Part shown: positions 1 through 64,000 of the stretch, piece after piece
Position numbering within the stretch: position 1 is the first letter of the stretch
How the letters are laid out: each line of letters starts with the position of its first letter
Assembly (NCBI RefSeq): GCF_900635775.1
Contig: NZ_LR134167.1
Span: 2,017,001-2,081,000, forward strand
From: Avibacterium volantium
GTDB taxonomy: Bacteria; Pseudomonadota; Gammaproteobacteria; Enterobacterales; Pasteurellaceae
DNA: 64,000 nt
Direction of reading: 5' to 3'
Notes under the pieces: generated by a model
Told to the model about the DNA's origin: nothing
Databases searched by the model: none
Seen by the model: only the letters and a program-made list of their open reading frames with translations
Translations under genes and position numbers: made by a program

Positions 1-749
1 CTGAACGTCAAATTGTGCTAGATACAGAAACCACTGGTATGAACCAATTTGGTGCGCATTATGAAGGGCATTGTATTATTGAGATCGGTGCGGTTGAATT
101 GATTAACCGCAAATATACGGGGCGAAAGCTGCATTTGTACATTAAACCTGATCGCCCTGTTGATCCTGAGGCAATTAAAGTTCACGGCATTACTGATGAA
201 ATGTTAGCGGATAAACCAAGTTTCTCTGAAGTGGCTCAAGAGTTTATTGAGTTTATTCAAGGCGCTGAGTTGTTGATTCATAATGCGCCCTTCGATGTGG
301 GGTTTATGGATTATGAATTTGAAAAACACAAGTGCAATGTGAAGACTAGCGATATTTGTACCGTTACAGATACCTTACAAATGGCTCGTCAGCAATATCC
401 CGGCAAGCGCAATAGCTTAGATGCTCTTTGTGATCGTTTACATATCGATAATAGTAAACGAACACTACACGGTGCATTGCTGGATGCGGAGATTCTAGGC
501 GATGTTTATTTAGCAATGACAGGTGGTCAAACAAGTTTGTTTGATGATACGGAAACCGAAGAACCGATACAACAGATTGAAGAAGAAGTACAAATTGAAA
601 GTGCGGTGGTTTTTTCACAAGATTTTACTGTGATTACACCCGATGCAGAAGAAGAGCAAGCCCATTTAGACTATTTAAAATTAATTAATAAAAAAAGCAA
701 AGAAAACTGTTTATGGATAAAACGAACGGAGAATGAAAGCGTACATTAG
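1..749 (+). CDS. dnaQ: DNA polymerase III epsilon subunit (proofreading exonuclease), 5' end outside window
   Basis: This is the 3'-5' proofreading exonuclease of the replicative polymerase III core, which binds the alpha and theta subunits. The reading frame is open from base 3, and the residues before the first possible start (ERQIV) already belong to the conserved DnaQ N-terminus, so the true start lies upstream of the window. The DEDDh exonuclease motifs are visible in order: DTETTG, then HNAPFDVGF, then HGALLDAE. The C-terminal tail after about residue 185 is acidic and carries the region that binds the alpha subunit in other DnaQ proteins. Two tRNA-Asp genes follow about 90 bp downstream on the same strand. 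The identification is secure. Confidence 0.96.
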   Translation, partial: ERQIVLDTETTGMNQFGAHYEGHCIIEIGAVELINRKYTGRKLHLYIKPDRPVDPEAIKVHGITDEMLADKPSFSEVAQEFIEFIQGAELLIHNAPFDVGFMDYEFEKHKCNVKTSDICTVTDTLQMARQQYPGKRNSLDALCDRLHIDNSKRTLHGALLDAEILGDVYLAMTGGQTSLFDDTETEEPIQQIEEEVQIESAVVFSQDFTVITPDAEEEQAHLDYLKLINKKSKENCLWIKRTENESVH

Positions 750-792
750 CGCTCATTGATTAATCAGTTAAACAGCCGGGTATAAAAATTGC

Positions 793-821
793 TTGACGAA
801 CTTTTCGTTCACTATTATTAT
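793..821 (+). promoter_or_regulatory. Promoter of the tRNA-Asp pair
   Basis: A -35 box TTGACG (793-798) and a -10 box TATTAT (816-821) are separated by exactly 17 bp and lie 16 bp before the first tRNA. The -10 is followed by a GC-rich stretch (GCCTCTCGC), like the discriminator of stringently controlled stable-RNA promoters. The boxes are seen directly; the growth-rate control is inferred. Confidence 0.75.
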
Positions 822-836
822 GCCTCTCGCTAACGC

Positions 837-913
837 GGAGTGGTAGTTCAGCTGGTTAGAATACCTGCCTGTCACGCAGGGGGTCGCGGGTTCGAGTCCC
901 GTCCATTCCGCCA
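837..913 (+). tRNA. tRNA-Asp (GTC), first copy
   Basis: A 77-base tRNA with encoded CCA end, anticodon GTC at 871-873 and the T-loop GGTTCGAGTCC. Apart from base pair 5-68 of the acceptor stem it matches the second copy 19 bp downstream. Here the pair is T-A. The two copies appear to be co-transcribed from the promoter just upstream. Confidence 0.97.
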
Positions 914-932
914 ATTTAGCACTCTTAGATTC

Positions 933-1009
933 GGAGCGGTAGTTCAGCTGGTTAGAATACCTGCCTGTCACGCAGGGGGTCGCGGGTTCGAGTCCCGTCC
1001 GTTCCGCCA
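933..1009 (+). tRNA. tRNA-Asp (GTC), second copy
   Basis: A 77-base tRNA with encoded CCA end and GTC anticodon, in tandem with the first copy. The acceptor stem has C-G at pair 5-68 where the first copy has T-A, so the two differ by a compensatory change that keeps the stem paired. A T-rich tract follows at 1013-1019 without an obvious hairpin. Confidence 0.97.
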
Positions 1010-1094
1010 ATCTTTTTTATCCTTTCTAAATATTTTCTTTTTTATATCCTCCTTTTAATTATTTTTAGAGAATATAAGATTCTGCATATAAAAA

Positions 1095-1141
1095 TCTGCA
1101 TTTCAACACTCGTGTATTGACTACAAGCATCAAAATGCAGA
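1095..1141 (-). terminator. Terminator of the nhaB-dsbB unit
   Basis: TCTGCATTT (1095-1103) pairs with AAATGCAGA (1133-1141) across a 29-nt loop. On the minus strand the stem is followed by TTTTTATA, which fits a Rho-independent terminator after dsbB. The long loop lowers confidence. Confidence 0.5.
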
Positions 1142-1157
1142 CTAATTTCTCAATCTA

Positions 1158-1691
1158 TTATTTAAAAATATTTCTCGTTTGCTCTACCCGTTTAAATTGG
1201 CTGATTAATAAAACCGCCAACAGTAGGCTGTAAAAGGCGAAAATCACCACAATCCATTGAGCCATTGAAAAGCCTAGGAAAGACCAGCTAATCTCCGCAC
1301 AAGATCCCGTTGGATTAAATACATAAGGCAACCAGCGATCTAATGGCAAGGTTTGTGGAAATTCAGCCATATAAGAACATTGATTCCAAGGTGCCGGATT
1401 GAGCTGATAATCAACGTGTTTAATGGCGAGCAATAAGCCTTTCACTGCGCTGCCTAAGCCCACCAATAATGCCAATAAACGCAAAATTAATGCACGCGGA
1501 TAAAGCAAGCCAATTAATGCTGAAAATGTAATGCCAAACAAGGCGACTCGTTCGTAAATACACATTACGCAAGGGGCTAACCCCATTCCGTGTTGAAAAT
1601 AAAGTGCGGTGCTTTCTAACGCAATTGTTGAGATCAATAAAAGCAACCAACCGCCACGATTGAGTGATAACTGTTTGAAATATTTCAGCAT
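1158..1691 (-). CDS. dsbB: Disulfide bond formation protein B
   Basis: DsbB is an inner-membrane quinone reductase that reoxidises periplasmic DsbA and passes electrons to ubiquinone or menaquinone. The 177-aa product has four hydrophobic segments and both cysteine pairs: CVMC at residues 41-44 in the first periplasmic loop and C105/C131 in the second, almost the E. coli positions. The start is supported by an AAGGA ribosome site. It lies 12 bp downstream of nhaB and is probably co-transcribed with it; the same nhaB-dsbB pair beside fadR occurs in enteric bacteria. Nothing is missing from the catalytic core. Confidence 0.95.
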   Translation of the reverse strand: MLKYFKQLSLNRGGWLLLLISTIALESTALYFQHGMGLAPCVMCIYERVALFGITFSALIGLLYPRALILRLLALLVGLGSAVKGLLLAIKHVDYQLNPAPWNQCSYMAEFPQTLPLDRWLPYVFNPTGSCAEISWSFLGFSMAQWIVVIFAFYSLLLAVLLISQFKRVEQTRNIFK

Positions 1692-1703
1692 TGGGAATCC
1701 TTC

Positions 1704-3245
1704 TTATACTGGCGTAATTAATCCAATTTGTGCTAAAAGTTGTGTCATTACAGGCAATAAAAATTCTACCGCAAATAACCCCACTAAAGATAACACAATT
1801 GTATAAGGTAGCGCCATATAAACCATTCTTCCGTAAGACAAACGAATTAACGGCGCAAGTGAAGAAGTCAGCAAGAATAAAAATGCCGCTTGCCCATTTG
1901 GTGTTGCCACTGATGGCAAGTTTGTCCCTGTGTTGATGGCGACAGCAATTAATTCAAATTGATGTGGCGAAATAATCTGTTGTTCCAATGCGGCTTTTGC
2001 TTCGTTGATATAAACCGTTGCCACAAATACGTTATCAGAAATCGCGGATAACACCCCATTGAAAACATAGAACAGCATTAATTGCACATCTTCGGAAGCA
2101 GAAAGCACAAGATCAATGATAGGCGCAAACAGGTGTTGATCCACAATCACCGCCACCACTGAGAAGAACACCACCAACAATGCAGTGAATGGCAAGGATT
2201 CTTCAAAGGCTTTGCCGAGCGCGTGCTCACTGGTGATACCGCAAGCTGATGTACATAAAATAATGACACTTAGCCCAATTAGGCCAACTGCGGCCAAATG
2301 GAACGCTAAGCCAACCACTAACCATACGCCCACTAAGGCTTGGATCACTAATTTTACTCGTTCTTGATTGTTCATTTTGAGCTGGCGGTTGCGGTCAAAT
2401 TTAGCTAGCACGCCCCACACTTTACGCGGAAGTTTCGCACCATAACCAAATAAGCGGAATTTTTCCACCACAAGGCAAGTTAATGCGCCACAAATTAAAA
2501 TTGGCACGGTAACTGGTGTCATACGGAAAAAGAATTCACCAAAGCCCCATTTTGCTTGTTCAGCAATGATCAGATTTTGCGGCTCGCCGACCATTGTCAT
2601 CACGCCGCCTAATGCCGTCCCTACCGCTGCGTGCATCATTAAGCTACGCAAAAAGGCACGAAATTCTTCCAAGGTTTCACGGCTATTGCCAATGTGTTTG
2701 TCATCATTAATGTCATCAGAATCATCAAATTGTTTGCCCGATGCCACTTTATGATACACACCGTAAAATCCCATTCCCACGCTAATAATCACCGCCACCA
2801 CGGTTAAGGCATCTAAAAATGCGGAAAGAAATGCCGCACTTAAGCTAAATGAAAGGGATAGCACCAATTTGGAACGAATATTGAGTAACAGCTTGGTAAA
2901 AATGAAAAGGAGCAGCTGTTTCATAAAATAAATGCCCGCCACCATAAACATTAACAGCAAAATTACTTCAAAATTTGCCATAATTTCTTCTTTAACGTGT
3001 TCGGGGTGAGTCATTCCAATCATCACAGCTTCAATGGCTAACAGCCCGCCGGGTTGTAATGGATAACATTTCAACGCCATTGCAAGCGTTAAAATAAACT
3101 CCGCAACCAACACCCAGCCCGCAACAAAAGGGCTAACACAAAAAAACAAAATCGGATTTAAAACTAAAAATCCGACTATTGCCAGTTTGTACCAATCAGG
3201 ACTTGAACCAAGAAAATTTTTCAGAAATGCTTGAGAATAGTTCAT
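1704..3245 (-). CDS. nhaB: Na+/H+ antiporter NhaB
   Basis: NhaB exports sodium in exchange for protons at the inner membrane and helps in pH and salt homeostasis. The 513-aa protein has the full family length, with multiple hydrophobic helices throughout and the NhaB-type start ([12 protein letters not shown]). A charged cytoplasmic loop rich in Asp lies near residues 170-185. The start has an AAAGG ribosome site. It is divergent from fadR across a 132-bp gap that holds a CRP-like site, and dsbB follows on the same strand. Confidence 0.95.
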
Positions 3246-3332
3246 ATTACGACCTTTACTTTAAAACGAAAAAATATAACTGTGCTAATTGTAATATATC
3301 CACCTTTCAAGGATAATAACAAATCTCTATTT

Positions 3333-3348
3333 TGTTATCTATATCACA
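3333..3348. promoter_or_regulatory. CRP-like site between nhaB and fadR
   Basis: TGTTATCTATATCACA matches the cAMP-receptor-protein consensus TGTGATCTAGATCACA except at two positions, one of them in the spacer. It lies 30 bp before the fadR start and 88 bp before nhaB. The match is seen; a role in either promoter is inferred. Confidence 0.5.
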
Positions 3349-3377
3349 AATTTTTCAACAAATAATTGCGCAAAAGT

Positions 3378-4103
3378 ATGAATAATCATCAGTCGCTTCT
3401 TAAAGCCCAAAGCCCAGCGGGATTAGCTGAGGAATATATTGTAAAAAGCATTTGGAATAACCATTTTCCACCGGGGTCTGATCTACCAGCAGAACGGGAA
3501 TTAGCAGAAAAAATCGGGGTAACCAGAACGACATTGCGAGAAGTGTTGCAACGCCTTGCCCGTGATGGCTGGTTAAGCATTCAACACGGCAAGCCAACCC
3601 GCGTGAATAATGTGTGGGAAACCGCTGGGCCAAACATTATCAGCACGCTGATTCAGCTTGATAAATCCACCATTCCCGTGATCATCACCAATGTAGTGTC
3701 TTTGCGTACTCGAATGGGTGAACATTATATCCCAGAGGCCATTCAAACCGATCCTGCCGCTTCATTAAAATTATTTGAAAACCTACCGCACTTGGCTGAC
3801 ACGCCACAAGCCTACGCAGAATTTGACTATAATTTATACCGCTCTTTTACCTTCGTGGCGAACAAACCCGTCTATGGCTTAATTCTAAATAGCTTTAAAG
3901 ATCTCTATCACCAAGTGGCATCATTGTTCTTTTCTGAAGCCAAATCACGCCAATTCACTATGCAATTTTACCAAGCTCTACGCCAAAGCTGCGAACAAGG
4001 CAATGTTGAACTTGCCATTCAATGCCTAGCAGAAAACCGCGAACGCAGCAGCAGCATTTGGAAAGCGATGTTGCATCACTTGCCGGCGGATTTTGGGGAG
4101 TAA
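3378..4103 (+). CDS. fadR: Fatty acid metabolism regulator FadR
   Basis: FadR is a GntR-family repressor that senses long-chain acyl-CoA. It represses fatty-acid degradation and activates unsaturated fatty-acid synthesis genes. The product is 241 aa from the ATG at 3378; a TTG four codons upstream is open but the ATG gives the FadR-type N-terminus. A winged helix-turn-helix occupies about residues 10-75, including the PAERELAEKIGVTRTTLRE motif, and the all-helical acyl-CoA-binding domain follows. It stands alone, divergent from nhaB, and fadL lies elsewhere in this window. The CRP-like site upstream suggests carbon-source control. Confidence 0.95.
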   Translation: MNNHQSLLKAQSPAGLAEEYIVKSIWNNHFPPGSDLPAERELAEKIGVTRTTLREVLQRLARDGWLSIQHGKPTRVNNVWETAGPNIISTLIQLDKSTIPVIITNVVSLRTRMGEHYIPEAIQTDPAASLKLFENLPHLADTPQAYAEFDYNLYRSFTFVANKPVYGLILNSFKDLYHQVASLFFSEAKSRQFTMQFYQALRQSCEQGNVELAIQCLAENRERSSSIWKAMLHHLPADFGE

Positions 4104-4133
4104 ATTTGGTGAGAAAAATCGCGTGATAATAAA

Positions 4134-4155
4134 AACGCCAGTACTCACTGGCGTT
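4134..4155 (-). terminator. Terminator of alaA
   Basis: A perfect 9-bp stem (AACGCCAGT / ACTGGCGTT) with a 4-nt loop is followed on the minus strand by a T-run. It lies just beyond the alaA stop and between convergent fadR and alaA. Confidence 0.85.
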
Positions 4156-4166
4156 AAATTCATATA

Positions 4167-5381
4167 TTACTGACGATAATTAGCTAAAAAACGCCCTAAC
4201 TTAGAAAGTGCATCTTCAATTTGATTCACATACGGCAAGGTTACAATACGGAAGTGATCGGGGGAATGCCAGTTAAAACCGCGTCCGTGTACTAATAACA
4301 CTTTCTCTTGACGTAATAAATCCAGCACCATTTTTTCATCATCATAAATATTGAATTTTTTCACATCAATTTTCGGGAACATATAAAGCGCGCCCATTGG
4401 CTTAACACAACTTACCCCTGGGATTTGATTAATCAGTTCATAGGCTTTGTTGCGTTGTTCTAATAAACGTCCGCCCGGCAGAATAAATTCATTAATGCTT
4501 TGATAGCCGCCTAATGCAGTTTGAATGGCGTGTTGCATTGGGTGGTTGGCGCATAAACGCATTGAAGCTAGCATATCCAAGCCTTCAATATAGCCTTTTG
4601 CCTGATGTTTCGGGCCGTTCAAAATCATCCAGCCTTGACGGAACCCTGCCACACGATAAGATTTTGACAAACCATTAAACGTGATAGTTAATAAATCTGG
4701 TGCAAGGGCAGCAATATGATGATGAACTGCATCGTCATACAAAATTTTGTCGTAAATTTCATCAGCAAAAATAATTAAATTATGCTCACGAGCAATATCT
4801 ACAATGCCTTGCAATAAATCTTTGCTATACACCGCGCCCGTTGGGTTATTCGGATTGATAATCACAATGGCTTTGGTGCGAGAAGTGATTTTGCTTTTGA
4901 TATCCTCTAAATCAGGAAACCAATCTGCCTGTTCATCGCATAAATAATGCACTGCTTTTCCGCCAGCAAGGGTGGCCGCAGCCGTCCATAATGGATAATC
5001 TGGCATTGGGATCAACACTTCATCATCATTATTCAAAAGCGCTTGCATCGCCATCATAATCAGTTCAGACACGCCGTTGCCGATATACACATCATCAACA
5101 GTCGCCCCTTTAATATTTTTCGATTGGTAATATTGCACAATAGCTTTACGCGCGGAATACAACCCTTTGGAATCGCAATAACCTTGTGCTGCGGGGAGAT
5201 TACGCAAAATATCTACCAAAATTTCATCTGGTGCTTCAAAACCAAAAGGCGCGGGATTGCCGATATTTAATTTTAAGATTTTATGCCCGTCTTCTTCCAA
5301 ACGCAGTGCTTCTTTATGCACTGGCCCACGAATATCGTAACAAACGTGTTCTAACTTGCTTGATTTAGGAAATTTTGTCAT
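4167..5381 (-). CDS. alaA: Alanine transaminase AlaA (glutamate-pyruvate aminotransferase)
   Basis: A pyridoxal-phosphate aminotransferase of fold type I that makes alanine from pyruvate with glutamate as donor. The product is 404 aa from the ATG at 5381, which has an AAAGGAT ribosome site; an upstream extension of eight codons is open but unlikely. Visible motifs are NPNNPTGA, the cofactor lysine in GLSKSYR, and the phosphate-binding GFRQGW. The length and the start (FPKSSKLEHVCYDIRGP) match enterobacterial AlaA (YfbQ) closely. It is convergent with fadR and divergent from menF. Confidence 0.92.
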   Translation of the reverse strand: MTKFPKSSKLEHVCYDIRGPVHKEALRLEEDGHKILKLNIGNPAPFGFEAPDEILVDILRNLPAAQGYCDSKGLYSARKAIVQYYQSKNIKGATVDDVYIGNGVSELIMMAMQALLNNDDEVLIPMPDYPLWTAAATLAGGKAVHYLCDEQADWFPDLEDIKSKITSRTKAIVIINPNNPTGAVYSKDLLQGIVDIAREHNLIIFADEIYDKILYDDAVHHHIAALAPDLLTITFNGLSKSYRVAGFRQGWMILNGPKHQAKGYIEGLDMLASMRLCANHPMQHAIQTALGGYQSINEFILPGGRLLEQRNKAYELINQIPGVSCVKPMGALYMFPKIDVKKFNIYDDEKMVLDLLRQEKVLLVHGRGFNWHSPDHFRIVTLPYVNQIEDALSKLGRFLANYRQ

Positions 5382-5587
5382 TGTTATTATCCTTTTAGTT
5401 ACCAAAAATAATATTGCGTGCTGCTATCATTGGGGTAAAAAATTGCCGATAAAAATCGGCGTATTTCTCACCGCACTTTACGCTTATTTTGCAAAGATGA
5501 AAAGATTTTATAAAAAATTCTGCCAAAGTGCGGTAGAATTAGCCCTTATTTTTAACTGATTTTTTTGCCAAAAACAACGCTTTTTAA

Positions 5588-6851
5588 ATGGATAATTTGC
5601 AATCAATTAAACAACAGCTGATCGAGAGAATTTCCCCTGCGCTGCCTAAGCGACAAGGGATCGCTTGCGTGCAGGCAGAAATTGAGACTGATCTCAATTT
5701 GTTAAGCTGGTTAAAAGGGCAAAAAACCTATCCGCAGTTTTACTTGAATTTCCGCGATAGCACCCAAGTTGTGGCGGCTATCGGACAAGTACGCGACTTT
5801 TCGCAATTAAATCAGGCACAAGCCTTTATGCAACAAAGCGGTTATCCTTTAGTGGGCGGTGTGCAATTTTATGGTGAAAGCCAATTTGTCTTGCCGCGTC
5901 TGTATTTGCAACAGCAAGAAAATAAGTTAAACATTCAGTTATTTATCGATCAAACAAAAGATATTGAGCAAGAGCGCCAAGCCTGTTTAAACGCATTAAA
6001 AACCTTTGAAAAAAGCACCGCACTTTGCCCCATTCAACAATCCATTCATTTTGGGAAAAAACGGGCAGAACAACGCGAATGGTGCGAATGGGTGGAAAAA
6101 GGTTTACAGCACATTAAACAAGGCGTGCTGAATAAGATTGTGTTGGCCAATGAAACCCTTTTCCAATCAGAAGGCAAACTGAACGCCTATGATTTTTTGG
6201 GCGAAAGTGAACGCTATAATTTCGGCTGCTATCATTTTCTTTTTGCCGAAACGGAAGAATGTATTTTTATTGGCTCCAGCCCTGAACGCCTGTATCAACG
6301 GCAAGGTTCACAGCTGCAAACTGAAGCCTTAGCTGGCACAGCGTTAGTGGGTGAAAATGCACAAGAAACCGAACAACAAGCGCAATGGTTGTTGCAAGAT
6401 GAGAAGAATATTTATAGTTGTTGATGACATTAAACAACATCTTGCTCCTTATAGCCAACACATTACGGTGTCCCCTTTGGGTTTAAAAACCTTGCGTCAG
6501 GTACAGCATTTAAGACGCCAAATTTCAGCGCAAACTTCCCCTGGATATGGCGATGATATTTTCTTAAACGCCATTCACCCCACTGCAGCCGTGGCAGGCT
6601 TAGGACGCAACGAGGCGCTCGCCTTTTTACGCCAAACGGAAACCTTTGATCGCCGTTGGTATGCAGGGACATTAGGCGTAATGCAAAAAGAATGGGCTGA
6701 ATTTTGCGTTGCCATTCGCTCTGCATTCCTTGAGCAAGAACAAATTCGCGTTTTTGCCGGTGCAGGGATTGTTGAAGGCTCTATTCCCTTGTTAGAATGG
6801 CAAGAAATTGAGCGTAAAGCCTTAGGATTAATTTCTTTATTACAAGAATAA
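5588..6851 (+). pseudogene. menF: Isochorismate synthase MenF, frameshifted
   Basis: MenF converts chorismate to isochorismate, the entry step of menaquinone synthesis. The first 278 codons read as MenF up to DEKNIY, then run into SC and a TGA at 6422-6424. MenF resumes in another frame with VVDDIKQHL and continues to the stop at 6851. In this enzyme family (EntC, MenF, PabB, TrpE) the segment after the lysine reads roughly E-H-x-L before the VV, and here only one base lies between TAT and GTT. About 11 bases therefore seem to be missing, including the codon for a conserved Glu that is a metal ligand in related enzymes. The rest, including the C-terminal GAGIVEGS motif, is intact. It is followed directly by menD and menH. 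An assembly error is possible but an 11-base loss is less typical of one. Confidence 0.85.
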
Positions 6852-6882
6852 AAAAGAACGGACAAAATAAACGGAGAACCCT

Positions 6883-8589
6883 ATGTCAGTGAGTGTATTT
6901 AATCGTTGTTGGTCAAAAGTGATCTTGGAAACCCTTGTGCGCCAAGGTGTAAGCCATTTTTGCATTGCCCCCGGTTCTCGTTCTACCCCACTCACGTTAG
7001 AAGCGGCACGCCTTGAACAAGGTGGCAAAGCCAAATGCCATACTCATTTTGATGAGCGTGGTTTGGGCTTTCTCGCCCTTGGCTTGGCCAAAGCGCATAA
7101 AAACCCCGTGGCGATAATTGTTACTTCTGGCACCGCGGTGGCAAATCTTTATCCTGCGGTGATTGAAGCGCGCCAAAGTGGGGTTAATCTCATTGTATTA
7201 AGCGCTGATCGCCCACCAGAATTATTAGAGTGCGGTGCAAATCAAGCGATTTTACAGCACAATATTTTTGCCGATTATCCTGTGGCAACGGTGGAGTTAC
7301 CGCGCCCTAGCCAAGATTACACGCCAAATTGGTTGATTTCGATTGTGGAACAGGCTTGTTATCGCCAAAGCCAGCACGCTGGCGTGGTACATATTAATGT
7401 ACCATTTGCGGAGCCATTGTATGAAGCCAATGCAGATCAGATTGATCAACATTCTTGGCTTGCGCCGATTCAGCGTTGGCTAAGCCAAAACAAGCCGTGG
7501 CATAATCATCAAGCGCCACAACGAGAAGTGGTAATGCACGAGCATTGGGATCATTGGCGCACGAAGCGTGGGATCATCTTGGTCGGCAAACTGCCACCAG
7601 AGCAATCTATGGGCATTCGCACTTGGGCTGAAACCCAAGGCTGGATTATGCTCACAGATATTCAATCGGGCGTTGAGCCAACCTTGCCTTATGCCGATAT
7701 TTGGCTGGCAAATCAAACTGTTAAACAAAAATTGCTGGAAGCAGATATTGTATTGCAATTTGGTTCGCATTTTATCAGCAAACGCATTAATCAATTTATG
7801 ACAGCGTTTAAAGGGGAATATTGGATTGTTGAGCCGTCAGATAATTCAGTTGATCCAAACCATCACGCGCACACCCGTTTTAATGGCAAAATTCACCATT
7901 GGTTACGCGCTCACCCACCGTTGCGCCAAAAATCTTGGCTACTCGAGCCAATCGCCCTTGCCAAGTTCTGCGCAAGTTTTGTGGAACAGCAAGTGGGGGG
8001 TAATTTGAATGAAGCCTCTTTAGCCCATCATTTAGAGCGTTTATTGCCAAACAATGGTCTGCTCTTTTTAGGCAACAGCCTATTTGTGCGCTTGGTTGAT
8101 GCACTCACCAAGCTGCCTGAAGGCTACCCTGTTTACACCAACCGTGGCGCAAGTGGCATTGACGGCTTGCTCGCCACCACTGCAGGGTTAAGTTTAGGCT
8201 CAAATCAGCCTGTGGTTGCGATGTTAGGGGATACTTCTGCCCTATACGATCTCAATTCCTTAGCGTTGCTTAAAAAAGTAAACCAGCCAACCATTATTTT
8301 TGTTATCAACAATAATGGCGGCGCAATTTTCGATATGCTGCCTGTGGATGCGGAAATGAAAGATAAATTCTATCGTATGCCGCATAATTTGGAATTTTCT
8401 CACGCAGCATCAATGTTTGATCTCAAATATGCGCGCCCTTACACTTGGGCCGATTTAAGCTCGGTGCTAAAACAGGCTTATTTCCGCCGTGAAGCCACCT
8501 TGATTGAAATTAAGGTAAACAACAGTGATGGCAGCAATATTTATAAACGCCTGATTGAACAAATTAGTCACGCGGTGATTGGCGCATAA
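6883..8589 (+). CDS. menD: 2-succinyl-5-enolpyruvyl-6-hydroxy-3-cyclohexene-1-carboxylate synthase MenD
   Basis: MenD is a thiamine-diphosphate enzyme that joins 2-oxoglutarate to isochorismate in menaquinone synthesis. The product is 568 aa, the usual family length. The N-terminal pyrimidine-binding domain has the GSRSTPL and HFDERGLGF motifs, and the C-terminal diphosphate-binding motif runs from GDTSALYDL to INNNGG. The start codon follows an AACGGAGAACCC ribosome site. It lies 31 bp after menF and 15 bp before menH, so the three genes look like one operon. The gene is intact although menF upstream is broken. Confidence 0.96.
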   Translation: MSVSVFNRCWSKVILETLVRQGVSHFCIAPGSRSTPLTLEAARLEQGGKAKCHTHFDERGLGFLALGLAKAHKNPVAIIVTSGTAVANLYPAVIEARQSGVNLIVLSADRPPELLECGANQAILQHNIFADYPVATVELPRPSQDYTPNWLISIVEQACYRQSQHAGVVHINVPFAEPLYEANADQIDQHSWLAPIQRWLSQNKPWHNHQAPQREVVMHEHWDHWRTKRGIILVGKLPPEQSMGIRTWAETQGWIMLTDIQSGVEPTLPYADIWLANQTVKQKLLEADIVLQFGSHFISKRINQFMTAFKGEYWIVEPSDNSVDPNHHAHTRFNGKIHHWLRAHPPLRQKSWLLEPIALAKFCASFVEQQVGGNLNEASLAHHLERLLPNNGLLFLGNSLFVRLVDALTKLPEGYPVYTNRGASGIDGLLATTAGLSLGSNQPVVAMLGDTSALYDLNSLALLKKVNQPTIIFVINNNGGAIFDMLPVDAEMKDKFYRMPHNLEFSHAASMFDLKYARPYTWADLSSVLKQAYFRREATLIEIKVNNSDGSNIYKRLIEQISHAVIGA

Positions 8590-8604
8590 GATCTCAATAA
8601 CAAA

Positions 8605-9360
8605 ATGGCAACGCAACGTCCGCATTTGGTTTTTCTGCACGGGCTACTTGGCACAAAAGCCGATTGGCAAAAAATTATCGAAAAACTACCGCACTTTCCC
8701 TGCGTTGCCCTTGATCTTCCTTTTCACGGCGAAAATAAACAGCTTGCCGCCAAGGATTTTGCTCAAAGTGCGGAAATCTTAAATGCGCAAATTCAAAGTG
8801 CGGTGCAAAATCAGCCTTATTTTTTAATCGGTTATTCCCTCGGCGGACGACTTGCCCTTTACTATGCCTTGCAAGCCGAAGTGGAAAAAGGGGATTTGCA
8901 AGGGCTGATTTTAGAAGGCGCAAATTTAGGGCTAACCTGCGAGCAAGAACGCCAACAACGCTGGCAAAATGATTGTGATTGGGCGGAACGCTTTGCCACT
9001 CAGCCTGCGCATCAAGTGTTAGAAGATTGGTATCAACAGCGTGTTTTTTCTCACTTAACCGCCGAGCAACGCCAAGCCTTAATTCAACTTCGCCAAGCTA
9101 ATTGTGGTGAGAATATCGCTCAAATGCTCAACGCCACTTCCCTTGCCAAACAACCTGATTTTCGCCCACAAGTGCGGTCAAATTCCTTGCCAATTTTTTA
9201 TCTGTGCGGTGAAAACGATGGCAAATTCCGCCAAATGGCGGTGGAAAATCAACTGAACTTACATTTAATCCCAAATGCTGGGCATAATGCCCATCAAGAA
9301 AATCCGCAAGGTTTTGTTGAGTGCCTACAACAAATTCTAACCAATATAGGAATAAACTAG
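8605..9360 (+). CDS. menH: 2-succinyl-6-hydroxy-2,4-cyclohexadiene-1-carboxylate synthase MenH
   Basis: MenH is an alpha/beta hydrolase that eliminates pyruvate from the MenD product in menaquinone synthesis. The 251-aa product starts with the typical LVFLHGLLG oxyanion region, has the nucleophile motif GYSLGG, an acid in CGENDG and the catalytic His in NAGHNAH. It follows menD by 15 bp. Several uptake-sequence copies lie within the coding region, which is common for this family. Assignment as MenH rather than another hydrolase rests on length, the LHG-x-x-G start and the menD neighbour. Confidence 0.92.
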   Translation: MATQRPHLVFLHGLLGTKADWQKIIEKLPHFPCVALDLPFHGENKQLAAKDFAQSAEILNAQIQSAVQNQPYFLIGYSLGGRLALYYALQAEVEKGDLQGLILEGANLGLTCEQERQQRWQNDCDWAERFATQPAHQVLEDWYQQRVFSHLTAEQRQALIQLRQANCGENIAQMLNATSLAKQPDFRPQVRSNSLPIFYLCGENDGKFRQMAVENQLNLHLIPNAGHNAHQENPQGFVECLQQILTNIGIN

Positions 9361-9441
9361 AAAAACCAGCTAATTAAGTGAAAATTCATCAGATTTTAAG
9401 ATAGCAACACATTCTTAGAAACACTGACTAAAGCGAAAAAT

Positions 9442-10479
9442 TTAATGACAAATCTGCACAGATAAATCAGCCAATTTTTCCCACACATCATTACTAAATT
9501 CAAGTTTTACCAAGCGTTCTAATTCAGCGAGCTGTTGAATGATTTTATACAATTTGCGATAAGTTAAGCGTTGGATTGCTTGCAGAAAAAGCGGGCGGCG
9601 TGATTGCCAAATTTTGAGTTGATCAAACTGCTCACGCAATTTCGCGGTAGAAAGCGGTTGATCAATATTGCTCATTCCTTGCTGTGGTTGAGTGAGTGTT
9701 AGAATCGTAATTAGCTCGCGTTGTAAGGTGCGCAATAAAATCACAGGCTGGATTTCCTCACCACGCAAGCCGGCTAGAATCCGTCTGGCACGCTGACTTT
9801 TGCCCTCAAGCAAGGCATCTACCCATTGGAACACGGTAAACACGGAAGATTGCTCCACCACGGTTTGCAGACGCGATAAGGTGATTTTATCCTTAGGATA
9901 AAGCAAGGCGAGCAGTTGTAAGGTTTGTTTTAAGGCAAGAAGATTATTTTCGTAGCTGTAACACAAAAGCTGGATTGCTTCTGGCTCAACAAAAATCTCT
10001 AAGGCTTTGCTGCGCCCTACAATCCAACGGGGTAGCTGTTCAATATTTGGTGTTTGACAATTGACGATAGAAAATTGCGCATCAAACTGATTGGCTTGCA
10101 CAAACCAATCTTGCTTTTCCATTGGCTTGGTGAGCTTTGCCGTTTGTAGAATAAGCAACACGTCTTGATTTAATAAGCCAACTAATTCGGCTAAACGCTT
10201 TTGTAAAGGTGCGGTGAGATTTTCGGGAAAATTTAGCAATAAAATTTGACGGTTAAAAAACAAGCCCATTGATTGCACTTGTTCGTTTAAGGCGATCCAA
10301 TCGGTGCTGTTATCCAGCGTGATCTCATTTTTTTCATCGAAACCTTGCTGCTTTGCCACAGCGCAGATGAGATCCTTACTTTCTTGCAAAAGCAAGGGAT
10401 CTTGCCCCACTAAACAATAAATTGATGCCAATTTTTTCTCTAGCGAGGCCCTAAGCTGATCAGCAAACAGACGTTGCAT
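9442..10479 (-). CDS. holA: DNA polymerase III delta subunit
   Basis: HolA is the wrench subunit of the clamp loader and opens the beta sliding clamp. The 345-aa product has the family length and start (RLFADQLRASL), an AAA+-like fold without a Walker A motif as expected for delta, and a helical collar domain at the C-terminus. It overlaps the end of lptE by one base, so the two genes are translationally coupled. The leuS-lptE-holA order of enteric bacteria is kept except for the lipoprotein gene between leuS and lptE. Confidence 0.94.
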   Translation of the reverse strand: MQRLFADQLRASLEKKLASIYCLVGQDPLLLQESKDLICAVAKQQGFDEKNEITLDNSTDWIALNEQVQSMGLFFNRQILLLNFPENLTAPLQKRLAELVGLLNQDVLLILQTAKLTKPMEKQDWFVQANQFDAQFSIVNCQTPNIEQLPRWIVGRSKALEIFVEPEAIQLLCYSYENNLLALKQTLQLLALLYPKDKITLSRLQTVVEQSSVFTVFQWVDALLEGKSQRARRILAGLRGEEIQPVILLRTLQRELITILTLTQPQQGMSNIDQPLSTAKLREQFDQLKIWQSRRPLFLQAIQRLTYRKLYKIIQQLAELERLVKLEFSNDVWEKLADLSVQICH

Positions 10480-10979
10480 TATTGACTTTTCACCTGTTGT
10501 TTTAACGCCACCATTTTGGTGATAAGCTGACGCGCAGCTTGTTCACGCATATCGTTCCAAATCACTTCTTTCTCGGCAGATTTCGCTAAGGCAGCACGCG
10601 AGTTATCAAAGAAGGTGCGTGTAACTTGGGTGTTAATCGGATAACGTTGCTTATTTTTAAGCTGAACGCTGGCTTCCACTTGCAATACTAGCACTTTTTC
10701 CGCCTCACGCCCCTGTTTGAAAATAGACGCCACTTCGCTATTCTCACGAACATTATTTAAGCGTAACACCACCACATCACCTTGCTCAACAAGCTGAATG
10801 TTATTGGCTCGCAACTGCTTGCGCATAGCAATCGTCATCGCATCATAAGGATCACTACTTTCCAAACGCAATGTTTTCATCTCTTGTGGAATTAATTCAC
10901 CATTTTCAAAGTGGAAACCACAAGCCGTGAGTGTTGCCAACGCACCAACAAGGCATAATTTTTTAAGTAAATTCAACAT
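10479..10979 (-). CDS. lptE: LPS-assembly lipoprotein LptE
   Basis: LptE plugs the outer-membrane LptD barrel and helps insert lipopolysaccharide into the outer leaflet. The 166-aa product has a lipoprotein signal ending in LTAC with the acylated cysteine at residue 20, followed by the GFHF start of mature LptE. The rest is soluble and matches family length. It shares a base with holA downstream, and an unrecognised lipoprotein gene lies 10 bp upstream on the same strand. Confidence 0.9.
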   Translation of the reverse strand: MLNLLKKLCLVGALATLTACGFHFENGELIPQEMKTLRLESSDPYDAMTIAMRKQLRANNIQLVEQGDVVVLRLNNVRENSEVASIFKQGREAEKVLVLQVEASVQLKNKQRYPINTQVTRTFFDNSRAALAKSAEKEVIWNDMREQAARQLITKMVALKQQVKSQ

Positions 10980-10989
10980 AATAGAAACC

Positions 10990-11688
10990 TTATTTACAAA
11001 TAATATTAAATAAAATGCTCGCTTTTTCTTTTACATTAGCCAGTGCCAGATTACGTCCTTTTGTTTTTTCTACATCTTTAATTTCCCGCTGTAAATCAGG
11101 GGTATTACCTGTAAAACTTGGCGTATAACCAACTTCTTTTGGTAGTGCATTATATTGCACCTTGGTGTTAATTAAGGCTGTATAAAAATCGGTAAAGCTA
11201 TTTTGTGGATAATAATTGCTAGCCATAACAAGTTTTACACCTTGCTTACCCTGAAAGTCTTTGCAGATCCCATTCGGTGCAGTGAATTTTGCGTGAGTAA
11301 GACGATAAGCACCAAACTCATAAAAATCAAAGGAAGAGGCTTTGGATAACTGAGCAATATCTTGTTTTTTATGTGGGTTAAGAGAACGATTGCCAATTTT
11401 GAAAATAGTTGCCATACCGTGGTTATTTCCAGTAAATAGAAAGGATAAATCCCCCAGTGCGTATGTGGTATTATTTTCACGTTGCTCAGCATAGCCTTGA
11501 AACTGAGTTAGATCACGTTCATTCCAAGGCTTGTTTATTTCTGAGCTAGGCGTAATAGAAGTAAAACTTACTTCTTTAATTTTCCCATCAATATCTTTAT
11601 AGGGACGCCAAGGCACATCATTTTGTGTTGCACAACCAGAAAGAGCGGTCAAAATACAGCTAATTTTTACAATATTGGCATATTTCAT
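10990..11688 (-). CDS. Unrecognised lipoprotein inserted between leuS and lptE
   Basis: I do not recognise this 232-aa protein. It has a lipoprotein signal with lipobox LSGC (cysteine at residue 19) and a hydrophilic mature part without repeats or membrane helices. A ribosome site AAGGA lies about 8 bases before the ATG. In enteric bacteria leuS is followed directly by lptE, so this gene appears to be an insertion in a conserved operon. A terminator hairpin sits between it and leuS, and it is 10 bp upstream of lptE, so any promoter it has would also serve lptE and holA. The base composition looks somewhat AT-richer than its neighbours by eye. Confidence 0.7.
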   Translation of the reverse strand: MKYANIVKISCILTALSGCATQNDVPWRPYKDIDGKIKEVSFTSITPSSEINKPWNERDLTQFQGYAEQRENNTTYALGDLSFLFTGNNHGMATIFKIGNRSLNPHKKQDIAQLSKASSFDFYEFGAYRLTHAKFTAPNGICKDFQGKQGVKLVMASNYYPQNSFTDFYTALINTKVQYNALPKEVGYTPSFTGNTPDLQREIKDVEKTKGRNLALANVKEKASILFNIICK

Positions 11689-11707
11689 CGGTTATTCCTT
11701 ATAAAAA

Positions 11708-11725
11708 GGTGGGAAATTTCCCACC
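11708..11725 (-). terminator. Terminator after leuS
   Basis: GGTGGGAAATTTCCCACC is a perfect palindrome followed on the minus strand by TTTTTATA. It lies between the leuS stop and the start of the lipoprotein gene, so it would reduce read-through from leuS into lptE-holA. Confidence 0.75.
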
Positions 11726-11744
11726 CATAAGATTATTTTGAGGA

Positions 11745-14327
11745 TTATTTCGCGACAAAGCTAAATAACTTACCTGGTACATAGATGGTTTTCACAATGG
11801 TTAAACCGTCTAGGAATTTTTGTACATTCGGATCGGCAAGGGCGATTTCTTTAATGGCGTCTTCTGCCATATCCGCAGGCACAGTGATTTTCGCGCGTAC
11901 TTTACCGTTTACTTGTACCACCACCAATTTTTCGTCATCAACCATTGCTTGCGCATCAGCTTTTACCCAAGGGGCGAAGTCAATAGCGTCTTGGTTGCCA
12001 AGCTCTTTCCATAATTGGAAACAAATGTGTGGGGTGATTGGGTAAAGCATTCTTACCACTGCATTTAAGGCTTCTGCCATTACTGCGCGCTCTTGCTCAT
12101 CGTCCAATGGGGCTTTGGTTAATTTGTTCATTAGCTCCATTACCGCAGCAATCGCTGTGTTAAAGGTTTGGCGGCGGCCAATATCATCGCTCACTTTCGC
12201 AATGGTTTTATGCACATCACGGCGAAGCGCTTTTTGTTGGCTTGAAAGTGCGGTTGGATTTAGCGCAGTTTTTGCTGGATTTTTGCTGTATTCAAACACT
12301 AAATTCCATAAACGGCGCAGGAAACGATTTGCCCCTTCCACGCCTGACTCTTGCCATTCCAAGGTCATTTCCGCAGGGGAGGCAAACATCATAAACAAGC
12401 GCACGGTATCCGCACCGTATTTTTCCACCATTTCTTGTGGGTCAATACCGTTGTTTTTCGATTTGGACATTTTTGTCATTCCGCTGTGGACTAACTCGCG
12501 TCCTTCATCATCAATGGCACGGATAATACGCCCTTTCTCATCGCGCTCAAGGGTTACTTTCGTTGGTGATACCCAAATGCGCTCGTTGGTGTCGCTGGTG
12601 TAATAGAACGCATCAGCCAATACCATTCCTTGACACAATAATTTGTTTGCTGGCTCGTCAGAGTTCACTAAGCCCGCATCACGTAATAATTTGTGGAAGA
12701 AACGGAAGTAAAGCAAGTGCATTGTGGCGTGTTCGATTCCACCGATATATTGATCCACCGGTAGCCAGTAATTGGCTTCTTCTGGGTTCAGCATTGCTTG
12801 GTGGAAATCTGGGCAAGTGTAACGCGCGTAATACCACGAAGATTCCATAAAGGTGTCGAAAGTGTCGGTTTCTTTCAATGCGGGTTGTCCGTTATAAGTG
12901 GTTTTTGCCCACTCAGGATCGGCTTTGATCGGGCTGCGCACGCCGTCCATTACCACATCTTCAGGTAACACGATTGGTAAATCAGCCAATGGTGCAGGTA
13001 CAACTTCACCGTTTTCCAGTGTTAGCATTGGAATTGGCGCGCCCCAATAACGTTGGCGAGATACGCCCCAATCGCGTAAACGATAATTCACTTGGCGTTT
13101 GCCCACGCCCATTTTTTCTAATTTATCGGCGATGCCATTGAATGCGGCATCAAAATCCAAGCCATCAAATTCTGCTGAATTGATCAAAATACCGTGTTCG
13201 GTGTAAGCCTGCTTTGATAAATCTAGCGGGCTACCGTCTGCTGGCGTAATCACTGGATAAAGCGGTAAATCATATTTTTTAGCGAACTCATAATCACGCT
13301 CATCGTGCGCTGGCACGGCCATTACCGCACCTGTTCCATAGTGCATTAACACGAAATTCGCTACCCAAACAGGTACTAATTTTCCTGTAATCGGGTGAAT
13401 GGCGTGAATGCCCGTTGCCATTCCTTTTTTCTCCATTGTGGCAAGCTCGGCTTCTGCCACTTTCGTGTTTTTGGCTTCTTGAATAAATTGCGCAAGTGCG
13501 GGGTTATTTTGCGCTGCTTTTTCTGCTAATGGGTGCGCAGCTGCCACAGCAAGATAAGACACGCCATAGAAAGTATCAGGACGTGTGGTATAAACTGTTA
13601 CGGTTTCATCAGAATTTTCAATATTGAAGGTTATTTCCACCCCTTCCGAACGGCCAATCCAGTTACGTTGCATTGTTTTCACCATATCTGGCCATTCTGG
13701 CAGATGATCTAAACCACCTAATAATTGCTCGGCATATTCGGTGATTTTAATAAACCATTGTGGGATCTCTTTTTGTTCCACAGGCGTATCACAACGCCAG
13801 CAACACCCTTCGTGAACTTGCTCATTGGCAAGCACGGTTTCATCATTCGGACACCAGTTTACGCTAGAGGTTTTTTTATACACTAAACCTTTGCGATAAA
13901 GCTCTGTGAAGAACCATTGTTCCCACTTGTAATATTCAGGTTTGCAAGTAGCGATTTCACGATCCCAGTCAAAACCAAAGCCCAAAATTTTGAGCTGATT
14001 TTTCATATAATCAATATTTTCGTATGTCCATTTTGCAGGCGCGGTTTTATTTTTCACCGCCGCACCTTCCGCAGGCAAGCCAAATGCGTCCCAACCCATC
14101 GGCTGTAACACATTTTTACCGTTCATTCGCTGATAGCGCGAAATTACATCACCAATGGTGTAGTTGCGAACGTGTCCCATATGCAAGCGACCAGAGGGAT
14201 AGGGGAACATTGAAAGGCAATAATATTTCTCTTTGCTTGGATCTTGCACCGCTTTAAATGTTTTATTCTCAGCCCAATATTTCTGCACTTCAGGCTCAAT
14301 TAAATCGGGGCGATATTGTTCTTGCAT
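11745..14327 (-). CDS. leuS: Leucyl-tRNA synthetase
   Basis: A class I aminoacyl-tRNA synthetase that charges tRNA-Leu. The 860-aa product has the same length as E. coli LeuS. The HIGH-type signature PSGRLHMGH is near residue 50, the editing domain shows TTRPDTFYG and [10 protein letters not shown], and the KMSKS loop reads [11 protein letters not shown] near residue 620. The C-terminal domain ends normally. A terminator follows on the minus strand. The uptake-sequence copy just before the gene may be part of its leader. Confidence 0.97.
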
Positions 14328-14476
14328 AATGTTACCTTTAAAAAATTATCAAAAAATTGACCGCACTTTGCCCATTTATTACGGCGATTTTAGGCGGCAT
14401 AGATGAATAAGAAAATGTAGTATAGGATAGCGTAAAATGGGGAAAATTGATAGAACTATTGCGAAAATTGCCACCC

Positions 14477-15109
14477 TTATTGGTGGTGGCATTTCTCATA
14501 CAACGGCACTAACTCTTGAATGGTTTGTGCGATAAATTCCACTGCATCAATGTGATCTAACTCGGCTTTTTCAATATTTTTCCCTATGCAGAAAAAATCT
14601 TCATCATTGTTGAGGCAAAAATCTTGCGCAGAAAGCGACCGCACTTTGCGGAAATCGGCGTATTCACTTTCATCACCACGCCAAAAATCAAAATCGGCAT
14701 ACTGAGTTTGATCCAGTTGTTCAAACCATTGGTTATATTGTTGCACATTGATTTGCGAGCGATCAGCGCGATAGCAGTGCCAATCAAGACTCACTTGTAA
14801 ACGGCGGCGGTTTAAAATAACCGATAAAATGGCGGCAGAATTTTTGTTAAATTCATATTTAAAATAAGCGAAAAAATGCGCCCGCACTTGCCAACCGTTA
14901 CACCATTTTTCAATATGGGGTTCAGCAAAAGGTGGGCCAAGGCGTTGCGCCACTTGCAAAATCGCTGTTTTCCATAAATTCCATTGCCGTTTGTAATCCG
15001 CTTTAATTTGTGGGATTTGCTCTGGGCAGAATTTTTTCATCTGGGCGAACTGGAAAAAAGGAAGATTGAACAGCTCGCAACTGGCAGAAGTAATCAGTTT
15101 TTCTTTCAT
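14477..15109 (-). CDS. Conserved Pasteurellaceae protein, HI_0552-like, function unknown
   Basis: A 210-aa soluble protein without signal peptide or membrane helices, rich in aromatic residues and Glu. From memory it resembles the uncharacterised H. influenzae protein HI_0552, which also lies next to apaH; this is recognition, not a search. The start lies 3 bp after the apaH stop, so it is the last gene of the ksgA-apaH unit. A weak hairpin GCCACC/GGTGGC overlaps its stop codon and may terminate the transcript. No catalytic motif is evident and no function is proposed. Confidence 0.7.
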   Translation of the reverse strand: MKEKLITSASCELFNLPFFQFAQMKKFCPEQIPQIKADYKRQWNLWKTAILQVAQRLGPPFAEPHIEKWCNGWQVRAHFFAYFKYEFNKNSAAILSVILNRRRLQVSLDWHCYRADRSQINVQQYNQWFEQLDQTQYADFDFWRGDESEYADFRKVRSLSAQDFCLNNDEDFFCIGKNIEKAELDHIDAVEFIAQTIQELVPLYEKCHHQ

Positions 15110-15112
15110 AGG

Positions 15113-15934
15113 TTAGGTGTATTGTTTCATTGCGGGTTGAGTAAAATACTGTTTATCTTCCCAGCGTAGCATTGTCATTCGATTGCCCCACACGCAGCCG
15201 GTATCAAGAGCGTAAATATTGGCTGGGGTTGGCGTATCAACCAAGCTCGCCCAATGTCCGAAAACGAGATTTTCTGTTTTGAATAAAGGATTATCCAAGT
15301 TAAACCAAGGGGTTAGCTCAGAGGGGGCTTGATCCACAGGGGCTTTGCAAGCGAAATCAAGGCGATGATCATAATAACAAAAACGCATACGGGTAAACAC
15401 GTTGATAATGTAACGTAGGCGATCGATGCCCTGCAAATCAGGCGACCAGCGATCAGGCAGGTTATCATACATCTGTTCGATCATTGCATAATAATCACCG
15501 TGGCGTAGCACTTGCTCCACTTCGGCAGCGCAGGCTTTTGCCGTGGCAAGATCCCAATCAGGCGAGATCCCTGCGTGAGTGAGTAAAAATCCTGCTTGTT
15601 GATTATGAATAAGCAAGGGTTGCTGGCGTAGCCAATCAATCAATTCGTGAAAATCAGGGGCGTTAAAAATGGCCTCCACGCGATCCTTGGGTTTGATTTT
15701 TTTTATGCCAAGTGCGGTGGAAATTAAGTGCAAATCGTGGTTGCCCAGCACGGTGTGCGCTGCGTTACCAAGGGATTTGACTAAACGTAAACATTCAAGG
15801 GATTTATCCCCACGCGCCACCAGATCACCCACTAAATAAAGCACATCTTGGCTCGGATCAAAGTTTACCTTTTCCAACAAAGCGTGCAATTCATCATAAC
15901 AGCCTTGCAGATCGCCGACTAAGTAGGTTGCCAT
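15113..15934 (-). CDS. apaH: Bis(5'-nucleosyl)-tetraphosphatase, symmetrical
   Basis: ApaH hydrolyses diadenosine tetraphosphate to two ADP and also removes Np4-type caps from RNA in enteric bacteria. The product is 273 aa from the ATG at 15934; an upstream in-frame extension overlaps ksgA and is not needed. Metallophosphatase motifs are present in order: [19 protein letters not shown] and GNHDLHL. It starts 4 bp after the ksgA stop and is followed by the HI_0552-like gene, so the three are likely one operon. Confidence 0.95.
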
Positions 15935-15938
15935 TGTT

Positions 15939-16790
15939 TTATTCCGTTTCGCTCTGTGTGTTTTCCACCACAGGGTTATCACATAGCCAGTTTGCTAATC
16001 TGGCATAATCGGCAATGGAAAGATTTTCTGCCCGCGCATTTAAATCAATCCCAAGTGCGGTGAGATTTTCCGCAGAAAATAGTGTAGAAAGCGCATTACG
16101 CAAGGTTTTACGCCGTTGATTAAAGGCTTGCGTACACACGCGATTGAGCCAGTATAAATCTTTCACTGGGTGCGGAAGCGTGCCGTGTGGAATTAAACGC
16201 ACTACCGCGGAATCTACTTTGGGCGCTGGTTTGAAAGCGCTCGGCGGCACTTCCAAGACAGGCATGACTTGGCAAAAATATTGCGCCATAATGGTTAAAC
16301 GTCCGTAAGCCTTGCTATTCGGTGCAGCGCAAAGGCGTTTTACCACTTCTTTTTGTAGCATAAAGTGCATATCTTGAATTTGTTCGCAATAGTTGAACAA
16401 ATGGAACATTAATGGCGTTGAAATATTATAAGGAAGATTGCCAAAAATGCGTAATTTCTGATTTTTTTCCGCTAAATGTTCATCACGGTAAAGTTGCCCA
16501 AAATCAAACTGCATCGCATCTGTTTCAATCACATTCAACTTTTGATGTAAAAATGGGTGATGACGCAAACGTTCAGCCAAATCTCGGTCTAACTCCACAA
16601 CGGTTAAACGCTCAACTCGCTCCGCCACAGGTTCTGTTAGCGCCCCCAAACCGGGGCCGATTTCTACTAAGAATTGATCTGGCTGTGGATAAATGGCTGC
16701 CACAATGCTTTGAATAATATTATCGTCTGATAAAAAGTTCTGCCCAAAACGTTTACGGGCGGTATGACCTAGATGTTTTCTTGAACTCAT
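15939..16790 (-). CDS. ksgA: 16S rRNA adenine dimethyltransferase KsgA (RsmA)
   Basis: KsgA dimethylates two adjacent adenosines near the 3' end of 16S rRNA during 30S maturation. The 283-aa product has the family start ([12 protein letters not shown]), the SAM motif [10 protein letters not shown], and the catalytic NLPY motif in FGNLPYNIS. The C-terminal helical domain is complete. It lies downstream of surA, separated by a strong terminator, and upstream of apaH. This follows the enteric surA-pdxA-ksgA-apaG-apaH cluster with pdxA and apaG absent. Confidence 0.96.
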
Positions 16791-16833
16791 AATGATTTAT
16801 CACTGTTAAAAAAGACACGCTATTATAAAACAA

Positions 16834-16859
16834 AAATCCCAGCATTGGGGCTGGGATTT
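16834..16859 (-). terminator. Terminator of surA
   Basis: AAATCCCAGC (16834-16843) pairs perfectly with GCTGGGATTT (16850-16859) across a 6-nt loop, followed on the minus strand by a T-run. It separates surA from ksgA. Confidence 0.85.
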
Positions 16860-16874
16860 CGTGATTGCTTCAAA

Positions 16875-17828
16875 TTACTTGAAATATTTAATATTCGCTG
16901 TTTTACGCAAGGCTTTCACCCAATCTTGTGAGGCTTCACGCAGTTGTTGATTGACTAACTGCTCATAGGCTTTTTGCATATAAGCATCACGGGTACGATC
17001 CCCTTGGCGAGTGTCAGTAACTTCTAAAATATGCCAGCCAAATTCTGTTTTAAATGGGGCTGAAATGGTGCCTTTCTTCGTGCTTTGTACCATTTTAGCA
17101 AAGGGTGGCACATAGGTTTCTGGGAAAGCAAAGCCTAAACTGCCGCCATTCGCGCCAGATAAATAATCTTTAGAATATTTTAATGCGGCATCAGCAAAGG
17201 TGGTTTTGTGCGCCAAAATATCCGCACGAATTTGAGTTAATTGCGCTTTCGCTTGCGCATCATTTAATAATGGGTTTAATTTCAATAAGATATGACGAAC
17301 TTGGTATTCTGTTCCAGTTACTTTTTTCTCTTTACCCCGTGCTTTCGCTTGATCAAGCAATTTTTGCCCAAGTTCTTGTACTTCTTCTCGGGTTACATCA
17401 ACACTTTTACCAATCGCCTGATTGCGCACTTCCGACATTAATAATTGATTTGCGATCTGTTGGCGATACTGATGATAGTTAATGCCTTGATAATCCAATA
17501 CATCAAGTAGTTGTCCGTACGTCAAGCCATTGCGTGCCGCAATATCTTCCATTACACGATCAACTTGTGCGCTACTCACACTCACACCAGAATCTTTAAT
17601 GGCTTGATTAACTAAAATATCATCAATCACCGTATTTAATGCCGCCTCGCGATTTGCTTCTGTATTGGCCTTTTTACCTAAAGCAGTACGCACTTGGCTT
17701 TCTAAAATAGGGCTTCCATTCACGGTGGCAACCACGCGTTCTACGGCAGATACATTCGCTGAAAGCGCAAATAATCCCACCAAACCTACTAAAATCGCTT
17801 TAAAGTTAAATCCTTTCATATTTTCCAT
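16875..17828 (-). CDS. surA: Periplasmic chaperone SurA, one parvulin domain
   Basis: SurA is a periplasmic chaperone for outer-membrane proteins on their way to the BAM complex. The 317-aa product begins with a signal peptide ending near ANVSA, followed by the SurA chaperone domain and a single parvulin-type prolyl isomerase domain (about residues 175-275, with RHILLK, GGSLGF and GWHILEV). E. coli SurA is about 430 aa with two parvulin domains; the shorter form is what I recall for Haemophilus. Translation may start at the ATG at 17828 or at a second ATG three codons on. Together with fadL and the TonB receptor here, its clients are close by. Confidence 0.92.
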   Translation of the reverse strand: MENMKGFNFKAILVGLVGLFALSANVSAVERVVATVNGSPILESQVRTALGKKANTEANREAALNTVIDDILVNQAIKDSGVSVSSAQVDRVMEDIAARNGLTYGQLLDVLDYQGINYHQYRQQIANQLLMSEVRNQAIGKSVDVTREEVQELGQKLLDQAKARGKEKKVTGTEYQVRHILLKLNPLLNDAQAKAQLTQIRADILAHKTTFADAALKYSKDYLSGANGGSLGFAFPETYVPPFAKMVQSTKKGTISAPFKTEFGWHILEVTDTRQGDRTRDAYMQKAYEQLVNQQLREASQDWVKALRKTANIKYFK

Positions 17829-17915
17829 TTATTAGTTCAAATTATTTTACGTTAGAGTGTCAATTTGCCAAAAGGTTCATCGATTTAGTTTGATAAAACA
17901 TTTTTTACACGACGT

Positions 17916-18458
17916 TTATTTTGATACCAGCGCCACTTCATAACATTGATCAAACTTCATCGTCCGAACTTGCACTTTTTCCGCACGACTGGTTGGCACA
18001 TTTTTGCCGACATAATCGGCACGAATTGGCAATTCACGGTGTCCGCGATCCACAAAAATCACTAATTCCACTTTTGCCGCTCGCCCAAAATCAATTAACG
18101 CATCTAATGCAGCTCGAATGGTTCGCCCTGTGAACAACACATCATCGACCAAAATTACAATTTTATTTTGAATACTCACATAATTTGATGCGCCGCTATA
18201 CACAGGTGATCGGCTTTGCGGCTCAACATATTCCAAATCATCGCGATAAAAGGTAATATCCAAATCAAGGGAAGGCAGCTCTTTACCGGTTAAATCATTA
18301 ATTTTACGTTTGATTAACTCTGCAATTTCCGCCCCACGGCGCTTAATTCCGACAATAATGAGGTCATTGAGATTTTGATGTTTTTCGATGATTTCGTGCG
18401 AAATTCGAGAAATGGTTCGCATAAATCGATCTTCATCAATCAGAATTTTTTCTGCCAT
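17916..18458 (-). CDS. pyrR: Bifunctional PyrR: pyrimidine regulator / uracil phosphoribosyltransferase
   Basis: A PRT-fold protein of the PyrR family, 180 aa, with the PRPP-binding motif VILVDDVLFTGRT near residue 100. In Gram-positive bacteria PyrR binds pyr leader RNA; it also has uracil phosphoribosyltransferase activity. In this family of Gammaproteobacteria the RNA-binding role is uncertain, and no pyr genes or PyrR-type leader are visible here. It stands alone between surA and purN on the same strand. An uptake sequence lies in the 142-bp upstream gap. Confidence 0.9.
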   Translation of the reverse strand: MAEKILIDEDRFMRTISRISHEIIEKHQNLNDLIIVGIKRRGAEIAELIKRKINDLTGKELPSLDLDITFYRDDLEYVEPQSRSPVYSGASNYVSIQNKIVILVDDVLFTGRTIRAALDALIDFGRAAKVELVIFVDRGHRELPIRADYVGKNVPTSRAEKVQVRTMKFDQCYEVALVSK

Positions 18459-18568
18459 TTATAAATCCTAAAGAGTAACTAAGTTATGATGAATTTTCGC
18501 TACTATACCAAAAATTCACAAAAAAATGACCGCACTTAATGAAATTCTTTCTCCGCCAGAATAAAGAA

Positions 18569-18594
18569 AAAGCACAAACTGAAGTTTGCGCTTT
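18569..18594 (-). terminator. Terminator of purMN
   Basis: AAAGCACAAACT and AGTTTGCGCTTT form a 12-bp stem with one mismatch, and the minus strand continues into a T-run. It lies just beyond the purN stop. Confidence 0.75.
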
Positions 18595-18600
18595 GTACCC

Positions 18601-19239
18601 TTAATCCATTGCATAGCCTGCATTTGGCAGGCATTTGCCATCTAAATAGGCGCTGCCATTTTGAAGCGTTAAACGATCGGTAACAAACCATTTAATCACT
18701 AAAGGATAAATTTGCTGCTCTTGATATTTCACGCGCTGCTCAATATCACTGACTTCATCATCTGGAAAAATTGGCACTTTGGCTTGCAGCACGATCGCAC
18801 CACCGTCCACTTCTTCATTGACAAAATGCACCGTTGTACCGTGCTCTTGCTCACCTGCGGCTAAAGCTCGTTGGTAAGTATCTAAGCCGGGATATTTCGG
18901 CAATAATGAAGGATGAATATTCAAAATTTTGCCCGCAAAACGTTGCGTAAATTCAGCAGTTAAAATTTTCATATAACCAGCTAGCACAATTAAATCCGCA
19001 CCAAGCTCAGCAATATAATCACCGATAGCCCGATCCATCGCTAGATTATCGGCGTAATCTTTGCGTTCAAAAAGTGCGGTGGGAATTTCAGCCATTTTTG
19101 CGCGTTGCAATCCATAAGCTGTTGCTTTATTGGCGATAACAACACAAATTTGCGCAGGAATATCCCCCACCTTGCAAGCATCAATAATGCTTTGCAAGGT
19201 TTGCCCTTCACCAGAAATCAGTACAACGATCTTTTTCAT
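18601..19239 (-). CDS. purN: Phosphoribosylglycinamide formyltransferase PurN
   Basis: PurN transfers a formyl group from 10-formyl-THF to GAR, the third step of purine synthesis. The 212-aa product has the N-terminal GEGQTLQ loop (GSGTNLQ in many homologues), the active-site HPSLLPKYPG and the aspartate in EEVDGGAIV. It overlaps purM by one base, so the two are translationally coupled, as in E. coli. Control by the PurR-like site ahead of purM would apply to both. Confidence 0.95.
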   Translation of the reverse strand: MKKIVVLISGEGQTLQSIIDACKVGDIPAQICVVIANKATAYGLQRAKMAEIPTALFERKDYADNLAMDRAIGDYIAELGADLIVLAGYMKILTAEFTQRFAGKILNIHPSLLPKYPGLDTYQRALAAGEQEHGTTVHFVNEEVDGGAIVLQAKVPIFPDDEVSDIEQRVKYQEQQIYPLVIKWFVTDRLTLQNGSAYLDGKCLPNAGYAMD

Positions 19240-20276
19240 TAACGAATAACAACCTGCTCTTCGCCTTCGCTCGCACTTTCAATGCGACCAATCTGCCACG
19301 CTTTTTCTCCTGCTTGTTGCAATAACGCCAACGCGGTTTCCACTTGATCTTGTGGCAAGGCGATGATCATACCCACCCCGCAGTTGAAGGTGCGATACAT
19401 TTCATAGCGATCGATATTGCCCTGCTCTTGTAGCCAGTTAAAAATAGCAGGCCACTGCCAGCTTGATTCATCGATCACCGCTTTCACATTATGCGGTAAC
19501 ACGCGTGGGATATTTTCCCAGAAACCACCACCCGTTAAGTGAGAAATGGCGTGAACAGGCACTTGTTTGATTAATTGTAAAATGGATTTAACATAAATTT
19601 TGGTTGGTGCTAACACTTGATCGGCGAAAGGCTTGCCGTCTAATTCTGCGCTAGCAGGATCGATACCTGAACGCTCGATCACTTTGCGAATTAAGGAATA
19701 ACCATTGGAATGCGCGCCACTTGAGCCTAATGCGATCAAGGCATCGCCCACTTTCACTTGGCTGCCGTCAATAATTTCTGACTTCTCGACCACGCCCACG
19801 CAGAAACCTGCTAAATCATAATCACCTTGATGATACATTCCCGGCATTTCTGCGGTTTCCCCGCCCACTAAGGCGCAACCTGATTGTTCACAACCGTTGG
19901 CAATGCCTTTAATCACGCTGGCTGCCACATCTACGTCTAATTTGCCTGTGGCATAATAATCTAGGAAAAATAGCGGTTCTGCCCCTTGCACCACTAAATC
20001 ATTAACACACATCGCCACCAAGTCAATGCCGATGGTATCGTGTTTATTCAAATCAATGGCAAGGCGTAATTTTGTGCCAACACCGTCTGTGCCAGATACC
20101 AAAATTGGCTCTTTATACTTACTTGGCAACGCACAAAGTGCGCCAAATCCGCCCAACCCGCCAATCACTTCGGGACGTGTGGTGCGTTTTACATCGGCTT
20201 TAATTTTTTCTACTAAGGCATTACCGGCATTAATATCCACACCCGCATCTTTGTAGCTTAATGATTGTTTGCTCAC
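19239..20276 (-). CDS. purM: Phosphoribosylformylglycinamidine cyclo-ligase PurM
   Basis: PurM closes the imidazole ring to give AIR, the fifth step of purine synthesis. The 345-aa product starts with the family motif SYKDAGVDI, and has [20 protein letters not shown] and the C-terminal GVGMI segment. It is the first gene of purMN. A PurR-like operator lies 55 bp upstream of its start, which fits repression by hypoxanthine or guanine. Confidence 0.96.
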
Positions 20277-20330
20277 GATTTTTTCCTATATGGCTTAGTT
20301 ACTGAAAATTGCGCGTATTGTAGCACGCCT

Positions 20331-20346
20331 ACGCAATCGTTTGCGA
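20331..20346. promoter_or_regulatory. PurR operator ahead of purMN
   Basis: ACGCAATCGTTTGCGA matches the PurR consensus ACGCAAACGTTTGCGT at 14 of 16 positions and is centred about 62 bp before the purM start. The match is seen; purR itself is not in the window. Confidence 0.75.
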
Positions 20347-20508
20347 TAAATTTTATCGCGTCGCTTTATTTTCACTCTTTATGTAAACCTGATTTTGTGG
20401 AACAGCTCACAAAATCGTCTTTTTTTGTTAGAAATCCCCATTCAAATATGCCAGAATGATTCTAACCTAATCAACGAGCGTTCTTCCTCAGAATGTAAGG
20501 AGGTCAAA

Positions 20509-20977
20509 ATGAAAAAATTAGGTTTATTGCTTAGCGTAATGCTACTTGCCGCTTGTTCTACTACGCCTACTTCACCCCCCCCCAGAAGTGAAACTCGTTC
20601 TGCCAACCTTAACCAAAGCAGGCTATTTCAAATTAGCGCCGAATGCAGAATATTATGTGGATACCCAATCGGTTTGGGTGGATAACGAAGACAAGCACTT
20701 AATTCATTTTGATGTGGTGATTAATTCGGATAAAGGCTTATTCGTGTATAAAGAGCGCCCAGAACTTTACGCGCGCTCCGTGCGTCAATACAAAATTCTC
20801 AACTGTAATACTTATCGTCTTACCCAAGTTAGAACGGATTACTACAGTGAATTTTGGGGCGATGGTATCCGCGCCGCCTTACGCAAACAACAACGACACA
20901 CGGTAAAATTGCAAAAAAATTCCACCCTTTATGTGTTAGGGCAAGTGATGTGCGCCAATATGTATCGAAAATGGTAA
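20509..20977 (+). pseudogene. Surface lipoprotein of the protein E (adhesin) family, out of frame at a poly-C tract
   Basis: The product resembles Haemophilus surface protein E, a lipoprotein adhesin that binds vitronectin and laminin. After a near-perfect ribosome site AAGGAGGT (20497-20504) the ATG at 20509 opens a lipoprotein signal ending in LAAC (cysteine 16). After TTPTSPPP the frame is lost and the peptide ends at 20685. The protein E core, from EVKLV through YYVDTQSVWVD, ARSVRQYKILNC and QVRTDYY to the stop at 20977, lies in another frame. The shift falls in a run of nine C (20575-20583). With eight C the gene would encode 155 aa, close to the roughly 160 aa of protein E. The tract may be a phase-variation switch in its OFF state, a fixed mutation, or a sequencing error. 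Confidence 0.85.
20575..20583. repeat. Poly-C(9) tract in the protein E-like gene
   Basis: Nine consecutive C lie ten codons or fewer after the lipobox cysteine codon. Nine puts the rest of the gene out of frame; eight or eleven would restore it; ten would stop within a few codons. Simple repeats of this length are the usual switch of phase-variable surface genes in this family. Confidence 0.9.
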
Positions 20978-21034
20978 GGCAATAAAAGTAAAATAAAAAA
21001 ATTAGGGCTGGGAAAAGTCAAAAGAAGAAAAACA

Positions 21035-21073
21035 AAGTGCGGTGCAAATTTTCAGAATTTTTGCACCGCACTT
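21035..21073. terminator. Bidirectional terminator made of inverted uptake sequences
   Basis: AAGTGCGGTGCAAA (21035-21048) pairs perfectly with TTTGCACCGCACTT (21060-21073) between the convergent protein E-like gene and ygdQ. The stem contains a complete uptake sequence in each arm. Confidence 0.8.
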
Positions 21074-21086
21074 CTTTATTTTAGCA

Positions 21087-21812
21087 TTATGGGCGTTTAA
21101 TCAAACGCTTACGCATTTTGATGTTGATCATTTCGACTACCACGGAGAAGCCCATAGCAAAGTAAATGTAGCCTTTTGGAATGTGGAAATCTAAGCCTTC
21201 ACCAATTAACGCCACCCCCACTAAAATCAAGAACGAAAGAGCAAGCACTTTCAGTGTTGGGTGCGATTCCACAAAATCACCAATCGGTTTAGCTGCTAGC
21301 ATCATTACGCCAACGGCAATCACGATTGCCAAAATCATCACGCCAATTTCGCTTGCCATTCCCACAGCAGTGATCACAGAATCCAGCGAGAATACAATAT
21401 CTAAAATGGCAATTTGAATAAGTACGCTGAAAAAATTCACTTTTTTTGCCGCACTTTGGTCTTCGCCCTCTTCTTCTGGCGTCATTGCGTGGTGAATTTC
21501 ATGGGTACTTTTTGCCACCAAAAATAATCCCCCCACGATTAAAATAAGATCACGCCCTGAAATTTGTTGCGAGAAAACTTCAAATAACGGCTCAGTGAGT
21601 TTCATTAACCAAGAAAGAGAAAGCAATAATAAAATACGCGTAGCCATTGCCAAACCTAAGCCTATTAAACGTCCTGATTGGCGTTGTTGGGCAGGCAAAC
21701 GCCCTACTAAAATACTGATAAAAATGATGTTATCAATACCTAAAACAATTTCTAATGCGGTTAGGGTAAATAAAGCCACCCACGCTTCGGGGCTGGCGAT
21801 CCAGTCAAACAT
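21087..21812 (-). CDS. ygdQ: TerC-family inner-membrane protein YgdQ
   Basis: A 241-aa TerC-family protein with seven or so hydrophobic segments and the family motifs EIVLGIDNIIFIS near the start and DIVFSLDSVITA in the second half; the Asp residues probably bind metal. TerC relatives are linked to metal-ion export, but this subgroup's substrate is not established. The ATG at 21812 is chosen over an extension of 12 codons because it gives the family start FDWIASPEAWVAL. It lies downstream of mutH as in E. coli (mutH-ygdQ), which supports the name. Confidence 0.88.
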   Translation of the reverse strand: MFDWIASPEAWVALFTLTALEIVLGIDNIIFISILVGRLPAQQRQSGRLIGLGLAMATRILLLLSLSWLMKLTEPLFEVFSQQISGRDLILIVGGLFLVAKSTHEIHHAMTPEEEGEDQSAAKKVNFFSVLIQIAILDIVFSLDSVITAVGMASEIGVMILAIVIAVGVMMLAAKPIGDFVESHPTLKVLALSFLILVGVALIGEGLDFHIPKGYIYFAMGFSVVVEMINIKMRKRLIKRP

Positions 21813-21882
21813 AATAAGTTCCTTATAGATTAAATCTAAAGCGAACAATGATATAGATTTCTGGCTTTAATGGAAAGGAAAA

Positions 21883-22551
21883 TCAGCCATTTTGCTGAAA
21901 CTGTTGCAGGATTTCGTGGGTGAAATTTTTGCGTAAATAAAAGCCGAGCGGTAAGGTGTCAATCATCTCGCCATTTCGCCCAATGCCTTTGGTGAGCGCT
22001 TTACTATTTGCACCTTTGGGGCGAAGTTGCAGCACTTCACCAAGGCGCGCGGTGATTTCATCAAGCCGACCAAACACGATATATTCCATTAATTCTTCCC
22101 AATCTTGCTGCAAACGTTGTTCTTGCTCAGGTGAGGGCTGCCATAAAATAGGCTGCCCAATATGACGTTCAGCAAGGGGAATGGTGCGTTCGCCTTCAAT
22201 GGGAATCCACAACACTTTGGATAATTTATGGCGAACGTGAGAAGACTGCCAAGTGATTCCACTATTTTGAATTAGCGGCGCAAGGCTGACGAAGGTGGTT
22301 TCAAGGGGCTTACCTTGACGATTAATGGGTATCGTTTTAAGTTCAATGCCAAGATGGGCAAAATCTTGTTCCGCTTTGCTGCCCGCGGTTGCGCCTAAGG
22401 CAGTTTCCAGCAGCATTCCCACCCAGCCTTTATCCCGTTTCAAATTGGGTGGCACAGACATATTCAGCTCCTTGGCAACTTCACCAAAGGTGAGTCCTGC
22501 CAGCGATTGCGCAAGGGTGAGTAGAGCTTGTTCGGTGTTTGGGCTATTCAT
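21883..22551 (-). CDS. mutH: DNA mismatch repair endonuclease MutH
   Basis: MutH nicks the unmethylated strand at hemimethylated GATC sites once MutS and MutL have found a mismatch. The 222-aa product has the family length, the restriction-fold active site with D in EQDFAHLG and E-x-K in GIELKTI, and the typical LLETALGA segment. Its presence implies Dam methylation in this organism. It lies between ogt and ygdQ on the same strand. The intact gene matters when weighing homopolymer slippage: mismatch repair appears present, at least in this component. Confidence 0.95.
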
Positions 22552-22581
22552 AAAGTGCGGTGCTTTTTTATTAAATTTTTG

Positions 22582-23121
22582 TTAGCTTTGATACTTTTTC
22601 AATAATTTCTGTTTGACGTATTCCACGCCTTTATCTACATAAGCAATATTTTCTAACTGTAATAAATGGCGTTTGGCAGGCAACCCGCCGCCAAATCCCG
22701 TTAGCTGACGTGTTTTTCCTAACACACGATGGCAAGGAATAATAATGCTAATTGGATTACTTCCCACCGCACCACCTACAGCGCGCACCGCTTTAGGCTT
22801 GTTAATGCGATTGGCTAACTCACCATAACTTATGGTTTCACCATAAGCAATTTTGCAAAGCTGCTGCCAAATGCTTTGCTGAAAAGGCGTGCCTTGTGGA
22901 TTAAGCGGAATCCCTGCAAAATCTTCTTTTTCACCATTAAAATAACGGGTTAATGCTGCCGAAACTTGTGCAAAGAGCGGGTGATTTTCCTGTAAAATCC
23001 ATTTCGGATTTGGCGCAATTTGTTCAGCTTCTAAATCCAAATTGGTTAATTTGTTATCTTGGCTAATCATCAATAACCGCCCAATGGGGGAATGATAATA
23101 ACAATAATAGATTTCGGACAT
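22582..23121 (-). CDS. ogt: Methylated-DNA--protein-cysteine methyltransferase Ogt
   Basis: Ogt removes methyl groups from O6-methylguanine and O4-methylthymine by irreversible transfer to its own cysteine. The 179-aa product has the acceptor motif PCHRV, the DNA-binding helix RAVGGAVGSNP and the GFGGG loop. The N-terminal domain is short as in Ogt rather than Ada. It lies 30 bp upstream of mutH on the same strand, so two DNA repair genes sit together; ygdQ follows them. Confidence 0.94.
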   Translation of the reverse strand: MSEIYYCYYHSPIGRLLMISQDNKLTNLDLEAEQIAPNPKWILQENHPLFAQVSAALTRYFNGEKEDFAGIPLNPQGTPFQQSIWQQLCKIAYGETISYGELANRINKPKAVRAVGGAVGSNPISIIIPCHRVLGKTRQLTGFGGGLPAKRHLLQLENIAYVDKGVEYVKQKLLKKYQS

Positions 23122-23167
23122 TGGGAATTCTCTAAAAAATCACATAAAAAAGACCGCACTTACCTTT

Positions 23168-23491
23168 TTATACAGAAAAGCTCGCGCGATAGTTAGCTAT
23201 TTTCACCTTGTCTAAACTTTGTTGAAAACGTGCATTATGGTTCAGTTCCCACAAATCAAGGTTATTTTGTAAATTAATCCAAAATTCGGGGCTAGTACCA
23301 AATGCTTTTGCCAATTTTACCGCCATTTCTAAAGTTACTTTAGAATGACTGTTTACTAAGCTACTTGCAGTATTGCGATGAACATCAAGGATTTCAGCAA
23401 GATCGCTTACTTTAAGATTAAGTGGTTGCAAAAATTCTTCTTGTAAGATTTCTCCGACTGATGTGGGCTTGCGCTGTGTTGAGAACATCAT
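23168..23491 (-). CDS. higA: HigA-type antitoxin
   Basis: A 107-aa Xre-family helix-turn-helix protein of the HigA type, with PTSVGEILQEEF at the start, the DNA-binding helices around VSDLAEILDVHRNTASSLV and the SPEFWINLQ motif. HigA neutralises the toxin encoded just upstream and represses the shared promoter. The gene starts 6 bp after higB. The toxin-first order is typical of higBA and unlike most other type II pairs. Confidence 0.9.
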   Translation of the reverse strand: MMFSTQRKPTSVGEILQEEFLQPLNLKVSDLAEILDVHRNTASSLVNSHSKVTLEMAVKLAKAFGTSPEFWINLQNNLDLWELNHNARFQQSLDKVKIANYRASFSV

Positions 23492-23497
23492 TTCTCC

Positions 23498-23803
23498 TTA
23501 TAAATCATAACGATGTGGATCAAGATAAAGCTGAGAAAGTTCGCCATTATCGAAATGAAAAATCAGACGATATTGTTTATTCACCCTAATGGAATAACGT
23601 TTATTCTCTTTAGGCTCGAGCAGCTCAAGGTGATTGGCAGGCGGAACCCGTAAATCATTTAGATTTTCTGCCGCATTTATCATATCTAATTTTCTTGCTA
23701 ATACTTTCGTTAAATTTGCAGGAATTTTGCTATGCAATTCCCCATACTGGAAAAAACGATAAAGATAGTCATCTTTAAAATGCTTAGCCGTTAAATTAAA
23801 CAT
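23498..23803 (-). CDS. higB: HigB-type toxin (RelE superfamily mRNA interferase)
   Basis: A 101-aa RelE-superfamily protein with the HigB signature: a KLDMIN helix, DLRVPPANHLE, and KRYSIRVNKQYRLIFHF, ending in the usual DPHRYDL-like tail. Related HigB toxins cleave mRNA at the ribosome. The gene precedes higA by 6 bp. A promoter with 17-bp spacing and an inverted repeat over its -35 lies upstream, which fits autorepression. The basic and aromatic residues expected at the active site are present, so the toxin looks functional. Confidence 0.88.
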   Translation of the reverse strand: MFNLTAKHFKDDYLYRFFQYGELHSKIPANLTKVLARKLDMINAAENLNDLRVPPANHLELLEPKENKRYSIRVNKQYRLIFHFDNGELSQLYLDPHRYDL

Positions 23804-23838
23804 CTTATTTGCTCTGCTTATTTCTTATTATGAAAAAT

Positions 23839-23877
23839 ATTGTAAAGAATTGAATTGCATAGTACAAGTGTGCAATT
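23839..23877 (-). promoter_or_regulatory. higBA promoter with operator-like inverted repeat
   Basis: On the minus strand TTGTAC (23867-23862) and TACAAT (23844-23839) are spaced by 17 bp. An inverted repeat AATTGCA-N11-TGCAATT (23853-23877) spans the -35 box, a natural site for HigA. The sequence is seen; binding is inferred. Confidence 0.6.
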
Positions 23878-23883
23878 AAGAAA

Positions 23884-23907
23884 AAGCCTATCCAGCAGGA
23901 TAGGCTT
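23884..23907 (-). terminator. Terminator of fadL
   Basis: AAGCCTATCC and GGATAGGCTT form a perfect 10-bp stem with a 4-nt loop, followed by a T-run on the minus strand. It isolates fadL from the higBA promoter just beyond. Confidence 0.9.
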
Positions 23908-23944
23908 ATTATAATCCAATTCGCGTAAATGCCTAGTTCTTAAA

Positions 23945-25324
23945 TTAGAAGCTATAATTTACGTTTAGGCCGTAAAGGTTGGCGCTAGATTTTGAACGAT
24001 AGTCAGCTTTTACTTCAACTAAACCACCACCAAGACTTTGTGTTTCGGTAAAGTTGACTTTCTTACCGCGTAAATGAGCAAAACCGAAATCTACAGAAAG
24101 ACTTGGGGTAAATTTATAAGTTGCCCCTAAGCTATACCAAGTACGATCGGTATCTGGAATTGACGCACTCGCGTGCTCAGTTGGTGCAGCTGCTTCATCA
24201 TAAGCAATACCAGCGCGTAATGTTAGTTGATCATTAACAAGATAGCTTGCACCTAAGGCTACGCGTGTATTATCGCGGTATCTTTCTTCTTTATGGAATG
24301 CAAGATCACCATTGCGAGAGCCTGCCGGCACGCTCTCATAAGTCGCGTGTAAATTTTTCAAACGACTCCACTCTGTATATTTGTAGCTATAATGCACAGC
24401 AAAAGCATCTGTTAATTGGTGGAAACCAGAGATTTCCCAATAACCCGGTAAATTTAACGTTAATGAACCCGCACCAACATAAGGTTGAACACCATAAGGC
24501 ATATAACTTACTGCGTTACGATCTTTAAATTTCACATCAACTTTTGAGTGGTATGCAACACCGATACGGTTTCTTTCATTAAATTCATAAACCAAGCCAG
24601 CATTCCAACCAAATCCCCAAGCGCTTCTATCTTCAAGGTGAGTAAGAACTGTACCTTTCTCAACACCTGCACCAACTTGTGCCGCCATTGGTGCATAAGG
24701 GCTAGGACTTGCTGCAACCGCATTTAGTGCGTCATCTAAAATCCCTGCTGTACGTTCAACTTCAGCTTTAGCATAGATAGCATTTAAGCCAGCACCAATA
24801 CTAAATCCTTCAGTAACACGGTAAGCACCACTTAAATTTAAGTTAATTGCGCTTAAATCCGTTTTTCCGCCAAAAACACCCGCACTATAATCGCTGCCAT
24901 ATTCACTTCTTAAACCGAAGTTTACATTCATTCCTCCACCAATCGCGAATTTATCATTGATTGGGGCTACGAAATACATATTAGGTACTAATGAACCTGG
25001 TACAACATCATTATTATCAGCAGATTGTGGACGAGTAACTGGACGACCACCTGCTGTCGCGGTTACCGTACCATCAACACGAATTTTAGAATCGACATAA
25101 ACCCCACCCGCACTAAATTGGTTGGTTTTAAATAAAGTCATCAAAGCAGGGTTGGTAGCCACCACAGAGGCGTTATCAGCAATAGCTGCTTCACCAGCAT
25201 AAGCACGGCCAAGACCTGAGCTTGAAACTTCTGCTAATTGGAATGCAGCTGCTTGCGCACCTCCAGCGACAGCCAATAATGCAGAAGAAAGTAATGTTCT
25301 TGAAAAAATTGTTGTTTTAGTCAT
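23945..25324 (-). CDS. fadL: Outer-membrane fatty-acid transporter FadL / protein P1
   Basis: A 14-strand outer-membrane barrel of the FadL family, 459 aa, close to Haemophilus outer-membrane protein P1. A signal peptide ends at AGGAQA, then comes the hatch segment AFQLAEVSSSGLGRAYAGEAAIADNASVVATNPA written here in parts: AFQLAEVSSSGLGRAYAG, then DNASVVATNPALM. The protein ends in the barrel signature YSF. FadL carries long-chain fatty acids across the outer membrane; P1 is also a major surface antigen. The FadR regulator is encoded in this window. The gene is isolated, with a strong terminator after it and 250 bp upstream that show no clear regulatory site. Confidence 0.92.
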   Translation of the reverse strand: MTKTTIFSRTLLSSALLAVAGGAQAAAFQLAEVSSSGLGRAYAGEAAIADNASVVATNPALMTLFKTNQFSAGGVYVDSKIRVDGTVTATAGGRPVTRPQSADNNDVVPGSLVPNMYFVAPINDKFAIGGGMNVNFGLRSEYGSDYSAGVFGGKTDLSAINLNLSGAYRVTEGFSIGAGLNAIYAKAEVERTAGILDDALNAVAASPSPYAPMAAQVGAGVEKGTVLTHLEDRSAWGFGWNAGLVYEFNERNRIGVAYHSKVDVKFKDRNAVSYMPYGVQPYVGAGSLTLNLPGYWEISGFHQLTDAFAVHYSYKYTEWSRLKNLHATYESVPAGSRNGDLAFHKEERYRDNTRVALGASYLVNDQLTLRAGIAYDEAAAPTEHASASIPDTDRTWYSLGATYKFTPSLSVDFGFAHLRGKKVNFTETQSLGGGLVEVKADYRSKSSANLYGLNVNYSF

Positions 25325-25526
25325 TTGTAACCTTTTTTCGATTAAATTGATAAAAATTGATTAGAAAAGCTGTTGGATTGTAAAGAAAGCACTACACTAG
25401 TGCAAACAAATTTAGCCTAACAAATCAGAGTTCAGACCAGTTGAAAAATATAAAAAGAAAACAAAGGGATAATAAGCAGCCAGTTCATCGCAAACTTAGC
25501 TGTTATATCAAAAATAAGAATAAAAA

Positions 25527-25549
25527 AATGCCCAGCTAAGCCGGGCATT
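25527..25549 (-). terminator. Terminator of the YidE-type transporter gene
   Basis: AATGCCC and GGGCATT form a 7-bp stem, extended inside by a GC pair, and the minus strand continues with seven T. It lies 25 bp after the stop. Confidence 0.85.
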
Positions 25550-25574
25550 GATAAATTACTAAATGTGAGAAAAG

Positions 25575-27233
25575 TTAGAAAAAAGACCACAATAAAATAG
25601 CTAATAACTGTGGTGAGAGTATCCGCAAGAACATCACCAGTGGATAAACGGTGGCATAAGAAAGTGCGGCAATTCCGCTGTCTTCTTTAATCGCGTTGGC
25701 AAAGGCAAGCGCAGGGGGATCTGTCATTGAGCCTGCAAGTAAACCACATAAAGACAGGTAGTTAAGTTTTAGGTATAAACGCGCAAACAGCCCCACCGCC
25801 ATTAATGGGAAGAAGGTGATGATAATGCCATAGCCCATCCATTCAAGCCCAGAACCATTTACTAGGGTATCCACAAAGTTACCGCCTGATTTTAGCCCTA
25901 CAACCGCAAGGAATAACACAATGCCAATTTCGCGTAACGCTAAGTTAGCACTTGGTGGCATAAACCAGTAAAGTTTTCCAATGCTCCCTATTCTTGCCAA
26001 AATCAGCGCAACAACAAGCGGCCCACCAGCTAAACCCAGTTTTAGCGCCACAGAAAGCCCCGGAATATAAAAAGGAATTGAGCCTACTAACACCCCTAAG
26101 CCAATCCCGATAAAGACAGGGAGCATTTGCACCTGTTGCAATTTTTGCTGTGCGTTACCAATTAAGGCAATGGCGTTATCAATCATATCAGCGCGTCCGA
26201 CAATGTGTAGCACATCACCAAATTGCAAGCTCGTGTTTGCACTTGGTACAAGTTCCACCCCGGCACGGTTTAACCGAGAAATCACCACACCATATTTTTG
26301 ATGAATACCCAAAGATTTAATGCGTTTTCCCAAGACCTTTTCATTGGTTACCACAATGCGCTCTGAACGAAGATCACCGGTGAGTGTTGAGCGTGGCACA
26401 TCTACTTCTTCACCAATCACGAGCTTCATTTTTCTTAATGTATGCGCTTCCCCCACTAAATGGAGCAAATCATCAAGAAAAATTTCAGTGTCTGCATTCG
26501 GCACGCTTACGTTATCGCCACGTTTTAAGCGAGAACAAACCACCTCTTTACTTTCAAACCCCGGAATTTCAATTAGCGGCAAGCCGTTAAGATTTGGGTT
26601 CGTTACGCGCACATTCATTGAACGCAAACTTTCCTTATCCTGACCGCTTTCACGTTGGAAATTGGCCTCCTCTTCTTCCACTTTTATTTTAAAAAACAAC
26701 CGCACTAACCACATTGTGAGTAAAATCCCACAAATCCCAAAAGGGTAAGCTACGGCATAAGCCATACCCATATTGCTGGTGGTGTGGCTCATTCCTAATT
26801 CAGCAAGAATTTGTTGCCCGGCCCCTAAAGACGGAGTATTAGTTACCGCCCCAGAATAAACCCCAAGAATAATATCAAGTGGCACATCAGCGGCTTTATA
26901 TAGCACAACCACACTGGCTGCCCCAAGTAATACGATGAGCACCGCTAACCCATTGAGTTTTAAGCCTGATTCTCGTAATGAGGCAAAAAAACCCGGCCCT
27001 ACTTGAATACCAATCGTATAAACAAATAAGATCAAGCCAAATTCTTGAATAAAATGTAGCGTATGCGCATCTAAATGCACCCCATATTGGTTGGTAAAAT
27101 GGGCAACAATGATCCCCCCAAACAATACTCCCCCAATACCTAGCCCTACGCCACGAATTTTAAAATGGCCGATCCATAATCCGACCACCGCAACGAGGGC
27201 TAAAATGCTAATCGTAACTGCAATATCACTCAT
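25575..27233 (-). CDS. AspT/YidE/YbjL-family transporter (YidE-like)
   Basis: A 552-aa inner-membrane protein with two halves of five or six helices each, and two TrkA-C domains in the middle (about residues 205-290 and 290-375). This is the AspT/YidE/YbjL duplication architecture. It is close to E. coli YidE and, from memory, to H. influenzae HI_0035. The substrate is unknown; related AspT exchanges aspartate for alanine. It is divergent from the disrupted ABC exporter across 210 bp that show no further gene. Confidence 0.88.
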
Positions 27234-27914
27234 AACAACCTCAAAAATTTAATTTAACTAAAAAAATTATAGCAATCTCCAGATAGAAAGAATAAATTAA
27301 AGTCCAAAAATTTAATCTACATCACATTTTTCTTGCTTACCGCATTAATTTCTTTAACAATCTTTGAACAAATTTCTCATTCTGCTATCTAAACAACACG
27401 ATTAACTATTTTCTTTTCTATCAACTCATTACTCGGAAATATTATGAATTGGTCAGACGAATTACTAAGTTCATTTTTATGGATAATCCAAAGCCTCGTG
27501 ATTACGAGCATTGTCTTCTCCCTTATCTTAGCGCTTTTAGTCAAAACAACTCGCTGGGCGCATCAATTTTGGCTTTTAGCTAAAAATTACCTTTCCCCCA
27601 AACAGAGCCTCAAACCACTCTGCTATTTTTGGGTGATCATCTTCTTTAATCTAGTTGCTGTGCGGTTAGATATTCTATTTTCTAATTGGTATAACGCAAT
27701 GTACAGCGCATTACAGGAAATGAATGTCAGCGTATTCTGGCAACAAATGGTCGTATTTTCCTTGCTTGCCACTGTTCACGTGTTGAATGTGCTGTTTACC
27801 TACTACATTTCGCAACGCTTCAAAATTCAATGGCGAACTTGGCTCAATGGGCATTATGTAGAAAAATGGACAGCCAACCTGATCTGCCCCCAAAAAGTTA
27901 GACTATATTCTAAT

Positions 27915-28709
27915 TTAATTCAAGGACTGAGTTCTGTATTCCACAGGGCTTAGTCCTTTGAGCTTCACTTGAATACGCTCATTGTTGTAGTAATGAATGT
28001 ACTCGTGAATCACTTTTTCAAGCTGTTCAAAGGTTTCAAACCGCTTGCCAAAGTAACATTCCGTCTTCAATCGCCCGAAAAAGCTTTCCATCGCACCATT
28101 ATCAAGGCAATTACCTTTTCTCGACATACTTTGCTTAATACCGTGTTTTTTCAATATCTCCTGATAACCCATCATTTGATACTGCCATCCTTGGTCGGAA
28201 TGCAGTATCGGTTTTTCCCCCGCTAATCGGTTCACCGCCTGGGTCAACATTCTGGTTATCTGCTCAAAATTCGGACTTCTCGCCACATCATAAGCAATAA
28301 TTTCGTTATTAAACAAGTCTTTAATCGGTGATAAATACACTTTGCCTTCCGCACATTTGAACTCGGTGATATCCGTTACCCACTTCTCATTCGGCATCGT
28401 TGCCGTAAAATCCCGTTGCAACAGATTATCGGCAATTTGTCCCACTTTGCCTTGGTAAGAACGATATTTTTTCTGCTTACTTTTTCCTTTTAACCCCAAA
28501 CGTTGCATTATCGCTTGCACCCTTTTGTGGTTGATAATCAAGTATTTCCTTAATTCCAAGGTAATTCGACGATAACCATAATTTTCGTCATTTTTGCGAT
28601 AAATTTCCTCTATTTTCTGTGAAATCGCTACATTTTTATCCGACTTTGGCTTGAGATGATAAAAGAACGAACTGCGTGCCAATCCGATTAGCCTGAGTAA
28701 CAATTCCAA
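27915..28709 (-). CDS. IS3-family transposase OrfB (copy 1)
   Basis: The catalytic part of the transposase, with an integrase-fold DDE core: D in WVTDITEF, D in LHSDQGWQY, and E in [13 protein letters not shown] helical HTH_21-like segment precedes it ([15 protein letters not shown]). The ORF has only a TTG as possible start and its frame is open back into the end of orfA ([16 protein letters not shown]), one base out of step. It is therefore probably made as an OrfAB fusion by programmed -1 frameshifting near the A-rich stretch at about 28748-28765, as in other IS3 members. Confidence 0.93.
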
Positions 28710-28732
28710 CGGGAAACGCGAGCGTAAGGCAT

Positions 28733-29242
28733 TTACGATGACGGCTTTTTCTGCATTTTTTGTTGGTTGAGTTCCTGCAACTTTTTTAGCATTGCATTCT
28801 CCGCTTCTAATTCCAAAATTCGGTAACGCAAGCGTTCTTCTTCTGTTTTGGGCGTTGGTGGCATTTTAGGTGAGTTGAGTTTCATACTTGGACGACCTTT
28901 AGGTTTGAGTAATAACCCATCTATACCTTGTTTTTCAAAGCGTTGCAACCATTGACTAATTATCCCTGAACTGGGGATATCAAAGCGAAAGCAGGCGGCT
29001 TCAGCGGAGCACTGGCCTTTTTTGATAGCTTGAATAACCTTTAATTTAAACTCAACAGAATAATATCGTTTTTTACCTAACACAGCTAATCCATTGATTC
29101 CATTATGATTAAATTTCGCAATCCAACGTGCTAACGTGCTTTGGGGAAGCTGAAAATACTGGCGAGTAAGCGAACGGTTTTTTCCATTTTGATGATAAAA
29201 GTCGAGCACTTGTTGTTTGAAACGTTGAGTATATTTAGTCAT
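28733..29242 (-). CDS. IS3-family OrfA (copy 1)
   Basis: A 169-aa DNA-binding protein with two helix-turn-helix segments (around [18 protein letters not shown] and [21 protein letters not shown]) and a C-terminal leucine-zipper-like coiled coil ([17 protein letters not shown]). This is the IS150-type OrfA. The ATG at 29242 directly follows a T-run; a weak AAGGTG ribosome site lies inside the hairpin of the IS end. The stop is 24 bp upstream of the first possible OrfB start. Confidence 0.93.
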
Positions 29243-29247
29243 AAAAA

Positions 29248-29297
29248 ATCTGCACCTTAATCAGTTGGTTGTTTAGTCCAACTTTTGGGGTGCAGAT
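29248..29297 (-). promoter_or_regulatory. Hairpin at the IS transposase end (copy 1)
   Basis: ATCTGCACC (29248-29256) and GGTGCAGAT (29289-29297) form a perfect 9-bp stem over a 32-nt loop, ending in six T and the orfA ATG on the minus strand. Transcripts entering from outside would fold it, hiding the AAGGTG ribosome site or ending at the T-run. The second copy has the same arrangement. Confidence 0.6.
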
Positions 29298-30672
29298 CAA
29301 CCAAGCCTATTATAAAACCCTGTATAGCCTCAATCAGCTAGACAATCCCGATCAACGTATCCAGCAAGATATTGAATCTTACATCAACAGCTCGCTCAGT
29401 TTTGCTACGGGCGTGATTTCCTCCACGGTTTCACTCATCGCATTCACCGCGATTTTGTGGAACTTATCAGGGCCAATGGAAATCGCGGGCTATGAAATCC
29501 CGCATATGATGGTATTTTTAGTGTTTATTTATGTGCTTATTACCAGTGTGATTGCCTTTAGAATTGGACGACCATTAATTAAACTCAACTTCGCTAATGA
29601 AAGGCTCAACGCAAATTATCGTTATTCCCTAATTCGCCTAAAAGAATATGCAGAAAGCATTGCCTTCTACCGTGGTGAAAAAATGGAACAACACTTATTG
29701 TTCAAACAATTCAATAAAATTATTGGAAACATCTGGCAACTGGTTTACCGCACCCTGAAATTATCTGGCTTTAACTTAACTGTTTCACAGATCTCCGTTA
29801 TCTTCCCATTTCTTATTCAAGCGGGGCGCTACTTCAGTGAACAAATCAAACTCGGTGATTTAATGCAAACCGCCCAAGCCTTTGGCAAAGTGCAAGAATC
29901 TCTTTCTTTTTATCGCAATTCTTATGATGATTTCGCGGCTTACCGTGCTGTGCTTGATCGTTTAACAGGCTTTCATAGTGCGATTAATGCGGCTAATCAA
30001 CCATCTAAAACCCAACTTCAAGATAGCCAAGGCGAAGTGGCATTCCAAAATCTCACCATAAAACGCCCTGATGGAAAAAGCCTGATTGAAAACTTAAACC
30101 TCACCTTTCCCCTAGGCACAAGGGTACTAATTCAAGGGCAATCTGGGGTTGGAAAAACCACGCTATTACGCACCGCAGCAGGGCTTTGGCAATATTCCGA
30201 AGGCACCGTAATCTGCCCACAACACAGCGCCCTATTCCTTTCGCAAAAACCTTATTTGCCACAAGGTCGCTTAATTGATGCCCTTTATTATCCTGCAATG
30301 GCAAGTGAAGATTGCGATCTCGCTGCAATCCAACAAATTATGCAACAAGTTAATTTAGGACATTTAACCGATAAGCTCGAGCAAGAACAAGATTGGACGC
30401 GCGTGCTTTCTCTCGGCGAACAACAGCGCCTTGCCTTTGCCCGCTTATTACTACACAAGCCACAGGTGGCATTTCTTGACGAAGCAACAGCAAGTATGGA
30501 CGAAGGACTGGAAGACGCAATGTATCAGTTATTAAAAAGCGCATTGCCAAATACCACCATAATCAGCGTAGGGCATCGCTCTACCTTGCTTAAGCATCAC
30601 AGATTGCATTTGCAAATTCAGGCAGATAAAAGCTGGAAATTAATCCAACCGATGGAAAATTAGGGTAAAGAA

Positions 30673-30711
30673 AAGTGCGGTGGAAAAACTCAATATTTTT
30701 CCACCGCACTT
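30673..30711. terminator. Bidirectional terminator made of inverted uptake sequences
   Basis: AAGTGCGGTGGAAAAA (30673-30688) pairs perfectly with TTTTTCCACCGCACTT (30696-30711) between the end of the ABC exporter remnant and the end of tonB, which converge. Confidence 0.85.
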
Positions 30712-30724
30712 CATATTTTATACT

Positions 30725-31501
30725 TTATTGAATACTAAACCGAATTGGCACGGTCATTGAAGAAGAAAGCCCTGCAGGTCTTGCGCCGATAGATTTTGTT
30801 CGGCTTACAGCCTCTAAGGCGGCTTTATCTAAATCATTATTACCCGAGGATTTTGCGAGTTGAATATTACTCAACGAACCATCAGCGGCAATATTAAAAC
30901 TCACTGTCGCTATCCCTTGTTTACGCATCATTTTAGCCCGTTGTGGGTAGCGTCTATGGCGTTCTATTTCTCGGCGCAATGCGCCCATATAGGCATTCTT
31001 TACATCAGAGCCAGCACTTTTACTAACAAGGTTTGGATTGTTCACCGTTGCCTTGCCTAAGCTGGTTGCTGTCGCTGTGATTTTCGCTTCAGAATTCACA
31101 TTGCGATCCCCTTTTTCAAGCGCCTTATTCGCCAAAGGTTTCTCTTTGAGTTGAGGTTTCTCTTTTTTCGTTTTTTCTTTCTTTTTCTCTTTCGGCTTTT
31201 CTTTCTTAATTTCTTTTGGCTTTTCTGGTTTTGGTGGTTCAGGTTTTACAATGGGATCGGGCACAATTTCTTTTGCCACTGGCTCTGGCTCAGGTTCTGC
31301 AACAGGTTCTGGCGCAGGTTCAGGTTCTTCAACGGTCATTCCCATTAGCATTTCCATTGAAATACTGTTATCGATCACGTCTGCTTGATAGCCATTGGCA
31401 CTGCTGTCGGCTTTTACAGCATAGACAATCGCTCCAATCACGGTGGCGTGAAATAGGAGAGAAAAGAAGAAGCCAAACCAAGAACGATGTTTATTTGCCA
31501 T
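30725..31501 (-). CDS. tonB: Energy transducer TonB
   Basis: TonB spans the periplasm and transmits energy from ExbB-ExbD to outer-membrane receptors. The 258-aa protein has an N-terminal membrane anchor (about residues 11-30, with the conserved SLLFH motif), a long Pro-Glu/Pro-Lys stretch at about 55-125, and a C-terminal domain with the RYPQRA motif that meets the receptor TonB box. It is the last gene of exbB-exbD-tonB, and its ATG directly follows the exbD stop. Iron control is likely from the Fur-like box ahead of exbB. Confidence 0.95.
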   Translation of the reverse strand: MANKHRSWFGFFFSLLFHATVIGAIVYAVKADSSANGYQADVIDNSISMEMLMGMTVEEPEPAPEPVAEPEPEPVAKEIVPDPIVKPEPPKPEKPKEIKKEKPKEKKKEKTKKEKPQLKEKPLANKALEKGDRNVNSEAKITATATSLGKATVNNPNLVSKSAGSDVKNAYMGALRREIERHRRYPQRAKMMRKQGIATVSFNIAADGSLSNIQLAKSSGNNDLDKAALEAVSRTKSIGARPAGLSSSMTVPIRFSIQ

Positions 31502-31888
31502 TTATTTGCCTTTTTCTTTCATTGTGACAATGGCAACATTTTTGATGTTATTTTTCGCCATTAAATCTGTCAGGCTAACAAAATCTTGGAATGTGGCTTT
31601 AGCGTCCACTTTCAGGGTTACTTTTTGATCTTTCGCCCAGCTTGCCACTTCTTTTTCCATTTGCGCTAAATCTGTCGGCTTATCGTTAAAAAAGATTTCA
31701 CCTGTTTCCGTAACGGTTAATAATTTGGCTAAATCGTCCGATTTAAACGCTACAGTGCTGCTGGCTTTTGGCACGTTCACTTGAATTTTGCCTTGCGAAA
31801 TAAAAGACGCAGTGATTAAGACAATCGCCAGCAACACTAACATAATGTCAATGAAAGGGATAATATTGATTTCATCAAACTTTTTCAC
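31502..31888 (-). CDS. exbD: Biopolymer transport protein ExbD
   Basis: ExbD forms the proton channel with ExbB and drives TonB. The 128-aa protein has one N-terminal membrane helix with the essential aspartate in [11 protein letters not shown], and a periplasmic domain with the TolR-like fold. It starts 1 bp after exbB and abuts tonB, so the three genes are one transcription unit in the order usual for Pasteurellaceae. Confidence 0.96.
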
Positions 31889-31889
31889 A

Positions 31890-32345
31890 TTATGCCCCTA
31901 GATTTTTTTGTCCGTTTAAGGCTTTCCATTTTAGGCGATTGACTTCCACTTTGCGTTGCAAGCCGTTGTAAAACACCATTGATGGAATGGCGACTAAAAT
32001 CCCTACTGCCGTGGCTTTCAGAGCAAGGGAAAGGTTAAGCATAATGGCAGCAGCATCAATGTCCCCACCTGAATTTCCTAATTCATAGAAAGTTAATAAA
32101 ATCCCGATAACTGTACCCAATAAACCCACATAAGGGGCATTTGAGCCAATGGTGGAAATAATAGTTAGGTTACGGTTGAGATCAATGTCTAACTCGTAGA
32201 TATTGGTGTAGTGCGAAACATTCACACGGCTTAAAAAGATAAAGCGTTCAATCACGAACCATACCATAATAAAGCTCATTAAACCGAGTAAACCTAAAAT
32301 AATGTAATCAACATAATGTTGTAAAAATGCGAATAATTGCGGCAT
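31890..32345 (-). CDS. exbB: Biopolymer transport protein ExbB
   Basis: ExbB is the three-helix scaffold of the ExbB-ExbD motor. The 151-aa product has helices at about residues 13-33, 66-88 and 105-125, with the [10 protein letters not shown] and [16 protein letters not shown] motifs. It is short as usual for this family. It is the first gene of exbBD-tonB. A Fur-like box lies about 60 bp upstream, and the frameshifted TonB-dependent receptor gene lies just beyond it on the same strand. Confidence 0.96.
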
Positions 32346-32403
32346 TGAGAAATCCTTAACGCTGACTTCAAATAAAACGAGGCAAATTGCCCTTAATTGT
32401 TAT

Positions 32404-32418
32404 TGAGAATGAATTTCA
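32404..32418. promoter_or_regulatory. Fur-like box ahead of exbB
   Basis: TGAGAATGAATTTCA matches the 7-1-7 Fur consensus TGATAATnATTATCA at 11 of 14 informative positions. It lies 60 bp before the exbB start, in the gap after the receptor gene. Iron control of exbBD-tonB is the inferred role. Confidence 0.55.
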
Positions 32419-32474
32419 ATTAGGTTGCAAATTGTAGCAAATTAAAAATTTGCGGTCAAAGCACAAACAAAAAA

Positions 32475-32500
32475 TGTGGTGAAAAATCACCGCACTTTGT
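32475..32500 (-). terminator. Terminator after the TonB-dependent receptor gene
   Basis: TGTGGTGA and TCACCGCA form a stem with one G-T mismatch around an AAAA loop, and the minus strand continues with a T-run. One arm is an uptake sequence. It separates the receptor gene from exbBD-tonB. Confidence 0.6.
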
Positions 32501-32510
32501 TTTTTCACAT

Positions 32511-34552
32511 TTAGAATGTGTAACTCACATTCATTCGGAAATCACGCCCTGCGCCGGTTAGGCTGTTTACCCCTGCGCGTTGGCTGTGGCTTTTGTAGTT
32601 CTTGTTGAACACGTTATCCACCGCAACATTAATGGTGAGATTTTCGTTTGCTTCCCAACTTGCGTAAAGATCATTGACGCCGTACCCCGGTTGTTTCACG
32701 CTGTCGCCTGAACCAGAACCACGGCTTGGTGAGCCTGTTTCACCTTCTACAAAACGTCCTTTCCAGCCAATAATTAAGTTTGGCTCAGCAAATTTGTAGG
32801 AAACTTCAGTTTTCCAAGTACGCCCTGTTGCCACAGCAAACACGGTGTTATCCGCCACTGCGCCATAAACTTCTGGCTTGCTTTCAGCCACGCCAGCACG
32901 CAAGGTTAGCCCTGAATATTTGTAAGCTGCACCTAATTCATAACCCTGGTTACGCAATAATGCGCCGTTATAAATCACGTTATCTTTCAAGGACATTGCC
33001 TCTTTCACTTTTTGCCAGAAATAACTTCCGTTGAGAGAAAGGCTGTCGTTGAAATCATAGTTAAAGCCAATTTCCGCATTGCGAGCTTGCTCAGCACGGA
33101 TATGGCTATCTACGCTAATTCTACCCGATCCCGCAATCGCTACCTCATACAAACGAGGGCTACGACTTGCATAGTTTAAGCTGGTATTCAGGCTTAAATT
33201 ATCAGAAACTTGCCAAATTAAGCCCGCACTTGGGTTGAAATGCCCGTGGCTGGCTTTTTTGCTTTAAATTCAAAGTAATCGTAACGGGCTCCCGTAGTTA
33301 GTGTAACGGAACCAATTCCCCAAATACCCTCTACATAAAAGCCTAAATCGTCTTTACGCTGATTATGAGCCCCCACTGCCAGTTGGTTAGGTTTTCCCAC
33401 TTGTTTACGATAATTTACCCCATATTTCACAAGGTGATGCTCGCCAATGGCACTATCTAAATTTAAATTTGCTCCCGTGGTGAGAATTTGGGTTTCACTC
33501 GCTGGTTCTTTACGCACACGCTTTGTGTGATATACATTGGCATTCGCCTCTGTGATAAACCCCATATTTTTGCCTGTCCACTCTAAATTGGTGGTATCTT
33601 GCGTGGTGGTGCGGTAACGTGGATTGTTGTTATCTTCATTCACCACGAAGTTTCCATTATTGTCTAAAAGATAATAGCTATCTTGCCCACGGCGATCCTT
33701 ACCAGCATAAACTGAGCTTAAAGCATATCCTTTTGCCCGTTGTTCCGCTGAGAGTTTTGCTCCCGATACATAGGAATTACTAAAATCAAATTCTTCACGC
33801 AAAGCACGCACACCATAATAACGCTCTTGACGGTGGCTGAATACCACCCGCTGATTTTCGCTAATATCCCAACCAAACTTTGCTAATAATCCCCGTTCGC
33901 CTAAGGCACTATTTTGTACGGTATCTGAACCATTGAGATTTTGATACCCTTTACCACCTTTATAATTTTCTTTATGGTTCCAGTTGCCAGAAATCAAGGC
34001 ATCAAATGCCGCAACCTTGCCATAAACACTTGCGCCTTGCGTATAGCCTTTATTACTGCGTACGCCACCAGTGAGCTTAAAGCCAAAATTTTGCCCCTCT
34101 CTCAATAAATCCTGCGCATCAACAGTGGTGGCGATGATCGAACCACTGGTCGCCCCAATCCCCGCACTGGCTGAGCCAGCCCCTTTTTGCACGTCAATAC
34201 GTTTGATTAACGCAGGATCAAGCAAGAAACGCCCTTCGTGATGGAAAGCTTGGGTGTCGGAATAAGTATTGTCCACTTTGAAATCAATTTGATCTTGCCC
34301 CATTCCACGAATGGCTACCCATTGTGATGTGCCGCCATTTCCGCCACCGAAATTGATGGCTGGCTCATCAAATAATAAACCACGCAAATCCGTTTCAGTG
34401 CTACGTTCCATTTGTTTTAGGGTAACAACATTGGTTTTGCTTTTCGCCCCTGTATTTTCCGTGATGACATCAATCACACCAAGGCTTTCCGCTTGTACCG
34501 CTGTAGCAACAAGCGTAGCGAGAGGTAAAAGAACAAATTTTGCTTTTTTCAT
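32511..34552 (-). pseudogene. TonB-dependent outer-membrane receptor, probably heme/hemoglobin type, frameshifted
   Basis: The first 444 codons give a signal peptide (ending AVQA), the plug domain (IRGMGQDQIDFKVD, then KGAGSASAGIGATSGSI) and the first half of the barrel. The frame is lost at a run of six A on the coding strand (33255-33260 on the given strand). The barrel resumes one frame away with ASHGHFNPSAGLIWQV and YASRSPRLYEVA, and ends at 32511 with the barrel signature VSYTF. With one more A the gene would encode 680 aa, normal for a receptor. The position upstream of exbBD-tonB and two Fur-like boxes indicate iron or heme uptake; from memory it resembles H. influenzae HI_0113. A Fur-like box precedes it. 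Sequencing error is an alternative. Confidence 0.85.
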
Positions 34553-34586
34553 AATGAACTTCCTTTATTTCATACTGTCAAATTAT

Positions 34587-34601
34587 TGAGAATTATTATT
34601 G
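34587..34601. promoter_or_regulatory. Fur-like box ahead of the TonB-dependent receptor
   Basis: TGAGAATTATTATTG matches the Fur consensus TGATAATnATTATCA at 11 of 14 informative positions, 35 bp before the receptor start. The other 270 bp of this gap hold only the terminator of the gene beyond and a lone uptake sequence. Confidence 0.6.
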
Positions 34602-34767
34602 TTTGCTTTTGCATTTATAGTCAATAACTAAAAATTCAAAAGATAAAAATTTCTGAAACAGAAAGAAAATCGTTAAAAATTGAGAAAAATTTTGTAAAAA
34701 ATCACCGCACTTTGTGAAATAAATTAGATAACGTTTAAAGATGAAAAGTAAATGAAAGGCAAAGGAA

Positions 34768-34798
34768 AAAGACGAAAGGCAAATAACCTTTCGTCTTT
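34768..34798 (-). terminator. Terminator of the CorB-like gene
   Basis: AAAGACGAAAGG and CCTTTCGTCTTT form a perfect 12-bp stem with a 7-nt loop; the minus strand continues TTTTTCC. It lies 26 bp after the stop. Confidence 0.85.
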
Positions 34799-34823
34799 GT
34801 GATTTTATGATAGGAAAAACCGT

Positions 34824-36110
34824 TTATTCTGGCTGTTTTGTTGGTGAAATTTTTTCTACTTTTGCTTGTTTCACCATATTATCTGCCACTTCTAAAATAG
34901 TGATTTTTAAGCCGTTGATTTCACATTCCGTGCCTTCTTCGGGAATTTCTTCTAAATGCTCTAAAATCAATCCGTTGAAAGTGCGCGCTTCGTCTGTGTC
35001 TAAATGCCAGTCAAACAATTTGTTCAGATCACGAATATTGGCAGAGCCTTCAATGATCATTGAGCCGTCAGATTGTTGGGTAACTTCTTCATCAATGGAC
35101 GGGGCAGTTGACGTGGTAAACTCGCCCACGATTTCTTCCAAAATATCTTCCAAGGTGACCAAGCCTTTGATGTCGCTATATTCGTCCACCACCAAGCCAA
35201 TCCGCTCTTTTTTGCTGCGGAAATTCAATAATTGTGCATTAAGCGGTGTGCCTTCAGGGATAAAATAAGCTTCATCCACCGCGCGGATCAAGGTTTCTTT
35301 GCTGAATTCATTTTTATCTAGCATTAAGCGATAGGCTTCGCGCACACGCAAAATACCTAGCACATTTTCGTCCATACTCTCTTTGTACAACACCACTTTA
35401 CTGTGCGCCGAATGGTTGAGCTGACGCATAATGGCTTTCCAATCATCGTCAATATCGATTCCGCCAATGTCGTTGCGCGGCACCATAATGTCGTCCACGG
35501 TAACTTTTTCTAAATCCAAAATAGAAAGCAACATTTCTTGGTGGGCGGAAGGAATGAAATGCCCCGATTGGTTTACAATGGCGCGTAATTCTTCTGTGCT
35601 TAAGGAACTGGTTTTTTGCTCATTTTTCACGCGGAATAATTTCATCAAGCCACGAATAATCAGGTTCATTAAGAACACAATGGGGCTAAAAATTTTCAGC
35701 AATGGGGTGAGAATATGGCTTGATAAAAACGCCACTTTTTCAGGATAAAGTGCGGCAATGGTTTTCGGGAAAATTTCCGCAAAGATCAACATTGCGAAGG
35801 TTAACGCCCCTGTGGCAATCGCCACGCCCATATCGCCATATAAACGCATACCAATAATGGTTGCAATGGCAGAGGCAGAAATATTCACAAGGTTATTACA
35901 GATGAGAATCAGGCTAAGTAAAATATCTGTTTTTTTCAAAAGTTTTTCTGCTTTTTTCGCCCCTTTATGCCCTTTTTCAGCTAAAAAGCGCATACGATAG
36001 CGGTTGGCGGAAAGCAAGCCTGTTTCTGAACTGGAAAAATAGGCGGATAAAATGAGTAAAATAATTAAAGTGATAAATAACGTACTAAGGGGAATACTAT
36101 CCAAAATCAA
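34824..36110 (-). CDS. yfjD: CNNM/CorC-family membrane protein YfjD (CorB-like)
   Basis: A 428-aa protein with an N-terminal CNNM transmembrane domain (four helices, about residues 1-190, with the AYFSSSETGLLSANRYR motif), two CBS domains at about 205-330 with DIMVPRNDI, and a C-terminal CorC/HlyC domain. Relatives take part in magnesium and cobalt resistance or efflux. E. coli yfjD and ypjD neighbour ffh, and the same three genes are together here, divergent from ffh. From memory the H. influenzae counterpart is HI_0107. Confidence 0.88.
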   Translation of the reverse strand: MILDSIPLSTLFITLIILLILSAYFSSSETGLLSANRYRMRFLAEKGHKGAKKAEKLLKKTDILLSLILICNNLVNISASAIATIIGMRLYGDMGVAIATGALTFAMLIFAEIFPKTIAALYPEKVAFLSSHILTPLLKIFSPIVFLMNLIIRGLMKLFRVKNEQKTSSLSTEELRAIVNQSGHFIPSAHQEMLLSILDLEKVTVDDIMVPRNDIGGIDIDDDWKAIMRQLNHSAHSKVVLYKESMDENVLGILRVREAYRLMLDKNEFSKETLIRAVDEAYFIPEGTPLNAQLLNFRSKKERIGLVVDEYSDIKGLVTLEDILEEIVGEFTTSTAPSIDEEVTQQSDGSMIIEGSANIRDLNKLFDWHLDTDEARTFNGLILEHLEEIPEEGTECEINGLKITILEVADNMVKQAKVEKISPTKQPE

Positions 36111-36147
36111 GTCCTTTTATAAAACCATCGTTCTTGGGTGGCCGAAA

Positions 36148-36957
36148 TTAAAGCCCTAACCCAAACGCAACTCGGCTGCCAAAATAGGCAATCGAAAGCA
36201 AAATCATACCTGAAATGCTATAAATAATCACCTTTTTTCCACGCCAATGCCATTTCCAATGCCCGATTAACGCGACACCTAGCACCAACCACGCAAGGAA
36301 CGAAAAGATGGCTTTTTGTACATTTTGCATACCGAAGAAATCTGGCAAATAAATCGCCCCAGAAATTAGCGTTAGGGTCAGCAACACTTCACCACTTAGC
36401 ATTAAGCGGAAAAAATGGCGTTCCACCGTCATTAATGGCGGAATAATTGGCGATAACGCCAGTTTTTTGCTTTTTAGATTGCGGTCAATCCACCACAACT
36501 GCACGGCATATAAAGTAGCGATAAAGCAGACAGCATAAGCCAACAGCGCCAAGCCAATATGCAAGAATAAGCCCACATTGTGGATCAAATGCTGCACGAT
36601 AGAAAAAGGTAAAAATGTTTGTAAAATCAAATTGATAATGGCGAGGCAATAGACGATCGGCAACAAAAACCATAGCGTATTCACCCGAAAACCAATGGCA
36701 AAAGTTGCTAAAGCTGCCACGATCACACTTAGCAAAGAACTGATGTCCATTAAGGTGAAGGTTTGCTCATTCGCCCAATGGGAAAACAACGGCGCAAGGC
36801 TAATGCCGTGGGTAATAATCGCCAAAAGTGCGGTGCAAAAAAACAATGTTTTATTCGGTTTTTTGGTTTGTGCGCCCGAATGGGCTTTCAACAACATCGG
36901 GGTAATGAGAAGAATGCTAATTAAATATAAAAAAATTGAAACAACGGCAAACCACAT
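36148..36957 (-). CDS. ypjD: Cytochrome c assembly-family inner-membrane protein YpjD
   Basis: A 269-aa membrane protein with eight predicted helices, related to the CcmC/CcsA heme-handling family, with His residues in the membrane loops and the conserved WGHWKWHW-like segment near the C-terminus (here GHWKWHWRGKK). In E. coli YpjD (CorE) stands between yfjD and ffh. It lies 37 bp upstream of the CorB-like gene on the same strand and is divergent from ffh. Its function is not established; a role with the CorB-like protein is suggested by the shared operon. Confidence 0.85.
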   Translation of the reverse strand: MWFAVVSIFLYLISILLITPMLLKAHSGAQTKKPNKTLFFCTALLAIITHGISLAPLFSHWANEQTFTLMDISSLLSVIVAALATFAIGFRVNTLWFLLPIVYCLAIINLILQTFLPFSIVQHLIHNVGLFLHIGLALLAYAVCFIATLYAVQLWWIDRNLKSKKLALSPIIPPLMTVERHFFRLMLSGEVLLTLTLISGAIYLPDFFGMQNVQKAIFSFLAWLVLGVALIGHWKWHWRGKKVIIYSISGMILLSIAYFGSRVAFGLGL

Positions 36958-37127
36958 TTTTATTCACCTTATTTATTCGCTTTAATGCCAAATTAAGAAC
37001 TATTCTTATTCTAGCCTTGCCGCACTAAAATCGCTATAAATTTCTTTCAAATGATGAAAATCTGTGGGATTTCAGTATAATTGGCACAATTTATTTCATT
37101 TTATTCCACTCAAATTTAGGAAAAACG

Positions 37128-38513
37128 ATGTTTGAAAACCTTTCTGATCGGCTCTCGAAAACCCTGCGTAACATAACAGGGAAAGGGCGTTTAACCGAAG
37201 ATAATATTAAAGATACCCTGCGCGAAGTGCGTATGGCATTGCTTGAAGCAGACGTTGCGCTGCCTGTGGTGCGTGAATTTATCAATAAAGTGAAAGAGCG
37301 TGCTATCGGTGAAGAAGTGAATCGTAGCTTAACACCAGGGCAAGAATTTCTCAAAATTGTGCAATCCGAGCTTGAAAAAGCGATGGGTGAAGCAAATGAA
37401 AGCCTAAATCTCGCCACTCAGCCGCCAGCAGTGATCCTAATGGCGGGTTTGCAAGGGGCGGGTAAAACCACCAGTGTGGGGAAATTAGCCAAATTCTTGC
37501 GTGAACGTCAGAAGAAAAAAGTGATGGTGGTGTCGGCGGACGTGTATCGCCCTGCGGCGATCAAACAGCTTGAAACCCTCGCGCAAGCCGTTGGAGTGGA
37601 TTTTTTCCCGTCTAACAGCCAGCAAAATCCAGTAGAGATTGTGCAAGCTGCCCTAGCAGAAGCTAAGCTCAAATTCTATGATGTGTTGATTGTGGATACC
37701 GCTGGTCGCCTGCACGTTGATGGCGAAATGATGGAAGAAATCCAAAAAATTCACACCGCACTTAATCCTGTGGAAACTCTTTTCACCGTGGACGCAATGA
37801 CGGGACAAGACGCCGCCAACACCGCAAAAGCCTTTAATGAAGCGCTACCACTTACTGGGGTGATTCTGACCAAAGTGGACGGTGATGCGCGTGGTGGTGC
37901 GGCACTTTCTATTCGCCAAATCACCGGCAAACCGATTAAATTCCTAGGGATTGGGGAAAAAACAGACGCCCTTGAGCCTTTCCACCCTGATCGTGTGGCT
38001 TCACGCATTTTAGGAATGGGGGACGTGCTTTCGCTCATCGAAGATCTACAACGTTCTGTGGATCAAGAAAAAGCGGAAAAAATGGCGAAAAAATTCCAAA
38101 AAGGCGATGACTTCACTTTGGAAGATTTCCGCGATCAGCTCATTGAAATGAAAAAAATGGGCGGAATGATGACAATGCTTGAAAAATTACCGGGTGCGAA
38201 AAATCTGCCTGATCACATTAAAAATCAAGTTGATGACAAAATGTTCATCAAAATGGAAGCCATCATCAATTCAATGACCCTAAAAGAGCGCGCCAAACCT
38301 GAGATCATCAAAGGTTCGCGCCGCCGCCGTATTGCGCTTGGCTCAGGCACACAGGTGCAAGACGTGAATAAATTGCTCAAGCAATTTGACGAAATGCAGC
38401 GTATGATGAAAAAAATGCGCAAAGGCGGTATGGCAAAAATGATGCGTGGAATGAAAGGAATGATGGGCGGAATGGGCGGCCTAGGTGGTCTTGGCAATAT
38501 GTTCAAACGCTAA
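37128..38513 (+). CDS. ffh: Signal recognition particle protein Ffh
   Basis: Ffh is the protein part of the signal recognition particle and brings nascent membrane proteins to FtsY. The 461-aa product has an N domain, a GTPase domain with GLQGAGKTT, DTAGRLHVD and TKVDGDARGG, and a methionine-rich M domain whose end reads as runs of Met and Gly. The start codon lies after an uptake-free, AT-rich leader. It is divergent from ypjD and convergent with the Nudix gene. Confidence 0.97.
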   Translation: MFENLSDRLSKTLRNITGKGRLTEDNIKDTLREVRMALLEADVALPVVREFINKVKERAIGEEVNRSLTPGQEFLKIVQSELEKAMGEANESLNLATQPPAVILMAGLQGAGKTTSVGKLAKFLRERQKKKVMVVSADVYRPAAIKQLETLAQAVGVDFFPSNSQQNPVEIVQAALAEAKLKFYDVLIVDTAGRLHVDGEMMEEIQKIHTALNPVETLFTVDAMTGQDAANTAKAFNEALPLTGVILTKVDGDARGGAALSIRQITGKPIKFLGIGEKTDALEPFHPDRVASRILGMGDVLSLIEDLQRSVDQEKAEKMAKKFQKGDDFTLEDFRDQLIEMKKMGGMMTMLEKLPGAKNLPDHIKNQVDDKMFIKMEAIINSMTLKERAKPEIIKGSRRRRIALGSGTQVQDVNKLLKQFDEMQRMMKKMRKGGMAKMMRGMKGMMGGMGGLGGLGNMFKR

Positions 38514-38538
38514 TCAATCATAAAAACGGTAAAAATAA

Positions 38539-38561
38539 AACCGCACTTTTAAAGTGCGGTT
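38539..38561. terminator. Bidirectional terminator of ffh and the Nudix gene
   Basis: AACCGCACTTTTAAAGTGCGGTT is a near-perfect palindrome made of two inverted uptake sequences, followed on the plus strand by GTTTTTT. It lies between convergent genes. Confidence 0.85.
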
Positions 38562-38587
38562 GTTTTTTGCGAATTTATTTAGTTCGT

Positions 38588-38989
38588 TTATTCCAGCGTC
38601 CCTTGCTGTTTTAAATATTCCAAAACTTTTTGTGTGGCGAGGGAACATTTTTCTTTGTCTTGATAACCAATCCAAGCCAATTCAGCAATTTCACTTTCAG
38701 GGCGATAATCGCCGATGAAATCGCCTTTGTAGCAGGTGAGCGTTACAACGCAATCCATATTTTTTCCGTCTGCTTGAGCGGAAAATGCACCGATTCGTTG
38801 AAGGCTATTTTCAATTAAGTCGATGCCCAATTCTTCTTTAATTTCGCGCATTAGGGCTTGTTGATCACTTTCGCCTTGCTCTCTTTTTCCGCCAGGGAGA
38901 TAAAATTTCTCTTTGCCTTTAGAGCGTGCCATTAATACTTGTTTATCTTTAATGTATAACCAAGCTAGCTTGTCGATTTGCGTCTTCAT
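38588..38989 (-). CDS. Nudix hydrolase
   Basis: A 133-aa Nudix-domain protein with the full signature GGKREQGESDQQALMREIKEELG, shown here in parts as GGKREQGE and REIKEELG, that binds magnesium and hydrolyses nucleoside diphosphates linked to another group. The substrate cannot be read from sequence; a house-cleaning role on damaged nucleotides is plausible. The ATG at 38989 is preferred over an extension of ten codons. It lies downstream of the PTS gene, separated by a strong palindromic hairpin. Confidence 0.85.
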   Translation of the reverse strand: MKTQIDKLAWLYIKDKQVLMARSKGKEKFYLPGGKREQGESDQQALMREIKEELGIDLIENSLQRIGAFSAQADGKNMDCVVTLTCYKGDFIGDYRPESEIAELAWIGYQDKEKCSLATQKVLEYLKQQGTLE

Positions 38990-39011
38990 TTTTGCCTCGC
39001 TGAAAATAAAA

Positions 39012-39059
39012 ATCTGCACCTTAAACGCAGAATATTGTATTCCTGTTTAAGGTGCAGAT
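39012..39059 (-). terminator. 48-bp palindromic hairpin between the PTS gene and the Nudix gene
   Basis: ATCTGCACCTTAAAC (39012-39026) pairs perfectly over 15 bp with GTTTAAGGTGCAGAT (39045-39059), loop 18 nt, and the minus strand continues TTTTTATTTT. It can serve as terminator of the PTS gene. It shares the 17-mer AAAAATCTGCACCTTAA with the orfA leader of the IS elements and ends in GGTGCAGATCA like the IS. Confidence 0.85.
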
Positions 39060-39094
39060 CAAAGTGCGGTGCTTTTTTGCGAATTTTATAAAAA

Positions 39095-40558
39095 TTACGC
39101 TTTAGTTTGTGCGCGTTTTACTAAAATAACAGAAAGAGTAAACGCAACGGCGAAAGAAATCACCATACCCACACTGTACATTGCAAGGCTGTCTGGTTTA
39201 ATAGACGGAATACCTAAGAACCCTGCTGCGCCAAGTGCTTGCGCTTTTACATTGAAGAATGCAATAAAGGCGCTGGATAAACCTGAACCGATCATTGCCG
39301 CTAAGAAAGCTTGACGATAGCGTAAGTTCACCCCGAACATTGCAGGCTCAGTGATCCCTAATAAGGCAGAAATACCTGAAGGAACGGCTAAGCCGCGTAC
39401 TTTTGGATCTTTCAATGCGAATGCCACACCTAAACAAGCCGCACCCTGTGCGATGTTTGACATTGCTGCAATTGGGAAGATGAATGTACCGCCCGATAAT
39501 GACATATTAGAAAGCAGTTGCGTTTCCACCGCGATAAAGGTTTGGTGCATACCCGTGATAACAATTGGTGCATAGAATGTCCCGAAAATACCGCCACCGA
39601 TAAAGCCAAGTTTGTCATATAACCAAGTTAAACCGATAGTGATCAAATCCCCTGCTTCACGTCCGATTGGCCCAATCACGGTGAACGCAAGTAAACCTGC
39701 GATAAAGAGCGAGAACATTGGGGTGATCAAGTTGTCGAGGTAAGATGGCACAAATTTACGGAACGTTTTTTCTAACGTAGCTAGAACCCAAGCCGAAATT
39801 AACGTTGGAATTACCGTGCCTTGGTAGCCCACTTTTTCGATTTCTAAACCGAACACATTCCAGTGTGTGATTTTGCCTTGCGCAGCGGTAAGGGCATAGT
39901 TCCAACCGTCCGCCAATGCAGGGTGAACCAATAACATTCCCAACGCAGCCCCTAAGAACGGATTTCCGCCGAATTTACGAGTAGCAGAAAAACCAAGCAA
40001 CACCGGTAAGAACACGAATGGCGCGTTGGCAATAGTATTAATAAAATCAACAAGATCAGAAAGATTGCTAAAACGATCGACTACGGAATAACCTGTAATT
40101 GGCTGACCAGAATCGCGCAAGGCTTGTGGTACGTCCCAGAAGAAACCTTGTGCGGTAAGCATACTGTGGATACCCATTAACAAACCGCCCGCCACGATAG
40201 CAGGGATAATTGGCACGAAAATATCCGCCAAGCCTTTCACCAAGCGCATAATTAGCCCTTGGTTATTTTCTGAAGCTTGTCTCGCCACTTCATTTTTGGT
40301 CATATCGCCGATGTTAAGCTGTTTCGCCATTTCATCGTGTACTTTATTTACGGTGCCTGAACCAAAAATAATTTGATACTGGCCAGAAACTGCAAATTGA
40401 CCTTTTACACCATCAATATTTTCGATAGCTTCTTTGTCAATTTTGCCTTCATCTTTCACCACAATGCGTAAGCGAGTTGCGCAATGTGCAAGCGCGCTGA
40501 TATTGTCTTTGCCACCCAGTTTATCAATCACCTGCTTGGCAACATTTGGAAAATTCAT
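39095..40558 (-). CDS. scrA: PTS sugar transporter EIIBC, sucrose type
   Basis: A 487-aa PTS permease with an N-terminal EIIB domain (phosphorylated cysteine in AHCATRLR, residue 26) and a C-terminal EIIC domain of ten helices with FVPIIPAIVAGGLL, GYQGTVIPTL and GITEPAMFGVNLR. The EIIB motif and the GYQGTVIP segment resemble sucrose ScrA more than trehalose TreB. There is no EIIA domain, so it would use a glucose-type EIIA encoded elsewhere. No sucrase, fructokinase or regulator gene is beside it, so the sugar is inferred only from similarity. Confidence 0.7.
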   Translation of the reverse strand: MNFPNVAKQVIDKLGGKDNISALAHCATRLRIVVKDEGKIDKEAIENIDGVKGQFAVSGQYQIIFGSGTVNKVHDEMAKQLNIGDMTKNEVARQASENNQGLIMRLVKGLADIFVPIIPAIVAGGLLMGIHSMLTAQGFFWDVPQALRDSGQPITGYSVVDRFSNLSDLVDFINTIANAPFVFLPVLLGFSATRKFGGNPFLGAALGMLLVHPALADGWNYALTAAQGKITHWNVFGLEIEKVGYQGTVIPTLISAWVLATLEKTFRKFVPSYLDNLITPMFSLFIAGLLAFTVIGPIGREAGDLITIGLTWLYDKLGFIGGGIFGTFYAPIVITGMHQTFIAVETQLLSNMSLSGGTFIFPIAAMSNIAQGAACLGVAFALKDPKVRGLAVPSGISALLGITEPAMFGVNLRYRQAFLAAMIGSGLSSAFIAFFNVKAQALGAAGFLGIPSIKPDSLAMYSVGMVISFAVAFTLSVILVKRAQTKA

Positions 40559-40649
40559 CGGTTTTCTCCTCTTGTTGATGTTGAATTAAAATTGCACAGA
40601 TTCTAGCTAAAACCTTTAAGCGTGGCTAGTGTAATGTGCAAAAACTTTG

Positions 40650-42521
40650 CTAATGATCAACAGAATTTAGCCAATTTATTAACTTATCTAAATCTTTCTG
40701 CCAATTTTGCGAGAGTTGTTCCAAATAATAGGCGATTTCACTTTCCCAATTGGGGTTTTCGCTATGCTGGGCTTGTTCGGCGATTTGTTGAATGCGCTTT
40801 AATCCAACAGAGCCTGCCGCGCCTTTGATTTTATGGGCGATGTTGCCGACTTCAGTTCTGTGCGCGGGTTGAGTTTGATAAATTTGGTAAGCCGCCATTA
40901 ATTCCGCCATATAATCGGGCATTAGCTGTTGGAAAAGTGCGGTGTTATTTTTTACTGTTTTTACGCCCAATAAAGCGACAAATTCATTGAGCGTGGCGAA
41001 ATCCAGCGCTTCATCTTGTTCTATTGCTGTTTCTGGCATTGCTTTGGAAGAACTTTCGGCCAGCGGCAGTGTAATCTCATCAGCAAAATATTGATAAAGA
41101 CATTGCGTCAGCGCCTCTAAAGAAAGAGGTTTACGCAGAATATCGTCCATTCCTTGCTGTAAATACTCTTGCTTATCGTGCATTACATTGGCAGTGAGCG
41201 CAATGAGTGGCGGCAGATAATCATATTCATCATTTTCGTATTTTTGGCGTAAATGTTGGGCGATTTGAAAGCCCGACATATCAGGCAGCTGAATGTCAAT
41301 GAGCAGCAAGTCATAGCTATTTTGCTCAAATTTTTCAATGGCTTGTTGCCCCGTCATTGCCACATCTACTTCATAGCCCAATTTTTCCAACACAGATTTT
41401 GCCACAATCACATTCACTTCAATATCTTCAATCAGCAAAATACGCAGTTGGCTTGGCAGATGTTGATGATAGGCTAACGGCTTGCTCACAGACTCGGCTT
41501 GAATAGTTAAGGTAAAAACGGAGCCCTTTCCCACCGCACTTTCCACACAGAGATCACCGCCCATTAAATTGGCAATAGTCTTGGAAACTGCTAAGCCAAT
41601 ACCACTGCCGGCGTGCTGATATTGATTGGATTGCACGCGGTAATACATTGCGAAAATATTCGCCAGCTCGCTTTCTGCAATGCCAATACCCGTATCGGAA
41701 ATAGCAAAAGCAAATTGTTGTTCGCCAGTTCGGCTAACTTTCAGCTTGATCACGCCTTTTGGGGTGAATTTCACCGCATTATTAATTAAGTTCCATAAAA
41801 TTTGGCTTAATCTGGCGCTATCTAGCATCAGCCATTGCGGTAAATCAGGTTCGTATTCCAGTTCAAATTTGAGCTGATTTTGCTCCGCCATTAAGGTAGC
41901 AAAATTGGCAATATCATTAAGAAAGGCATAAAAATCCGTTTCTTTGTGGTTTAACTCAATTTTGTGCGCATCAATTTTTTCCAAATCAATAATATCGCTA
42001 AAAATATGTCCTAAAGACACCGCACTCATATTAATGGTTTTCAGATAATTGCGTTGTTCTTGGTTTAATTTGCCATCAAGTAAAATACGGCTTAAGCCAA
42101 TAATGCCGTTCAGTGGCGTGCGTAATTCGTGGCTAATGGTGGTCATCAAGGCGGTTTTGTTACGGCTGTTTTGCTCTAAATCATTTAATGCCACAGAAAG
42201 TTTTTTTTCTGCCACCATTCTTTCCGATACTTCACGGCGTAAATTTTCCACTAATTTGGCTAATTCAAGGCGAGATTTTTCCAGTTTTTCCACCAAAAGA
42301 GTGAAGAAATAGATCACAAAAGGCGCGGAAATCAAGCCAAACACCACGGAACGCACCACGTCCGTCCAATAAACCGTTCCCACCACACAAAGGCTGAACA
42401 ACACTTGTGTGCATAAAGCCAACACCGCCAGTGCTAAGACGCCAAGTATAGAAAATCGCACGCGTCCAAGGCGGATCACCCAATCCACATAACGTTGTGC
42501 GAAGTGTTTGATATTTCTCAT
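40650..42521 (-). CDS. arcB: Aerobic respiration control sensor kinase ArcB
   Basis: ArcB senses the quinone redox state and phosphorylates ArcA. The 623-aa product has two N-terminal helices, a coiled coil, a histidine kinase domain with the phosphorylated His in ISHELRTPLNG and ATP-binding HAGSGIGLAVS, a receiver domain with Asp in LLIDIQLPDMSG, and an HPt domain with AHKIKGAAGSVG. It lacks the PAS domain of the 778-aa E. coli ArcB, as I recall for Haemophilus ArcB. The ATG at 42521 (MRNIKHFAQ) is preferred over an upstream extension of ten codons. Confidence 0.95.
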   Translation of the reverse strand: MRNIKHFAQRYVDWVIRLGRVRFSILGVLALAVLALCTQVLFSLCVVGTVYWTDVVRSVVFGLISAPFVIYFFTLLVEKLEKSRLELAKLVENLRREVSERMVAEKKLSVALNDLEQNSRNKTALMTTISHELRTPLNGIIGLSRILLDGKLNQEQRNYLKTINMSAVSLGHIFSDIIDLEKIDAHKIELNHKETDFYAFLNDIANFATLMAEQNQLKFELEYEPDLPQWLMLDSARLSQILWNLINNAVKFTPKGVIKLKVSRTGEQQFAFAISDTGIGIAESELANIFAMYYRVQSNQYQHAGSGIGLAVSKTIANLMGGDLCVESAVGKGSVFTLTIQAESVSKPLAYHQHLPSQLRILLIEDIEVNVIVAKSVLEKLGYEVDVAMTGQQAIEKFEQNSYDLLLIDIQLPDMSGFQIAQHLRQKYENDEYDYLPPLIALTANVMHDKQEYLQQGMDDILRKPLSLEALTQCLYQYFADEITLPLAESSSKAMPETAIEQDEALDFATLNEFVALLGVKTVKNNTALFQQLMPDYMAELMAAYQIYQTQPAHRTEVGNIAHKIKGAAGSVGLKRIQQIAEQAQHSENPNWESEIAYYLEQLSQNWQKDLDKLINWLNSVDH

Positions 42522-42593
42522 TTTACAACCTTGATTTAGCCAAATAGACAATGGCGTTATGATAACAACAACGCATAAAAAAAGAGATAAAAA

Positions 42594-42619
42594 TTTGCCC
42601 TAGACAAGGCTAGGGCAAA
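42594..42619 (-). terminator. Terminator of infA
   Basis: TTTGCCCTAG and CTAGGGCAAA form a perfect 10-bp stem with a 6-nt loop, followed by a T-run on the minus strand, between infA and arcB. Confidence 0.85.
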
Positions 42620-42653
42620 ATTTGAATAGGTAAGAAGAAAAATGATGCGATAA

Positions 42654-42890
<237 letters not shown>

Positions 42891-43050
42891 TTAATAAATA
42901 AGTCAAAAAACGGGCGAATTATACTCTCATCAATCGTATTCACCAAGTTTTTTCTAGAAATTTAGTCGAATACGCAAGTTTTGCTAAATTGTGGTAAAAT
43001 CCGCCGCCGTGAAATTCACTTCATTTTTTATCTTCAACTAAGGACATTTT

Positions 43051-43599
43051 ATGAGTATTGCCACCCCACAAGCGGTGCTTGATTTTTGGTTTAGCGAAGA
43101 AAATCAGCCATTCTGGTTTGTTAAAAGCGATGAATTCGATGACAAAATTCGCGAAAAATTTGACCGCACTTTAAAAGCCGCCGCACAAGGTGAATGCGCC
43201 AACTGGCGTGAAACCATTGAAGGGCGCTTGGCGGAAATTATCGTGTTGGATCAATTCTCGCGCAATTTATATCGCAACACCCCAGCAGCCTTTGCGCAGG
43301 ATTCAATGGCATTAGTGTTGGCTCAAGAAGCCATTAAACATCCTGATTTTGCTAGTCTACCGACCTTATGGCGTAAATTTATGATTATGCCTTATATGCA
43401 CAGTGAATCTGCCTTGATTCATCAGCAAGCAGTGGAATTATTTAGCGCACTCAATGATGATTACACCTTAGATTTTGAACTGCGCCATAAAGCGATTATT
43501 GATAAATTTAATCGTTATCCGCACCGCAATGCGATTTTAAATCGCACCTCAACCGCGGAAGAAATTGAATTTTTAAACCAGCCTAATTCTTCTTTTTAA
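43051..43599 (+). CDS. DUF924 family protein
   Basis: A 182-aa soluble protein of the DUF924 family, recognised from VLDFWFSEE, the DQFSRNLYR motif near residue 70, MPYMHSES and HKAIIDKFNRYPHRN. The family is predicted all-helical, TPR-like; no biochemical role is established. The ATG follows an AAGGACA ribosome site. It lies 13 bp before ltrA and may be co-transcribed with it, so a shared role is possible but not evident. Confidence 0.88.
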   Translation: MSIATPQAVLDFWFSEENQPFWFVKSDEFDDKIREKFDRTLKAAAQGECANWRETIEGRLAEIIVLDQFSRNLYRNTPAAFAQDSMALVLAQEAIKHPDFASLPTLWRKFMIMPYMHSESALIHQQAVELFSALNDDYTLDFELRHKAIIDKFNRYPHRNAILNRTSTAEEIEFLNQPNSSF

Positions 43600-43612
43600 T
43601 TCGGAGTATTGA

Positions 43613-44821
43613 ATGATTCATAAATTAATGAAAGCCCGTGATCATCACGAAGTCCATCGTGTTGCCACCACATTAGAGCTTTATTTTGATTTAGTTTTCG
43701 TGATCGCCATTGCGGCGACTGCAAGCGGCTTGCATCACGCCCTTGCGGCGCATCATTTCAGTGAAGGCTTAATCCATTTTGCCACCTCGTTTTTCTGCGT
43801 GTGGTGGGCGTGGATGAACTTTACTTGGTTTGCCTCTGCTTACGATAATGATGATTTTACCTATCGCATCGTAACAATGGTGCAAATGTTCGGCGCAATT
43901 ATTTTAGCTATCGGTATTAATAATGTATTTGAACACAACGATTATGTGATGATTTTGATCGGCTACATCGTAATGCGTGTGGCAATGGCATATCAATGGT
44001 TTCGTGCTGCAAAAGGCGATCCAGAGCGCCGCACCACCTGCTTACGTTATGCCTTCGGGATTATCTTCGCACAAATTTGTTGGACTATTGTGGCATTAAA
44101 ATTCCCTTATTTATTCAACACCTTATTCCCATTCTTAGCCTTGCTTGAGCTTTCTGTGCCAGCCTGGGCGGAAAGTGCCAACAAAACCCCTTGGCACCCA
44201 CATCACATTTCAGAGCGTTACGGCTTATTAGTGATTATCGTTTTGGGCGAAGGCATTTTAGGCGCAACTAACGCCATCACACCATTATTCCACAGCAATG
44301 AAGCAATGCTCACTGAAGCATTCCCATTAGGCTTAGGGATTTCAGCGTTAATGTTCTCTCTTTGGTGGCTTTATTTCAAAATGCCTTGGGGCGAATTTTT
44401 GCACAGCGATCGCACGTTAAATAACGCTTTAGTCTATGGTTACGGCCATTTATTGATTTTCATCGCGCTCACCGCGTTAGGTTCTGGCTTAGAATTATTA
44501 GCGGACTCCGTGAAAGAATTTGGCACAATGGCGGAAGTGGTGGAACACGCAAGTTCAAATGCACATTCTGTTTCGCCTTTATTTGCAATGACCGTGTTAA
44601 GCATTTGCTCGGCGGTTTACCTCATTGCCTTAGCATTCTTGCGTTGGTACTTAGACAAAGACACCAATTACAGCGTGATCGGTTTTGTGCTTGCTATTGC
44701 AGCGACTTTCCTTGGCGTGCTATGTGTGTATTTAGGAATGCCGTTGCAATGGTCAATTTGGTTCACCGTGATTGCGCCAATTGCAATGATCTCATTCTAT
44801 AAAACGAAGCCGATTGGTTAA
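43613..44821 (+). CDS. ltrA: Low temperature requirement protein A family membrane protein
   Basis: A 402-aa inner-membrane protein of the LtrA family (COG4292) with about eleven helices. It has the family start HEVHRVATTLELYFDLVFVIAIA (shown in part: TLELYFDLVFVIA), SERYGLLVIIVLGEGIL and FSLWWLYF. LtrA was named from growth of Listeria at low temperature; its molecular role is unknown. The gene follows DUF924 by 13 bp, and a hairpin follows it. The name rests on family similarity only. Confidence 0.85.
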   Translation: MIHKLMKARDHHEVHRVATTLELYFDLVFVIAIAATASGLHHALAAHHFSEGLIHFATSFFCVWWAWMNFTWFASAYDNDDFTYRIVTMVQMFGAIILAIGINNVFEHNDYVMILIGYIVMRVAMAYQWFRAAKGDPERRTTCLRYAFGIIFAQICWTIVALKFPYLFNTLFPFLALLELSVPAWAESANKTPWHPHHISERYGLLVIIVLGEGILGATNAITPLFHSNEAMLTEAFPLGLGISALMFSLWWLYFKMPWGEFLHSDRTLNNALVYGYGHLLIFIALTALGSGLELLADSVKEFGTMAEVVEHASSNAHSVSPLFAMTVLSICSAVYLIALAFLRWYLDKDTNYSVIGFVLAIAATFLGVLCVYLGMPLQWSIWFTVIAPIAMISFYKTKPIG

Positions 44822-44836
44822 GTTTCATTGATCTTT

Positions 44837-44863
44837 CCCCTAGCCGAAAAAATGGGCTAGGGG
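44837..44863 (+). terminator. Hairpin after ltrA
   Basis: CCCCTAGCC and GGCTAGGGG form a perfect 9-bp stem with a 9-nt loop, 15 bp after the stop. The following bases (AGATTTAAC) lack a long T-run, so termination is likely but weak. Confidence 0.55.
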
Positions 44864-44935
44864 AGATTTAACATTTTGATTTTTCTCACTCTTGTATTAG
44901 GATAACTAAACCTAATCTAAATAAGGAAGATCATT

Positions 44936-46243
44936 ATGTTAATTCACCTTTCAACACAACCTGCCAGCCCAGTTTGGGGCGAAAATGCGTTATTGAGTTT
45001 TGCAAATGACGAAGGCACGGTTCATCTTAAACAAAATTCGACAAATTCCGACCGCACTTTAATTCAAAAAGCCGCGCGTAAATTGCGTAATCAAGGCATT
45101 AAAGAGGTGGAATTAGTGGGCGAAAATTGGGATTTAGAAAACTGTTGGGCGTTTTATCAAGGTTTTTATTCTGCAAAACAGGATTATGCCATTGAGTTTC
45201 CTCATTTAGATGACGAACCGCAAGCAGAGCTATTTGCCCGTATTCAGTGTGGTGATTTTGTTAGAGAAATCATTAATTTACCTTCCGATGTTATCACACC
45301 ACAAAAATTAGCTGAACGCGCGGCGCAATTTATTGCAGAGCTTGCAGCGGAATACGCCAATGAAAGTGCGGTGAATTTTGAGATTATTTCTGGCGAAGCC
45401 TTATTAGAAAAAAATTATCAAGGCATTTGGAATGTGGGCAAAGCCTCCAACCATAAGCCAGCAATGTTGCAATTAGATTTCAATCCAAGCCAAGATCCAA
45501 ACGCCCCTGTTTTAGCTTGTTTAGTGGGCAAGGGAATTACCTTTGACAGTGGTGGTTATAGCTTAAAGCCAAGTGATTCAATGTCCACAATGCGCACCGA
45601 TATGGGCGGCGCAGCCTTAGTTACCGGTGCATTAGGTATGGCTATTGCAGGCGGTTTAAACCAGCGCGTGAAGCTTTATCTTTGCTGCGCAGAAAATATG
45701 GTAAGCGCCGAAGCTATGAAGTTGGGCGATATTATCACTTATCGCAATGGCGTAACTGCTGAAGTGTTGAATACAGACGCAGAAGGGCGTTTAGTGCTAG
45801 CTGATGGCTTAATTGAAGCGGATAAGCAAAATCCACAATTTATTATTGATTGCGCCACCTTAACGGGCGCGGCAAAAATGGCGGTGGGCAATGATTATCA
45901 CAGCGTCCTTTCAATGGATAACGAACTCGTTGCAAGCTTGTTTAACGCTGCACAAACGGCTAACGAGCCTTTCTGGCGTCTTCCATTTGAAGAATTTCAC
46001 CGCGCGCAGATCAGCTCTCAATTTGCCCAAATCGCCAATATCGGCACAGTGCCAGTGGGTGCTGGCGCAAGTACGGCAACAGCATTCTTATCTTACTTCG
46101 TGAAAAATTACCAACACCATTGGCTGCATATTGATTGCTCTGCGACTTATCGCAAATCAGCCAGTGATTTATGGGCAACAGGCGCAACAGGCATTGGCGT
46201 GCAGACCTTGGCGCATCTTTTACTCAACCAAGCAAATTCATAG
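44936..46243 (+). CDS. pepB: Aminopeptidase B (M17 family)
   Basis: PepB is a cytosolic di-metal leucyl-type aminopeptidase that completes breakdown of small peptides. The 435-aa product has the M17 metal and active-site motifs: [25 protein letters not shown] and [14 protein letters not shown]. The N-terminal domain is shorter than in PepA, as expected of PepB. It follows an AAGGAAG ribosome site and is 9 bp upstream of ndk, so the two are likely one operon. Confidence 0.93.
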
Positions 46244-46252
46244 GAGGAACGC

Positions 46253-46678
46253 GTGGAACGGACATTATCCATTATTAAACCTGATGCGGTAGAGCGTAAT
46301 TTAATTGGCAAAATTCTCAACCGCTTAGAAAGTGAAGGGTTTCGCATCATCGCGATGAAAATGGTGCATTTAACTCAAGAGCAAGCACAAGGGTTTTACG
46401 CAGAACATCAAGGAAAGCCATTTTTTGATGATTTGGTGAAATATATGACTTCCGCGCCAGTGGTGGTTTCGGTGCTAGAAAAAGAAAATGCAATAAAAAA
46501 CTACCGCACTTTAATGGGCAAAACCAACCCAGAAGAAGCCGATGAAGGCACATTACGCAAAGAATTTGCCTTAAGCAAAACTCAAAACTGCGTTCACGGC
46601 TCTGATAGCCCAGAAAGCGCCGCCCGTGAAATTGCCTATTTCTTTGCGGATTCGGAAATTTGCCCACGAGCAGAATAA
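46253..46678 (+). CDS. ndk: Nucleoside diphosphate kinase
   Basis: Ndk balances nucleoside triphosphate pools by phosphate transfer through a histidine. The 141-aa product begins with [13 protein letters not shown] and has the active-site His in NCVHGSDS. The start is GTG, fixed by the strong AGGAGG ribosome site 5 bases upstream and by the family N-terminus. It follows pepB by 9 bp, and a strong terminator follows it. Confidence 0.96.
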
Positions 46679-46715
46679 TGTTGTGCTTTTATAAAAGTAC
46701 AAGAGCGATAAAAAC

Positions 46716-46743
46716 AAAAGAGCCAATAAAAATTGGCTCTTTT
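46716..46743. terminator. Bidirectional terminator of ndk and pfkA
   Basis: AAAAGAGCCAAT and ATTGGCTCTTTT form a perfect 12-bp stem with a 4-nt loop, flanked by A-runs and T-runs, between convergent ndk and pfkA. Confidence 0.9.
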
Positions 46744-46766
46744 TTATGCTTATTGATAATAGCAAA

Positions 46767-47732
46767 TTAATCCAAACGCGCTGCCATTTTGAGCCAGTCA
46801 GCTTTAAATTCACGGCGCATATTGTTGATTGCGTCAATAATATCGTGGTGAACAAGGTGTTCATTTTGGATTCCCACGCAGTAGCCGCCTTTGCCTTGTA
46901 AAAGCAGATCTACCGCATAAACACCCATACGTGAAGCTAAAATACGGTCAAAGGCGCAAGGTGTACCACCACGTTGGATATGCCCTAAAATGGTTGCGCG
47001 AGTTTCGTGTTTTACACGGGCTTCAATTTCTTTGGCTAACTCATTCACATCACAAATATGCTCTGTCATTGCAATGATTGCGTGGCGTTTACCTCTCAAA
47101 ATACTACGTTCGATTTGTTGAATTAACGCTTCACGATCAAATTCCACTTCAGACGCTACGATGTATTCACAGCCACCTGCAATCCCCGCAGAAATGGTTA
47201 AGTCGCTACAATGTCTGCCCATTAATTCCACGATTGAAATACGTTGGTGCGAGCTTGATGTATCACGCAAGCGGTCAATGGCCGTTACGGCGGTTTCTAA
47301 TGCGGTTTGATAGCCGATGGTATAATCCGTTCCAGCCACATCATTATCAATAGTGCCGGGGATCCCCACGCAAGGGAAGCCATGTTCTTCGGTAAGCAAT
47401 TTTGCCCCCATATAAGAACCGTCTCCGCCGATAACAACGAGCGCATCAATACCGTGGGAACGTAAAATTTCTGCACATTTCGCCCGCACTTCTGGTTTTT
47501 TAAATTCTGGGAAACGTGCTGAACCAAGGAATGTTCCGCCGCGGTTAATAATATCTGATACGCTATAACGTGTTAATTGCTTGATTTTATTGTTATAAAG
47601 CCCGTGGTAGCCATCATAGATACCATAAACTTCTAAGCCTTCGCCTAAGGCTGAACGAACCACGCCACGGATCGCAGCATTCATTCCTGGGGCGTCCCCA
47701 CCACTTGTTAATACGGCAATTTTTTTAATCAT
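46767..47732 (-). CDS. pfkA: 6-phosphofructokinase
   Basis: PfkA commits glucose to glycolysis by phosphorylating fructose 6-phosphate. The 321-aa product has the ATP-binding [19 protein letters not shown], the catalytic GTIDND and substrate-binding MGRHCSDL motifs. The length matches E. coli PfkA. In E. coli fieF is beside pfkA, and the same pair is kept here with fieF upstream on the same strand. The 113 bp between them show no clear terminator. Confidence 0.96.
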
Positions 47733-47845
47733 AATCGTTAATACCTTTATTCAAAGTTAATAATATAAAAACTGTGCGTAGCTTACACTATTCGCAAAAC
47801 CTGCTCTAGAAAAATTTTGTGAATCCTATCACATTTTGATTTAGG

Positions 47846-48760
47846 TTAATTATTTGGCTGTAAGCTATCAGCTTGAGCTTGTTCAATCTGCACCACGCTG
47901 GTAGGTTCGTGATGAATTACTATATCCACACGGGGAAAACATCGGCGTAAACGCTGTTCAAGATGATCGGTAATTTGATGCGCTTCCACGAAAGAGAGAT
48001 GATCATCGAGTTCTAAATGAAATTGAATGAAGCGAATTGCCCCTGAACGGCGTGTACGCAAATCGTGAAAGCCTAAAATATTCGGCTGCGATTGAATCAC
48101 CTGTTCAATTTGCGTAATTTCTTCTGGCGGTAAAGCTTGATCGAGCAGCAATTGAATCGCATCATAAAACATCTGACCCGCATTAAATAAAATATATAAG
48201 GCGATCACAATTGCAAAAACTGCATCAGCCCACAGCACACCCCATAAGCTCAACCCTAAGGAACATAAAATGGCAATATTCATCAGCAAATCCGTTTGAT
48301 AGTGCAAGCGATCCGCCTTAATCGCAGGGCTATCGGTTTGCTTGATAATATGGCTTTGATACAGCACCAGAAGCAACGTTGCCACAATAGAAAACAGCGT
48401 AACCATAATGCCGAGATAGGTTTGATTTAACGGCTGCGGTGAAGTTAAACGGTAAATCCCTTGTAATAAAAGGAAGATCGCACTACCAGAAATAAACGCA
48501 CTTTGAATAAGTGAAGCAAGTGATTCCGCTTTGCCGTGTCCAAAAGAATGGTTGTGATCCGCTGGCATTAGGGCAAAACGCAAGATCAGCATATTCATAA
48601 AAGAAGCCAATAAATCCAGCGTGGAATCCGTAATGGACGCAAGCATACTGACGGAATCCGTTTTCCACCAGGCAAAACCTTTGATTAAAATTAACAGCAA
48701 CGCGGTGAAAATGGCACAATTTGCCGCCCGTTTCACCTGTTTGGAATAGACTTCTTGCAT
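47846..48760 (-). CDS. fieF: Cation diffusion facilitator FieF (YiiP)
   Basis: FieF exports divalent cations such as zinc and iron in exchange for protons. The 304-aa product has six helices, the metal-binding D-x-x-x-D (DSTLD) in helix 2 and H-x-x-x-D-like pair in helix 5 (WADAVFAIV), the interface HSFGHGKAE, and a cytoplasmic C-terminal domain ending in two His (VIHHEP). Its ATG overlaps the stop of the preceding lipoprotein gene by one base, so the two are translationally coupled. Confidence 0.92.
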   Translation of the reverse strand: MQEVYSKQVKRAANCAIFTALLLILIKGFAWWKTDSVSMLASITDSTLDLLASFMNMLILRFALMPADHNHSFGHGKAESLASLIQSAFISGSAIFLLLQGIYRLTSPQPLNQTYLGIMVTLFSIVATLLLVLYQSHIIKQTDSPAIKADRLHYQTDLLMNIAILCSLGLSLWGVLWADAVFAIVIALYILFNAGQMFYDAIQLLLDQALPPEEITQIEQVIQSQPNILGFHDLRTRRSGAIRFIQFHLELDDHLSFVEAHQITDHLEQRLRRCFPRVDIVIHHEPTSVVQIEQAQADSLQPNN

Positions 48761-49353
48761 TAAGGATTACAGCTCCAAGTGAAATGCCCATTGTTTAATT
48801 TCTGCATTTCTTTATCCACCACATATTTCTTCAAATAACGAATTACGCGGTTGTGTTTCATATTCATTAATTTGCGATCTTTGGCAATTTTCACGGAATA
48901 TTGATATTGCACAAAACCGCAAAATGGAATCTCTTTACCCCGAGCCACGTTTACCTGCCAATCGGGATTTTGTTCAGTTGGATCGTAAATCACAAAGGCA
49001 AACAGCTCATTTTTTTTACTATAAATATCAAAATGCTCTACGCCAGTATTACGATAAACCCGTTTGCGTAAGACAATGCGCTCCTCCAAGGTTCGCTGCT
49101 GCCAATTTCTATCTTGCAACAGTTCAATCGCACTATGCCACTGTTCGGCAGTTTCGCCTTTTGGTACATAAACGTAACGAGCAATAGTGCCTAAATCTTG
49201 TTGCGAAGCAAGATAATAGCTTTGTCCACTGTGGTCAATTACCTCAGACACCGCTAATTGCGGTGAAGTGCTACAAGCCGTCAAAATAAGTGCGGTGAGA
49301 AAAACGGCAATTTTTTGCACCGCACTTTGGTTTCTTTCAATCCATTGTTTCAT
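48760..49353 (-). CDS. Unrecognised lipoprotein between yaaA and fieF
   Basis: A 197-aa lipoprotein I do not recognise, with a basic start, a hydrophobic stretch and lipobox LTAC about residue 30. The mature part is soluble, basic at the C-terminus, with three further cysteines. The ATG at 49353, one base after the yaaA stop, is preferred to a GTG at 49362 that overlaps yaaA. Its stop overlaps the fieF start by one base. The tight coupling to yaaA and fieF, which both relate to iron or metal stress, suggests a role in envelope metal balance, but this is only inference. Confidence 0.7.
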   Translation of the reverse strand: MKQWIERNQSAVQKIAVFLTALILTACSTSPQLAVSEVIDHSGQSYYLASQQDLGTIARYVYVPKGETAEQWHSAIELLQDRNWQQRTLEERIVLRKRVYRNTGVEHFDIYSKKNELFAFVIYDPTEQNPDWQVNVARGKEIPFCGFVQYQYSVKIAKDRKLMNMKHNRVIRYLKKYVVDKEMQKLNNGHFTWSCNP

Positions 49354-49354
49354 T

Positions 49355-50131
49355 TTATTCACTTAAATCACGTTTAAACACGAATTCCTTTTCCGTTGAT
49401 GAAGTGGCGTCAAACCAGTAGCCACCGAGATCGAAATCTTTTAATTGTTCCACTTGAGTGAGACGATTTTGAATGATGTAGCGACACATTAAACCGCGCG
49501 CTTTTTTCGCATAAAAGCTGATCACTTTATATTTACCATTCTTATTATCTAAAAAGACTGGTTTTACAATATGCGCCTTCAACTCGCTTTCCTTAACGGA
49601 TTTATAGTATTCATCGGAGGCAAGATTGACCAACACATTATCCCCTTGCTGATCCAAAGCTTGTTGCACCGCCGCGGTGATAATATTGCCCCAAAAATGA
49701 TATAAATCCTTGCCTTTCGGGTTGGCTAATTTTGTTCCCATTTCTAAACGATAAGGCTGCATTAAATCCAAAGGACGTAGCAGACCATATAAGCCCGACA
49801 ACATTCTCAAGTGCTGCTGGGCGAATAAAATATCATCACGGGATAAATGCGCGGCATCTAGCCCCGTATAAACATCACCTTTGAACGCAAAAATCGCAGG
49901 GCGCGAGTTTTGTTCATTGTGATCCTGATTCCACTGCGCAAAACGCGCCACATTTAATGCGGCTAATTTATCGCTAATGGACATTAAAGAGGCGACATCG
50001 TGTGGCGCAAGCTGACGACAAATACCAATCAGCTGTTCGCTATATTCCGTTAAATCAGGTTGAGAAACGTCAAATTTTTCCACCGCACTTTCAAAATCAA
50101 GAGTTTTAGCGGGAGAGATAATTGCTAACAT
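49355..50131 (-). CDS. yaaA: Peroxide stress protein YaaA
   Basis: YaaA lowers intracellular free iron and limits peroxide damage in E. coli. The 258-aa product has the family start SPAKTLDF, the [22 protein letters not shown] region (shown in part: [12 protein letters not shown]), and the basic C-terminal KKARGLM motif. It lies between ung and the lipoprotein gene, on one strand with fieF. Clustering with uracil-DNA glycosylase joins two oxidative-damage functions. Confidence 0.92.
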
Positions 50132-50152
50132 AATGAAATCCTTATAAATTCT

Positions 50153-50821
50153 TTAAAGCGTTAAGGGCAGTTGCCATTCTATCGGCGCTAATTGATGCTG
50201 TTGTAAATAGGCGTTCGTTTGCGAAAAATGCTTGCAACCGAGAAATCCGCGATGTGCAGATAAGGGCGAAGGGTGCGGCGCAGTTAGCACGCAATGTTTT
50301 TGTCTATCAATAAATTGCCCTTTTTTCTGCGCGTGGCTGCCCCATAAGAGAAAAACAAGATTTTCGCGTTGTTCATTTAAGGCGGCAATCACCCGATCGG
50401 TAAAAGTTTCCCAACCAAAATTTGAATGGGAATGGGCTTTGCCTTGTTCCACGGTTAGAACCGTATTTAACAGCAGTACACCTTGTTCTGCCCAGCTCAC
50501 TAAATAACCGTGCTGAGGAATTTGAAAGCCCACATCATTGGCTAATTCTTTATAAATATTGACTAACGAGGGTGGTGGCGCAATACCGGGTTTCACCGAA
50601 AAAGATAAACCGTGCGCTTGGTTTGGCCCGTGGTAAGGATCTTGCCCCAAAATCACCACTTTCACTTGATCAAACTCGGTTAATTTGAAGGCATTGAAAA
50701 TCTCATTGCTCGGCGGATAGACAATTTTGCCCGCCGCTTTTTCACGCTGGACTTGTTGTAAGATTTGCTGAAAATAAGGCTGGCTTTTCTCGCCACCAAT
50801 CACATCTTTCCACGTTTTCAT
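50153..50821 (-). CDS. ung: Uracil-DNA glycosylase
   Basis: Ung removes uracil from DNA after cytosine deamination or dUTP misincorporation. The 222-aa product has the water-activating [18 protein letters not shown] motif (shown as [13 protein letters not shown]) and the DNA-intercalating [11 protein letters not shown]. It starts the group ung-yaaA-lipoprotein-fieF. It is divergent from grcA, as ung and yfiD are neighbours in E. coli. Confidence 0.96.
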
Positions 50822-50967
50822 TTTGTTTTCCTCAGCGTTAAACCTAGGCTAAGATTATAAAGAACCTCACCTCAAATTAACAGCCTCTATTCCAATTTAA
50901 TGTTTAATTAATCTTTATAAAAATGTTAAGTAATTGTTAAATTCAAGATGATAAATTTATTTTATTT

Positions 50968-50981
50968 TTGATATGTATCAA
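50968..50981. promoter_or_regulatory. FNR box 1 ahead of grcA
   Basis: TTGATATGTATCAA is a perfect match to the FNR consensus TTGATnnnnATCAA, centred about 43 bp upstream of the second box. Confidence 0.8.
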
Positions 50982-51010
50982 TTTCGCTATTTTTGTTTGA
51001 TAAATTCAAT

Positions 51011-51024
51011 CTGATCCATATCAA
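51011..51024. promoter_or_regulatory. FNR box 2 ahead of grcA
   Basis: CTGATCCATATCAA matches TTGATnnnnATCAA at nine of ten fixed positions. A -10-like TAAAAT follows at about 51052-51057, so this box sits near the -41.5 position of an FNR-activated promoter. Confidence 0.7.
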
Positions 51025-51102
51025 AATAATTGAATTGGTCAAATTTTTTGATAAAATTCCTACCAACTTATGATTAATTAACAAACAAATTTAGGAGTTC
51101 TT

Positions 51103-51486
51103 ATGATTAAAGGTATCCAAATCACTCAAGCCGCAAATGATAACTTATTAAATTCATTTTGGTTATTAGACAGTGAAAAAGGTGAAGCACGTTGTTTATG
51201 TGCAAAAGGTGATTTCGCAGAAGATCAAATCGTAGCAGTAAGCGAATTAGGTCAAATCGAATATCGTGAATTACCAGTTGATGTTGCCCCAACAGTAAAA
51301 GTTGAAGGTGGTCAGCACTTAAACGTAAACGTTTTACGCCGTGAAACCTTAGAAGACGCGGTGAAAAACCCTGAAAAATATCCACAATTAACTATCCGTG
51401 TTTCTGGTTATGCAGTACGTTTTAACTCATTAACCCCAGAACAACAACGTGATGTAATCACTCGTACTTTCACGGAAAGTTTATAA
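51103..51486 (+). CDS. grcA: Autonomous glycyl radical cofactor GrcA (YfiD)
   Basis: GrcA replaces the damaged C-terminal part of pyruvate formate-lyase, restoring its glycyl radical. The 127-aa product ends with the glycyl radical region [17 protein letters not shown], where the Gly carries the radical, and the tail RDVITRTF. A good ribosome site AGGAG precedes the ATG. Two FNR-like boxes upstream imply induction without oxygen, as for E. coli yfiD. It is divergent from ung. Confidence 0.96.
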
Positions 51487-51512
51487 TTTCTCCAATTAGT
51501 AGTTTAGATTAT

Positions 51513-51547
51513 AAAAAATCGCCCTTAGCTATCGGGCGATTTTTTTA
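51513..51547 (+). terminator. Terminator of grcA
   Basis: ATCGCCC (51518-51524) and GGGCGAT (51534-51540) form a stem flanked by A-run and T-run, 32 bp after the stop. Confidence 0.9.
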
Positions 51548-51624
51548 TGCAATCATATTGTTTTCAGGTAATTCTCAACAAAATTTAAGGGATAAAAAAT
51601 ATCTTATCCCTTACTATTTAAATA

Positions 51625-52308
51625 CTAAGAACGCTCCACTTCCAATCTTTCAAACACCAACACTCTATTTTCTAGTTTGCGTAGTAATAATGTGGCGATG
51701 CCTGTAATGGCAAGGTAGATGACACCTGCGATGCCGTAAATGGTGAGTGCATCATATTCTGTGCCGTAAAGCTGTCTTGCGTAGCCCATAATATCTAAAA
51801 TGGTAATGGTTGAAGCAAGCGATGTGCCTTTAAATACCAAAATAATTTCATTGCTGTAAGATGGCAAGGCGCGTTTTAAGGCATAAGGAATTAAGATTTT
51901 CAGCGTTTGCCAACGGCTTAAGCCAAGTGCAGCACAACTTTCCCATTGTCCTTTTGAGATCGCTTTCACTGCGCCGTAAAATAATTGTGTGGAATAAGCT
52001 GCACTGTTTAGCGCAAGGGTGAGCATTGCGCAAAACCACGCATTAGACAATAGTGCCCACGCGGGGCTTTCTACGATCCATTGGAATTGTCCTGGGCCGT
52101 AATAAATTAAGAAGAATTGCACTAATAGTGGTGTGCCAGTGAATAAAGTTAGGAAAATATTCACCGCACTTTTTAGCAGTTTATTTTCCATTGCAAGAAT
52201 AAAGGTTAAAGCAATGGCTAAAATAAACGCAAAAAAGAGCGCAGAAACCGTAAGCAATAGGCTTGTTGGAATCCCCTGTGCGATGGTGATGAAATAATCG
52301 TGAATCAT
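51625..52308 (-). CDS. artM: Arginine ABC transporter permease ArtM
   Basis: A 227-aa inner-membrane permease of the polar amino-acid ABC type with five helices and the EAA loop (ESCAALGLSRWQTLKILIP, shown in part: ALGLSRWQTL) that meets the ATPase ArtP. It is the last gene of artP-artI-artQ-artM and shares a base with artQ. The name rests on order and on the ArtM start (DYFITIAQGIPTSL). Confidence 0.9.
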   Translation of the reverse strand: MIHDYFITIAQGIPTSLLLTVSALFFAFILAIALTFILAMENKLLKSAVNIFLTLFTGTPLLVQFFLIYYGPGQFQWIVESPAWALLSNAWFCAMLTLALNSAAYSTQLFYGAVKAISKGQWESCAALGLSRWQTLKILIPYALKRALPSYSNEIILVFKGTSLASTITILDIMGYARQLYGTEYDALTIYGIAGVIYLAITGIATLLLRKLENRVLVFERLEVERS

Positions 52309-52979
52309 TATTCCACTCCTCTTTCAAAGCGGGTAAAACGCCATTCGAGCTTACGGATTAGTACTTGGCTGATAAGCGTAATCACTAAATACATTAGTGC
52401 AGCAAAGCCATACCAAGTGAAAGGTTCGTGGGTTCTGGTGTTAATTAATTCTGCTTGACGCATTAAATCGTGTACCCCAATCAATGAAACGAGGGCTGTA
52501 TCTTTTAATAACACTAACCATTGATTGCTCAAGCCCGGTAAAGCGTGTCGCCAAACTTGCGGCATAATGATATGCAAAAAGGTATAGCTACGGCTTAAAC
52601 CAAGGGCCGCGCCTGATTCCCATTGCCCAAGGGGAATGGCTTGAATGGCACCGCGCAAGGATTGCGAAGCATAGGCGGCAAAAATAATGGATAACGCCAA
52701 CACCCCACAAAAGAATGGGCTAAGTTCCAAATATTTTCCAGTGATTAATTCCAACACTTCAGGAATGCCAAAATAAATTAAGAAAACCACCAAAATTTCA
52801 GGCAAGCCACGCAAAAGGGTGATGACAACGGCGCTCGGTTTACGCACGAATTGCCATTTGCTCATTTCTAGGCTTACAAAAATGAGCGATAAAATAAGCC
52901 CTAATAATAAGGAACACACCGCTAACTCTAAGGTCATTAGGGTTGCGGTGTACATTAAAGGAAGATAATCCACAAACAT
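52308..52979 (-). CDS. artQ: Arginine ABC transporter permease ArtQ
   Basis: A 223-aa permease paralogous to ArtM, with five helices and the EAA loop (ALGLSRSYTFLHIIMPQ). It pairs with ArtM in the membrane. It starts 5 bp after artI and overlaps artM by one base, so all art genes are one unit. The order PIQM is the enteric art order with artJ missing. Confidence 0.9.
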   Translation of the reverse strand: MFVDYLPLMYTATLMTLELAVCSLLLGLILSLIFVSLEMSKWQFVRKPSAVVITLLRGLPEILVVFLIYFGIPEVLELITGKYLELSPFFCGVLALSIIFAAYASQSLRGAIQAIPLGQWESGAALGLSRSYTFLHIIMPQVWRHALPGLSNQWLVLLKDTALVSLIGVHDLMRQAELINTRTHEPFTWYGFAALMYLVITLISQVLIRKLEWRFTRFERGVE

Positions 52980-52984
52980 AGCGA

Positions 52985-53707
52985 TTATTTAGTCATCCAT
53001 TTGTCGTAAATTTTTTGGTATTCGCCGTTTGCTTTAATGGCTTCGATACCTTTGTTTAGGCTTTCTACTAACGCAGTGTTAGATTTATTTACCGCGATAC
53101 CTAAGCCGTTGTTGAAGTAACGTTTATCCGTAACACGCTCGCCCACGAAAGTTAATTCAGGGTTTTTCTCGAACATATCACGCAATACGTCAGTATCACC
53201 GAAGATCAAATCAATACGCCCATTTTTTAAGTCAAGAATCGCATCTTGCAGGCTTGCGTAAGATTTTGCTGTGTATTGTTTGGCTTCTGCGTTAGCATAT
53301 TGTTGGTAAGTTGTCCCATTTTGCACGCCCACGGTTTTCGCCGTAGCTAAATCTGCTTTGCCTTTTACTGCGATGAAACTTGCTGAGCTTTCGTAGTAAG
53401 GTTGGCTGAATGCCACTTGTTTTGCGCGTGCTTCGGTAATATCAATAGCAGAAATTGCGGCATCAAACCCACGGCCTTTAATTAAGCTTGGAATTAACGC
53501 GTCAAAAGCTTGGCTTTTGAAATGACAAGTGGCTTCGATTTCTTTACAAATTGCGTTAGCAATATCCACATCAAAACCTACGATTTCGCCTTTTTCATTG
53601 GTTAATTCAAATGGTGGATAGCTTGGTTCGGTGGCAAAAGTAATGTCTTGCGCTTGTACCATTGCCGCTGAGCTGGCTAAAAGGGTTGCTAAAAGTAATT
53701 TTTTCAT
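52985..53707 (-). CDS. artI: Arginine-binding periplasmic protein ArtI
   Basis: A 240-aa solute-binding protein with a signal peptide ending AMVQA, then [13 protein letters not shown] and [11 protein letters not shown], both typical of family 3 amino-acid receptors. It delivers the ligand to ArtQM. The name ArtI is based on the operon and similarity; binding of other basic amino acids is possible. The gene follows artP by 11 bp. Confidence 0.9.
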
Positions 53708-53718
53708 TGTGTAATTCC

Positions 53719-54456
53719 TTAATGTGAATGAGATAAATATTGTTTAAATTGTTCCGTTTTAGGCTGCATAAAACAGCTTGCATCGCCCATTTCGATGATA
53801 TGGCCTTTTTCCATATACACCACTTTGGTCGCCACTTTCTGTGCCACAGAAACTTCGTGGGTAACAATCACTTGGGTAATGCCTGTTTCTTGTAATTCCT
53901 GAATAATGGACACCACTTGCGCCGTAATTTCAGGATCGAGTGCGGCGGTTGGCTCATCAAATAATAAAACTTGCGGTTTCATCATTAATGCTCGGGCAAT
54001 CGCCACACGCTGTTGCTGTCCACCAGAAAGATGCAATGGAAAGCGATCAGCAAATTCTTCTAAACGTAAACGGGCAAGCAATTCAAGGGCTTGTTTTTTC
54101 GCCGTTTCTTTATCTAATCCAAGCACCTTTACGGGCGCTTCGATTAAATTTTCAATAACAGTTAAATGCGGCCATAGATTGTATTGTTGGAACACCATTC
54201 CTACATCTTGGCGTAATTGACGCATTTGTTTTGGATTTGCCGTTGCCGCAGAAAGATCAAATTTATTGTTGGCAATCACCAACTCACCAGACTTTGGCAC
54301 TTCTAATAAGTTTAAGGTGCGAATCAGCGTACTTTTCCCCGCACCACTTGGTCCTAATAAAACCACGGTATCGCCATCTTCCGCCGTTAAGTTAATGTCA
54401 AACAGGGCTTGCGATGAACCGTAGAAAAAATTGAGATTTTTTACACTAATGGTCAT
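53719..54456 (-). CDS. artP: Arginine ABC transporter ATPase ArtP
   Basis: A 245-aa ATPase with Walker [10 protein letters not shown], signature LSGGQQQR, Walker [13 protein letters not shown] and the H-loop VTHEV. The ATG at 54456 gives the ArtP start ([12 protein letters not shown]) and is preferred over a longer frame that would run through the promoter. It is the first gene of artPIQM. A palindrome like an arginine-repressor box lies 47 bp upstream. Confidence 0.93.
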
Positions 54457-54502
54457 TTTTGTTGTTAGCTCTAAATTTAAAGTTGAAATAATATTAATGT
54501 TT

Positions 54503-54520
54503 TTTGCATAACTATGCAAA
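54503..54520. promoter_or_regulatory. ArgR-like box ahead of artP
   Basis: TTTGCATAACTATGCAAA is a palindrome with the ARG-box frame TGnATnnnnATnCA. It lies 47 bp before artP. Two symmetric positions differ from the E. coli consensus. ArgR control of arginine uptake would be expected but is inferred. Confidence 0.5.
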
Positions 54521-54579
54521 TAAAAAGTCAAAAAATTTTCACCGCACTTTTGTATGGGCGTTTTTGAGATAAAAATCCC

Positions 54580-55647
54580 TTAATTTTGTCCCGCACTTTC
54601 ATCGGAAGGCCAAGAATGCACTACGGCTTTGACTAAGGTTGCAAGAGGGATCGCAAAGAACACGCCCCAGAAGCCCCATAATCCACCGAAAATCAGCACG
54701 GCGACAATAATGGTCAGCGGATTAAGGTTTACCGCTTCAGAGAATAAAAATGGCACAAGCAAGTTTCCGTCTAAAATTTGACTTATCACATATGCGGCGA
54801 TTAATGACCAGAAAGTCGGTGTAATGCCGAATTGCGACATTGCCACTAACGCCACGGGAATGCTGACTAACACCGCCCCCACATAAGGCACTAGCACGGA
54901 TAGCCCCACGGCAACGGCAAGCAACAAGGCATAGCGCAGATCGAAAAAGAGGAAGATTGCATAAGTAATCACCCCAACCACCAAAATTTCAATAATTTTG
55001 CCGCGAATATAATTGGCGATTTGTTTTTGCATTTCTTGCCATACTTTATCAGCCAGTTTGCGGTTGCGTGGCAGAAATCCGCTGATGTAAGTGAGTAATT
55101 CTTGTTTATCTTTCAATAAGAAAAATACCATTAATGGCACAAGGAAAGCGTAAATACCTAGGCTTACAAGGCTGATAATGGACGAAATTGAAAGTTTGAG
55201 CGCTGATTCACCAAAGCCTAAAATTTTGCTTTTCACGCTGGTGAAGAAGCTGTCGATCATTTGGTAATCCACCACTTCAGGGTAATGCTCGGGCAAGGAA
55301 AGTAGCCAATCATTGAGCGAATTAAACATATGTGGCAATTCGCTAAACAAGTTAATAGTTTGATTAACCAGTGTCGGAATGAGTACCAGCGCGATAATCA
55401 GCACAATACTAATAAAGCCGCCAAGCACTAAAATGGTGGCTAGTAAGCGGGGGAATTTGAGTTTTTCATTTAACACGCGGATTGGCATTTCCAGCAAATA
55501 AGCCAGTACGATGGCCACCAATAACGGCGCAAGTAAATCACTGAAAAAATAAATGGCGATAAAGCCAAACAGCAAAATGGCGAGTAATGCCATTGCCTGC
55601 GGATCACTAAATCGGCGCTTATACCAATTTTTCAACATTTCTAACAT
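54580..55647 (-). CDS. perM: AI-2E transporter family protein PerM
   Basis: A 355-aa inner-membrane protein of the PerM/AI-2E exporter family with about eight helices. The family motifs [22 protein letters not shown] and [14 protein letters not shown] are visible. The substrate is not established; members have been linked to autoinducer export or sodium-proton exchange. It is divergent from arsC/yfgD, as perM (yfgO) and yfgD are neighbours in E. coli. Confidence 0.85.
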
Positions 55648-55720
55648 AAAAGCTCCTTTCGGCGAGAATTTGTGCTGATTATAAGGTAAAATGAGACTGA
55701 TTTAATATAAGGAATTTTCT

Positions 55721-56071
55721 ATGACTGTTAAAATTTATCACAACCCACGTTGTTCCAAAAGCCGCGAAACCCTTGCCTTATTGCAACAGCAGAGGATTGA
55801 GCCAGAGATCGAGCTTTATTTAGAAAAGCAATATTCCGTTGAGTTCTTACAACAGCTTGCGCAAAAGTTACAGCTTAACAGCGTGCGAGAAATGATGAGA
55901 ACTAAGGACGATTTATACCGCACTTTGCAGCTTGATAATCCTGATCTCACCGAAGAACAGTTGCTCAAAGCTATTTCACAGCATTCTGCTTTGCTTGAGC
56001 GTCCTATTGTGGTAAACGGCGAAAAAGCCAAAATTGGCCGTCCGCCAGAAAGTGTTTTAGCAATTTTATAA
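55721..56071 (+). CDS. yfgD: ArsC-family reductase (YfgD-like)
   Basis: A 116-aa protein of the glutaredoxin-linked ArsC family with the catalytic cysteine in HNPRCSKSRETL and the RPIVVNGEKAKIGRPPE tail that in ArsC holds the substrate arginine. Arsenate reductase activity is possible, but the context (beside perM, no arsB or arsR) fits the YfgD subgroup of unknown physiological role. A strong terminator follows. Confidence 0.85.
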   Translation: MTVKIYHNPRCSKSRETLALLQQQRIEPEIELYLEKQYSVEFLQQLAQKLQLNSVREMMRTKDDLYRTLQLDNPDLTEEQLLKAISQHSALLERPIVVNGEKAKIGRPPESVLAIL

Positions 56072-56089
56072 TTTCTTCGCTATAATAAC

Positions 56090-56127
56090 GCCCGCTCCGC
56101 CATAATCATTGAGCGGGCATTATTTTT
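56090..56127 (+). terminator. Terminator of yfgD
   Basis: GCCCGCTC (56090-56097) and GAGCGGGC (56111-56118) form an 8-bp GC-rich stem followed by ATTATTTTT, 18 bp after the stop and 37 bp before arfA. arfA therefore needs its own promoter or read-through. Confidence 0.85.
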
Positions 56128-56154
56128 ACCCATTTTATTTATTGAGAGGCAATG

Positions 56155-56463
56155 ATGAAAAAGAAAAAATCTTTTGCGCCCGTTGCTGACGTGCAAGGTT
56201 GCACCACCTATCAGCACAACAAAGGGACAATCCGAGATAACGCCATTCAGGCATTATTATCCGACAAATTATTTCGCCAACGCATTGAAAAGAAACGAAA
56301 AGGCAAAGGCAGTTATCAGCGAAAAGCGAAACATCAAGGGAAATATTTTGAAAAGCCCGATTATCAAGTTTTTGGCAACAGAGATTTTATAATCGGGTTT
56401 TTCTTAACAAAAATAGCAAATAGAGGAAGTCATTATGTCAATCAGAACAGAATGTTTATTTAG
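56155..56463 (+). CDS. arfA: Alternative ribosome-rescue factor ArfA, with internal terminator
   Basis: ArfA frees ribosomes stalled on mRNAs without stop codon by recruiting RF2, as backup for tmRNA. The product is 102 aa, with the ArfA core [25 protein letters not shown] in parts: [13 protein letters not shown], then [16 protein letters not shown]. The ATG at 56155 has a GAGG ribosome site 5 bases upstream; an ATG three bases earlier is too close. After residue 65 the gene contains a strong terminator hairpin, so most transcripts would lack a stop codon and the peptide would be tagged when tmRNA works. This is the known control of E. coli and Haemophilus arfA. The tail beyond the hairpin is hydrophobic and not conserved. 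Confidence 0.88.
56356..56402 (+). terminator. Rho-independent terminator inside arfA
   Basis: CCCGATTAT (56356-56364) pairs perfectly with ATAATCGGG (56389-56397) across a 24-nt loop, followed by five T, all within the arfA frame. It would release mRNA before the stop codon. Confidence 0.85.
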
Positions 56464-56728
56464 CAACGAATGGAACGTACGAATTAGCGATCCCGGTGAG
56501 GAAGGCGCACACAGTCATTTTTTTGAGAAAATTTATATCACCCTTGATGCCCATATTGACGGGGAAAAGATCACTTACGAATTCACTCGCAAAGTGGAAG
56601 ATCAAGTAAAAATCAACCGCACTTTTACTGATTTAACCGAATTATTCAAATTTTTAGGCGAATATCTTGATCCTGTGGCGCTAGGATTCTTAGGCGTAAA
56701 AATTGGGAATTTAGGGGTGAAAGCTTAA
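56435..56728 (+). CDS. Small conserved-looking protein of unknown function downstream of arfA
   Basis: A 97-aa acidic soluble protein that I do not recognise. There is no signal peptide, and the sequence contains no known motif. A good ribosome site AGAGGAAG lies 6 bases before the ATG. The start lies inside the 3' end of arfA, beyond the arfA internal terminator, so its transcript would need read-through or a promoter inside arfA. The second IS copy lies 32 bp after its stop, in the former terminator shared with glnA. From memory a small gene lies at this place in H. influenzae too (HI_0234 region), which argues that it is real. Confidence 0.65.
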
Positions 56729-56742
56729 TCTGATTGATAACT

Positions 56743-56753
56743 AAAAAAGAGCG
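56743..56753. terminator. Left arm of the terminator split by IS copy 2
   Basis: AAAAAAGAGCG here and CGCTCTTTTTT at 58188-58198 are perfect reverse complements. Without the IS and one target duplication they would lie 10 nt apart as an 11-bp terminator stem between the small gene and glnA. Confidence 0.85.
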
Positions 56754-56795
56754 ATTTTTCTGATCTGCCCCCAAAAAGTTAGACTATATTCTAAT

Positions 56796-57590
56796 TTAAT
56801 TCAAGGACTGAGTTCTGTATTCCACAGGGCTTAGTCCTTTGAGCTTCACTTGAATACGCTCATTGTTGTAGTAATGAATGTACTCGTGAATCACTTTTTC
56901 AAGCTGTTCAAAGGTTTCAAACCGCTTGCCAAAGTAACATTCCGTCTTCAATCGCCCGAAAAAGCTTTCCATCGCACCATTATCAAGGCAATTGCCTTTT
57001 CTCGACATACTTTGCTTAATACCGTATTTTTTCAATATCTCCCGATAACTCATCATTTGATACTGCCATCCTTGGTCGGAATGCAGTATCGGTTTTTCCC
57101 CCGCTAATCGGTTCACCGCCTGGGTCAACATTCTGGTTATCTGCTCAAAATTCGGACTTCTCGCCACATTATAAGCAATAATTTCGTTATTAAACAAGTC
57201 TTTAATCGGCGATAAATACACTTTGCCTTCCGCACATTTGAACTCGGTGATATCCGTTACCCACTTCTCATTCGGCATCGTTGCCGTAAAATCCCGTTGC
57301 AACAGATTATCGGCAATTTGTCCCACTTTGCCTTGGTAAGAACGATATTTTTTCTGCTTACTTTTTCCTTTTAACCCCAAACGTTGCATTATCGCTTGCA
57401 CCCTTTTGTGGTTGATAATCAAGTATTTCCTTAATTCCAAGGTAATTCGACGATAACCATAATTTTCGTCATTTTTGCGATAAATTTCCTCTATTTTCTG
57501 TGAAATCGCTACATTTTTATCCGACTTTGGCTTGAGATGATAAAAGAACGAACTGCGTGCCAATCCGATTAGCCTGAGTAACAATTCCAA
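56796..57590 (-). CDS. IS3-family transposase OrfB (copy 2)
   Basis: Nearly identical to OrfB of copy 1, with the same DDE residues (TDITEF, SDQGWQ, and E in GAMESFF). It differs at four residues: N for D in [10 protein letters not shown] for G and R for Q in MMSYREI, and Y for H in KKYGIK. Both copies look capable of coding for active enzyme. The frame is again open into the orfA end one base out of step, with only a TTG start of its own. Confidence 0.93.
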
Positions 57591-57613
57591 CGGGAAACGC
57601 GAGCGTAAGGCAT

Positions 57614-58123
57614 TTACGATGACGGCTTTTTCTGCATTTTTTGTTGGTTGAGTTCCTGCAACTTTTTTAGCATTGTATTCTCCGCTTCTAATTCCAAAAT
57701 TCGGTAACGCAAGCGTTCTTCTTCTGTTTTGGGCGTTGGTGGCATTTTAGGTGAGTTGAGTTTCATACTTGGACGACCTTTAGGTTTGAGTAATAACCCA
57801 TCTATACCTTGTTTTTCAAAGCGTTGCAACCATTGACTAATTATCCCTGAACTGGGGATATCAAAGCGAAAGCAGGCGGCTTCAGCGGAGCACTGGCCTT
57901 TTTTGATAGCTTGAATAACCTTTAATTTAAACTCAACAGAATAATATCGTTTTTTACCTAACACAGCTAATCCATTGATTCCATTATGATTAAATTTCGC
58001 AATCCAACGTGCTAACGTGCTTTGGGGAAGCTGAAAATACTGGCGAGTAAGCGAACGGTTTTTTCCATTTTGATGATAAAAGTCGAGCACTTGTTGTTTG
58101 AAACGTTGAGTATATTTAGTCAT
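57614..58123 (-). CDS. IS3-family OrfA (copy 2)
   Basis: Identical to OrfA of copy 1 except for one residue (T for A in [11 protein letters not shown] in the coiled coil). It has the same two helix-turn-helix segments and the same start directly after the T-run of the terminal hairpin. It would be translated with OrfB as a frameshift fusion. Confidence 0.93.
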
Positions 58124-58187
58124 AAAAAATCTGCACCTTAATCAATTGGTTGTTTAGTCCAACTTTTGGGGTGCAGATCATTTCAAC

Positions 58188-58198
58188 CGCTCTTTTTT
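58188..58198. terminator. Right arm of the terminator split by IS copy 2
   Basis: CGCTCTTTTTT pairs with the left arm at 56743-56753. Alone it cannot form a hairpin. It lies 26 bp after the glnA stop on the minus strand, so glnA has lost its terminator. Confidence 0.85.
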
Positions 58199-58223
58199 AT
58201 TTACTGTTAAGCACTATTTGCTT

Positions 58224-59642
58224 TTACGCATAATACATTTCAAATTCCACTGGGTGTGGGGTCATATTTAAGCGTTCCACTTCTTTGCGTTTAATCGCAA
58301 TAAAGGCATCAACAAATTCTTTGCTGAACACGCCACCTTGGGTTAAGAATTCGTAATCTTTTTCCAATGCGTTTAATGCTTCTTCCAATGATCCTGCTAC
58401 GGCTGGAATTTCTTTTAATTCTTCTGGCGGTAAATCATACAGGTTTTTATCCATGGCATCGCCTGGGTGAATTTTGTTCACAATACCATCTAAGCCTGCC
58501 ATTAATAATGCCGAGAAAGCTAAATATGGGTTTGCCATTGGATCAGGGAAACGCGCTTCAATACGAATCGCTTTCGGGCTAGTTACCGCTGGAATACGGA
58601 TTGATGCAGAGCGGTTGCTTGCTGAGTAAGCTAATAATACAGGCGCTTCAAAACCCGGTACTAAGCGTTTGTATGAGTTGGTTGAAGGGTTAGTAAAGGC
58701 ATTCAAGGCTTTAGCGTGTTTGATGATCCCGCCAATGTAGTAAAGTGCGGTTTCAGAAAGCCCTGCATATTTATCCCCTTGGAAAATATTTTTGCCGTCT
58801 TTGCTTAAGGACATATTACAGTGCATTCCTGAGCCGTTATCGCCAGTGATAGGCTTTGGCATAAAGCAGGCAGTTTTGCCGTGTTCTGCCGCCACATTTT
58901 GCACCACATATTTATAAATTTGCGTTTCGTCCGCTTTTAAAGTGAGCGAGTTAAATTTGGTGGCAATTTCATTTTGTCCTGCGGTGGCCACTTCGTGGTG
59001 GTGCGCTTCAATCACCAAGCCCATTTCTTCTAGCAATAAGCACATTTCTGAACGAATATCGTGCGCGGTATCATTTGGTGCAACCGCACAGTAACCGCCT
59101 TTGGTAAGTGGACGATAACCATTGTTGCCGCCTTCATAAATTTTGTTGGTATTCCACGCGCCTTCAATATCATCGACCACATAAGAATTGCCATTCATTG
59201 CCGAGCCAAAACGAACATCATCAAATAAGAAAAACTCAGGTTCTGGGCCGAAAAACACATCGTCTGCAATGCCTGTTGAGCGCATATAATTTTCTGCTCG
59301 GATCGCAATAGAACGCGGATCGCGATCATAGCTTTGCATTGTGGTTGGTTCATAAATACTGCAACGAAGGGATAAGGTTGGGATTTGTGCGAAAGGATCT
59401 ACTACGGCGGTTTCAGCGATTGGCATTAACAACATATCTGCTTTATTAATGGCTTTCCAACCTTCCACCGATGAACCGTCAAACATTTTACCGTCTTCAA
59501 ATAAATCTTCATCAATTAGGTTAACAGGTAAGGATACGCCGTGCTCTTTTCCTTTAATATCGGTAAAGCGAAGAAGAACAAACTTAATGTCATTTTCTTC
59601 GATTAACTTAAACACATTGGCAACGGCCGCTTCATTTGACAT
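58224..59642 (-). CDS. glnA: Glutamine synthetase type I
   Basis: GlnA makes glutamine from glutamate, ammonia and ATP. The 472-aa product from the ATG at 59642 (ribosome site GAGGA) has the family motifs DGSSVEGW, the [12 protein letters not shown] loop, NRSASIRIP and the adenylylation-site tyrosine in [10 protein letters not shown], so activity control by GlnE is likely. No NtrC-type or sigma-54 site is evident upstream. The original terminator after it is broken by IS copy 2, so transcripts may run on into the IS on the same strand. Confidence 0.96.
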
Positions 59643-59957
59643 AGTGATAATCCTCATAAATATGATTGCTAGAGTTGAGATGCTGTGTGCTTAATGCACG
59701 CTGGCTAAAATATCACATCACCTGCAAAATTCAAGGGGCGAGCGTGATTTTAATTTCACTCAAGTGCGGTAAAAAAATCAGGAATTTTTACACCGCACTT
59801 TACGAAATTCTCTCCAAAAGATAGAAATCCACTTATTTCCAATTATTCATAGCTCAACGTGGCAAAACGTTGTATAATCTGCAACCTTTTCGTGCAATCT
59901 TGCTAACAACATTGCACATTATTCAAACATCATTATTGATAACAAAAGACTTTTCAA
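59643..59957. other. Intergenic region between divergent glnA and typA
   Basis: No gene is seen in these 315 bp. An inverted pair of uptake sequences, AAGTGCGGT (59762-59770) and ACCGCACTT (59792-59800), could form a hairpin on either strand, unusual in that it lies between two start sites instead of two ends. Promoters must lie here, but I cannot place them with confidence. Confidence 0.6.
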
Positions 59958-61808
59958 ATGACAGATACCATTGATATTAACAAATTGCGTAACATCGCAA
60001 TTATTGCTCACGTTGACCACGGAAAAACCACGCTTGTTGATAAATTATTACAGCAGTCAGGCACCCTTGAAGCAAGCCGTGCAGATGCTGACGAACGCGT
60101 GATGGATTCCAATGATCTTGAGAAAGAACGTGGCATTACCATTCTTGCAAAAAATACCGCAATTAACTGGAACGATTACCGTATAAATATTGTAGATACC
60201 CCAGGACACGCCGATTTTGGTGGTGAAGTAGAACGCGTGCTTTCTATGGTGGATAGCGTATTGTTAGTGGTGGACGCCTTTGACGGCCCAATGCCACAAA
60301 CCCGTTTCGTAACGCAAAAAGCTTTCGCTCACGGCTTAAAACCTATCGTGGTAATTAACAAAGTGGACAGACCCGGCGCACGCCCTGATTGGGTGGTGGA
60401 TCAAGTGTTCGATTTATTCGTGAATCTTGGCGCCACAGACGAACAGCTCGACTTCCCTATTATTTACGCTTCTGCGTTAAATGGTGTGGCTGGCTTAGAA
60501 CACGAAGATATGGCACAAGATATGACGCCATTATTTGAAGCTATTGTACAACACGTTGAGCCGCCAAAAGTGGAACTTGATGCGCCATTCCAAATGCAAA
60601 TTTCTCAACTTGATTACAGCAACTATGTAGGCGTAATCGGGATTGGTCGTATCAAACGTGGTACAGTAAAACCAAACCAAGCGGTAACCATTATTGATAG
60701 CGAAGGCAAAACACGCAACGGCAAAATCGGTCAAGTGTTAGGTCATTTAGGTTTACAACGCTATGAAGAAGATCTTGCGCAAGCGGGTGATATTGTGGCG
60801 ATCACCGGTTTAGGCGAACTCAATATTTCTGACACCATTTGTGATGTAAATAATGTAGAAGCCTTGCCTGCCTTAAGTGTTGATGAACCAACGGTAACGA
60901 TGTTCTTCTGCGTAAATACTTCTCCATTCTGTGGTAAAGAAGGGAAATTTGTCACTTCACGCCAAATTTTAGAGCGCTTAAACAAAGAACTTGTGCATAA
61001 TGTAGCATTGCGTGTAGAAGAAACCCAAAACCCAGATGAGTTCCGTGTTTCAGGACGTGGTGAATTGCACCTTTCTGTATTAATCGAAAATATGCGCCGT
61101 GAGGGCTATGAGCTTGCGGTATCGCGTCCGAAAGTTATCTTTAAAGAAGAAGACGGTCGCAAACAAGAGCCATTCGAGCAAGTAACCATTGATATTGAAG
61201 AACAACATCAAGGTGCGGTAATGGAAGCCTTGGGTATCCGCAAAGGTGAAGTGAAAGATATGATTCCAGACGGCAAAGGACGCACCCGTTTAGAATACAT
61301 TATCCCAAGCCGTGGTTTAATCGGTTTCCGTAATGAATTTATGACAATGACCTCAGGAACAGGCTTACTCTACTCCACATTCAGCCATTATGACGATGTA
61401 AAACCTGGTGAAATCGGTCAGCGCAAAAACGGTGTGTTGATTTCTAACGGTACGGGCAAAGCCCTTGCTTATGCGCTATGGGGCTTACAAGAACGTGGTA
61501 AGCTGATGATCGATCACGGTGTGGAAGTGTATGAAGGACAAATCATCGGTATTCACAGCCGTTCAAACGATTTAACGGTAAACTGCTTACAAGGGAAAAA
61601 ACTCACCAATATGCGTGCTTCAGGAAAAGACGATGCGATTGCGCTAACCACGCCTGTGCGTTTCTCTCTTGAGCAAGCCATTGAATTTATTGATGATGAC
61701 GAATTAGTGGAAGTTACCCCAACATCAGTGCGTATTCGTAAGAAATTACTCACTGAAATGGAACGCAAACGCGCTAGCCGTACAACAACTAGCACAAGCA
61801 CTCATTAA
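59958..61808 (+). CDS. typA: Ribosome-associated GTPase TypA/BipA
   Basis: TypA is a translation-factor GTPase related to EF-G that helps 50S assembly and growth in cold or stress. The 616-aa product has G1 [10 protein letters not shown]3 [12 protein letters not shown]4 NKVDRPGA and the C-terminal domain specific to BipA ([27 protein letters not shown] in part). The length equals the usual family length. It is divergent from glnA, as in E. coli, and ends in a strong inverted-uptake terminator. Confidence 0.96.
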
Positions 61809-61826
61809 TTCTGATTATTCCTAATA

Positions 61827-61878
61827 AAAAGTGCGGTGGTTTTTTGTTAAATTTTTAGCAAATTTCCACCGCACTTTT
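61827..61878. terminator. Terminator of typA made of inverted uptake sequences
   Basis: AAAAGTGCGGTGG (61827-61839) and CCACCGCACTTTT (61866-61878) form a perfect 13-bp stem across a 26-nt A/T-rich loop, just after typA. Confidence 0.8.
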
Positions 61879-61956
61879 CTTATTACAAACTCTGCTATTC
61901 TTCCCCATTTTTTCTAAAGCAATCTTTACTAAACCTCAAACTCAGGTTAAACAAAA

Positions 61957-61982
61957 AAGCCGAACGGAAATCCATTCGGCTT
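61957..61982 (-). terminator. Terminator of the lut operon
   Basis: AAGCCGAA and TTCGGCTT form an 8-bp stem, extended by two GC pairs after a mismatch; the minus strand continues TTTTTT. It lies 21 bp beyond lutC. Confidence 0.9.
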
Positions 61983-62003
61983 GTTATCATCGATCACTCG
62001 CGA

Positions 62004-62705
62004 TTAAGCAAGATCGTCAATCACCACATACACTTTGGTTGTTGGGCCGTGTACACCGACCACTTTAACTAGCTCAATATCCGCGGTGGAACTTGGGCCT
62101 GAGATGATGTTTACGCAAGATGGCATTCTTTCCCCTAACACGGCTTTGTCGTGCAGAATTTTGGCAAGCTGTGCCACTCGCGGTAAAACAAGGCTTTTAC
62201 GCACCACAACAATGGATTTTTCTGGCAATAAGCTCACTGAACGGCCTTTGTCTTTGCCTGAAAATAGCACGACACCACCTGATTCAGCCAAGCCATATTC
62301 TGCATAGTTAATGCCGATATTGGCTTGTTCTGCGTGTTTTAAGTTTTCATCGCCATTTTGCGGTAACCAAATATCTGCATCATAATTGGCTTGTACATCT
62401 TGCGTAATGCCAAGTTGCGCTAAGCGTTCATCGCCTGTAAGGATAATTGGCCCACCACCATATTTTTCGCAGGCAGAAAGCACCGCACTTTTTGCTTCCG
62501 CTTCATTGGTTTCGATCACATCAACCATCATTGCTTTTGCCGATTCAATAAAAGTTTGGCATAAGGCTTGCGGATCAAGATCGGTTAAACGCGTTGTAGC
62601 GTAATCATTTAGCGGCGCAGGCATTGGCTCTGGCACAAGCTGGCGTGGACGCCCCATTCTTTCCGCAAGTTTGTTTAGGAAGTTTTCTCTATTTTGTGCG
62701 TCCAT
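62004..62705 (-). CDS. lutC: Lactate utilization protein LutC
   Basis: LutC is the third subunit of the LutABC complex that oxidises L-lactate to pyruvate. The 233-aa product is a LUD-domain protein with IGINYAEYGLAESGGVV-type signature (shown in part: AEYGLAESGGVVL) and the C-terminal TADIELVKVVGVHGP. Its start overlaps the lutB stop by one base, so it is coupled to lutB. A strong terminator follows. Confidence 0.92.
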   Translation of the reverse strand: MDAQNRENFLNKLAERMGRPRQLVPEPMPAPLNDYATTRLTDLDPQALCQTFIESAKAMMVDVIETNEAEAKSAVLSACEKYGGGPIILTGDERLAQLGITQDVQANYDADIWLPQNGDENLKHAEQANIGINYAEYGLAESGGVVLFSGKDKGRSVSLLPEKSIVVVRKSLVLPRVAQLAKILHDKAVLGERMPSCVNIISGPSSTADIELVKVVGVHGPTTKVYVVIDDLA

Positions 62706-64000
62706 TATTTTGCCTCTCTTTTGTTAAACCATTCACGGAAACTCTCGCCATCAGCACTTGGCAGATCGCGCGCTTTTGTCCATTCGGCCAATGCGCCAAA
62801 TTCAAGCGGTGCTTTACCATTTTTGATGAATTTGCTTGCCACTTTCGCACCCACATTCACGCCCACTTTCCATAAGGTTGGGTGAGAGTTGGCAAAGTTG
62901 AAACCAAAGATAGATAAACGCTCTGCGGTTGGTGTCATACCACTTTGGGCAATATGCTCACGGTGTTTTAAGATGAGCTGTGCCAATGGAATTTTCACTG
63001 GGCAAACGGAGTTACAGGCAGTACATAACGAGCAGGCATACGGCAATTCTTTGAAGTCTTCATAACCGCCTAATAATGGTGAAATCACCGATCCGATTGG
63101 GCCAGGATAAATTGAGCCATAGCCGTGTCCACCAATTTGACGATAAGCTGGACAAGTATTTAAGCACGCACCACAACGAATACAACGCAACACTTCTTTA
63201 AATTCGCTTTCAAGAATTTTAGAGCGTCCGTTATCCACGATAACCAAATGGAATTCTTCAGGGCCGTCCGTTTCACCCGCAAGACGTGGGCCAGTGAGCC
63301 AAGTGTTATAACCGGTTAATTTTGCCCCTACGGCACTTCTGGCAAGCATTGTGATTAACACGTCCACTTCTTCAAAAGTGGGTGCAATACGCTCCATTCC
63401 CATTACTGCAATGTGCGTTTTTGGCACGGTGGTAGCAAGACGTAAGTTTCCCTCGTTGGTAACCAAGCAAAGGCTACCTGTTTCAGGCACAGCAAAGTTA
63501 CACCCACTCACGCCTATGTCTGCTTCTAAGAAATCTTGACGAATTTTTTCACGAATGAACAAGGTCATTGCTTCTGGCGTTTCTGGGCCGTCATAGCCTA
63601 ATTTTTCGTGTAAATCTTTACGAATTTGATGGCGATCTTTGTGAATGGCTGGCACCACGATATGAGAAGGGCGATCCCCGGCAATTTGTAGGATATATTC
63701 CCCTAAATCCGTTTCAATCACCTTGATACCTTCGGCTTCCAGCACTTCGTTCATACCAATTTCTTCGGTTACCATTGATTTAGATTTCACGATTTTTTTG
63801 GCATTTTTCTCAAGAGCAACTTGGCGAATATAATTGGTGGCATCTTCTGCGGTTTCGGCAAAATACACTTTTCCGCCATTTTCCGTCACTTTTTCGCTTA
63901 ATTGATATAAATAGGCATCAAGATTAGCTAAAACGTGGTTACGAATATGTTTTGCTTCATCACGCCATTCTTCCCAATGGCCAAGCTCGTCCACCATTTT
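62705..64000 (-). CDS. lutB: Lactate utilization iron-sulfur protein LutB, 5' end outside window
   Basis: LutB is the iron-sulfur subunit of the LutABC lactate oxidation complex. The frame is open to the end of the window and the part seen (432 codons) starts at [10 protein letters not shown], which in full LutB is about residue 40, so the gene begins beyond 64000. It has a LUD domain, then two 4Fe-4S motifs, [12 protein letters not shown] and [12 protein letters not shown], and a C-terminal domain. It overlaps lutC by one base; lutA is expected upstream, outside the window. Together with menaquinone genes this suggests lactate respiration. Confidence 0.93.

What the first reader, a model, noticed from the sequence alone, without database searches (positions are those of the whole stretch)
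20509..20977. Protein E-like adhesin lipoprotein gene switched out of frame by a C9 tract
The gene has a near-perfect ribosome site, an intact lipoprotein signal and an intact protein E-like core, but the two halves lie in different frames. The break falls exactly in a run of nine C. Eight C give a complete 155-aa lipoprotein, nine give a truncated peptide, ten a very short one. A long mononucleotide tract early in a surface gene is the classic layout of a slipped-strand phase-variation switch. I know of no report that protein E family genes are phase variable. If confirmed, vitronectin and laminin binding could be turned on and off in this species.
Basis: partly seen in the sequence, partly recalled or inferred. 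Interest (0 to 1): 0.85.

Follow-up and report, generated by a model that had tools for sequence, protein, structure and literature searches.

The report
Adhesin gene broken at poly-C tract
In one Avibacterium genome (bacteria related to poultry germs) a gene for a surface lipoprotein like Haemophilus protein E is knocked out of frame at a run of nine C; the run seems recent and chance-born, so a real on/off switch is possible but not shown.

Summary
A protein E-type lipoprotein gene (20509-20977) keeps its ribosome site, lipobox and PF16747 core, but the frame changes at a C9, 20575-20583. The switch claim is weaker. In 3 of 3 congeners that carry the gene the frame is open and the stretch has mixed proline codons, no C run above five. 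3 of 7 genus genomes lack the gene. The genome's only other C9 is in a racemase pseudogene with a second lesion. It is the only single-base homopolymer break seen among 208 comparable genes. Best reading: a recent slippage frameshift in a newly formed, mutable tract, not an evolved switch. One genome cannot separate this from sequencing error or true phase variation; a poly-C promoter tract is reported in the genus. Vitronectin binding should not be assumed: a Lys-Arg pair called most important in Haemophilus protein E is Glu-Leu here. Untested novel reading: the tract is three CCC codons read only by tRNA-Pro(UGG), so a +1 ribosomal slip could leak some product.

The parts
20497..20503 (+). 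Shine-Dalgarno-like AAGGAGG, 5 bases before the ATG
   Evidence: read directly; same in 3 of 3 congeners with the gene
20509..20574 (+). Signal peptide, lipobox (LLAAC, Cys codon 16) and start of linker, frame of the ATG
   Evidence: 22 of 22 codons identical in DNA to A. gallinarum and A. endocarditidis
20575..20583 (+). C9 tract = codons 23-25 (three CCC) of the ATG frame; point of frame change
   Evidence: congeners have mixed proline codons here
20509..20685 (+). Reading of the ATG frame as it stands: 58-codon truncated lipoprotein, then stop
   Evidence: a protein search with this reading gave 1 candidate and no match at E 0.001
20585..20977 (+). Protein E-type core (PF16747) in the +1 frame relative to the ATG, with stop

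Best explanation
A dispensable protein E-type surface lipoprotein gene that has been thrown out of frame by slippage in a homopolymer that arose recently in this lineage. In related species the same Ser-Pro-Pro-Pro linker is written with mixed proline codons. Here the codons became all C (inferred to be a third-position change), which made the stretch prone to slipped-strand errors, and one such error put the core out of frame (inferred). The strain therefore probably makes only a 58-residue truncated lipoprotein. The state is in principle reversible by further slippage, but there is no sign that the tract was kept by selection as a switch. Shown: the frame break, the intact halves, the open gene and broken-up tract in congeners, the lack of the gene elsewhere in the genus. 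Inferred: order of events, slippage as the cause, absence of full product.
For: Both halves intact and core free of amino-acid change against A. gallinarum and A. endocarditidis. Tract interrupted and frame open in 3 of 3 congeners with the gene. No C9 and an in-frame lipoprotein start in the relatives of other genera printed. Gene absent in 3 of 7 Avibacterium genomes by profile, with similarity to the window ending just before it in those three. The only other C9 of the genome lies in an Asp/Glu racemase gene that also lacks about 76-79 internal residues against 5 of 5 relatives compared, so a C9 with a frame break here need not be a switch. Homopolymer frameshifts can be about 1,000 times more frequent than average point mutation, shown for a poly(A) run in Listeria inlA (PMC2831843, abstract).
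Against: Only one genome of the species was available, so neither fixation nor variation was measured. Lack of decay in the core fits a switch or a sequencing error just as well. Four genes of the window, this one included, are broken against both A. gallinarum and G001, but in the wider comparison breaks are about as many on the A. gallinarum side, so this strain shows no special gene decay. A review reports a poly-cytosine tract that may vary the pilin gene flfA in A. paragallinarum (PMC13209637, passages), which raises the prior for a real switch. The A. endocarditidis draft has many frame splits of its own, so it is a weaker witness than A. gallinarum.
Confidence: 0.5

Rival explanations
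1. Consensus or assembly error: the strain's gene is open and the tract length is miscounted.
For: Long C/G runs are hard for some sequencing methods (recalled); both C9 in this assembly are at frame breaks; the rest of the gene is perfect against congeners.
Against: Among 208 A. gallinarum genes with a counterpart in 384 kb of this genome, 199 are intact and this is the only single-base homopolymer break seen (one partial gene of the 208 was not resolved). 125 of 129 matched homopolymer runs have the same length as in A. gallinarum (56 of 185 runs could not be matched, the C9 among them). The other C9 is in a gene with a second, unrelated lesion.
Confidence: 0.22
2. True slipped-strand phase variation: the C9 tract is a contingency locus that turns the lipoprotein on and off.
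For: Tract in the 5' part of a surface-lipoprotein gene with no other lesion seen; possible poly-C promoter variation of flfA in A. paragallinarum (PMC13209637, passages); runs of nine C or G among candidate switches in H. influenzae strains (PMC2651432, passages); a congener porin-like gene (G006) is also out of frame at a G7.
Against: Tract absent in 3 of 3 congeners with the gene; gene absent in 3 of 7; long C tracts are few in the genome and the other C9 is in a pseudogene; no second tract length seen. The same H. influenzae paper found the mononucleotide runs of its first four genomes not consistent with phase variation.
Confidence: 0.15
3. Translational leak: ribosomes slip +1 on the three CCC codons so that some core-containing lipoprotein is still made.
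For: The C9 is exactly three in-frame CCC codons followed by A, and the core lies in the +1 frame. The genome has 2 tRNA-Pro genes, both UGG, none GGG, among 55 tRNA matches. In E. coli the UGG tRNA is described as shift-prone on CCC, and CCC-C beside the start codon gave +1 errors as high as 1% (PMC4519876, abstract and passages).
Against: No expression data; congeners do not keep the motif, so it is not a conserved programmed frameshift; the E. coli figure is for the second codon, here it is codons 23-25; the same paper says that the natural tRNA modification m1G37 suppresses +1 shifts and that the UGG tRNA preferred a +2 shift on its test sequence.
Confidence: 0.13

Closest known systems
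Haemophilus influenzae protein E (PF16747, PDB 3zh7)
   Same: Lipoprotein signal and the same core family; 72 of 124 aligned residues identical
   Different: Frame broken here; the pair Lys85/Arg86 named as most important for vitronectin binding (PMC11278874, passages) is Glu-Leu here and in the three congeners (position mapped by inference)
Homopolymer contingency loci (e.g. Neisseria surface genes, recalled and in listing; candidate mononucleotide loci in H. influenzae, PMC2651432, passages)
   Same: C9 within a surface-gene reading frame with a frame change at the tract
   Different: Tract not kept in congeners; length variation not observed
flfA poly-cytosine promoter tract, A. paragallinarum review (PMC13209637, passages)
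   Same: Same genus, poly-C, surface adhesin
   Different: [quoted passage not shown] here inside the coding part, no expression data

Membership tests
Protein E / Adhesin_E (PF16747) | Match over curated cut-off | tested here: met
   61.9 vs 23.7 bits, core piece alone
Protein E / Adhesin_E (PF16747) | N-terminal lipoprotein signal with lipobox | tested here: met
   MKK..LLAAC read directly; in a different frame from the core in this genome
Protein E / Adhesin_E (PF16747) | Vitronectin-binding Lys-Arg pair of the Haemophilus protein | tested here: not met
   Glu-Leu at the aligned positions; pair named in PMC11278874 (passages). This is a functional feature of the Haemophilus protein, not one that defines the Pfam family
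Protein E / Adhesin_E (PF16747) | Host-ligand binding | not testable with these tools
   needs protein
Slipped-strand phase-variable gene | Repeat tract inside the gene at which the frame changes | tested here: met
Slipped-strand phase-variable gene | Uninterrupted tract kept in related strains or species | tested here: not met
   3 of 3 congeners with the gene have it interrupted; strains of the same species not available
Slipped-strand phase-variable gene | Tract length varies between isolates or colonies | not testable with these tools
   one genome per species held
Pseudogene | Further inactivating changes or relaxed constraint | tested here: inconclusive
   none seen: 0 non-synonymous differences in 130 codons, but a recent break would leave none

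The most novel reading that the evidence does not exclude
A two-layer switch: DNA slippage in the C tract sets the frame, while the same tract, three CCC codons read only by tRNA-Pro(UGG), lets ribosomes slip +1 so that the 'off' state still makes a low level of the surface lipoprotein.
Probability: 0.1. Interest if true: 0.6.

Novelty: new member of a known kind. Interest (0 to 1): 0.3.

Why it matters
If tract length proved variable, it would be the first case known to me of a protein E-type lipoprotein under phase variation, and would add a coding poly-C locus to a genus where I met only a promoter poly-C tract in print. As it stands it is a snapshot of how a synonymous codon change can make a gene fragile: proline codons turn into a homopolymer and the frame is lost soon after (inferred order). 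It also warns against reading vitronectin binding into every Adhesin_E protein.

Tried and rejected
Glutamine synthetase (58227-59699) first looked broken by an in-frame stop; the stop is at residue 3 of an over-extended start, so it was dropped. One search printed eleven minus-strand loci in the wrong orientation; redid them. A gapped DNA comparison gave many compensating indel pairs; it was replaced by a stricter one against A. gallinarum and by protein-level checks. A first version of the 384-kb check had a sign error for plus-strand frames and was redone. I had thought that this strain was losing genes faster than A. gallinarum; the reverse comparison does not bear that out (10 of 213 comparable genes not intact on the A. 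gallinarum side, two of them mirror images of breaks here, against 9 of 208 on this side). A search for relatives of the 58-residue truncated reading found nothing. The racemase C9 was considered as a second switch and rejected because the gene also lacks internal residues. Not followed up: two genes with in-frame stops, one partial 626-residue gene, one gene with a 762-base gap near its start, and the breaks on the A. gallinarum side. A literature search on consensus errors gave one paper, not read.

Full report
What is there. The window lies in a 2.23-Mb single-contig genome of the genus Avibacterium. Its species name is not given; the nearest named relatives by the gene core are A. endocarditidis and A. 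gallinarum, and a 3.4-kb stretch around the gene is 95.5% and 96.1% identical to genomes G004 and G005, whose contig lengths equal those two records. The gene lies between purM and a terC-like gene (both names recalled from the translations). The ATG frame ends after 58 codons; the core is in the +1 frame.

What family. The core piece alone matches Adhesin_E (PF16747, 61.9 bits, cut-off 23.7) and solved Haemophilus protein E, with 72 of 124 aligned residues identical; no NCBIfam model matches the core. For the fragment before the tract no family reaches its cut-off. A profile search over the seven genus genomes found the family in four (G000, G001, G004, G005) and not in three (G002, G003, G006). 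Of 61 genomes searched with the core piece, 17 matched, this one included. In the three congeners without it, similarity to the window ends at about 20347-20354, just before the gene, and other genes follow.

The tract in relatives. In A. gallinarum and A. endocarditidis the stretch encodes the same Ser-Pro-Pro-Pro linker with a C run of at most five, in G001 with at most three, and all three frames are open. In the more distant Pasteurellaceae printed the linker differs, an in-frame lipoprotein start precedes the core, and no C9 is seen. So, in what I could see, the nine-C run is confined to this genome. The core differs from A. gallinarum by 4 synonymous and 0 non-synonymous codons; with G001 as outgroup, one of the four changes is on this lineage and three on the other. 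The region just upstream is nearly identical, and the first 22 codons fully identical, to A. gallinarum. The gene was thus under constraint until recently, and the only lesion seen is at the tract. The A. endocarditidis draft carries many frame splits of its own: of 62 A. gallinarum frames, 42 had no hit in the 33 kb held, 11 were whole and 9 were split or partial, so it is a weaker witness.

Error, decay or switch. To judge assembly quality I compared 325 A. gallinarum reading frames of at least 100 codons with 384 kb of this genome (window plus 320 kb): 117 had no counterpart by the script's test, 199 were intact, and 9 were not: 4 frame splits (an 11-base deletion, a 10-base deletion, a 1.4-kb insertion, and a 762-base gap near a start), 2 in-frame stops, and 3 partial matches (this gene, one at the window edge, and one of 626 residues that I did not resolve) (deletion sizes). 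This gene is the only single-base homopolymer break seen. In the other direction, of 340 frames 127 had no counterpart, 203 were intact and 10 were not (2 splits, 4 stops, 4 partial, two of these being mirror images of breaks in this genome), so this strain is not unusually rich in broken genes. Of 185 homopolymer runs in the window (A/T at least 6, G/C at least 5), 129 could be matched in A. gallinarum: 125 had equal length, 2 were longer and 2 shorter here; 56, including the C9, could not be matched. This speaks against a generally homopolymer-faulty assembly, but not against a miscount at this one tract. Genome-wide, C/G runs of 7 or more number 16: thirteen of 7, one of 8, two of 9; 13 of the 14 runs of 7 or 8 lie in a stop-to-stop frame of at least 80 codons (a weak test). 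The other C9 breaks an Asp/Glu racemase gene (PF01177) that also lacks about 76-79 internal residues against 5 of 5 relatives from other genera that I compared, so it is a pseudogene; none of the six congeners has a match to it. Both C9 runs of this genome are thus at frame breaks.

Function. A review names Lys85 and Arg86 of Haemophilus protein E as the most important residues for vitronectin binding (PMC11278874, passages), and another paper gives 84-108 as the binding region (PMC4647820, passages). At the aligned place this protein and its three Avibacterium relatives have Glu-Leu (position mapped by inference from the only Lys-Arg pair in that stretch). Binding of avian ligands is unknown. 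No promoter stands out: two promoter-like sites, 2.1 expected.

Mechanism. I favour a recent slippage frameshift in a tract that became a homopolymer by codon drift in a dispensable gene. Homopolymer frameshifts can be far more frequent than point mutations (poly(A) run of Listeria inlA, PMC2831843, abstract). A true switch remains possible: a review says that flfA of A. paragallinarum might be phase variable through a poly-cytosine tract in its promoter (PMC13209637, passages), and runs of nine C or G are among the candidate switches listed for H. influenzae, though the same paper found the runs of its first four genomes not consistent with phase variation (PMC2651432, passages). Protein E phase variation was not met in my searches: 37 papers, 15 listed; 6 papers; 65 papers, 15 listed; none. 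Of these I saw listings and abstract starts, and passages of PMC2651432 and PMC13209637 only. A bolder reading concerns translation. The C9 is exactly three CCC codons followed by A. The 55 tRNA matches of the genome were typed with ARAGORN through 28 of the 30 loci (the two left out lie inside another) and 11 of the 18 stretches: two tRNA-Pro genes, both UGG. The UGG tRNA is reported as shift-prone on CCC in E. coli, with +1 errors as high as 1% for CCC-C beside the start codon, though a tRNA modification suppresses +1 shifts and a +2 shift was preferred on the test sequence (PMC4519876, abstract and passages). A +1 slip here would lead into the core frame, so the broken gene may leak. This is untested.

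Verdict. Observation confirmed; interpretation partly supported. An ordinary kind of frame break with an open chance of being a switch.

Noticed in passing
L042 (G006 beside purM), reverse-complement position 3362: A porin-like gene (name by eye) in a congener is out of frame exactly at a G7 run: a second surface gene of the genus broken at a G/C tract.
   Followed up: partly
27879-29299 and 56760-58180: Two 99.4% identical 1.4-kb elements; the first interrupts an SbmA-like ABC transporter gene that is whole in A. gallinarum.
   Followed up: partly
5588-6848: Chorismate-binding enzyme gene split by an 11-base deletion against A. gallinarum and G001; the A. endocarditidis stretch has the 11 bases too.
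   Followed up: partly
32514-34552: TonB-dependent receptor gene split by a 10-base deletion against A. gallinarum; also split against G001.
   Followed up: partly
G000:C1:678628-678636 (L001 around 1501): Asp/Glu racemase pseudogene with a C9/G9 frame break plus an internal deletion.
   Followed up: yes
20390-20424: A terminator-like hairpin with a T run lies on the gene's own strand between purM and the ATG (4 terminator-like sites found in the region, 0.8 expected); the DNA is identical in A. gallinarum. A leader control is conceivable.
   Followed up: no
L039 (G003) upstream of purM: purM is followed directly by genes that match window 31156-32450 (exbB/exbD/tonB-like by eye), pointing to a rearrangement at the adhesin locus there.
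   Followed up: partly
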